Source: Clostridiales bacterium
Lineage (GTDB): Bacteria; Bacillota; Clostridia; Clostridiales; Clostridiaceae
Assembly: GCA_012519155.1 (NCBI GenBank)
Contig: JAAYQS010000044.1
Location: 1 to 34,486, forward strand
Direction: 5' to 3'
Length of the DNA stretch: 34,486 bases
Shown here: one piece after another, positions 1-34,486 of the stretch
Numbering within the stretch: position 1 is the stretch's first letter
Layout of the letters: each line of letters begins with the position of its first letter
Translations under genes and position numbers: made by a program
Notes under the pieces: model-generated
The model's database searches: none
Seen by the model: only the letters and a program-made list of their open reading frames with translations
Told to the model about the DNA's origin: nothing

Positions 1-1
1 G

Positions 2-154
2 AAGGAAGATGTAAAAAATACATTAATAAGGTATTTTGACGAATTTACAAAAAGGAGATATGGAAATATATCAGGATTTGTTTATTATATGAGTATTAAG
101 GAAGATTTTTTTAGTAAACACTTGTTGTCTATTTATAGATATGAAAAAAAATAA
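2..154 (+). CDS. C-terminal end of an unidentified protein (partial)
   Basis: An open frame enters from the left edge and runs 50 codons to a TAA stop at 152-154. The translated tail is rich in Lys, Phe and Tyr and ends in YRYEKK. No family is recognisable from so short a fragment. It is followed by about 115 nt holding a promoter for the next gene, so the two are probably separate transcription units. The frame is inferred only from being open to the window edge. Confidence 0.45.
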   Translation, partial: KEDVKNTLIRYFDEFTKRRYGNISGFVYYMSIKEDFFSKHLLSIYRYEKK

Positions 155-207
155 AGAATATACAATTTTATTATAATGCCCTAGATACTAATGGTAAAAT
201 GAAAATG

Positions 208-236
208 TTGATAATATACCAAAAATGGTGTATATT
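208..236 (+). promoter_or_regulatory. SigA-type promoter for the zinc-ribbon membrane protein
   Basis: TTGATA at 208-213 and TATATT at 231-236 are separated by 17 nt. An imperfect inverted repeat, ATATACC ... GGTGTATAT, covers the spacer and the -10 box, so a repressor could bind here; that is inference. The next gene starts 34 nt downstream. Confidence 0.55.
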
Positions 237-270
237 ACTAAAGTATAAATAATATAATAGGGGGCTTATA

Positions 271-2082
271 ATGAAGTGTATAAAATGTAATAATGAGATT
301 AATACTTCACAAAGATTTTGCAAGTTTTGTGGTACACCAATATCAGAAAGTTTGAAAGCCAATAATAACAATCAAAATCAAAACAATAATAAAGTAGAAA
401 ATGATAAATCAAATAATGGGTTTGCTAATATGCCAGATACAGGTGTGATAAATACAAATATTAACACAAAATCGCAAAATCAAAGTTTTGATTTAAATAA
501 CAAAAATTCAACCGGAAATAATTTGAATTTGAACAAGGGGAATAACTTAGATAATACTATTGCATATAATAATGAAAATACTATTGCATATAGTAATTTA
601 GATGTAGGTGCAAATGTAAATGTAAATGGTAGTACCAATGTTAGTGGTATGCCAAATATGAATAGCAATTTTAATATGCAAAATACAAATAATATTCCAA
701 ATCCAAACAACAATCAAAACATGAACAATTATTCAAATATGAATAATAATTTTAATAATCCATATATAAATCAAGGACAAGTAAATGGAAATGTTTATAG
801 TGGCTTTAATAATAAAAATAATACTGCTAAAAACAAAAGACTTGGAATAATTATTGGTTCTTGTATAGGCGCAGCAATATTATTAATTATTGTAGGTGGA
901 ATATTATACAATGCTTTATCTGGAAAAGCTTTATCTGAAGATAAAATAAGAGAATCATTAGTAGGTGAAGAGGTATATTTATTAGGTAATGATGTTGAAA
1001 TTTCTGATAATAATATGAAGAAAGTGGAGGTTTTGGACAGAAAGACCAAAAAGAAGAGTAGTGATCAAGTAAAGGTGGAAATAACACTTGAAAATGGTGA
1101 TACAACATTTGTTTTTGATGCAACTGCTCAGTATTATTATTTTAAAGATGAAGGATGGAAATTATCAGGAGCAATACAAGATAATGTAAAAGATATAAAA
1201 ACAGATAAGGATTTTAATAAGTTAATAAAAGAAAATATACAAGAAGATGAAACAATTTATTCTGATACTACTAGATTAAATACATCATCATTGACAGAAG
1301 TAACTGGTGCACAACTTCAAGTTAACGAAAATTCATATTCATATAAGGTTAATGCAACTGCAGAATTTTCAAATGGTGTGTATGCAGCTTCTGGAGATAT
1401 AGAAGCAAGTATTGATTATGAATGGGATAATGACACTTGGGAAATCGTATATTCTAAATTATCTTTAAATGGCAATACAACAAAGAATGATAGTGTAGAT
1501 GAAGAACAATTAAAGAAGTCATTAGAAAGTTATTTATCATCTAGATATGTTTCATATGAGAAGAAATATGTAATTGGTACTAGAGAAGTATCTGCCAATA
1601 CATCAGTTACAGGAGATTTTGTTACTAGTCTTAATATAAACAAATATGTTATGAATGATTCTAGCAATTTAATTGTTGCAGAGGTAACAGGTACAATATC
1701 AGAAGGAATTATAAAAAACGTTGAATTCCAAGGTAATGTTTCTGTTCCACTTAATATAACAAAAGATGCCGATTCTGATGCTAAATTAAATATAGTTTCA
1801 GGAACTGTAGAAGGACCATCAGAAGAAGATGTACAATCACTTTTAATAGATAAAAGGTTTGATGGAAACAAAATAGATATAACTACAGCTTCATCTTTTA
1901 AGGAAACAAAAAGAAATGAAGATGGAGTAATGAATAAAATATTACATGGAACTTTAACAGTTAATGGGCAACCAGTAGAAGTTCAAGTAGAAATGACATT
2001 AACTTCAGATTATAATGGAAATATACAATGGAAAGTATATGACATTGATAAAAAAGGATCATATTCTTATATAGAATTTTAA
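271..2082 (+). CDS. Zinc-ribbon, Asn-rich, single-TM surface protein (TcaA-like architecture)
   Basis: A 603-residue protein of unknown function. The N-terminus holds a CxxC...CxxC zinc ribbon (Cys3, Cys6, Cys17, Cys20). Residues about 30-185 are a very Asn-rich low-complexity linker, including two near-copies of a TIAY-containing segment. One membrane helix lies at about 191-214. The remaining 390 residues are a Ser/Thr/Asp/Lys-rich, beta-prone extracellular region in which similar segments recur (a run of VKVEITLENG type, a Trp-containing turn, then a SLNGN or SGAI type strand). The order zinc ribbon, linker, TM, extracellular repeats resembles TcaA/YvbJ-type envelope proteins of Firmicutes. 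The topology suggests a cytosolic zinc ribbon and an outer sensor or anchor domain. The start is supported by a GGGGG Shine-Dalgarno at 260-264. The gene is monocistronic: a promoter lies upstream and a terminator at 2206-2247. Confidence 0.8.
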   Translation: MKCIKCNNEINTSQRFCKFCGTPISESLKANNNNQNQNNNKVENDKSNNGFANMPDTGVINTNINTKSQNQSFDLNNKNSTGNNLNLNKGNNLDNTIAYNNENTIAYSNLDVGANVNVNGSTNVSGMPNMNSNFNMQNTNNIPNPNNNQNMNNYSNMNNNFNNPYINQGQVNGNVYSGFNNKNNTAKNKRLGIIIGSCIGAAILLIIVGGILYNALSGKALSEDKIRESLVGEEVYLLGNDVEISDNNMKKVEVLDRKTKKKSSDQVKVEITLENGDTTFVFDATAQYYYFKDEGWKLSGAIQDNVKDIKTDKDFNKLIKENIQEDETIYSDTTRLNTSSLTEVTGAQLQVNENSYSYKVNATAEFSNGVYAASGDIEASIDYEWDNDTWEIVYSKLSLNGNTTKNDSVDEEQLKKSLESYLSSRYVSYEKKYVIGTREVSANTSVTGDFVTSLNINKYVMNDSSNLIVAEVTGTISEGIIKNVEFQGNVSVPLNITKDADSDAKLNIVSGTVEGPSEEDVQSLLIDKRFDGNKIDITTASSFKETKRNEDGVMNKILHGTLTVNGQPVEVQVEMTLTSDYNGNIQWKVYDIDKKGSYSYIEF

Positions 2083-2119
2083 GTGTGCTTAAAAAAATTA
2101 ACTTTTATGTGAAAAATAC

Positions 2120-2148
2120 TTGAAAAAAAGTGGTTTATACTATATTAT
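2120..2148 (+). promoter_or_regulatory. SigA-type promoter upstream of a short terminated leader
   Basis: TTGAAA at 2120-2125, 17-nt spacer, TATTAT at 2143-2148. Initiation near 2155 would give a transcript that meets the hairpin and T-run at 2206-2247 before the Lrp gene. A 12-nt direct repeat (TTAATATAAGAA at 2150-2161 and 2186-2197) flanks the predicted start. Confidence 0.5.
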
Positions 2149-2205
2149 ATTAATATAAGAAGAAAGTTTTTTTACAAATGTTAAGTTAATATAAGAAACG
2201 CAATG

Positions 2206-2247
2206 AGGCGTATCACAAATTAAGTTTTGTTGATGCGCCTTTTTTTA
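2206..2247 (+). terminator. Intrinsic terminator or attenuator before the Lrp gene
   Basis: AGGCGTATCACAAA pairs with TTTGTTGATGCGCCT, with one wobble pair and one bulge, and is followed by seven T. It could end the upstream zinc-ribbon gene. It also lies downstream of the promoter at 2120-2148 and upstream of lrp, so it could act as an attenuator or make a small RNA of about 90 nt. Confidence 0.75.
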
Positions 2248-2298
2248 TTATAAATTTAAAATCTTAAATTAACTTATTACATTAAGGAGGAAAATATT

Positions 2299-2751
2299 AT
2301 GGATAAGATTGATTTGAAATTAATAAAATTATTACAAGAAAATGCTAGATACCCATTAAAGCATTTAGCTGAGCAAGTATATTTATCAACTCCAGCTGTA
2401 TCATCTAGAATAGAAAAATTAGAACAAGCTGGTGTTATTCAAGGATATAGTGTAAAAGTAAATAAATTAAAGCTTGGATTTAATATTACTGCATTTATTA
2501 ATTTAGAAGTAGATCCTAAAGAAAAGAGTGTTTTTTATCCATTTATAAATAATTGTCCTAATGTTTTAGAATGTAATTGTGTAACAGGTAAATATTCAAT
2601 GTTATTAAAGGTTACATTCCATACAACTATGGAACTTGATTCATTTATAGGTAAGCTTCAAAAGTTTGGAAATACTGAAACACAAATAGTTTTTTCAACA
2701 GCTGTTGAAAATAGAGGAATAGAGCCAATGGCAGATGATATAACTGCATAA
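2299..2751 (+). CDS. Lrp/AsnC family transcriptional regulator
   Basis: A 150-residue protein, the normal length for the feast/famine regulators. The N-terminal winged helix-turn-helix (about residues 1-60) begins MDKIDLKLIKLLQENARYP and contains the recognition-helix pattern STPAVSSRIEKLEQAGVI. The C-terminal RAM/AsnC ligand-binding domain (about 65-145) is an alpha-beta sandwich. Family members bind DNA as dimers or octamers and respond to amino acids; the effector and targets cannot be told here. An AAGGAGG Shine-Dalgarno sits 8 nt before the ATG. The gene stands alone between two terminators. No adjacent amino-acid gene gives away its regulon. The promoter is uncertain because a terminator-like hairpin lies in the leader. 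Confidence 0.9.
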   Translation: MDKIDLKLIKLLQENARYPLKHLAEQVYLSTPAVSSRIEKLEQAGVIQGYSVKVNKLKLGFNITAFINLEVDPKEKSVFYPFINNCPNVLECNCVTGKYSMLLKVTFHTTMELDSFIGKLQKFGNTETQIVFSTAVENRGIEPMADDITA

Positions 2752-2791
2752 TTAGGTTATAATTTTATTTTAAATTAGTATTTTATAGAAA

Positions 2792-2829
2792 GTGAAGTTT
2801 TATGTTTTACATAAAATTTCATTTTTTTT
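2792..2829 (+). terminator. Intrinsic terminator after the Lrp gene
   Basis: Thirteen-base stem with two wobble pairs: 2792-2804 pairs with 2810-2822 around a TTTTA loop, followed by a run of eight T. Confidence 0.8.
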
Positions 2830-2941
2830 ATATGAAATAAATTAATACTAATGTATAATAGGTATATATTCTAATTCAATTATGTTGATATATATGAATA
2901 TATTTACAATCGAGCAAATACTTAAAGGAAGGGGGAATTTA

Positions 2942-2964
2942 CTGGAAAGATTTTAAACTTTCAG
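2942..2964 (+). promoter_or_regulatory. Hairpin between a distant Shine-Dalgarno and the start of the M48 protease gene
   Basis: The only strong Shine-Dalgarno (GGAAGGGGG, 2928-2936) lies 37 nt before the ATG at 2974. Between them CTGGAAAG and CTTTCAG can pair, with one bulged G, around an A/T loop. Folding would bring the Shine-Dalgarno to roughly 14 nt from the ATG. A TAA at 2965-2967 excludes any longer in-frame start. The functional reading is inference. Confidence 0.35.
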
Positions 2965-2973
2965 TAATATATT

Positions 2974-4122
2974 ATGGATAATAATAATGGTATTAATAGT
3001 GGAGATGCAAATAATAATTTTAATGGATTTAATAATGATGGTAACAATATAGGTAATTCTAATAATGAATGTTATAATGCAAATAACAATTTTGGTATTG
3101 CAAACAATCAAAATGTAAATCCTAATAACATGAGATATAATAATGAAGGATATAATAACTTTACTAAAGAACAATTCTATAATCAGGGAAATTTTAATGG
3201 TAATGGTGGGAATAATAATGGGAATTTTATTTTATCAAAATATGATATAAAAAGACTTAGACATAGTGCAGAAATGCCTTTGTATAGGGCTTTACAAGTA
3301 ATAAATGTTTTATTTATAGTTGCAGTTATAGTAGTATTTTGTTTGTCATTTACAGATAATGTTAAAAAAATACAAAAGACATATACAGAAACAGTAGAAA
3401 GTTATAACAATGATGAACAAATTGATACTGATAAAGTACAAGAAGAAATACCTACAAATGTGCAACTGCTAGTAACAATAATATTTATAGTGCCTTATTT
3501 ACTATTTGCTTTAGCATATGCATATGCACAGGTTAGAGCAAGATCAGTAAAGATCACACCAAATCAATTTCCTGAAATATATAACCTTATTAATGAATAT
3601 GCATACAGATTTAATATGCCTGTTCCAGAGGCATATATAGTTCAAGAAAATGGAATATTAAATGCTTTTTCATCTTTTGTTGTTAGAAAAAAATATATTC
3701 AGATAAATGCAGATCTTTTTGAAGTTGCATATAGAGAATATGGAGATATTGGTTCTATTGGATTTGTTATTGCTCATGAAATGGCTCATATTAAGCTTGG
3801 TCATGCATCTCTTCCATATCAATTATGGATTCTTTGGGGTGGAATAGTTCCATTTCTTGGTCAGGCTGCTTCAAGAACAAGAGAATTTAGTTGCGATAGA
3901 CTTGCACAAGTAGTATCGGGAAATAATGGAATAGAAGCCATGATGGCATTAACTGTAGGTAAGCATTTATATAAAAATGTTAATGTACAAGATTATATAA
4001 ATGAATCTGTTAAAGTAGATGGATTCTTTGTTGGAATTTATAATTTACTTTCTACACATCCAATATTACCAAAAAGAATTAAGGCTTTAGTTATTAAAGA
4101 TAGGTCAGGAGATTTATTTTAA
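2974..4122 (+). CDS. M48-family membrane metalloprotease with Asn-rich N-terminus
   Basis: A 382-residue protein. Residues 1 to about 85 are Asn/Gly-rich low complexity, unusual for this family. Two membrane helices follow (about 106-126 and 165-187), then the protease domain. The zinc-binding HExxH motif is HEMAH at residues 268-272, and the likely third ligand is Glu304 in a REFSCDR segment, which corresponds to the family's E-x-x-x-D pattern. Such proteases (HtpX/Ste24 relatives) cleave membrane or misfolded proteins at the cytoplasmic face; the substrate here is unknown. The gene is followed at short spacing (28 nt, then 21 nt) by an SseB-domain gene and a guanylate-kinase-like gene, so the three are likely one operon ending at 5291-5326. 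The start is fixed by an in-frame stop just upstream, but the Shine-Dalgarno is unusually distant. Confidence 0.85.
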   Translation: MDNNNGINSGDANNNFNGFNNDGNNIGNSNNECYNANNNFGIANNQNVNPNNMRYNNEGYNNFTKEQFYNQGNFNGNGGNNNGNFILSKYDIKRLRHSAEMPLYRALQVINVLFIVAVIVVFCLSFTDNVKKIQKTYTETVESYNNDEQIDTDKVQEEIPTNVQLLVTIIFIVPYLLFALAYAYAQVRARSVKITPNQFPEIYNLINEYAYRFNMPVPEAYIVQENGILNAFSSFVVRKKYIQINADLFEVAYREYGDIGSIGFVIAHEMAHIKLGHASLPYQLWILWGGIVPFLGQAASRTREFSCDRLAQVVSGNNGIEAMMALTVGKHLYKNVNVQDYINESVKVDGFFVGIYNLLSTHPILPKRIKALVIKDRSGDLF

Positions 4123-4150
4123 AAATAGAAAGTACTAGTGAGGTAATTTT

Positions 4151-4630
4151 ATGAAGAAACAAAATTTTAATTTTATATCAAAAAATGGGGCTAACAAAGA
4201 ATTAGATTTAAGCAAACTTGCAAATAATGAAAAATTAACTAAGGCAATAAAAAAATTTTTTGAAAAGCCTGCAAGAGAAACAGAAAAAGTATTTATTAAG
4301 GAGATATTAAATGCTAATTATCTTATACCTGTTAAGTTTGAAGGACATGTAAAAGATGGAATTATGCAAGAAGGAAGTCAAATTTCCTTTGTTTATATAA
4401 AAGATATAAATGGCAAAAAATTTAGCCCTATATTTACAAGTTATGAGGAATTAAAAAAATGGAATAAGGATCATGAACAAATGGTTGTAATGCCATATGA
4501 ACAAGCAATTGCAACACTTTTAGATGCAGGATTTGAGTTAGAAGGAATTTCTATCAATCCATTTAGTGAAAATATTATATTAAACAATGAAAAAATAAAT
4601 TATATTAAAAATTACGATTTTAATAAATAG
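4151..4630 (+). CDS. SseB N-terminal-domain protein
   Basis: A 159-residue soluble protein matching the SseB-like N-terminal fold: an N-terminal helix, a central strand in a LIPVKFEGH segment, then the family pattern of a file or screen-like segment (FSPIFTSYEELKKW) and a C-terminal ILDAGFELEGISINPF-type segment. The biochemical function of this domain is not established in Firmicutes. It lies in the middle of the M48 protease - SseB - guanylate-kinase-like cluster, suggesting co-expression. It has no signal peptide or membrane helix. The Shine-Dalgarno GAGG lies 7 nt before the ATG. Confidence 0.75.
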   Translation: MKKQNFNFISKNGANKELDLSKLANNEKLTKAIKKFFEKPARETEKVFIKEILNANYLIPVKFEGHVKDGIMQEGSQISFVYIKDINGKKFSPIFTSYEELKKWNKDHEQMVVMPYEQAIATLLDAGFELEGISINPFSENIILNNEKINYIKNYDFNK

Positions 4631-4651
4631 GTAAAAAAGTGGGGATGAAAC

Positions 4652-5254
4652 ATGGAGAATAAAGGAATGTTAATAGTAATTTCAGGACCAACAGGAGCTG
4701 GAAAGGATGAAATAATAAAAGAATTAATTAATAGAAATAAAGAATTATATTTATCAGTATCATTAACTACAAGACCTAAAAAGTCTGGTGATATTGAAGG
4801 GGTAAGTTATAATTTTGTAACAAGACAAGAATTCTTTAAAAAAGTTGAACAAGGTCTTTTCTTAGAATGGGCAGAAGTTCATGAAAATTATTATGGAACT
4901 TTAAAACATGTGGTTAAAAGAAAACTAGATGAAGGTGTAAATGTTGTATTATCAGTAGATATAAAAGGAGCTTTAAAAGTAAAGGAAGAGTATGATGATG
5001 CAATATTTATATTTGTACTCCCATCATCATTAGAAAGATTAAAAGAAAGAATTAAGGCAGATAATAAAATAGAAACACCAGAAGCTTTAGCAAGAAAGTT
5101 TAATTCTGCATATAAAGAAATAACTGCTATATCTAAATACAATTATGGAGTTGTTGCTAATAATATTGATGAAGCTGTTTCAAAGATAGAACATATTATT
5201 GCAGCTGAAAGTTGCAGAGTTAGTAGGGTTAAAAGCTATATAAAGTTAGATTAA
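4652..5254 (+). CDS. Guanylate kinase-like protein, divergent
   Basis: A 200-residue protein with the full-length guanylate kinase fold. The P-loop GPTGAGKD is at residues 12-19, followed by a GMP-binding region with TTRP, then EWAEVHENYYGT and a C-terminal VVANNIDEAVSKI segment. True guanylate kinases convert GMP and ATP to GDP and ADP. Several usual residues differ: the P-loop ends KD instead of KG/KS, the second GMP-site arginine of the TRPxR pattern is Lys, the VHGNYYGT glycine is Glu, and the Arg-Gly-Arg lid motif is replaced by KADNK. It also lacks the usual yicC/DUF370/rpoZ neighbours. It may therefore be a second, specialised paralogue rather than the essential enzyme. It is the last gene of a three-gene cluster. 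Confidence 0.75.
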   Translation: MENKGMLIVISGPTGAGKDEIIKELINRNKELYLSVSLTTRPKKSGDIEGVSYNFVTRQEFFKKVEQGLFLEWAEVHENYYGTLKHVVKRKLDEGVNVVLSVDIKGALKVKEEYDDAIFIFVLPSSLERLKERIKADNKIETPEALARKFNSAYKEITAISKYNYGVVANNIDEAVSKIEHIIAAESCRVSRVKSYIKLD

Positions 5255-5290
5255 TATTAAGTAACTTATGCTTTTATCAAATTTATAAGA

Positions 5291-5326
5291 AATCGTCGTA
5301 CTATAAAAATAGTACGACGATTTTTT
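5291..5326 (+). terminator. Strong intrinsic terminator between convergent units
   Basis: Perfect 14-bp stem (5291-5304 with 5309-5322), AAAA loop and a run of T. It ends the guanylate-kinase-like operon and lies just beyond the stop of the convergent PII gene. The reverse strand has only a short T-rich tail (TTTCTT), so it may also act weakly there. Confidence 0.9.
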
Positions 5327-5348
5327 GATTATAATTTATTTTTATATA

Positions 5349-5687
5349 TTAAAGGGCTTTATCTCCTCTTTCTTTTGTACGAATTCTTATACAATCACAT
5401 ACATCAAATAGAAAGATTTTTCCATCTCCAACTTCACCAGTTTGAGTAGTATTTATTATTAAGTCTATGATTTTATCTACTTTTGAATCTTCTAAAACTA
5501 TTTCTATTTTAATTTTTGGAAGTACATTAATTAAAACTTCACTGCTTCTATAGTATTCGGTCCATCCGCCTTGTCTACCACAACCCATTACTTGGGAAAT
5601 TGTTATACCATGAACGTCAGCTTTATTAAGAGCATCTTTAAGCTCTTCAAGTTTTAATGGTCTTATAATTGCTTCTATCTTTTTCAT
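5349..5687 (-). CDS. PII nitrogen regulatory protein lacking Tyr51
   Basis: A 112-residue protein that aligns without gaps to GlnB/GlnK. It starts MKKIEAIIRP and keeps Gln39 (ATP/Mg site), the GDGK box at 87-90, and Arg101 and Arg103. PII proteins sense ATP/ADP and 2-oxoglutarate and, when encoded next to Amt, plug the ammonium channel with the T-loop. In the T-loop the uridylylation residue Tyr51 is Val (SSEVLINVLPK), and residue 85, often Lys, is Glu, so control by uridylylation is not expected. The gene lies 12 nt downstream of the ammonium transporter gene, which supports a GlnK-type role and co-transcription. The Shine-Dalgarno (AGGAGG) lies in the intergenic gap. Confidence 0.92.
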   Translation of the reverse strand: MKKIEAIIRPLKLEELKDALNKADVHGITISQVMGCGRQGGWTEYYRSSEVLINVLPKIKIEIVLEDSKVDKIIDLIINTTQTGEVGDGKIFLFDVCDCIRIRTKERGDKAL

Positions 5688-5699
5688 ATTTAATCCTCC

Positions 5700-6950
5700 T
5701 TAATCAAGGCCCATAAATGATGGGTATGCTGATTCATTATGTTCAGAAATATCTAATCCATTAGCTTCAGCTGCATCTGAAACTCTTATATCCATAAATA
5801 GTTTAATAACTTTAATTATTATAAATGTCATTATAGCTGCTATAGCAATTGTTACAACAATACTTAATATTTGAACTAAGAATAGTTTAATGTCACCATA
5901 AATAAGTCCATTACACATTATATCACCATTTACTGATTGGCTAGCAAATATACCAGTCATAATACCACCATATATACCACCAATACCATGACAACCAAAA
6001 GCATCTAAAGCATCATCATATCCAAATTTCTTTTTAACAGTACCCATAAAGAAATAGCATATTGGGCTTACAAATGCACCAATTATAAGTGCTGACCATA
6101 TAGGTACAAATCCAGCCCCAGGAGTAATAGCAACTAAACCTACTACAGCACCAGTTGCAGCGCCAAGAAGTGTTGGCTTACCATGTTTTATCCATTCAAT
6201 AGCCATCCAAGAAAGTAGAGCAGCTGCAGCAGAAGTATTAGTAGTTAAAAAAGCATGTACTGCAAGGGAATTAGCACCTAAAGCACTTCCTGCATTAAAT
6301 CCAAACCATCCAAACCATAATAATGCAGCACCTAAAAATACAAATGGAATATTATGTGGTTTGTATGATACCATACCATAGCATCTACGTTTTCCAAGTA
6401 ATATACAAGCTACAAGACCTGAAACACCGGAACTAATATGAACAACATTACCACCAGCAAAATCTATTGCACCAAGAGTTTTTAAGAGACCTCCATCTCC
6501 CCAAACCATGTGAGCAAGAGGATAATAAACAAGTAGTGACCAAACAGCAATAAAAATGAATAATGATTTAAATTTCATTCTTCCTATTAAAGAACCTGTA
6601 ATTAATGCACAAGTTATTAATGCAAACATCATTTGGAATGTTGCAAAAAGAGTTTCTGGAATAGTTGAAGCATAGGTATCATTAGGAGCATTAGAAACAC
6701 CGTTAAAGAATAAGTGACTTAAATTTCCTATTATTCCACCGTGATCACTTCCAAATGAAAGAGAATAACCTATTATTATCCATAATACAGAAGCAAGTCC
6801 ACATATGAAGAATGAAGAAAGTATTGTATTTAATACATTTTTCCTTCTAACCATTCCTCCATAAAAGAATGCTAATGCAGGAGTCATTATAAATACTAAT
6901 GCGGCGCATATCATTATAAAACCGCAATCGCCAAAATTAATGTTTTCCAT
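5700..6950 (-). CDS. amt: Ammonium transporter (Amt/MEP/Rh family)
   Basis: A 416-residue multi-pass membrane protein with the typical eleven hydrophobic helices. The two conserved pore histidines are visible in the NVVHISSGV segment and in FGCHGIGGIYGG, and the family signature DFAGGNVVH is present. It imports ammonium or ammonia across the cytoplasmic membrane when nitrogen is scarce. The cytosolic C-terminal tail that contacts PII is present. An AGGAAGG Shine-Dalgarno lies 7 nt before the ATG. The gene leads an amt-PII operon. Expression is probably gated by the upstream leader (6951 to about 7209), with two terminators each overlapped by a hexaloop hairpin. Confidence 0.96.
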   Translation of the reverse strand: MENINFGDCGFIMICAALVFIMTPALAFFYGGMVRRKNVLNTILSSFFICGLASVLWIIIGYSLSFGSDHGGIIGNLSHLFFNGVSNAPNDTYASTIPETLFATFQMMFALITCALITGSLIGRMKFKSLFIFIAVWSLLVYYPLAHMVWGDGGLLKTLGAIDFAGGNVVHISSGVSGLVACILLGKRRCYGMVSYKPHNIPFVFLGAALLWFGWFGFNAGSALGANSLAVHAFLTTNTSAAAALLSWMAIEWIKHGKPTLLGAATGAVVGLVAITPGAGFVPIWSALIIGAFVSPICYFFMGTVKKKFGYDDALDAFGCHGIGGIYGGIMTGIFASQSVNGDIMCNGLIYGDIKLFLVQILSIVVTIAIAAIMTFIIIKVIKLFMDIRVSDAAEANGLDISEHNESAYPSFMGLD

Positions 6951-6985
6951 AAAAAATCCTTCCTTTCGTAAATAAAATTAATAGT

Positions 6986-7029
6986 AAAAAAAGATAGCAT
7001 AAAAAATAATTTAATATTTCTTAGCTATC
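6986..7029 (-). terminator. Leader terminator 2 upstream of amt
   Basis: On the minus strand GATAGC plus TAAGAAATA pairs with TATTTTTTA, a bulged T, and GCTATC, giving a 15-bp stem with one wobble and a TTAAAT loop, followed by seven T. It lies about 35 nt before the amt start codon and would end transcription unless its 5' arm is sequestered by the hexaloop hairpin at 7025-7040. Confidence 0.8.
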
Positions 7030-7040
7030 TTCATTGATAG
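7025..7040 (-). promoter_or_regulatory. Hexaloop hairpin P2, probable ANTAR antiterminator element
   Basis: On the minus strand CTATC-AATGAA-GATAG forms a 5-bp stem with a six-base loop that has A at position 1 and G at position 4. These are the conserved loop positions of ANTAR (AmiR/NasR/EutV) RNA targets. The 3' arm GATAG is also the first five bases of the 5' arm of the terminator at 6986-7029, so the two structures exclude each other. Confidence 0.65.
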
Positions 7041-7064
7041 AAAAACATATATTCTTTTTAATGA

Positions 7065-7113
7065 ATAAAATAAAAAAGACAGTAAATAGAATAATAAATC
7101 CTATATTACTGTC
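7065..7113 (-). terminator. Leader terminator 1 upstream of amt
   Basis: On the minus strand GACAGTAA-T-ATAG pairs with CTATTTACTGTC (12 bp, one bulged T) around an 11-base A/T loop, followed by TTTTTTATTTTATT. Its 5' arm overlaps the hexaloop hairpin at 7110-7123. Confidence 0.75.
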
Positions 7114-7123
7114 ATCATTGACA
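7110..7123 (-). promoter_or_regulatory. Hexaloop hairpin P1, probable ANTAR antiterminator element
   Basis: On the minus strand TGTC-AATGAT-GACA forms a 4-bp stem with a six-base loop, again with A1 and G4. The 3' arm GACA is the start of the 5' arm of terminator 1. The first five loop bases are identical to those in P2. Confidence 0.6.
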
Positions 7124-7145
7124 TATAACTTTATTCATTTATTAA

Positions 7146-7209
7146 ATGCAAAAATATTTACAAAAATAACTTTTAGTGATTTTTAATTAAATATATAAGG
7201 TTTTTGCAT
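7146..7209 (-). repeat. Perfect 9-bp inverted repeat at the 5' end of the amt leader
   Basis: On the minus strand ATGCAAAAA (7209 to 7201) is complementary to TTTTTGCAT (7154 to 7146). The first arm sits exactly where transcription from the promoter at 7216-7244 should begin, so the transcript 5' end could be closed into a stem. Confidence 0.5.
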
Positions 7210-7215
7210 AGTCAT

Positions 7216-7244
7216 ATATTATCTTATAAAGTTTAAATAGTCAA
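7216..7244 (-). promoter_or_regulatory. SigA-type promoter of the amt-PII operon
   Basis: On the minus strand TTGACT (7244 to 7239), 17-nt spacer, TAATAT (7221 to 7216). This predicts a start near 7209 and an untranslated leader of about 260 nt. The 187 nt between this promoter and the valS promoter show nothing else that can be supported. Confidence 0.7.
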
Positions 7245-7431
7245 TAAAAATATGGTAAAAAACGTAAGAATTAAAAAAATAATTTAAACAGTAGTAAAAC
7301 TTAATTTTATAAAATTTAAAGATGAAATAGTTAAGATTGTTAGTTGAAATAAAAGAGATAAGGAATATTTTTTAAAATGTTTAGTATAAATATTTTAAGT
7401 GGTATAAAAAAGCTTAAAGGAAGGGCTAGAT

Positions 7432-7460
7432 TTGACAAAGTTATAAGAATGATTTATTAT
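7432..7460 (+). promoter_or_regulatory. SigA-type promoter of the T-box valS transcript
   Basis: A consensus TTGACA at 7432-7437, exactly 17 nt, then TATTAT at 7455-7460. This predicts a start near 7467, just before the T-box stem I. Confidence 0.8.
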
Positions 7461-7484
7461 AGATATAAATTTGTATATTATAAA

Positions 7485-7733
7485 TGCAGTGAAAAAGAGG
7501 AGTAAAAACTGAAAGTATCAAAGAGAGAGGGAATTTGCTGTGATCCCTTATATAGAAGGTTTTGAAGTAGCTTTGGAGCATCTTTGGTGAAATTTTTAGT
7601 AGCTAAAGCCGTTTAAAAAATATTCATTATATATGAATGTATTTTAATCGTTAAAATTTGAGTGCCCATGTATTATGGGAATTAAGGTGGTACCGCGAGC
7701 TTTCGTCCTTTGTTTGGACTTAAGCTCTTTTTT
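7485..7733 (+). promoter_or_regulatory. T-box leader (tRNA-Val sensing) of valS
   Basis: The conserved T-box AAGGTGGTACCGCG is at 7684-7697, and its TGGT can pair with a tRNA ending ACCA. Stem I has AGTA (7501-7504) opposite GAA (7564-7566), the loop-E motif of the specifier loop, joined by AAAACT/GGTTTT. The triplet directly after GAA is GTA (7567-7569), a valine codon that matches the downstream gene. Uncharged tRNA-Val stabilises the antiterminator and lets transcription reach valS. Confidence 0.93.
7697..7733 (+). terminator. T-box regulated terminator
   Basis: GAGCTT..GTCC (7697-7708) pairs with GGAC..AAGCTC (7716-7727), followed by six T. It shares bases with the T-box sequence and so is exclusive with the antiterminator. 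Confidence 0.9.
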
Positions 7734-7782
7734 ATTGTTATTTATTAATGTGATATTTTTCTATAAAAATGGAGGTTCATAA

Positions 7783-10416
7783 ATGAAAGAATTAGAAAAG
7801 AATTATAATCCTAAAGAATTTGAAGAAAGAATATATAAAAGATGGGAAGAAAAAAAATATTTTACTCCTAAAATTGACAAGAGTAAAAAGCCATATTCAA
7901 TAGTTATGCCACCACCAAACATAACAGGAAAACTTCACTTAGGTCATGCTCTTGATAATGCTCTTCAAGATACTTTAATTAGATTTAAAAGAATGCAAGG
8001 ATATTGCACATTATGGGTTCCTGGAGAAGATCATGCATCAATTGCGACAGAAGTAAAAGTAGCTAATGAACTTGCAAAAAAAGGTTTAGATAAAAGAGAA
8101 ATGGGAAGAGAAGCCTTTTTAAAGGAAGTTCATAATTGGTCAGACGAATATAGAGAAAGAATTAGAACTCAGTTAAAAAAAATGGGGGTATCTGCAGATT
8201 TTACAAGAGAAGCATTTACAATGGACGAAAATCTTGATAAGGCTGTAAAACATGTATTTGTAAAATTATATAATGAAGGTCTTATTTATCAAGGGAATAG
8301 AATCACTAATTGGTGCACTAAGTGTCAAACTGCATTATCTGATGCAGAAATTGAATATGAAGAACAAGATGGATTCTTTTGGCATATAAATTATCCATTG
8401 AAAGATGGTTCTGGATACTTGGAAATAGCAACAACTAGACCAGAAACACTACTTGGTGATACTGCTGTAGCTGTAAATCCTAATGATGATAGATTTAAAG
8501 ATTTAGTAGGAAAAACATTAATATTACCACTTGTAGATAGGGAAATTCCAATAATAGCAGATGAATATGTTGATATGGAATTTGGAACAGGTGCAGTTAA
8601 AATAACACCAGCACATGATCCTAACGATTATCAAGTAGGACTTAGACATAATCTTGCACAAATAAGAATTATGGATGATAAAGGTATAATTAATGAAAAT
8701 GGTGGAAAATATCAAGGTCTTGATAGATATGAAGCAAGAAAGGTTATGGTAGAGGATTTAAAGAAACTTGGACTTTTAGTTAAAATAAAGCCTCATACAC
8801 ATAATGTAGGAACTCATGATAGATGTAAAACTACAGTAGAACCAATTATATCTAAACAATGGTATGTAAAAATGGATGAACTTGCAAAACCAGCTATAGA
8901 AGCTGTAAGAAACAAGAAAACTAAATTTGTACCAGAAAGATTTGAAAAAACTTATTTTAACTGGATGGAAAATATCCAAGACTGGTGTATATCAAGACAA
9001 CTTTGGTGGGGACACAGGATTCCAGTATGGTATTGTAAGGATTGTGGTGAAATTATAGTACAAGAAGAAGCACCAACAGAATGTACTAAATGTCACAGCA
9101 AGAATTTAAAACAAGATGAAGATGTTTTAGATACTTGGTTTTCATCAGCTCTTTGGCCTTTTTCAGTTCTTGGATGGCCAAATAAAACTGAAGATTTAGA
9201 ATATTTCTATCCAACTAATACTCTTGTTACTGGATATGATATTATATTCTTCTGGGTTGCAAGAATGATATTCTCAGGAATTCATAATATGAATGAAACT
9301 CCATTTGAAAATGTCCTAATACATGGACTTATAAGAGATTCACAAGGTAGAAAAATGAGTAAATCTCTTGGAAATGGTGTAGATCCACTTGAGGTTATAG
9401 ATAATTATGGTGCTGATGCTTTAAGATTTATGTTATTAACAGGTAATGCTCCTGGAAATGATTTTAGATATTATCCAGAAAGAGTTGAAGCATCTAGAAA
9501 TTTTGCAAATAAAATATGGAATGCTTCAAGATTCGTTATGATGAATCTTAATAAAGATGTAATGGAAAAATACAAAGACTGCAGAGAATATTCATTAGCA
9601 GATAAATATATTTTATCAAAAATGAACACATTAATTAAAGAAGTTACAGAAAATATGGATAAATTTGAACTTGGAATTGCACTTCAAAAAGTATATGACT
9701 TTATGTGGACTGAATTCTGTGACTGGTATATAGAACTTGCAAAACCAGTATTCTTTAGTGATGATGAAAAAGCTAAGGGAGTAGTTTATAATGTATTATA
9801 CACTGTATTAACAACAGGTCTTAAACTTCTTCATCCAGTAATGCCATTTATTACAGAAGAAATTTATACAACTTTAACAGAAGAAGAAACTATAGTTAAT
9901 GCTGCATGGCCAGAATATGACGAAAGCCTAAAGGATTTAAATGCAGAAAAGAATATGGATTATGTAATAGAAGCTATTAAAGGACTTAGAAATGTTAGAG
10001 CTGAAATGAATGTTGCACCTTCAAGAAAAGCAAAGGTAATATGCCATATTACAGATGAAGCTAAGGAAGCATTTAAAGATGGTGCAAGTTACATGGAAAA
10101 ATTAGCATCTGCATCTGAAGTTACATTTATAAGTGATAAAAATGAAGTGCCTGAAAATGCAGTATCATTAGTTGTTAAGGGTGGAGAATTATTTATGCCA
10201 CTACTTGATTTAGTTGATAAAGAAAAGGAACTTGAAAGATTAAATAAAGAAGTTAAAAAATTAAATTCAGAAATAGAGAGAGTAAACAAAAAGCTTTCAA
10301 ATAAGGGCTTTGTTGATAAGGCACCTGAAGCTGTAGTTAATGGCGAAAAGGAAAAGAGAGATAAATATGTTTCTATGCTTGAAGCTGTTAATGCTAGAAT
10401 AGATGCTTTAAAGTAG
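7783..10416 (+). CDS. valS: Valine--tRNA ligase
   Basis: An 877-residue class I aminoacyl-tRNA synthetase that charges tRNA-Val with valine. The HIGH motif appears as HLGH at 52-55 after PPPNITGK, and KMSKS at 524-528 in GRKMSKSLGNG. The editing (CP1) domain lies between them, with the ATTRPETLLGDTAVAVNP pattern. Two pairs of zinc-ligand-like cysteines are visible (NWCTKCQ, and CKDCG...CTKC). The anticodon-binding domain and a C-terminal coiled coil (about 805-877), typical of ValRS and not of IleRS, complete it. The GGAGG Shine-Dalgarno lies 7 nt upstream. The valine-specific T-box leader confirms the assignment. folC follows after a weak hairpin, and partial readthrough into it is plausible. 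Confidence 0.98.
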   Translation: MKELEKNYNPKEFEERIYKRWEEKKYFTPKIDKSKKPYSIVMPPPNITGKLHLGHALDNALQDTLIRFKRMQGYCTLWVPGEDHASIATEVKVANELAKKGLDKREMGREAFLKEVHNWSDEYRERIRTQLKKMGVSADFTREAFTMDENLDKAVKHVFVKLYNEGLIYQGNRITNWCTKCQTALSDAEIEYEEQDGFFWHINYPLKDGSGYLEIATTRPETLLGDTAVAVNPNDDRFKDLVGKTLILPLVDREIPIIADEYVDMEFGTGAVKITPAHDPNDYQVGLRHNLAQIRIMDDKGIINENGGKYQGLDRYEARKVMVEDLKKLGLLVKIKPHTHNVGTHDRCKTTVEPIISKQWYVKMDELAKPAIEAVRNKKTKFVPERFEKTYFNWMENIQDWCISRQLWWGHRIPVWYCKDCGEIIVQEEAPTECTKCHSKNLKQDEDVLDTWFSSALWPFSVLGWPNKTEDLEYFYPTNTLVTGYDIIFFWVARMIFSGIHNMNETPFENVLIHGLIRDSQGRKMSKSLGNGVDPLEVIDNYGADALRFMLLTGNAPGNDFRYYPERVEASRNFANKIWNASRFVMMNLNKDVMEKYKDCREYSLADKYILSKMNTLIKEVTENMDKFELGIALQKVYDFMWTEFCDWYIELAKPVFFSDDEKAKGVVYNVLYTVLTTGLKLLHPVMPFITEEIYTTLTEEETIVNAAWPEYDESLKDLNAEKNMDYVIEAIKGLRNVRAEMNVAPSRKAKVICHITDEAKEAFKDGASYMEKLASASEVTFISDKNEVPENAVSLVVKGGELFMPLLDLVDKEKELERLNKEVKKLNSEIERVNKKLSNKGFVDKAPEAVVNGEKEKRDKYVSMLEAVNARIDALK

Positions 10417-10424
10417 TAAAGCAT

Positions 10425-10456
10425 AAAAAGCTTAAGTAGAAATGCTTAAGCTTTTT
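10425..10456 (+). terminator. Possible weak terminator between valS and folC
   Basis: AAAAAGCTTAAG pairs perfectly with CTTAAGCTTTTT around an 8-base loop. The only T-run is the end of the stem itself, so termination may be partial and folC could be reached from the valS promoter. Confidence 0.5.
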
Positions 10457-10482
10457 AAAATTAATTAAAGAAGGAAAAATTT

Positions 10483-11787
10483 ATGAATTATAATGATGCA
10501 ATGAAGTATATTCATGAGGTGGGTAATTTTGGCTCAAATTACGGACTTGAAAGAACCTATAGAATTTTAGAGATTTTACATAATCCTCAAAAAGACTTAA
10601 AACTTATACATGTAGCTGGTACTAACGGTAAAGGCTCAGTTACAGCTATGATATCTTCTATGCTTAGAGGTTGCAATTTTAAGGTTGGTATGTATACATC
10701 ACCATTTTTAGAAGAATTTGAAGAAAGAATTCAAATTAATGGATGTAATATACCAAAGGATGTACTTGGAGATTTAGTAGAAAGAGTTAAATATGCTGTA
10801 GATAAAGTAATAGAAGAGGGATATACTCATCCAACTGAATTTGAAATAATAACATGTCTTATGTTGTTGTATTTTAAAGAAGAAAAGGTTGATTATGGAG
10901 TAATTGAAGTTGGTCTTGGTGGTAGACTAGATTCTACTAATGTTATAACTCCTATATTAAGTGTTATTACATCTATAAGTTTAGATCATACAAATTTACT
11001 TGGAAATACCTTAAGAGAAATTGCTAGCGAAAAAGCTGGAATAATTAAAGAAGGAGTACCTGTAGTTACATATCCACAAGAAAAAGAAGCACTTGAAGTT
11101 ATAGAGGAAACTGCAAAAAATAAGAATGCAGAATTGATTAAAGTATCTAGTGACAATGGAAAATTTATTAAGGTGTTTAATGATAATGAGAGGATATATC
11201 AAGATATTTTAATAAAAGCTAATAATGATGAATACAAAGTTAGGTTGCCACTTCTTGGGAAACATCAAGTGACAAATCTTTTAGTTGCTATGGAAGCTTT
11301 TTTTAAAGTTTGTAATACTAGAAATATAAAATTCTCAAAGGATAACCTTTTAAGTTCATTAAAAAATGTAAAATGGATTGGAAGGCTTGAAGTAATGAAA
11401 AAAAATCCTCTTGTTGTTATTGATGGCGCTCATAATATACAAGGTATAAAATCTCTTAAAGAAAGTGTTAAAATGTACTTTAAGTATAAAAATATTTATC
11501 TTATACTTGGAATTTTAGCTGATAAGCAAGTGGAAGAAATGATCAAGGAAATTACACCTATGGCAAAAAAAGTTTTTGCCCTTACACCTCATAGTGATAG
11601 AGCAGAACTTGCTTCTAAATTAAAACAAGAAATAGTAAAAATAAATGAAAATTGTGTGTCCTATGAAGATTATAAAGAAGCTTATATGAAAGCATTAGAG
11701 GAAGCTAGTGAGGAGGATTTAATACTTATAAGTGGTTCTTTATATATGATTGGTGATATGAGAAAAATAATAAGACTTACAAATTAA
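10483..11787 (+). CDS. folC: Folylpolyglutamate synthase / dihydrofolate synthase
   Basis: A 434-residue Mur-ligase-fold enzyme of folate metabolism that adds glutamate to dihydropteroate or to folates with ATP. The ATP-binding loop is HVAGTNGKGSV at residues 43-53. SPFLEEFEERIQING, the LDHTNLLG segment and the IDGAHN motif at about residue 313 follow the family order, with the C-terminal ligase domain (LILGILADK). The length is normal. A Shine-Dalgarno (AAGGA) lies before the ATG. The neighbour order valS-folC is common in Firmicutes. A strong terminator follows. Confidence 0.96.
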   Translation: MNYNDAMKYIHEVGNFGSNYGLERTYRILEILHNPQKDLKLIHVAGTNGKGSVTAMISSMLRGCNFKVGMYTSPFLEEFEERIQINGCNIPKDVLGDLVERVKYAVDKVIEEGYTHPTEFEIITCLMLLYFKEEKVDYGVIEVGLGGRLDSTNVITPILSVITSISLDHTNLLGNTLREIASEKAGIIKEGVPVVTYPQEKEALEVIEETAKNKNAELIKVSSDNGKFIKVFNDNERIYQDILIKANNDEYKVRLPLLGKHQVTNLLVAMEAFFKVCNTRNIKFSKDNLLSSLKNVKWIGRLEVMKKNPLVVIDGAHNIQGIKSLKESVKMYFKYKNIYLILGILADKQVEEMIKEITPMAKKVFALTPHSDRAELASKLKQEIVKINENCVSYEDYKEAYMKALEEASEEDLILISGSLYMIGDMRKIIRLTN

Positions 11788-11791
11788 TATA

Positions 11792-11829
11792 AAAAATAAG
11801 AAACTGGCTTAAACCAGTTTTTTATTTTT
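11792..11829. terminator. Bidirectional terminator between folC and the TSCPD gene
   Basis: A 16-bp stem (11792-11807 with 11814-11829, one wobble) around a six-base loop has A-rich 5' and T-rich 3' sides, so it can act on both strands. It overlaps the stop codon of the convergent gene. Confidence 0.85.
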
Positions 11830-12067
11830 GTATAGCCTCTTTAAGAGCTTTTGCTAATTGATCTGGACAGGAAGTTCCTCTTCCATTGCAATTTGTTCCT
11901 TCTAGTTTTTCTATAACATCATTTACATTCATTCCAATAACTAATGATGAAATACCTTGTAAATTTCCGTTACACCCACCTTTAAAGGAAACATTTTTTA
12001 TTTTGTTATCTTCAATTTCAAAATCAATTTCAGTAGAACATGTACCTTTTGTTTTGTACTTATACAT
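11822..12067 (-). CDS. TSCPD-domain protein (TIGR03905 type)
   Basis: An 81-residue protein matching the small TSCPD family, with the signature TSCPDQLAKAL near the C-terminus (about 65-75) and conserved cysteines in GTCSTEIDF, GGCNGNL and TNCNGRG. A related domain occurs at the C-terminus of some ribonucleotide reductases and as free-standing proteins; the function of the free-standing form is unknown. The cysteine pattern suggests metal binding, which is inference. The Shine-Dalgarno (GAGG) lies 10 nt before the ATG. It converges on folC and shares its terminator. Confidence 0.88.
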   Translation of the reverse strand: MYKYKTKGTCSTEIDFEIEDNKIKNVSFKGGCNGNLQGISSLVIGMNVNDVIEKLEGTNCNGRGTSCPDQLAKALKEAIQK

Positions 12068-12227
12068 TCTTTTTGCACCTCTTTAAATTTTTATTAAATT
12101 TATTTTATCAGAAAAAATGTGAGAGCACAAATTCTCTTTGAATTTTACAATAAAATGTAGAAAAATGTAACAATACCATTGAGATTTGAATAATTTAAAG
12201 TAATAGTAAGGTTTTTTAGGAGAGAAT

Positions 12228-13121
12228 ATGGATTTATTTGTATGTAGTAAAATATTAAATACTATAAAAGACATAAATTTAGAAGATTACAGTTTAAATG
12301 AAATAATCATTGATTCAAGTAAAAAACCTATGGGCTTTTCATGCATAACAAAATATAAAAATCATTTAATAGTAGGAGCTGAATATAGTTCTTGTGTGTA
12401 TTCTATAGATATTTCAAATAAAAATAATATTGAAAAAATATTTATAGGTACTTCTGTTTCAAAGATTGTTTCATATGATGAAAAGATATTATTACTTTGT
12501 AGTGATATTAATGCACTTCTTGTTTATGATATGAAGGAAATGGAAATAATGTTTGAAATACCTATAGGAAATTATCCTTTTTCTATTGATGTGGATAAGG
12601 AAAACAAACTTATATATGTAAGTAGTTTCCTAGAAAATTCTATAACTATAATTGATTCTGATTGTTATAAGGAAATAAGAAAAATACAGAATATAGAGCA
12701 TCCTACTAAAATTTTTTCATACAACAAAAGAATGTATATACTTGAAAATAAATGTGATAACTTTGAGAGAGGATTTCTTAAAATAATCTCCGCTAGCAAA
12801 TCTTGCAACTGGAAAACATTGGCAAGGGTTGAAGTAGGAAGAATGCCTATAGATATGATTGTAAAAGAGGACAGTATATATGTAATTAGCCTTATGAATG
12901 AAAACATTAGAAAAATTAATAATATCTTAAATAATGAAAACATAAAGTGTAATAGTGAAATTGAAAATGTTGCTGTAATGCCTTCTCAAATACTTAGCTA
13001 TAAAGATGATTTATTTGTGTTAGATTATTATACGGGATTTGTAAAGAAGATAAATATTCCAAGCAAAAAAGTAATAAACATAGCAAGGGTAAAAGAACCT
13101 AGTGCTATGCTTATTGTTTAG
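12228..13121 (+). CDS. Predicted YncE/YVTN-like beta-propeller protein
   Basis: A 297-residue protein without a signal peptide or membrane helix. It contains at least five recurring units of about 40 residues with the pattern of beta-propeller blades, for example NHLIVGAEYSSCVYSIDI, KLIYVSSFLENSITIIDS and DSIYVISLMNENIRKI, each followed by a short turn. This resembles YncE-type propellers, but specific homology is not certain. The absence of a secretion signal suggests a cytosolic scaffold or binding protein. The TAGGAGAG Shine-Dalgarno supports the start. Its last 11 bases overlap the convergent DUF4364 gene. Function unknown. Confidence 0.65.
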   Translation: MDLFVCSKILNTIKDINLEDYSLNEIIIDSSKKPMGFSCITKYKNHLIVGAEYSSCVYSIDISNKNNIEKIFIGTSVSKIVSYDEKILLLCSDINALLVYDMKEMEIMFEIPIGNYPFSIDVDKENKLIYVSSFLENSITIIDSDCYKEIRKIQNIEHPTKIFSYNKRMYILENKCDNFERGFLKIISASKSCNWKTLARVEVGRMPIDMIVKEDSIYVISLMNENIRKINNILNNENIKCNSEIENVAVMPSQILSYKDDLFVLDYYTGFVKKINIPSKKVINIARVKEPSAMLIV

Positions 13122-13650
13122 AATCTTCATTTAAAAGCAAATTAATAATGCTGTTGTAGGTTTTTGCAGAGTTTTCCTGCCAATTAGCACAAAGATGTGC
13201 AGCTTGCTTTTTAGTAGGTACTGATAATTTTAATTCTATTAATATATCCTTTCCTTCAAAAGCTTTAAGGTCTATTAGAAAATTATCATCACTAATAGGA
13301 GTGTAATCACTTTGAATAGTAAGTTCTTTTTTAAACAAATCGTACTTTTCATTTATTCTTTGTTTTATAAGTTCCTTTTTTTGTTCAGAAATTCTATTAA
13401 TAAAAAATGACAAAACAGAAACTCCATTATTTGTGATTTTTAATAATTTTTTATCGTTTATATCTACGTATTTTATAAAACCTGATTCTTCCAATTCACT
13501 AAGATATTGTTGAAGAGTAAAATAATTTAATAAATTGTCTTCTAAAATGAGTTCTGTTAATTGTGAATTAGAAATTGGATTTTTTACAGTATGTAAAATA
13601 TATAAAAGCAGAAGTTTGTTTTCTGCAAGTTCAGCAGTATTTTCAAGCAT
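13111..13650 (-). CDS. DUF4364 family winged-helix protein
   Basis: A 179-residue protein that begins MLENTAELAENKLLLLYIL, the usual opening of the DUF4364 family. The first 90 residues look like a winged helix-turn-helix (LTELILEDNLLNYFTLQQYLSELEESGFI), and the rest is an alpha/beta region of unknown role. It is probably a DNA-binding regulator; the targets are unknown. An ATG six codons upstream (13668) is possible, but the chosen start at 13650 has GGAG at the right distance, overlapping the upstream ATG. It converges on the propeller gene with an 11-bp overlap. Confidence 0.85.
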   Translation of the reverse strand: MLENTAELAENKLLLLYILHTVKNPISNSQLTELILEDNLLNYFTLQQYLSELEESGFIKYVDINDKKLLKITNNGVSVLSFFINRISEQKKELIKQRINEKYDLFKKELTIQSDYTPISDDNFLIDLKAFEGKDILIELKLSVPTKKQAAHLCANWQENSAKTYNSIINLLLNEDSKQ

Positions 13651-13814
13651 AGCAATTCTCCATTTCAAATAAATTCTTTAATAATTATAGCATAATTTTT
13701 ATTTGAATGAAAATAAACAATAAGAACATAAAAATAATTCTTTAAGGAATAATTTCAAAAAAGGATAATATATATATTAATGGTAACGAATTTTAGGAGT
13801 CTACTTATACAAAT

Positions 13815-14618
13815 ATGAGAGGGATAAAAAGAATATTATTATCCATGTCTTTAATTTTTTTAGTAGCAGTGTCTGCATTTATATTTAATAATGGTGCTTA
13901 TAATAAAGCTCAAAATACAAGTGTTTCAAAAGAATCCTTTGATTTGCCTATTTATTCTGTTGATACAAAGGAAAAAAATGTTTCTATTACTTTTGATATT
14001 AATTGGGCAGAAAATGATTATCTTTATACAATACTTGATATTTTAGATAAATATAATGTAAAGGGTACTTTCTTTATAATGGGAGGCTGGGTAGACTATA
14101 GTCAGGAAAATGTTGAAAAACTAAAAAAAATTTCAGAAAGGGGGCATGAAATAGGAAATCATAGCTATAAACATCCTATGTTTACCAAGATAAGCAATGA
14201 GAAAATGATTTCAGAAATACAAAAAACAGATGAAATAATAAAAAAATATACAGGAAAAGAAGTAAAATTATTTAGATTTCCAAGTGGAGATTACAATGAA
14301 CAGGCAGTTAAGGTTATAAATGAACAAGAGCATATACCTATTCAATGGAGTGTTGATTCAGTAGATTGGAAAGAAGCTGGTGCAGATATTGAATATGAAA
14401 GAGTTAATAAAGGTATAAAAGAAGGGTCTATAATATTATTTCATAATAATGCAAAATATACTCCTGATAATATTGAACGTATTATAAAAGAATATCAAGA
14501 TAAAGATTACAAGTTTATTCCAGTAGGAGAATTAATATATAAAGAAAACTATAATATTTCGGAAAAAGGAGCTCAATTTTTAAAAAATAATTTAAAAAAG
14601 TTGAAAAATACTTATTAA
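13815..14618 (+). CDS. Polysaccharide deacetylase, PdaB-like
   Basis: A 267-residue NodB-homology protein. An uncleaved or signal-type hydrophobic segment at 8-25 places it at the outer face of the membrane. Catalytic motifs: TFDINW (Asp61; the second Asp of the usual TFDDG is Ile, as in PdaB-type proteins), HSYKH with His116 and His120, then RFPSGDYN, WSVDSVDW and ILFHNN. The family removes acetyl groups from peptidoglycan or other glycans, and the PdaB branch is linked to sporulation and spore cortex stability. The Shine-Dalgarno (AGGAG, 13795-13799) lies 15 nt from the ATG, a long spacing, and no other in-frame start is available. The next gene's promoter overlaps its end. Confidence 0.88.
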   Translation: MRGIKRILLSMSLIFLVAVSAFIFNNGAYNKAQNTSVSKESFDLPIYSVDTKEKNVSITFDINWAENDYLYTILDILDKYNVKGTFFIMGGWVDYSQENVEKLKKISERGHEIGNHSYKHPMFTKISNEKMISEIQKTDEIIKKYTGKEVKLFRFPSGDYNEQAVKVINEQEHIPIQWSVDSVDWKEAGADIEYERVNKGIKEGSIILFHNNAKYTPDNIERIIKEYQDKDYKFIPVGELIYKENYNISEKGAQFLKNNLKKLKNTY

Positions 14619-14630
14619 ATGTATTATAAT
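14601..14630 (+). promoter_or_regulatory. Promoter of the two-OB-fold gene, overlapping the end of the deacetylase gene
   Basis: TTGAAA at 14601-14606, 18-nt spacer, consensus TATAAT at 14625-14630. The -35 box lies inside the last codons of the preceding gene. Confidence 0.65.
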
Positions 14631-14692
14631 GGAAATAGTGTATAGAACTTTGCAGTTATAAATATATATTACAAATGGAGTGAGGGGTTACA

Positions 14693-15349
14693 ATGGATAA
14701 TTTAATGTTAAATAACAAAATATACCTTGAGGGAAAGGTAGCTACAAAATTAGAATTTAGCCATGAAATGTATGGCGAAGGATTTTATAGTTTTAATCTT
14801 GAAGTAATGAGACTTAGTGATTCAGTTGATTTTTTAAATATAACAGTATCAGAAAGATTATTAAGTAATTTAAATTTAGATGTTGGTAGTGAAGTAGTTG
14901 TTGAAGGGCAACTTAGATCTTATAATAAATTTATTGATGGATCTAACAAACTTATATTAACAGTATTTGCGAGAAATATAGAACCATGTAAGGAAAGAAG
15001 TAAAAACCCTAATGAAATTTTTCTAGATGGTTATATATGCAAAGAACCAGTTTATAGAACGACTCCTTTTGGAAGGGAAATTGCAGATGTACTTCTTGCT
15101 GTAAATAGAGCTTACAATAAATCTGATTATATTCCAACTATAGCATGGGGAAGGAATTCAAGATTTTGTCAAACCTTATCTGTTGGTGAAAATATAAGAG
15201 TTTGGGGAAGACTTCAAAGCAGAGAATATCAAAAAAAGATATCTGATACGGAAGTAGTTAAGAAAATAGCTTACGAAGTATCAATATCTAAAATGGAAAA
15301 GGTCGATAAGGAAGAAGATTCATCTGAAAGCGAAAAAGGTGCAGTATAA
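14693..15349 (+). CDS. Single-stranded DNA-binding-like protein with two OB domains
   Basis: A 218-residue protein built of two successive OB-fold domains (about 5-100 and 106-205). The second is the more SSB-like, with the pattern GREIADVLLAVNRAYNKSDYIPTIAWG and GENIRVWGRLQSREYQ. The first has the matching ITVSERL..LDVGSEVVVEGQLRSY pattern. The acidic tail (EEDSSESEKGAV) resembles the protein-binding tails of SSBs but lacks the DDDIPF-type end. It probably binds single-stranded DNA or another partner, possibly an additional SSB besides the replicative one. GAGGGG lies 7 nt before the ATG. It forms its own transcription unit with a terminator at 15386-15420. Confidence 0.8.
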   Translation: MDNLMLNNKIYLEGKVATKLEFSHEMYGEGFYSFNLEVMRLSDSVDFLNITVSERLLSNLNLDVGSEVVVEGQLRSYNKFIDGSNKLILTVFARNIEPCKERSKNPNEIFLDGYICKEPVYRTTPFGREIADVLLAVNRAYNKSDYIPTIAWGRNSRFCQTLSVGENIRVWGRLQSREYQKKISDTEVVKKIAYEVSISKMEKVDKEEDSSESEKGAV

Positions 15350-15385
15350 ATTGGAATATTAATTGTATTAGCATAAGTATCTTAA

Positions 15386-15420
15386 ATGCTATAAAGCAAA
15401 AAGCTTTATGGCATTTTTTT
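15386..15420 (+). terminator. Intrinsic terminator after the two-OB-fold gene
   Basis: A 12-bp stem with one wobble (15386-15397 with 15403-15414), an AAAAA loop, then seven T. Confidence 0.88.
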
Positions 15421-15454
15421 ATATAAGTACAACTTTTTTTGCCGGTAAAGTATA

Positions 15455-15482
15455 TTGTTATTGTATTAATGAACGATATAGT
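15455..15482 (+). promoter_or_regulatory. Promoter of the large membrane protein gene
   Basis: TTGTTA at 15455-15460, 16-nt spacer, TATAGT at 15477-15482, 40 nt before the start codon. Confidence 0.5.
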
Positions 15483-15522
15483 ATTTAGGGGTATATGTTT
15501 TTTGATAAAAGGAGAAAAAATT

Positions 15523-17880
15523 ATGAATAATGTTAATTATTACAATAATGAAATAGGAAAATGTTTTAATAGAATACAATATGAGTTATCAAGACCTATA
15601 AGTGATGAATGTAGAAAAAAACTTAACTTGGTGTCCTCTGATATATTACAGATGCTAAAAGAATATAATAATATTCAAGATTATTTAAATAGAATTTTAA
15701 ATACTAATTATTTTTTTAGTAGTATAAATGATATGAATCATTTTATTAGTAGTTCAATGAAAAAATTAAATTATGATGATATTAGAATTACAAATTTGCA
15801 ATCTGTAGTAATTCCTGTTAGAAATATTAATGAAAGGTTTTGTAAAGCTAGAGATTATGTGGACATTATTATTAGAGCATGTAATGAAAGTGTTAAAAAT
15901 GGAAGTAATAATGACATATATACAAATAATAATGAGAACATGAATTATAGTAAAAACATAAACAATGAGAATATATATAACAATAATCAAAGACAAAATA
16001 ATTATTATAATATGTCAGTAAATAATTCAAATGAAAGTAAATATGGTCAAAGTGATAGTGCATATAAAATTGTATATGTTTTGGGAATTATAATGATATT
16101 AATTGGGGTTTCTATATTTGGAAAATATGTTTACGTAAATTATTTAAATAATTTTATTAAGGGAATCTTATTATTTATAATTGGGATAGCCATAATCTTA
16201 TTAAGTGAACTTCTAATTAAAAGAAAAAATGCAGATTATTCTAAAGGTGTTACTATAATGGGACTCTGTGAAATATATATATCAATTATGATAAATGCAA
16301 TGGGACTTCATAATATTAGTGAATTTATAGCATTTGTTTTAGTATTCTTATTATCTGCTAGTACTATTGTTTATAGTTTTGTTCAGAAATCCTTTGCTTT
16401 TAGATATTTTGCTCACGGAGCAGGTTTGTTAAGCTTTTTATTTTTTGCTGATATAGTTTCAAAAGATATGAATAGTTCATTATTAGTTGTAGGGTATATT
16501 ATTATTTTAAATATACTAAATGTTGTACTTCCAATTAAAAATCATAATAATTATTTAAGTGCATTTGCAATATATACATTTGTGATTAATTGTTTTATTA
16601 TGGTGTTTTTACGTTTGTCATTATCAAGTGAAGTATATGCAGGTGTCTGCATGTTTTATATTATTTTATCATTCCTTATTGATAAATTTATTTTAAAACA
16701 ATTAGAAAGTAAAGATATTGCTAATATTTTTCGTGATATATTCTTAATATATGTTACTGTTTTTTCTCTTTTTATAGGAGTAAATAATAAAATAATTGGA
16801 AGTATAATTATTGGTGGTGGAATAATTATATCCATAGGGTGCACTATATTAACTAAAAATATGAATAAATATAAGTATTTAGTGCCTTCAGTTATATTTG
16901 CATTAAAAATAGTAAAAAATATTGAAATTGGTGATTCAAATATACAAGATGTTTTATTTTATTTTGTTTTAAATATTGGAATACTTCTATTTGGATATCT
17001 AAAAGTTACTAAAAAAAGCAAATTGCTAAATATATCTATGAATATTTCAGTTATTTATATGATTTTAATTTCATTTATAAATGCAGTAAATATATATTGT
17101 GATATAGATGCGTATTTCCATTTATTTCAATTATTCATAGGATTTATTACAATTACAGGTGTTATGCTATGTCATATTGTAAATGAAGAAAAGAATAGTC
17201 CAGCTTTTTCTGTATTAAAATATTATTCTCTTATGCTTATAGTCCCAACTGCTATTGAAATAAACTATTTAGTTAATGAATATGTTACTTATATTGTTAT
17301 TTGTGCTGTATATTTTATAGCTATGATAATTTATACTAGAGTGGAATATCTAAGAAATAATAATTGTAAAACAGATAATGTATTAATTGCATTTATAATT
17401 TTTATAATTTCAATAATAATTTTATTCAGAAATATGAATGTAGTTACTTATATTGATATAATAGGCTTAATTATATGTTTTGCTAGTTTATCAATATTTA
17501 CAAAGGATAGATATAATAATCTTTTTGTAAGTGACTTATCTAAAATTGGAGTAATAAATGTTGTGGCATTAACATATTTGATAATAGTTTTCTTAAAAAC
17601 TTTCGAAACAAGTAACTATATTACAATAATAATTATAGATATATTATTAATGACTTTAGCTTGTTTTGATGTTATTAAGGGATTTTTGAAAGGATGTAAT
17701 GGCATTAGGGTAATGGGAATAGTAATTGCATTAATAACATGTTTAAAAGTCCCAATATTAGATTGTATAGGAATGAATGCTATAGAAAAAACCTTGGTAT
17801 TTATTGGAGTAGGAATTATTTCTATGATTCTTGCATATGTTTATTCATCTTATGTAAAAAGAAATAGTAATTTAAAATAA
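15523..17880 (+). CDS. Large multi-pass membrane protein, DUF2339-like
   Basis: A 785-residue protein. The first 120 residues are a soluble, helix-rich cytoplasmic region; about 120-180 is a strongly Asn-rich linker; from about 185 onward come close to twenty hydrophobic helices with very short loops. The first helices (YVLGIIMILIGVSIFGKYV, then FIKGILLFIIGIAIILLSE and the SKGVTIMGLCEIYISIM segment) resemble the DUF2339 membrane-protein pattern, but this is a weak assignment. No catalytic motif stands out. An upstream in-frame start at 15439 is possible; 15523 is preferred because AAAAGGAG lies 8-9 nt before it and a promoter lies between the two. Function unknown; a transport or envelope role is conceivable. 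Confidence 0.75.
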   Translation: MNNVNYYNNEIGKCFNRIQYELSRPISDECRKKLNLVSSDILQMLKEYNNIQDYLNRILNTNYFFSSINDMNHFISSSMKKLNYDDIRITNLQSVVIPVRNINERFCKARDYVDIIIRACNESVKNGSNNDIYTNNNENMNYSKNINNENIYNNNQRQNNYYNMSVNNSNESKYGQSDSAYKIVYVLGIIMILIGVSIFGKYVYVNYLNNFIKGILLFIIGIAIILLSELLIKRKNADYSKGVTIMGLCEIYISIMINAMGLHNISEFIAFVLVFLLSASTIVYSFVQKSFAFRYFAHGAGLLSFLFFADIVSKDMNSSLLVVGYIIILNILNVVLPIKNHNNYLSAFAIYTFVINCFIMVFLRLSLSSEVYAGVCMFYIILSFLIDKFILKQLESKDIANIFRDIFLIYVTVFSLFIGVNNKIIGSIIIGGGIIISIGCTILTKNMNKYKYLVPSVIFALKIVKNIEIGDSNIQDVLFYFVLNIGILLFGYLKVTKKSKLLNISMNISVIYMILISFINAVNIYCDIDAYFHLFQLFIGFITITGVMLCHIVNEEKNSPAFSVLKYYSLMLIVPTAIEINYLVNEYVTYIVICAVYFIAMIIYTRVEYLRNNNCKTDNVLIAFIIFIISIIILFRNMNVVTYIDIIGLIICFASLSIFTKDRYNNLFVSDLSKIGVINVVALTYLIIVFLKTFETSNYITIIIIDILLMTLACFDVIKGFLKGCNGIRVMGIVIALITCLKVPILDCIGMNAIEKTLVFIGVGIISMILAYVYSSYVKRNSNLK

Positions 17881-17894
17881 AATGTATTAATTTC

Positions 17895-17923
17895 TTTACA
17901 AAGAAAAAAAGGTGTGATAAAAT
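17895..17923 (+). promoter_or_regulatory. Promoter of the rplU-prp-rpmA operon
   Basis: TTTACA at 17895-17900, 17-nt spacer, TAAAAT at 17918-17923, just upstream of the L21 leader. Confidence 0.65.
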
Positions 17924-17927
17924 GTGT

Positions 17928-18015
17928 TAGTAAACCGCTCACGCACAGGTTTTTATAAAACAATGATTTGCTCTTGTACCTATAGTGGCGAGACCGTTAT
18001 GAGGAGGTGTTTTTA
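17928..18015 (+). promoter_or_regulatory. Ribosomal protein L21 leader
   Basis: The 5' untranslated region of rplU has the features of the Firmicutes L21 leader: an ACCGCTCACGCAC block, an AGGT...ACCT pairing, then AGTGGCGAGACCGTTATGAGGAGGTG directly before the gene. It is thought to bind L21 for autogenous control. The assignment rests on position and recalled consensus, not on a covariance search. Confidence 0.75.
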
Positions 18016-18324
18016 ATGTACGCAGTAGTTAAGACAGGTGGAAAACAATACAGAGTTCAAGAAGGAGACGTTCTTTTCGTTGAAAAGTTAGATGCTGAAG
18101 TTGATTCAACAGTTGAATTAAACGAAGTATTAGCTGTAGGAGGAGAAACTTTAAAAGTTGGAACTCCAGTAGTAGAAGGAGCTAAAGTTGTTGCTAAGGT
18201 TTTAGCACAAGGAAAGGCTAAGAAAGTTACAGTTTTCAAGTATAAGAGAAAAACTGACTATAGAAGAAAGAATGGTCACAGACAACCTTATACAAAATTA
18301 GTAGTAGAAAAGATCGAAGCTTAA
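18016..18324 (+). CDS. rplU: Large ribosomal subunit protein bL21
   Basis: A 102-residue protein starting [18 protein letters not shown], the highly conserved L21 opening, and keeping [19 protein letters not shown] near the C-terminus. It binds 23S rRNA in the 50S subunit. The start is the ATG at 18016; an in-frame GTG at 18007 falls inside the GAGGAGGTG Shine-Dalgarno and is rejected. It is the first gene of rplU-prp-rpmA. GC content is higher than in its neighbours, usual for ribosomal proteins. Confidence 0.99.
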
Positions 18325-18328
18325 TTTT

Positions 18329-18700
18329 ATGATAAAAGTTATTATTAAATTAAAAGATCAAAACATTACTTCAATTTCTATTAATAACCATGCCTTAGAA
18401 GACAGGGAGGCCATACTTGCTGGTGATGCATATGATATGGTATGTAATTCAGTATCAGTACTTGGTCAAAGTGTTATTATAGGTTTAGATGAAGTTTTAA
18501 AACTTAATGTAAATTATGAAATTGGAGAAGGTCATCTAAAGGTAGACCTTGAGGGCCTAAATGTAGATGAAAAAGAAAAGGCGCAAGTGATTTTGAAAAC
18601 TTTTGAAAAAAGTCTTGAAAGTGTAATTTTAAGTCTTAATCAGATGTTTGGAGATAAAAAGCGCAGAGAATATATTAATTTAAAAAAAGAGGAGGTGTAA
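18329..18700 (+). CDS. prp: Ribosomal-processing cysteine protease Prp
   Basis: A 123-residue member of the YsxB/Prp family, found between rplU and rpmA in Firmicutes. The catalytic pair is visible as His21 in NNHALED and Cys39 in GDAYDMVCNSVS; the usual glycine before the histidine (GHA) is Asn here. Prp cuts the N-terminal extension off L27, a step needed for ribosome assembly where L27 carries that extension. The next gene does carry it, so enzyme and substrate are adjacent. Four nt separate it from rplU and three nt from rpmA. Confidence 0.95.
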   Translation: MIKVIIKLKDQNITSISINNHALEDREAILAGDAYDMVCNSVSVLGQSVIIGLDEVLKLNVNYEIGEGHLKVDLEGLNVDEKEKAQVILKTFEKSLESVILSLNQMFGDKKRREYINLKKEEV

Positions 18701-18703
18701 AAT

Positions 18704-19000
18704 ATGTTAATAATGAACCTTCAATTATTTGCCCATAAGAAAGGACAAGGTAGTACAAACAACGGTAGAGACTCAGAATCTAAGAGACTTGGTGTTAAAA
18801 CTGCAGACGGACAATTCGTTTTAGCTGGTAACATAATCGTTAGACAAAGAGGTACTAAGATTCATCCAGGAAACAACGTAGGTAAAGGTGGAGATGATAC
18901 ACTATTTGCTAAAGTTGATGGTATTGTTAAATTCGAAAGAATGGGTAAAGATAAGAAAAAAGCTAGTGTTTATCCAGTAGAAGTTGAATTAGCTGAATAA
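18704..19000 (+). CDS. rpmA: Large ribosomal subunit protein bL27 with cleavable N-terminus
   Basis: A 98-residue protein. After a short leader ([10 protein letters not shown]) come the conserved [15 protein letters not shown] segment and [17 protein letters not shown]27 reaches the peptidyl-transferase centre with its mature N-terminus. The [10 protein letters not shown] junction matches the known Prp cleavage site of Firmicutes L27. GAGGAGG lies 7 nt before the ATG. It is the last gene of the operon, with a strong terminator following. Confidence 0.99.
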
Positions 19001-19014
19001 TTAGTATTTTATAG

Positions 19015-19053
19015 GCTGCATTAAATGATATTTCATTTAATGCAGCTTTTTTT
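19015..19053 (+). terminator. Terminator of the rplU-prp-rpmA operon
   Basis: Perfect 14-bp stem (19015-19028 with 19033-19046), a four-base loop and seven T. Confidence 0.95.
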
Positions 19054-19054
19054 G

Positions 19055-19082
19055 TAGACTAAAAAATAATATATGATATAAT
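19055..19082 (+). promoter_or_regulatory. Probable promoter of obg
   Basis: Consensus TATAAT at 19077-19082 with a weak -35 (TAGACT at 19055-19060, 16-nt spacer). Confidence 0.45.
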
Positions 19083-19135
19083 ATATCTAGTGTTTTTATA
19101 GCTGAGGTTTAATTATATAAGGAAAGGTGAAATAT

Positions 19136-20422
19136 ATGTTTATAGATAAGACCAAGATTTTTGTAAAATCAGGAAGAGGCGGAGATGGAGCCATTTCCTT
19201 TAGACGTGAAAAATATATTCCTTTAGGTGGCCCAGATGGTGGTGATGGTGGAAAAGGTGGAAGTGTTATATTTAAGGTAAATCCTTCAATGACAACACTT
19301 TTAGATTTTAAGTATAAGAGAAAATATGTAGCAGAAAGTGGTACAAATGGTGCAGGATCAAAATGTTATGGTAAAGATGGTAATGATTTATACATTAGAG
19401 TGCCAATGGGAACTATTATAAGAGAAGCGGAAAGTAATAAAATAATAGTAGATTTATCCCATAAAGATGATGAATATGTACTTCTTAAAGGTGGAAAAGG
19501 TGGAAAAGGAAATTGTAAGTTCTGTACACCTACAAGACAGGCACCAGATTTTGCTGAACCAGGTATGCCAGGGGAAGAAATGTTTGTATCATTAGAACTT
19601 AAGCTTCTTGCTGATGTTGGACTTTTAGGATTTCCAAATGTAGGAAAGTCAACTCTTCTTTCAATGACAACTAAAGCAAAACCTAAAATAGCAAATTATC
19701 ATTTTACAACATTAAAGCCTAATTTAGGAGTAGTAAAGGTAGAAGGTACAGAACCATTTGTTATGGCAGATATTCCAGGAATAATTGAAGGAGCAGCTGA
19801 AGGTGTAGGGCTTGGACTTGAATTTTTAAAGCATATTGAAAGAACTAGATTATTAATTCATATTGTAGATATATCTGGAGTTGAAGGAAGAGATCCTTAT
19901 GAGGATTTCTTAAAAATAAACGAAGAACTTAAAAAATATTCAGTTAAACTTTGGGATAGACCACAAATTGTTGTAGCTAATAAATGTGATATTTTATATG
20001 ACGAAAGTGTATTTGAAGATTTTAAAAAGAAAATAAATGCATTAGGTTATGATAAGGTATTTAAAATGTCTGCTGCTACAAGAGAAGGCGTAGATGAAGT
20101 AATAAAAGAAGCTGCTAGGATGCTTAAGGATATTCCGGTTACTGAACTTGAAATATCAGATGAAGAAAAATACGTAAAAGAAGAAAAGAGATTTACATAT
20201 GAAATAAGTGTAGAAGAAACAGATGAAGGTAAAATATTTAATGTTACAGGAAGCTTTGTTGATAGACTTCTTGAATCAGTAAGTATATATGATGCAGATT
20301 CATTAAGATACTTTTATAAGGTTTTACAAAATAAAGGTGTTATGGATGAACTTAAAGAACTTGGCATCGAAAATGGCGATATAGTAAGACTTGATGATTT
20401 TGAATTTGATTATGTAATGTAG
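19136..20422 (+). CDS. obg: GTPase Obg (CgtA)
   Basis: A 428-residue protein in three domains. The glycine-rich Obg fold (about 1-158) has [12 protein letters not shown] and GGDGGKGG. The GTPase domain (about 159-330) has G1 GFPNVGKST at 165-173, G3 DIPG in [10 protein letters not shown], and G4 NKCD. The C-terminal OCT domain follows (about 345-425). Obg acts in 50S subunit maturation and stress response. The start ATG at 19136 follows GGAAAGGTG; an in-frame GTG at 19127 lies within that Shine-Dalgarno and is rejected. It begins the conserved order obg-yhbY-nadD-yqeK-LCP. Confidence 0.97.
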
Positions 20423-20439
20423 TAATTTGAGGTGATTTA

Positions 20440-20739
20440 ATGATAACAGGAAAACAAAGGGCTTATCTTAGAAGTTTAGCTCAAAAGATAACGCCTATAT
20501 TTCAAATAGGAAAAAATGGCATAGAGGAAGCTTTTTTGGTTCAAATAGAGCAGGCTCTTGAAAAGAGAGAATTAATAAAAATTAAGGTATTAGAAAATAG
20601 TGGCATGGAAACACGTGAAGCATCTGATATTATATGTAGTAAGATAGGATGTGAAGGAATACAGGCAATAGGAAATAAAATAGTACTATATAAAAAATCA
20701 AAAAATAATCCTAAAATTGAATTGCCAAAGGGAAAATAG
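20440..20739 (+). CDS. yhbY: CRM-domain ribosome assembly RNA-binding protein YhbY
   Basis: A 99-residue CRS1/YhbY domain protein, beginning MITGKQRAYLRSLAQKI with PIFQIGKNGI, the GKxG RNA-binding turn. It associates with pre-50S particles. The Shine-Dalgarno GAGGTGA lies 5 nt upstream. Spacing to obg is 17 nt and to nadD is 4 nt, so the genes are one operon. Its C-terminal lysine-rich tail is short. Confidence 0.93.
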   Translation: MITGKQRAYLRSLAQKITPIFQIGKNGIEEAFLVQIEQALEKRELIKIKVLENSGMETREASDIICSKIGCEGIQAIGNKIVLYKKSKNNPKIELPKGK

Positions 20740-20743
20740 TATT

Positions 20744-21352
20744 TTGGAGAAAATAGGGATTATAGGAGGTACATTTGATCCTATACATAATGGTCATCTT
20801 TACATAGGAGATAAAGCTAAAGAAATATTACATTTAGATAAAATTGTATATATGGTAGCTGGAAATCCTCCTCATAAAAAAAATAAGAATGTAACAGATG
20901 CATATATTAGATTTAATATGGTAAAGGAAGCCATTAAAAATAAGCAGGGTTTTTGTGCTTCAAGTTATGAAATTGATAAAAAAGGATTTAGTTATACCTA
21001 TGAAACATTAGAACATTTTTCAAATGATAAAAGGCAGATATATTTTATTACAGGAGCAGACTGTTTAATAAATATAGAAAGCTGGAAGGAAATTAAGCGT
21101 ATATTTAAATCCTGTATTTTTGTGGTATTTCCAAGACCTGGTTATTCTAAAGAACAGTTATTAAATCAGAAAGAATATATTGAAAAAAAGTATGATACTT
21201 CTATAAAATATTTAGATATACCTGAAATTGACGAGTCCTCAACAAAAATTAGGGAACTCATAAAAAATACTAATTATGAAAATGTTAACGAACTGATTCC
21301 TAGTAAGGTTTTAGAAATAATAAAAAGAGAAAATTTATATAGGTTTATATAG
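20744..21352 (+). CDS. nadD: Nicotinate-nucleotide adenylyltransferase
   Basis: A 202-residue nucleotidyltransferase with GGTFDPIHNGHL (HxGH ATP-binding motif) at the N-terminus and a C-terminal SSTKIREL (ISSTxxR) motif. It joins nicotinate mononucleotide to AMP in NAD synthesis. The start is taken as TTG at 20744 with AGGGAAA about 9 nt upstream, giving M-EKIGIIGG. A longer frame from a TTG at 20717 would overlap yhbY and add nine unconserved residues. It is next to yqeK, its usual neighbour. Confidence 0.95.
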   Translation: MEKIGIIGGTFDPIHNGHLYIGDKAKEILHLDKIVYMVAGNPPHKKNKNVTDAYIRFNMVKEAIKNKQGFCASSYEIDKKGFSYTYETLEHFSNDKRQIYFITGADCLINIESWKEIKRIFKSCIFVVFPRPGYSKEQLLNQKEYIEKKYDTSIKYLDIPEIDESSTKIRELIKNTNYENVNELIPSKVLEIIKRENLYRFI

Positions 21353-21363
21353 GGAGAATTTTA

Positions 21364-21933
21364 ATGTTAGATATACAAAAGCAATATAATATTGTGAAAA
21401 ATTCCTTAAAGGAAAAAAGATTTATTCATACATTAGGAGTGGTATCAACAGCTAAAAAGTTAGCAAAACTTAATGATGTATCTATAGAAAAAGCTGAAAT
21501 AGCAGCCCTTAGTCATGATATAGCAAAAAATATGCCATTAGAGGATATGAAAAAATTAATAGATAAAAATAATATAATTCTTTCAGAAGATGAAAAAGTT
21601 ACAACAGAATTATGGCATAGTATACTTGCACCTATTGTAGCAAAGGAAAAGCTTGGCATAGAAGATGAAGAAATATTAAGTTCCATAAGGTGGCATACTA
21701 CAGGAAAAGAAAATATGTCAAAACTTGATAAAATTATATATATAGCTGATATGATTGAACCATCAAGAAATTTTCCTGGACTTGATGAAATAAGAAAGTC
21801 AACTTTAGAGAGTCTAGATAAAGGGGTGCTTTTAGGAATTAATCATTCCATAGAATATTTGTTAAATAAAGGTGCATTGATAGATATAAATACAATTAAG
21901 GCAAGAAATTATATGATTAAAGAAGAACTTTAA
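21364..21933 (+). CDS. yqeK: YqeK, HD-domain diadenosine tetraphosphatase
   Basis: A 189-residue HD-superfamily hydrolase. The metal-binding residues are visible: His22 (RFIHTLGV), His51-Asp52 (LSHDIAKN), a histidine in LWHSILAP and in RWHTTG, and an aspartate in IYIADMIEPSR. YqeK proteins cleave Ap4A symmetrically to two ADP. It follows nadD by 11 nt in the conserved cluster and is followed by the LCP gene. Confidence 0.94.
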   Translation: MLDIQKQYNIVKNSLKEKRFIHTLGVVSTAKKLAKLNDVSIEKAEIAALSHDIAKNMPLEDMKKLIDKNNIILSEDEKVTTELWHSILAPIVAKEKLGIEDEEILSSIRWHTTGKENMSKLDKIIYIADMIEPSRNFPGLDEIRKSTLESLDKGVLLGINHSIEYLLNKGALIDINTIKARNYMIKEEL

Positions 21934-21960
21934 TTTTTTATGCTTTAGGAGGGATTATTT

Positions 21961-23382
21961 GTGAATAGAAGTAAACAAAATAATTCACATAGAAAAAACT
22001 CAAATAATCATAATGAGGATCCGTATGAGAGTATGGCGGATAATGATTATGATGATAATTATAACAATGATGAATATGTAGGACAAAATATAATTAATAA
22101 TATAAAAGATAAAATTATTAATATAAAAAACAATACATTAAATTACAAAAAGAAGAATACCAAAAAGCATAAAAAACTTAAAATGACCAAAAAGAAAATA
22201 TTTAAAGTTATAGGATTATTTTTACTAATTGTATTATTTATAAATATTTTTTCTGTATTTAGATTCTTTTTTAGTATAAAAAATACAGTTAAGACCCAGG
22301 CTATAAGTCCAGGATTTTTTAAACCTGTAAATATACTTGTACTTGGAATGGATATAGGAGCTGTAGGACAGGAAAATAATAATGATATAAAAAGAACAGA
22401 TACAATGATGGTTGTTAATTATAATCCCAAAACTAAAGCTACAAAGGTAGTTTCAATTCCTAGAGATACCTTGATTACTGAAAATGGTAACAACTATAAA
22501 ATAAATGCTGCTTATGTAAAGGGACAGGATCAAAAGGTAAAAGAAGTAGTAGAAAAGCTTCTTAATATAACTGTAAATTATACTGTTAAAGTGAATTATG
22601 AAGCCTTTAGAAGTGTAATTGATTCTATTGGTGGAGTGGATATGGAAATAGAACGTGATATGATTTATGATGATGATGGTCAAAATCTTCATATAAATTT
22701 TAAAGGTGGTACAACAGTTCATTTAGATGGTAAAAAGGCAGAAGAATTTTTTAGATGGAGAAAAAATAATGATGGTACAGGTCTTGCAACTGGTGATATA
22801 GGAAGAATAGAAAATCAGCATAAATTTATTCAAAAGGTTGTAAAAAAATGTGCAAATCCTTTAATTCTTTTTAGAATGCCTAAGATTTTAGGTGCTGTTG
22901 GAAGTAATATTGAAACCAATATGGGAGCCTTTAGAATATTAGAATATGCATTTAAATTTATTATACATAAAAGTAAAATGGAAATAGTTACATTAGAAGG
23001 AACTCCTAAAATGATAAAAGGTCAATCATATCTTGTTTTAGATGATTCTAAAAATAAAGAGCTTATAGAATCTTTAAAGGGAGAAAATAGTAGCAAGGTT
23101 TCTTCAAATTCTGATAGAGCATCACAAAAAATATTGGTTTTAAATGGAACAACTACTAATGGATTAGCAGGAAAAGTTAAGGAAAAGCTTGAGAGCTTAG
23201 GATATAAAAATGTTACAACTGGTAATGCAAGTGAAAATAAAAAAACTATTATTAAAACTAACAATAGTGATATAAAAAAGGATATATCAAGTATAATAAA
23301 TAAAAGTAAATCTTCATCACTTCCAAATGAATATAGTGGATATGATGCAGTTATTTTATTAGGTAGCGATTATACTAATTAG
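21961..23382 (+). CDS. LytR-CpsA-Psr (LCP) family protein
   Basis: A 473-residue membrane-anchored enzyme. A hydrophilic, Asn/Asp-rich cytoplasmic N-terminus (about 1-50), a Lys-rich stretch, one membrane helix (about 81-105), then the LCP catalytic domain (RTDTMMVVNYNP, VVSIPRDT with the catalytic Arg/Asp, and DGKKAEEFFRWR...GDIGRIENQHKF). A LytR_C domain follows (KILVLNGTTTNGLAGKVKEKL). LCP proteins attach wall polymers to peptidoglycan. The start is GTG with AGGAGGG about 6 nt upstream. It has the position of the LCP gene in the obg-nadD cluster, but rsfS, which commonly follows, is absent here. Confidence 0.93.
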   Translation: MNRSKQNNSHRKNSNNHNEDPYESMADNDYDDNYNNDEYVGQNIINNIKDKIINIKNNTLNYKKKNTKKHKKLKMTKKKIFKVIGLFLLIVLFINIFSVFRFFFSIKNTVKTQAISPGFFKPVNILVLGMDIGAVGQENNNDIKRTDTMMVVNYNPKTKATKVVSIPRDTLITENGNNYKINAAYVKGQDQKVKEVVEKLLNITVNYTVKVNYEAFRSVIDSIGGVDMEIERDMIYDDDGQNLHINFKGGTTVHLDGKKAEEFFRWRKNNDGTGLATGDIGRIENQHKFIQKVVKKCANPLILFRMPKILGAVGSNIETNMGAFRILEYAFKFIIHKSKMEIVTLEGTPKMIKGQSYLVLDDSKNKELIESLKGENSSKVSSNSDRASQKILVLNGTTTNGLAGKVKEKLESLGYKNVTTGNASENKKTIIKTNNSDIKKDISSIINKSKSSSLPNEYSGYDAVILLGSDYTN

Positions 23383-23395
23383 GGAGAAAAATCTT

Positions 23396-24298
23396 ATGAG
23401 TAAATTACAAGAAATAGTAGATGAAAAATTTGAAGGTATAGTTATAAGACAATATCTAAAAGAAGAACTTAAATTATCTAGCAGACTTATAAGAAGTGCA
23501 TCAATAGATAAGAGAATACTTGTTAATGGTAAGGCTGTAAGAATGAGATGTATACTTCATAAGGGCGATAAGATAGAAGTTATTTTAGACTCTAAAGAAA
23601 CTCAAAATATTGCACCTGAAAAAATGGATTTAGATATTGTATATGAAGATTCAGAAGTTTTAGTGGTTAATAAACCCCCATATATGGTTGTACATCCAAC
23701 CAAAACATACCAAAGTGGTACTCTTGCAAATGGTATTATAAATTATTTCAGAGAAAGCAATCAAGATTGTATTGTAAGGCTTGTTAGCAGACTTGATATG
23801 AATACATCAGGTCTTATAATAGTTGCAAAAAATCAATTTGCTCATATGACTCTTTCTAGGGTAATGCAGGAAAATCACCTTGAAAAAAGATATATTGCTG
23901 TTGTACATGGACATTTAAAAGAAAAATTTGGCACTATAGATGCACCTATATTTAGACCTGAAGGTGAAGAATTTGGTATAAAACGAATTGTGGATGAAAG
24001 AGGTCAGAAAAGTATAACACATTATAAAGTTATTGAATCATTAAAGGATGATGATATAGTTGAATGCCTTTTAGAAACAGGAAGGACTCATCAAATAAGA
24101 GTTCATTTAAGTTATTTGGGTCATCCTATATATGGAGATACTTTATATGGAAATGGAGAAAATGAGCAAAATCTTATAAAAAGGCAGGCACTTCATGCAT
24201 ATGGTCTTGGGTTTAATTCACCAAGAACAAATAAAAGGCTTGATTTAAGAGCAGAACTTCCTTATGATATAAAAGAACTTATAGAAAAACTTAAATAA
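23396..24298 (+). CDS. RluA-family RNA pseudouridine synthase
   Basis: A 300-residue protein. An S4 RNA-binding domain occupies about 12-75 (SRLIRSASIDKRILVNGKAV), then the catalytic domain with the RluA signature RLDMNTSGLIIVAKN, whose Asp is the catalytic residue, and GRTHQIRVHL. It converts uridine to pseudouridine in rRNA or tRNA; substrate (RluD-like or RluC-like) cannot be decided. It starts 13 nt after the LCP gene. The last 22 bases before the stop form one arm of a perfect palindrome shared with the convergent dac gene. Confidence 0.94.
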   Translation: MSKLQEIVDEKFEGIVIRQYLKEELKLSSRLIRSASIDKRILVNGKAVRMRCILHKGDKIEVILDSKETQNIAPEKMDLDIVYEDSEVLVVNKPPYMVVHPTKTYQSGTLANGIINYFRESNQDCIVRLVSRLDMNTSGLIIVAKNQFAHMTLSRVMQENHLEKRYIAVVHGHLKEKFGTIDAPIFRPEGEEFGIKRIVDERGQKSITHYKVIESLKDDDIVECLLETGRTHQIRVHLSYLGHPIYGDTLYGNGENEQNLIKRQALHAYGLGFNSPRTNKRLDLRAELPYDIKELIEKLK

Positions 24299-24319
24299 AG
24301 TTTTTCTATAAGTTCTTTT
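24271..24319. terminator. 22-bp palindromic terminator embedded in coding sequence
   Basis: Perfect 22-bp stem (24271-24292 with 24298-24319) with an AAATA loop, followed by T-rich sequence. The left arm encodes the end of the pseudouridine synthase and the right arm reaches the stop codon of the convergent carboxypeptidase gene. Confidence 0.88.
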
Positions 24320-25602
24320 TATTTATTTTGATTTTCTTCTTTTGTTTTATTTAAAAACTTTTTATTATAAATGAATTTTGCACTAGCTATTATGAATAAT
24401 CCAATAATCACAGCAGCCAGTATACATAAAGACTTGTTATTGTTTGTAGAAACTTCTTCGTATAATTTGTCAATAGCGTTGTAGTCAGCATCACTTACAA
24501 GATCTATAGTTTTATAAACTTCACCATTAACAATTATGTTAGCAGTAGTTATTGTATCATCTTTTTTAAATGTATTATCAGCAATGTCTGAAGGAATTTC
24601 ATATTCTATAGAATAATTTAAATTGTCTTTATCAGTCATATTACATGTATAATAAACATCTTCCTTTGGTTTTAAATTAACTTTGTCTTTACCTAAAGTA
24701 ACTTCTTCAATAGAAGTATCTTTAGTATATAATGTTTGTCTTTCAAAATTTGCAAAGGCATAATCGAAAATACTTTTAACATCATTATATGTTGAACTTA
24801 TATCTGTTCCCTTTAGAAAACTACCAACAAGAGTTGTGTTGTCTTTTTTACATGCTATTATATTAGTAAATTGAGCAGCTATTGTATATCCCTTTTTTGA
24901 TGCAATGGAATATTTGTAATAATAATTAGGATAATAATCAAATAATATATAATTATGATTATCTATTGGAATAGTTTTGCCATCAATAGAACTTGCAGGT
25001 AATGTGTATCCATTAGTTTGTGAAATTTCCATAAAATCCTTATTGTGAATACAAGCTTTCATTATAGTTGCCAAATCTTTTGGAGTTGTATAATGATTTT
25101 CATCAGGCAGTCCGCTTGGATTTGCAAAATGTGAATTTGTGCATCCAAGCTCTGCTGCTTTTTCGTTCATTAAATTAGAAAAGGCTTCATTGCTACCAGA
25201 TACATATTCAGCTAAAGCATTAGCACAATCATTACCTGACATTAAAATAAGACCAAGAAGTAATTCATGAACAGTATAAGTTTCTGTAGCACGTATTCCA
25301 ACAGATGTACCTTCTGCATTAGGTGGATTCGTTCCTATAGTAACTTTGTCCTCAAGGTTTGTATGTTCTAATACTACAAGTGCTGTAAGAACTTTTGTAG
25401 TAGAAGCTGGATAGTACCTTTTATCTTGATTTTTTTCATAAACAACTTGTCCAGTATCACCATCTAAAAGGCATACACCTTGAGATGTTAAATCAGGAGC
25501 AGTACTTGCTGCATAAGAATTTTTTGAAGGCATAAAATGTATTATGCATAAAGAAGTCAATAAAAATGAAAAGACTTTAGTTAATTTTTTAAATTTATTC
25601 AT
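24319..25602 (-). CDS. D-alanyl-D-alanine carboxypeptidase (S11) with altered KTG box
   Basis: A 427-residue penicillin-binding protein of the DacF/PBP5 type. A signal peptide is at 1-31, the SxxK motif at Ser67-Lys70 (PASTTKVL), SGN at 122-124, a C-terminal beta domain, and a C-terminal membrane helix. Such enzymes trim the terminal D-Ala of peptidoglycan stem peptides. The third motif, normally KTG, reads KKG at 236-238 (SIASKKGYT). The start is the ATG at 25602 with GAGG 7 nt upstream, and not the in-frame ATG at 25629, which lies before the signal peptide. It stands alone, divergent from comEA. Confidence 0.9.
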   Translation of the reverse strand: MNKFKKLTKVFSFLLTSLCIIHFMPSKNSYAASTAPDLTSQGVCLLDGDTGQVVYEKNQDKRYYPASTTKVLTALVVLEHTNLEDKVTIGTNPPNAEGTSVGIRATETYTVHELLLGLILMSGNDCANALAEYVSGSNEAFSNLMNEKAAELGCTNSHFANPSGLPDENHYTTPKDLATIMKACIHNKDFMEISQTNGYTLPASSIDGKTIPIDNHNYILFDYYPNYYYKYSIASKKGYTIAAQFTNIIACKKDNTTLVGSFLKGTDISSTYNDVKSIFDYAFANFERQTLYTKDTSIEEVTLGKDKVNLKPKEDVYYTCNMTDKDNLNYSIEYEIPSDIADNTFKKDDTITTANIIVNGEVYKTIDLVSDADYNAIDKLYEEVSTNNNKSLCILAAVIIGLFIIASAKFIYNKKFLNKTKEENQNK

Positions 25603-25822
25603 TGTAACCTCACTTATATTAATATTCAATTTGTTGAGAATATGATAAATATTTTATATATTACCAAAAAATATTCTACCAAATTTCGCTATAAAATTCC
25701 ACTTTGTTAAAGGTTATTATATTTATTTTTACAAGAAAGGTGAAAAATAAAATTAAATTTGTGTATTATTTTTATTTTAATGGGGATAATTATAAAAGAA
25801 AAATAGTGAAAGGTTTTTTATT

Positions 25823-26479
25823 ATGATTATAAATAAAAAGTATAAGGTAATTGGTTCTGTAATTCTTGCTATTATAATTATAGTAGTTATGTTTGTAAAA
25901 TATTCTTTAGGTGGCAGAAACGATCTTAAAAGTAGTAGCGAAGATATTTTTATTGATGATGAAATAAAAGATAAATCATATGATTTACCTAGTAATGTTT
26001 CAAATGATAGTAATTCTTTATCACAAAGTATCTCAAATTTTAAGGAAATAGTAGTTGAAATAAAAGGTGAAGTTAAAAATCCTAATATTTACAAGCTAAA
26101 TGAAAATTCCATAATAGAAGATTTAATTAATAAAGCAGGAGGACTTACAGAATTTGCTGATATATCAAAAATAAACAGGGCAGAAAAATTACAAGATCAC
26201 ATAGCAATTGTTATTCCTAATAAAAATGATCCTAATAGTCAAAATACTATAAGTAGCTCTGTATCAGCTTCAAGCACACAAGGTAATAGTTTAGTTAATT
26301 TAAATACAGCTACAGATATTGAACTTCAAAGTCTTCCAGGAGTTGGTCCTTCTAAGGCTAAAAGTATCATAGAATATCGTGAAAAAAATGGAGGCTTTAA
26401 ATCAATAGATGAAATAAAAAATATTAAAGGTATTGGTGAATCTTCCTTTGAAAAATTAAAAGATAAAATAACTATATAA
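25823..26479 (+). CDS. comEA: ComEA-type DNA-binding protein
   Basis: A 218-residue membrane-anchored protein: one membrane helix at about 10-30, a variable linker, an SLBB domain (IVVEIKGEVKNPNIYKL ... VIPNK), and two helix-hairpin-helix motifs at the C-terminus (LQSLPGVGPSKAKSIIEYR and IKNIKGIGESSFEKLKD). ComEA binds incoming double-stranded DNA at the cell surface during transformation. Other com genes are not in the window, so natural competence cannot be concluded. It lies between a divergent carboxypeptidase gene and an RDD-like gene. Confidence 0.92.
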   Translation: MIINKKYKVIGSVILAIIIIVVMFVKYSLGGRNDLKSSSEDIFIDDEIKDKSYDLPSNVSNDSNSLSQSISNFKEIVVEIKGEVKNPNIYKLNENSIIEDLINKAGGLTEFADISKINRAEKLQDHIAIVIPNKNDPNSQNTISSSVSASSTQGNSLVNLNTATDIELQSLPGVGPSKAKSIIEYREKNGGFKSIDEIKNIKGIGESSFEKLKDKITI

Positions 26480-26573
26480 TTTACATTTAAAAAATTACTA
26501 AATGATGATATAATAAATAAGTGTTAGGTAAAATATAGGTGATTTTAACATATAATTTTAAGGAGGAAATATT

Positions 26574-26798
26574 TTGATTAAGAGATTATTAGCAAATTTA
26601 TTTGATGAAGTATTAGTAGTAGCAATATCAGCTGTACTATTAGGAGTTATTATTTTAATTATGAAATTAATTGGTTTTAAGTTTACTCAACCTTTTTATG
26701 TAGCAGTTGTTATAGCAGCTATAGTTAATTTATTATATTATCCAATTACACAAGGAAAATTTGATGCTACAGTTGGACAAAAATTATTACAAGTATAA
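26574..26798 (+). CDS. Small two-helix membrane protein resembling half an RDD domain
   Basis: A 74-residue protein with a TTG start and a strong GGAGG 7 nt upstream. Two hydrophobic helices (about 14-34 and 42-58) are framed by RLLANLFDEVL at the N-terminus and DATVGQKLLQV at the C-terminus, which look like the start and end of an RDD domain (R...D and ATxGxxLL). Full RDD proteins have three or four helices and 130-170 residues, so this is a short version. Function unknown. It lies between comEA and rlmD, with 55 nt to the latter. Confidence 0.75.
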   Translation: MIKRLLANLFDEVLVVAISAVLLGVIILIMKLIGFKFTQPFYVAVVIAAIVNLLYYPITQGKFDATVGQKLLQV

Positions 26799-26852
26799 AA
26801 ATTAATTTTAAAATTTTCAAATTTAAAAATAATAATATTTTAGGAGCATTAG

Positions 26853-28208
26853 ATGAGAAGAGGTAGTGAATTACTAGTAAAGATAGACAGCACAGAGTTC
26901 CCATCAACAGGAATAACACTTGAGGGTAATAGAAAGATATGTGTTAAAAATGCTTTTCCAGGTCAAACTGTAAAGGGAAAAGTTAAAAAAAAGAAAACTG
27001 ATTATGCTGAATTAAAGCTTTTAGAAGTTGTTGAAAGGGCAGATTATGAAATAGATCCAAAATGTCAGCATTTTGGTGTATGTGGAGGATGTTCTTCACA
27101 AACCCTAACTTATGAAAAGCAGCTTGAACTTTTAGAAAAGGAAGTTAAGGAACTTTTTGAAAAGGCTTCTGTTTCTATGGGCAAATATGAAGGCATAGTA
27201 GGAAGTAAACTTCAATATGAATATAGAAACAAGATGGAATTTACATTTGGGGATGAAGAAAAAGGTGGCATTTTAAATGTAGGAATGCATATGAGAAATA
27301 AATCCTTTGGAATTGTAAATGTAGATAAATGTCAACTTGTTGATAGTGACTTTAGAAAAGTTATAGAATTAACAATTAATTATTTTAGACAAAAAGAATT
27401 ACCTTATTATAGAGTTATGAAAAGAGAAGGTTATTTAAGAAATCTTATAATTCGTAAAGCTAAAAATTCAGGTGAGATAATGGTTAATCTTGTAACTACT
27501 ACTCAAATTGATTTTGATTTATCTGAATATGTTGAAATAATAAAAAATGCTCAATATGAAGGAAAATTAGTATCAATATTACATACTGAAAATAATTCTT
27601 TTTCAGATGCAGTTGTTCCAGAAAAGGTTAATGTTTTATATGGAATTGATCATATTAGAGAAGAGCTTCTTGGGTTAAAATTTAACATATCACCTTTTTC
27701 ATTTTTTCAGACAAATACAGTAGGTGCAGCAGAACTTTACAACATTGTAAGGGAATACTTAGGTGATTCTGAAAATAAAGTTGTATTTGATTTATATTGC
27801 GGTACTGGTACTATTGGACAGATAGTTGCTCCAAAAGCTAAAAAGGTAATAGGAATTGAACTTATAGAAGAAGCTGTAGAAGCTGCTAAAGAAAATGCCA
27901 AGCTTAATAATCTTGGCAATTGTGAATTCTTAGCAGGTGATGTGGCTGAAATTATAAAAACTGTAAAATACAATCCTGACATTATTATTCTTGATCCTCC
28001 ACGTAATGGAGTAAGTAAAGAAGCCATGAAATATGTTATTGCATTTAATGCAAAGGAAATAATATACGTTTCATGTAATCCAAAAACATTAGTAAATGAC
28101 TTGAAAATATTAACAGAGGATGGTTATTCAGTTAATAAAAGCAAGATTAAGGATATGTTTCCTAATACGCCTCACGCTGAAACTGTAGTGAAGCTTATAA
28201 AGAAATAG
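26853..28208 (+). CDS. rlmD: 23S rRNA (uracil-5-)-methyltransferase, RlmD/RlmCD type
   Basis: A 451-residue protein of the RumA/TrmA family. The N-terminal TRAM domain (about 1-60) is followed by three visible iron-sulfur ligands in [10 protein letters not shown] (Cys71, Cys77, Cys80) and a likely fourth in VDKCQL. The SAM-binding motif is [13 protein letters not shown] and the catalytic motifs are DPPRNGVS and YVSCNPKTL. It transfers a methyl group to C5 of uridine in 23S rRNA. Whether it modifies U1939, U747 or both cannot be told. It ends an ordinary chromosomal stretch; the region after it is gene-poor and then holds the restriction locus. Confidence 0.92.
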
Positions 28209-28263
28209 ACTGATATCAAAGGCTTTACGGCTTTTTTAGAAAATTTAATAATGTGCTTATTTA

Positions 28264-28296
28264 TGTTCCTCAGGGTGTCTTGGGGGACATTTTTTT
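28264..28296 (+). terminator. Terminator after rlmD
   Basis: TGTTCCTC pairs with GGGGGACA (two wobbles) around a ten-base loop, followed by seven T. Its G-rich stretch stands out from the surrounding A/T-rich DNA. Confidence 0.65.
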
Positions 28297-28885
28297 GTGG
28301 TGGGGTAAAAGTTGATAATAGGTTTGAATTTGAACTTGATAATGAAAAATGAATTTTTGCATAATTCACTAAAACACTGAAATTTTTAAACACTTTTTTC
28401 GTGATTTTAACAAAAAATTATCATTAGTTAAATACGATAGACATGTGAATTATAAGCGTATATATTATTGTTTATAGTAATTAGGAAGAATGCTTTTGAG
28501 ACATTTATCATGAATGAAGTGACAGAGATTTTAACACTTATGAAACTATAAATAATTTTGTTGAAAAACTTAGATATTAAACAATTAGAGAAAATATGTG
28601 ATTATAAGATATTTTTTTAAGTATCACTTCAATATATGCGTTTTTTATGAAAAAAATTTGAGAGTGTAATTGAGGGGACTCAAGTAGTAAGTTTTGATTA
28701 TGAGTGCTGTGATCATTGATAAAATAGAACTTACCAATAATGTAAAAAACTTCAAAGATTTGCATAGCCTTAATTTATTGGTTTACTAAAATGAGAAAAA
28801 AAGGTTCTTTGATATTTAGATAATTTACACAAGAATTATGAAGACTTTAATCAAGATAAATAAATAAGAATATTTAGTAATAAAA
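28297..28885 (+). other. Gene-poor spacer between rlmD and the restriction locus
   Basis: About 590 nt with no supported gene. Short open stretches, such as a 13-codon run from an ATG at 28511 and continued reading in the same frame after each stop, are broken by many stops in all frames. This could be a decayed coding sequence at the edge of an inserted restriction island, but no family can be recognised. No IS ends, tRNA or att-type repeat were seen. Confidence 0.4.
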
Positions 28886-28894
28886 TGTTATAAT
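28886..28894 (+). promoter_or_regulatory. Extended -10 promoter of the restriction locus
   Basis: TGTTATAAT, an extended -10 (TGn then TATAAT at 28889-28894), with no good -35. It lies 62 nt upstream of hsdR. Confidence 0.5.
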
Positions 28895-28955
28895 AATAGA
28901 TGATTATATGCAAAAATTAAGGTGAGATAGAAGTATTAATTATGGGGGCGAAGAT

Positions 28956-29768
28956 ATGTCTAATTTTAAATTTTTACATAAAAAGTGGGCAACCTTAGCG
29001 AAATTAGGTGCTCAAGCAGAAAATTATCTTCATACAGACAGTAATGCATCAATGCTAAAAATGCGTATGTTTGGAGAACAAATTATAGATATTGTATTAG
29101 CAGCATTAAAGGTTGATGTTGATAGATTTGCCACACAGGATGATAAAATCAAAATTTTAAGAACTAGAAAAATAAATCAAGCTATACCAGATCTTTTTGA
29201 TATTGTAAGAAGATACGGTAATAAGGCTAATCATGAAGGATATGAAAGTAAAAAAGATGCGTTAGAATGCTTGGTTGCCATGTATAAGGTTTCTGCTTGG
29301 TTTTATATTAGTGTAACAAAAGACACCTCAATAAAACCATTGAGATTTGATATACCTAAGGCTGTAGACTCTAAAGCTCCTGTATACAATATTGATGAAT
29401 ACATAAAGGAAAAAGAAGCTAACAAAGAAGAACATCATAAAACTATTGAAGAAGTTAAGAACGAAACTGAATCTAGAGTTGATGAAAAAGCTGATAAAAA
29501 GATTCAAGCCGAAGTTGAAGAAACTTTAAATCTTAATGAAGCAGAAACAAGAAAAAAACTTATAGATTTAATGTTAAAGGATGCAGGATGGGATGTTAAC
29601 AATACAGAGTTTGTTAAAGTAGAATTTCCCCTTGATAATCATAAAGAAGATGGTAAAAAGGGGTTTGTTGATTATGTATTAGTTAATAAAAAAGGGAATC
29701 CTGTTGCAGTTGTAGAAGCAAAAAAAAACATCTGTAGATCCAATAATAGGGCGTCAACAGGCTGTTGA
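28956..29768 (+). CDS. hsdR: HsdR N-terminal fragment (DUF4145 and nuclease domain), frameshifted
   Basis: The first 270 residues of a type I restriction endonuclease R subunit. Residues 1 to about 145 look like the DUF4145 domain; about 150-200 is a charged coiled linker; about 205-257 is the HSDR_N PD-(D/E)xK nuclease. The catalytic acidic residue is Asp239 in FVDYVLV and the ExK is Glu254-Ala-Lys256. Immediately after this lysine an A9 tract shifts the frame and a stop follows at 29766-29768. The protein should continue as KKTSVDPIIGRQQAVEYANT in the frame of the next entry. As read, the nuclease domain is cut off and separated from the helicase. Start supported by GGGGGCGA 8 nt upstream. 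Confidence 0.85.
   Translation: MSNFKFLHKKWATLAKLGAQAENYLHTDSNASMLKMRMFGEQIIDIVLAALKVDVDRFATQDDKIKILRTRKINQAIPDLFDIVRRYGNKANHEGYESKKDALECLVAMYKVSAWFYISVTKDTSIKPLRFDIPKAVDSKAPVYNIDEYIKEKEANKEEHHKTIEEVKNETESRVDEKADKKIQAEVEETLNLNEAETRKKLIDLMLKDAGWDVNNTEFVKVEFPLDNHKEDGKKGFVDYVLVNKKGNPVAVVEAKKNICRSNNRASTGC
29720..29728 (+). repeat. A9 homopolymer tract causing the hsdR frameshift
   Basis: Nine consecutive A occur directly after the ExK codons of hsdR. Removing one A joins the two hsdR frames without any other change, so the tract contains one A too many for the full-length protein. It could be a phase-variable tract, a slippage site, a fixed mutation or a sequencing error. Confidence 0.9.
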
Positions 29769-29841
29769 ATATGCTAATACAATTGAAAGAGATTATGGAA
29801 TAAGACCAATAGTATTTTATACTAATGGCTATGAAATATAT

Positions 29842-32265
29842 ATGTGGGATGATAAGTATAGTGAACCTAGACAGATATGGGGATTTTATACTTTAGAGGA
29901 CTTAGAAGAATTATATTTTAAACATAAATATAAGAAAGACCTAAATAAGGTAGAAATAGATAAAAATATAGCTGGAAGACCTTATCAAATAGAAGGTATA
30001 AAGAGAGTATATGAGAGATACTCAAATGGATATAGAAGAGCTCTTTTAGTAATGGCAACAGGGACAGGTAAGACTAGAACAGTTATTGCTTTAACTAAAG
30101 GAATGATGGAAGCTAATTGGGCTAAAAGAGTATTATTCTTAGCAGACAGAGATGAACTTGTAAAACAGGCTAAGGAAGATGCTAATAGCTTCAAGACTTT
30201 TATGCCAGAGCAAATATCTTGTAGGTTTACAGGAAAGAATGCAGATAATAGAGAAGCAACATTATATTTTTCAACATATCAAACAATGATAAATTACTAT
30301 AGTAAATTTAGTGTTGGTTTCTTTGATTTAATAATATGTGATGAATCTCACAGAAGTATATATAAGACATATAGAGATATACTAGAGTATTTTGATTCTA
30401 ATATTATTGGATTAACAGCAACACCTATTGATTTTATAGAACGTAATACATTTGATTTATTTAATTGTGATACAGAGGATCCTACATTTAACTTTTCAGT
30501 AGATGAAGCTTGGAGCCATATACCACCTTATCTCATAGAACCAAGGGTTAAAGATACAAGTACAAATTTCTTAAGAAAAGGAATTAAGTATAGTGAAATG
30601 ACAGAGGAGCAAAGACATCAGGTAGATGAAGATGGATATGATGGGGATGAAATAGAGTTTACTAAAGATGAGTTAGAAAAGAAGGTTACTAATAAGGACA
30701 CCAATAGATTTATATTAAAATCCCTTATGGAAGATGGGATAAAAGTAGGGGATCATTTAGGAAAAACAATTATATTTGCAAAATCAAAGAATCATGCTAA
30801 CCTTCTGGATTCTTTGTTTAACGAACTATACCCTCAATACACAGGTAAAATGACAGCTGTAATATACTCAGGAATAAAAGATAAGGATATTCTTATTGAA
30901 AAGTTTAAGACAGAAGATTTTCCTAGAATAGCAATATCAGTAGATTTGTTAGACACAGGTATTGATGTACCTAGTATAGTTAACTTAGTATTTGCTAAAC
31001 CTATTTATTCAAAGGTTAAGTTCTGGCAAATGATAGGTAGAGGAACAAGAAGATGTGATAACCTTTTTGGAGATGGAAGAGATAAAGATGAGTTTGTTAT
31101 ATTTGATTGTTATAAAAACTTTGAGTTTTTTGAAATGAACCCTAAAGGATTTGTACCAAAGCCTCAAAAGACATCAATGCAAGTTAGATTTGAATTAGAA
31201 TGTAAATTGCTAGAACTATATAAAGAAAAGCGACAAGGTGATATAATAGAAGACTTCGTTAAAAAGCTGAAATCAGATATAGACGAGCTTCCTACCGAAA
31301 GTATTGAAATAAAGAAGAATAGAAAAAGAATAGAGCAAGTAAAGAAAGAAGAATATTGGACACATTTAAGTGAAGATTTTATTAAAAAACTTAAATTGGA
31401 GATAGCACCTTTAATTCAATGGATAGAAGCAAAGGATAGTACAGATGCATTAACTTTTGATAATTGTATTTACAGAATACTGTATTACTTCGAAAAAGAC
31501 GATAAGGATGCAATGATTCGGGAAATTAACTTTACGATGGAAAGATTAGCAAAGCTTAAAACGAATCTTAGTCAGTTTGATGGAAAGAGAGAGCTTGTAA
31601 AGTCACTATTAGAACCATCAGGATGGGAAGGACTAAGTTATGAAAAGTTAGAATCTATAAGAAGTGATTTACGAGATTTAATGAAGTATAAAGGTGCCAA
31701 TTCAAGTGCTTTTATTGTATTTGATATAAAGGACACTGGTGGAATTGTGAAAGAAGTTAGTGCGGGAACAGTTCTTTATGGTTCTAATATGGAACCTTAT
31801 GATAAAAGAGTCAAGAAAGCTATAGAAGAAAAACTAAAGGATCAAATTATAATCCATAAGATTAGAAAAGGTGAGAAGCTAACTGAAACTGAAATAAATG
31901 GTATATATTCAATATTTGGAGATGACTTTGTTTATAGTATAGATGAATTATCTAGTAAAACTGATATTAGTAAAGAAGATATAGTTGGTATAGTAAGGAA
32001 GTTTATTGGAATAGATGATGTTGAGTTAAATAAGATTTTTGAGGAATTTATTCAAAACCATCATAATAAAATGAATGCAACACAAATTAAGACTTTAGAA
32101 ATAATTAAGAATGATATTGCTAAAAATAAAGGGATATCAGTCAAAGCATTGTTTAGGGAACCATATACAACATTTAATCCAGATGGTGTTGAAGGTATAT
32201 TTGGTAGAATGGCGGACGATGTTTTCGATTTGATAAAACCATTTAAGGCAACATATATTTCATAA
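29842..32265 (+). CDS. hsdR: HsdR helicase/translocase part (C-terminal 807 residues)
   Basis: The rest of the R subunit, in frame from about 29728, with a first methionine at 29842. It carries the SF2 motor: Walker A MATGTGKT (residues 71-78), motif II DESH near 168, TATP (motif III), and motif VI QMIGRGTRR. The C-terminus (about 590-807) resembles the EcoEI R C-terminal domain that contacts the methylase core. The motor pulls DNA through the complex before cleavage. Translation from 29842 would give a protein without nuclease; a strong Shine-Dalgarno before this methionine is not visible. hsdM follows after 18 nt. Confidence 0.85.
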   Translation: MWDDKYSEPRQIWGFYTLEDLEELYFKHKYKKDLNKVEIDKNIAGRPYQIEGIKRVYERYSNGYRRALLVMATGTGKTRTVIALTKGMMEANWAKRVLFLADRDELVKQAKEDANSFKTFMPEQISCRFTGKNADNREATLYFSTYQTMINYYSKFSVGFFDLIICDESHRSIYKTYRDILEYFDSNIIGLTATPIDFIERNTFDLFNCDTEDPTFNFSVDEAWSHIPPYLIEPRVKDTSTNFLRKGIKYSEMTEEQRHQVDEDGYDGDEIEFTKDELEKKVTNKDTNRFILKSLMEDGIKVGDHLGKTIIFAKSKNHANLLDSLFNELYPQYTGKMTAVIYSGIKDKDILIEKFKTEDFPRIAISVDLLDTGIDVPSIVNLVFAKPIYSKVKFWQMIGRGTRRCDNLFGDGRDKDEFVIFDCYKNFEFFEMNPKGFVPKPQKTSMQVRFELECKLLELYKEKRQGDIIEDFVKKLKSDIDELPTESIEIKKNRKRIEQVKKEEYWTHLSEDFIKKLKLEIAPLIQWIEAKDSTDALTFDNCIYRILYYFEKDDKDAMIREINFTMERLAKLKTNLSQFDGKRELVKSLLEPSGWEGLSYEKLESIRSDLRDLMKYKGANSSAFIVFDIKDTGGIVKEVSAGTVLYGSNMEPYDKRVKKAIEEKLKDQIIIHKIRKGEKLTETEINGIYSIFGDDFVYSIDELSSKTDISKEDIVGIVRKFIGIDDVELNKIFEEFIQNHHNKMNATQIKTLEIIKNDIAKNKGISVKALFREPYTTFNPDGVEGIFGRMADDVFDLIKPFKATYIS

Positions 32266-32283
32266 ATTTAGGAGGAACAACAT

Positions 32284-33834
32284 ATGTTAAGTGCAGAAAT
32301 TAAGAGTAAAATAGATAGACTATGGAACAACTTTTGGTCAGGGGGAATATCAAACCCTCTGACTGTAATTGAACAAATATCATATCTTTTATTTATAAAG
32401 AGGTTAGATGATATAGATAATGCTAAGGCAAAAAGAGCTAATAGAATGGAGGTACCATATACTTCATTATTTAAAGATTTAAATGATAAGTTAATAGCAG
32501 ATAATAAATCTACTAATGATTTTAATTATGAATTATTAAAATGGTCTGAATTTCAACATTTAGATGTAAATGAAATGTTTGATGTAGTATCTCAAAAGGT
32601 ATTTCCTGCTATTAAGATGTTAGGAGGAGCTGAATCAAGCTTTACTGCTGAGATGAAGGATGCGGTGTTTATGATTCCTAAACCATCGCTATTACAAGAG
32701 TCAGTTAGACTTATAGAAGGAATTAACATGGATGATTCAGATACAAAAGGAGATTTATACGAATACCTTTTATCAAAGCTTGCAACATCAGGAGTAAATG
32801 GTCAATTTAGAACGCCTAGACATATTATAAGAATGATGGTTGAGTTAATGGATCCTACAGCAGAAGATAAGATATGCGATCCAGCATGTGGTACAGCAGG
32901 TTTCTTAATTAATTCATTAGAATATATACTTGAAAAATATACAAGGCCTGAAAGTGTATTTACAGATGAAGAAGGTAATCTTCATAACAGAATTGGAGAT
33001 ATGATGAGTAATGAGGAGTGGGAGCATTTTAGAACGGATATGTTTTATGGATTTGATTTTGACCCATCAATGGTTAGAATAGCATCAATGAACTTAATGC
33101 TTCATAGTATAGATAATCCTAATGTAAGACAAATGGATGCTATGTCAAAGGTTTATGATGAAGAAAATAAGTATACTCTAGTTTTAGCTAATCCACCATT
33201 TAAGGGAAGTATAGATGCTAATGATATAAATCCAACATTAACTAAGGGAGCAAAAACAACTAAAACAGAACTTTTATTTATGAAGCTTATAAATAGAATA
33301 CTTGATTTAGGAGGAAGATGTGCAGTTATAGTACCAGATGGAGTATTATTTGGCTCAACAAAAGCTCATAAAGATATTAGAAAAGCATTAGTAGAAGAGA
33401 ATGCTTTAGAAGGTGTAATATCAATGCCATCAGGAGTTTTTAAGCCATATGCAGGTGTATCAACTGCTATACTTATCTTTACTAAAGGTGGAGAAACAGA
33501 TAAAGTTTGGTTTTATGATATGCAAAGTGATGGTTTCTCATTAGATGATAAGAGAAATAAGCTTGATAATGATGGAGATATTCCAGATATTATCGAGAAA
33601 TGGAGAGCAGTTAAGAAAGATAAAACTTTAAATCCAACTAAGGAAGATAAATGGTTCTGGGTGAAAAAAGAAGAAATAGCTGAAAATGGGTATGATTTAT
33701 CTATAAATAAGTATAAAGAGATAGAGTATGAAGAAGTTGAATATGAAAAGCCATCAGTTATATTAAGCAAGATTGAAGAATTGGAAAATTCAATTTTAAA
33801 AGATATATCTGAGTTAAAAGGAATGGTGAAGTAA
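32284..33834 (+). CDS. hsdM: Type I restriction-modification DNA methyltransferase (M subunit)
   Basis: A 516-residue N6-adenine methyltransferase. An N-terminal HsdM helical domain (about 5-130) precedes the catalytic domain, with the SAM motif DPACGTAGF at 199-207 and the catalytic NPPF at 303-306. It uses SAM to methylate adenine within the sequence chosen by HsdS, as an M2S1 complex, and protects host DNA. GGAGG lies 7 nt before the ATG. hsdS starts 2 nt after its stop. All motifs are intact, so methylation should work even while hsdR is split. Confidence 0.97.
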   Translation: MLSAEIKSKIDRLWNNFWSGGISNPLTVIEQISYLLFIKRLDDIDNAKAKRANRMEVPYTSLFKDLNDKLIADNKSTNDFNYELLKWSEFQHLDVNEMFDVVSQKVFPAIKMLGGAESSFTAEMKDAVFMIPKPSLLQESVRLIEGINMDDSDTKGDLYEYLLSKLATSGVNGQFRTPRHIIRMMVELMDPTAEDKICDPACGTAGFLINSLEYILEKYTRPESVFTDEEGNLHNRIGDMMSNEEWEHFRTDMFYGFDFDPSMVRIASMNLMLHSIDNPNVRQMDAMSKVYDEENKYTLVLANPPFKGSIDANDINPTLTKGAKTTKTELLFMKLINRILDLGGRCAVIVPDGVLFGSTKAHKDIRKALVEENALEGVISMPSGVFKPYAGVSTAILIFTKGGETDKVWFYDMQSDGFSLDDKRNKLDNDGDIPDIIEKWRAVKKDKTLNPTKEDKWFWVKKEEIAENGYDLSINKYKEIEYEEVEYEKPSVILSKIEELENSILKDISELKGMVK

Positions 33835-33836
33835 TT

Positions 33837-34486
33837 GTGAATAGAGTTAAAAGCTTAAATGGATATACTAGAATAAAGATTGGAGATTTAACAGAAGTAG
33901 TAACAGGTGGAACACCTAGTACAAGAAAAAAAGAATATTGGGATAATGGAGATATACCTTGGTTGCCATCAGGTGAATGTCAAGATAAAGAAATAAATTT
34001 AGCAAGCAAGTTTATAACTGAAGAAGGAATGAAAAATAGTGCTGCAAAATTAATGCCAAAGAATACAGTAGTGATTGCATTAACAGGAGCAACAACAGGA
34101 AAAACAGGGATTTTAAATATTGAAGCCACTGCTAATCAATCAGTTACTGGTATAATTCCGAGTGATAAGTTTATTCCAAAGTATATGTTTTATTATCTAA
34201 GAAGTATACGAAAGAAAATATTACATGATAGTTATGGTGGAGCTCAGAAGCATATAAGTCAAGGTTATGTAAAAGATATTGAAGTATTATTGCCTTCATT
34301 AGAAATGCAGAATAAAATAGTTAATGCTTTAGAGATGGCTAATAATGTTTTAGAAAAAAGAAAAGAAGCTATTGATTTATTAGATGAGTTAGTTAAATCA
34401 CAATTTATCGAGATGTTTGGTAATGTTATTAGTAATAGTAAATCTTGGAAGACTAAGTTATTAGGTGATATATGTGTCTTAAAAGC
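33837..34486 (+). CDS. hsdS: Type I restriction-modification specificity subunit (partial)
   Basis: The first 216 codons of HsdS, running off the right edge. The start is GTG at 33837, 2 nt after the hsdM stop. The first target-recognition domain (about 10-175) has the common pattern IKIGDLTEVVTGGTPST, IPWLPSGE, TGATTGKTGIL and SYGGAQKHISQGYVKDI. The first conserved coiled-coil spacer follows (LEMQNKIVNALEMANNVLEKRKEAIDLLDELVKSQFIEMFG), after which a second recognition domain begins. The target DNA sequence cannot be predicted from this. Confidence 0.93.
   Translation, partial: MNRVKSLNGYTRIKIGDLTEVVTGGTPSTRKKEYWDNGDIPWLPSGECQDKEINLASKFITEEGMKNSAAKLMPKNTVVIALTGATTGKTGILNIEATANQSVTGIIPSDKFIPKYMFYYLRSIRKKILHDSYGGAQKHISQGYVKDIEVLLPSLEMQNKIVNALEMANNVLEKRKEAIDLLDELVKSQFIEMFGNVISNSKSWKTKLLGDICVLK

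Follow-up and report, generated by a model that had tools for sequence, protein, structure and literature searches.

The closest described relatives of the leader analysed here are the dual-hexaloop antiterminators of eutP/EutV, amiE/AmiR and nasF/NasR (Ramesh et al. 2012, PMC3369931), which share with it a short stem, a six-base loop with A at position 1 and G at position 4 (A1/G4), sensitive closing pairs and mutual exclusion with a terminator. In the published model, as set out in the available portions of PMC3369931 and PMC8934654, two hexaloops serve each terminator, P1 acts as the recruiter, and the action of a single hexaloop is left open. For EutV, the same portions of PMC3369931 report that deletion of P1 abolishes induction, that linkers measure 5–12 nt, and that induction falls sharply when the linker is 3 or 14 nt long. 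Ramesh et al. searched with both hairpins and, in that text, reported matches before nitrogen genes, including those for ammonium transporters and PII; an actinobacterial survey also uses dual stem loops (PMC8164766, available part). The EutV–RNA structure of Walshe et al. (2022, PMC8934654) redefined the minimal target as one hexaloop. According to the sections available, the ANTAR domains contact one hexaloop, the authors expect that there may be single-hexaloop sites, and work on them is called for.

Several ANTAR elements in one transcription unit are not new, since the available text of PMC3369931 counts at least 13 in six units of Desulfotomaculum acetoxidans. The Enterococcus faecalis eut operon likewise has four ANTAR-controlled terminators (PMC8934654 and PMC3369931, available portions). 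NitR of Clostridium saccharobutylicum is an ANTAR protein capable of antitermination, and it is said to switch on GS/GOGAT cycle genes when nitrogen is limiting (PMC6316151, citing Stutz et al. 2007, as far as its available text goes); the corresponding part of PMC4676874 mentions the nitR antiterminator together with antisense RNA. Among the papers listed in searches of the open-access literature, none dealt with attenuation by a single hexaloop at amt or gln genes, or with gates of this kind in tandem.

Two hexaloop–terminator modules in the amt-PII leader

The window, which is the whole stretch of 34,486 nucleotides analysed here, comes from a Clostridiales bacterium and carries an amt-PII operon on its minus strand. 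The features of the operon and its leader are as follows.

7216..7244, minus strand: candidate promoter TTGACT-17-TAATAT, 9/12 matches, not above chance expectation
7146..7209, minus strand: closed hairpin domain, AT-rich, at the leader's predicted 5' end (MFE and centroid fold)
7110..7123, minus strand: module 1 hexaloop TGTC-AATGAT-GACA, with A1 and G4 (sequence, fold)
7078..7113, minus strand: module 1 terminator stem GACAGTAA..TTACTGTC, then TTTTTT (U-tract 7077-7072)
7025..7040, minus strand: module 2 hexaloop CTATC-AATGAA-GATAG, with A1 and G4 (sequence, fold)
6990..7032, minus strand: module 2 terminator stem GAAGATAGC..GCTATCTTT, then TTTT (U-tract 6989-6986)
6957..6966, minus strand: amt ribosome binding site, read from sequence
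5700..6950, minus strand: amt, ammonium transporter (PF00909, TIGR00836)
5349..5687, minus strand: PII protein gene (PF00543)
5286..5327, strand not assigned: terminator between the PII gene and a convergent downstream gene (symmetric stem; the scan found it on the plus strand)

The sequence confirms the two A1/G4 hexaloops that the original prediction placed at 7123-7110 and 7040-7025 of the minus strand. Sequence and folding likewise bear out the overlap of each with a terminator of its own, the stems now lying at 7113-7078 and 7032-6990. In both modules the 3' arm of the hexaloop is the 5' arm of the terminator, and in module 2 this arm also takes in part of the loop. The module is present twice, as predicted, and each copy is complete: both loops keep A1, A2 and G4, both are closed by C-G, and neither has lost its full stems or its U-tract. 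Each hexaloop stem folds at -3.0 kcal/mol, hexaloop 1 having an alternative 5-bp stem in which A1 pairs with U6, and the terminator stretches of modules 1 and 2 fold at -15.1 and -15.3 kcal/mol (z -6.6 and -5.3). For the entire leader the value is -51.2 kcal/mol (z -4.5), with 0/200 shuffles equally good. With hexaloops near -3 and terminators near -15 kcal/mol, termination would be the default by stability alone.

The promoter predicted at 7216-7244 fared less well. Its 9/12 match is present, but 25 such sites occur in 4 kb on both strands against 25.3 expected, so that the site is no better than chance and the amt-PII start site is uncertain. In Rfam the leader has no match at the gathering score, and the region 6900-7300 yields two lncRNA matches, both below threshold. 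The sole match in the window is a T-box leader (RF00230, 135 bits, 7480-7713, plus strand), which lies upstream of the amt leader and ahead of a divergent valS-like gene (7783-10416).

Compared with the dual-hexaloop definition of an ANTAR target, the window modules have the A1/G4 loop and the terminator overlap but lack a P1 just upstream; no P1 hexaloop was found within 60 nt upstream of either. We considered the two window hexaloops as a canonical P1-P2 pair and rejected this, their linker being 69 nt. The leader thus differs from the dual-hexaloop systems in having one hexaloop per terminator, no P1 at 5–12 nt, and two units in series. Whereas the E. faecalis eut terminators stand before different genes and use dual hexaloops, as described in the available portions of the papers cited above, the window has two terminators before one gene, each with a single hexaloop. 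The anatomy of the modules fits the minimal single-hexaloop ANTAR target, with putative binding by NitR. Walshe et al. (available sections) expect single sites where the time limit set by the polymerase is absent; here, by contrast, single hexaloops sit directly on terminators.

A NitR-like protein and its candidate targets

The original prediction tied the leader to ANTAR regulation, and a search of the genome (2.72 Mb, 243 contigs, 99% complete) found one ANTAR protein, a NitR-like 189-aa ORF immediately 3' of glnA. The genome thus encodes an ANTAR protein alongside glnA, one of the marks of a NitR regulon. The ORF scores 57.5 bits for ANTAR and 22.1 bits for a receiver-like domain, the latter under the cut-off of 30.2. 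Receiver domains usually start with an acidic pair; that of this NitR does not, which makes phosphorylation doubtful. A PDB sequence search with the protein returned a putative antiterminator (1s8n), 6wsh, AmiR (1qo0) and the nitrate regulatory protein 4akk (E 0.0075).

The entry 6wsh is EutV, whose RNA-contacting residues are given as R142, K143, K147, K149, E160 and Y164 (PMC8934654, available portions). In the PDB alignment, with its chain numbering read as shifted by two, this NitR keeps K143, K149 and E160, has R for K147, and carries I at R142 and H at Y164; AmiR likewise has H at position 164 in the same alignment. Among the other ANTAR proteins of the genus (26/30 extracted), R142, K143, K149 and E160 are kept, position 147 is K or R, and position 164 is F or Y.

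Similar modules stand at other nitrogen loci of this genome, where 150 of 4361 first-look candidates were scored. Single modules precede glnA-nitR (GAAC-AAAGGT-GTTT, terminator -14.8 kcal/mol), the divergent glnN encoding a type III glutamine synthetase (CAGC-AAAGGC-GCTG, -25.5) and an amino-acid permease gene (TTTAAC-AAAGGT-GTTAAG, -16.5). A second ammonium transporter gene, amt2, is preceded by two serial modules, AACAC-ACTGGC-GTGTT and CAC-ATTGGC-GTG, which are spaced 82 nt and lie between glnN and the amt2 start codon; that glnN and amt2 are neighbours is deduced from contigs C66 and C11, whose ends are identical in sequence. The targets found, at least five, thus have two gates at each amt operon and one at glnA-nitR, glnN and the permease. 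With the sole ANTAR protein of the genome encoded beside glnA and similar modules at these other nitrogen genes, the predicted ANTAR link is well supported.

Covariance-model scores rank these sites unevenly. A model built without the genome's own sequences (R2) gave seven matches in it. Five are modules, at the permease (E 5.4e-4), at glnA (0.010), window module 1 (0.08), the second of the amt2 pair (2.2) and window module 2 (4.7), and two are plain terminators (0.034 and 1.8). Both plain terminators are gene-end terminators by eye and each outscores window module 2, and glnN is not among the R2 matches listed for the genome. Because module 2 is weak with R2, its anatomy and place support it more than its score.

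Across 67 genomes of the genus, the best match to model R1 reached E<0.005 in 41/52 genomes with an ANTAR gene and 3/15 without (Fisher p 5.5e-5), and the mean number of matches was 4.4 against 1.5; this association is uncorrected for kinship, several of the genomes are not complete, and some of those tested contributed sequences to R1. Among the ANTAR-less genomes, one that is 90% complete (G052) has a module at amt (L187) and one that is 70% complete (G061) has a G1 variant (L196), and the amt leaders of three others (G041, G062, G064; L168-L172, L182) showed no module. By hand count, at least 20 genomes, this one included, have a match on the strand of the ANTAR gene, about 1.75–2.05 kb ahead of the ANTAR domain, which is the place of the glnA leader as read in this genome.

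One hexaloop per terminator in the amt leaders of relatives

We scanned 230 amt leaders, reduced to 193 non-redundant ones such that no two share a 60-mer, near-identical sister species remaining. They derive from 108/110 loci, from further genus matches (59/69 fetched, 58 usable), and from 60/75 further family matches with three new loci; the genome's own amt2 was left out because it was added only after its two modules had been seen. The module finder required a C-G closing pair, a stem of at least 3 bp and a terminator at least as stable as -9 kcal/mol, and was run with all 16 letter pairs at loop positions 1 and 4. Modules with A1/G4 occur in 89/193 leaders and with G1/G4 in 15, and each of the other 14 letter pairs gave 0-4; two separated modules were found with the A/G pair only. 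A letter-free scan at stricter thresholds (stem of at least 4 bp, terminator -12 kcal/mol or better) returned 92 modules, with A (72) or G (14) at position 1, A at position 2 in 82, G at position 4 in 83 and a closing C-G in 82. Related amt leaders thus keep, as predicted, both the A1/G4 loop and its overlap with a terminator. The breadth of this conservation is limited, other branches of the family having the module in only 7/52 non-redundant leaders.

Both helices covary in an alignment of 57 modules, obtained from 93 of which 73 passed a length and identity filter, six were dropped by hand (including both of a Ruminococcus sp., L130) and near-duplicates were removed. The hexaloop helix shows 82 cells changed on both sides against 25.9 in shuffles and the terminator helix 100 against 29.7, with covariation scores of 0.713 (at most 0.195 with slid partners) and 0.788 (at most 0.219), respectively. 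The middle strand covaries with both of its partners, as is expected of mutually exclusive helices. The percentages paired, which selection by the finder inflates, and those of A6 and G9 partly reflect its requirement for both helices and A1/G4; for the 57-row alignment it required nothing of pair diversity, A7 or the closing C-G.

These data bear on whether the window simply holds ordinary tandem terminators, ending antisense transcripts for example, with hexaloops by chance. AT-rich sequence would favour such coincidence and plain terminators can score with the model. We nevertheless consider it highly improbable, given a count of 89/193 for A/G against 0-4 for fourteen letter pairs (15 for G/G) and hexaloop stems that covary with terminators across relatives.

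Two variants lie beside the main class. Loops with G1, such as GAAC-GACGAC-GTTC, occur in amt leaders including L042 and L144 and likely account for many of the 15 leaders counted as G1/G4. In the amt leader of Clostridium bornimense (L067), the 5' arm of the terminator includes the 5' arm and loop of the hexaloop, GTGGCAAAGA..TCTTTGCCAC, a geometry that the module finder missed.

The original prediction took two hexaloops to one terminator as the usual arrangement. This fails for the present gene class, in which 87/89 module-bearing amt leaders have a single hexaloop–terminator module. P1-like A1/G4 hairpins (linker 3–20 nt, stem of at least 4 bp) precede the module in 3/89 of these leaders, which is no enrichment over the 0-7 for other letter pairs. 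A look for hidden P1 hairpins in other leaders gave five candidates, all weak. Those of L040, L047, L049 and L143 lie, by eye, just upstream of the -10 box, and would escape transcription. A eut locus of the same genus served as a positive control, with EutP, a response regulator with ANTAR, a kinase, EutA, EutB and EutC identified by Pfam. Its 20-kb stretch holds four modules: the three on the eut strand each have an A1/G4 P1 of 6–7 bp at a linker of 3–10 nt, and the fourth, on the opposite strand and with a closing pair other than C-G, has none.

In the amt class the hexaloop often sits directly behind the promoter, a further difference from the dual-hexaloop systems. The 87 single-module leaders contain 43 strong promoter-like sites (11 or 12 matches), of which 37 lie 8–30 nt upstream of loop A1, with 25 of these at 10–13 nt; for random positions, 200 draws averaged 3.5 and never exceeded 10. 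Such a site 8–30 nt upstream of the module is found in 35/87 leaders, and the others offer no clear start. If transcription begins about 7 nt past such a -10 box, the stem of the hexaloop would be transcribed first, leaving no room for P1. These observations suggest that targets in amt leaders ordinarily have a single hexaloop for each terminator and no recruiting P1. Because P1 is absent, the eut control keeps it and EutV needs it, the single-hexaloop class does depart in its anatomy from dual-hexaloop ANTAR targets.

Tandem modules and probable serial control

The tandem form is rare. Just 2/193 leaders have it, that of the window and L130, and amt2 is a third case, found apart. L130, whose start codon was corrected before counting, carries GGC-AAAGAG-GCC and TGCAC-AATGGG-GTGCA, 52 nt apart, the first directly behind a TTGACA-TATAAT promoter. 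Conservation of the tandem form in relatives did not hold: the nearest ones show a single module at amt, and in the closest of all, Clostridium sp. MSJ-8 (Amt 86% identical), its terminator is stronger. An identical 21-nt repeat, CATTTAAATAATTTATATATA, stands ahead of each amt2 module (L201 1-268, minus strand), as though a stretch of some 82 nt had been duplicated at amt2; the two window modules have little in common beyond the motif. Doubling probably arose more than once.

We considered weakness of the individual terminators as a reason for doubling. The six tandem terminators do fold less stably than the 87 of single modules (median -22.4 kcal/mol; Mann-Whitney p 0.001), a post hoc comparison on three loci. 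The explanation is not supported, since the single terminators of glnA and the permease in this genome are equally weak, that of glnN being stronger.

From the sequence, the leader probably contains two serial NitR-controlled gates, each relieved by NitR on one hexaloop, and we infer binding, termination, signal and serial effect alike. With the regulator inactive, both terminators, far more stable than the hexaloops, would form, and transcription would stop at about 7072 or at 6986. When nitrogen is limiting, the NitR-like protein whose gene follows glnA would bind the A1/G4 loop as it emerges and keep the hexaloop closed, so that RNA polymerase could pass. Expression of amt-PII would then need both gates opened. 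Doubling of the gate at both amt operons would make these tighter, or more steeply NitR-dependent, than the single-gate glnA and glnN. Against this reading stand the single module at amt in the nearest relatives, the low R2 score of module 2, the two EutV contacts that differ in this NitR, and the amt module of the ANTAR-less G052.

The main rival, which we regard as unlikely, is one distributed dual-hexaloop switch in which hexaloop 1 serves as the recruiting P1 and hexaloop 2 as P2, NitR being passed on cooperatively. The available portions of PMC8934654 would accommodate it, as EutV binds hexaloops singly and P1 is proposed as recruiter. The window and amt2 also have no promoter-like site of at least 9 matches 8–30 nt upstream of a module, against the 35/87 single-module leaders with a strong one. 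What argues for separate gates is that 69 nt and a whole terminator lie between the window hexaloops, compared with the EutV linkers of 5–12 nt (PMC3369931, available portions); that module 1 has a terminator of its own, needless for a recruiting hairpin; and that single modules are commonest, in 87/89 module-bearing leaders.

Rather less probable still is that only one gate is active, the other module being a decayed or nearly constitutive copy. The nearest relative manages with one strong module (-28.9 kcal/mol) and module 2 is weak by R2 (E 4.7), as such decay would have it, but the conserved loop letters A1, A2 and G4, the closing C-G, the stems and the U-tracts are intact in both modules, and their terminator energies are similar.

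Behind the two-gate reading stands a broader one, which we hold more tentatively and short of calling it probable. For clostridial NitR a lone hexaloop, in many cases at the extreme 5' end of the RNA, may be enough, with promoter proximity or NitR itself replacing P1, and the resulting modular unit may be stacked at both amt operons to sharpen control. The loss of EutV induction on deletion of P1 counts against the two-gate reading too, since it implies that a single hexaloop may not suffice.

The leader would thus be a variant of ANTAR attenuation, one that bears on why two hexaloops would be needed. Two-hairpin searches would overlook the single-hexaloop class. Because it supplies many natural single-hexaloop attenuators on nitrogen genes, from a genus that also has a canonical dual-hexaloop eut locus, the class makes the question of single-hexaloop action directly testable, and the tandem leaders offer a natural test of how serial attenuators combine.
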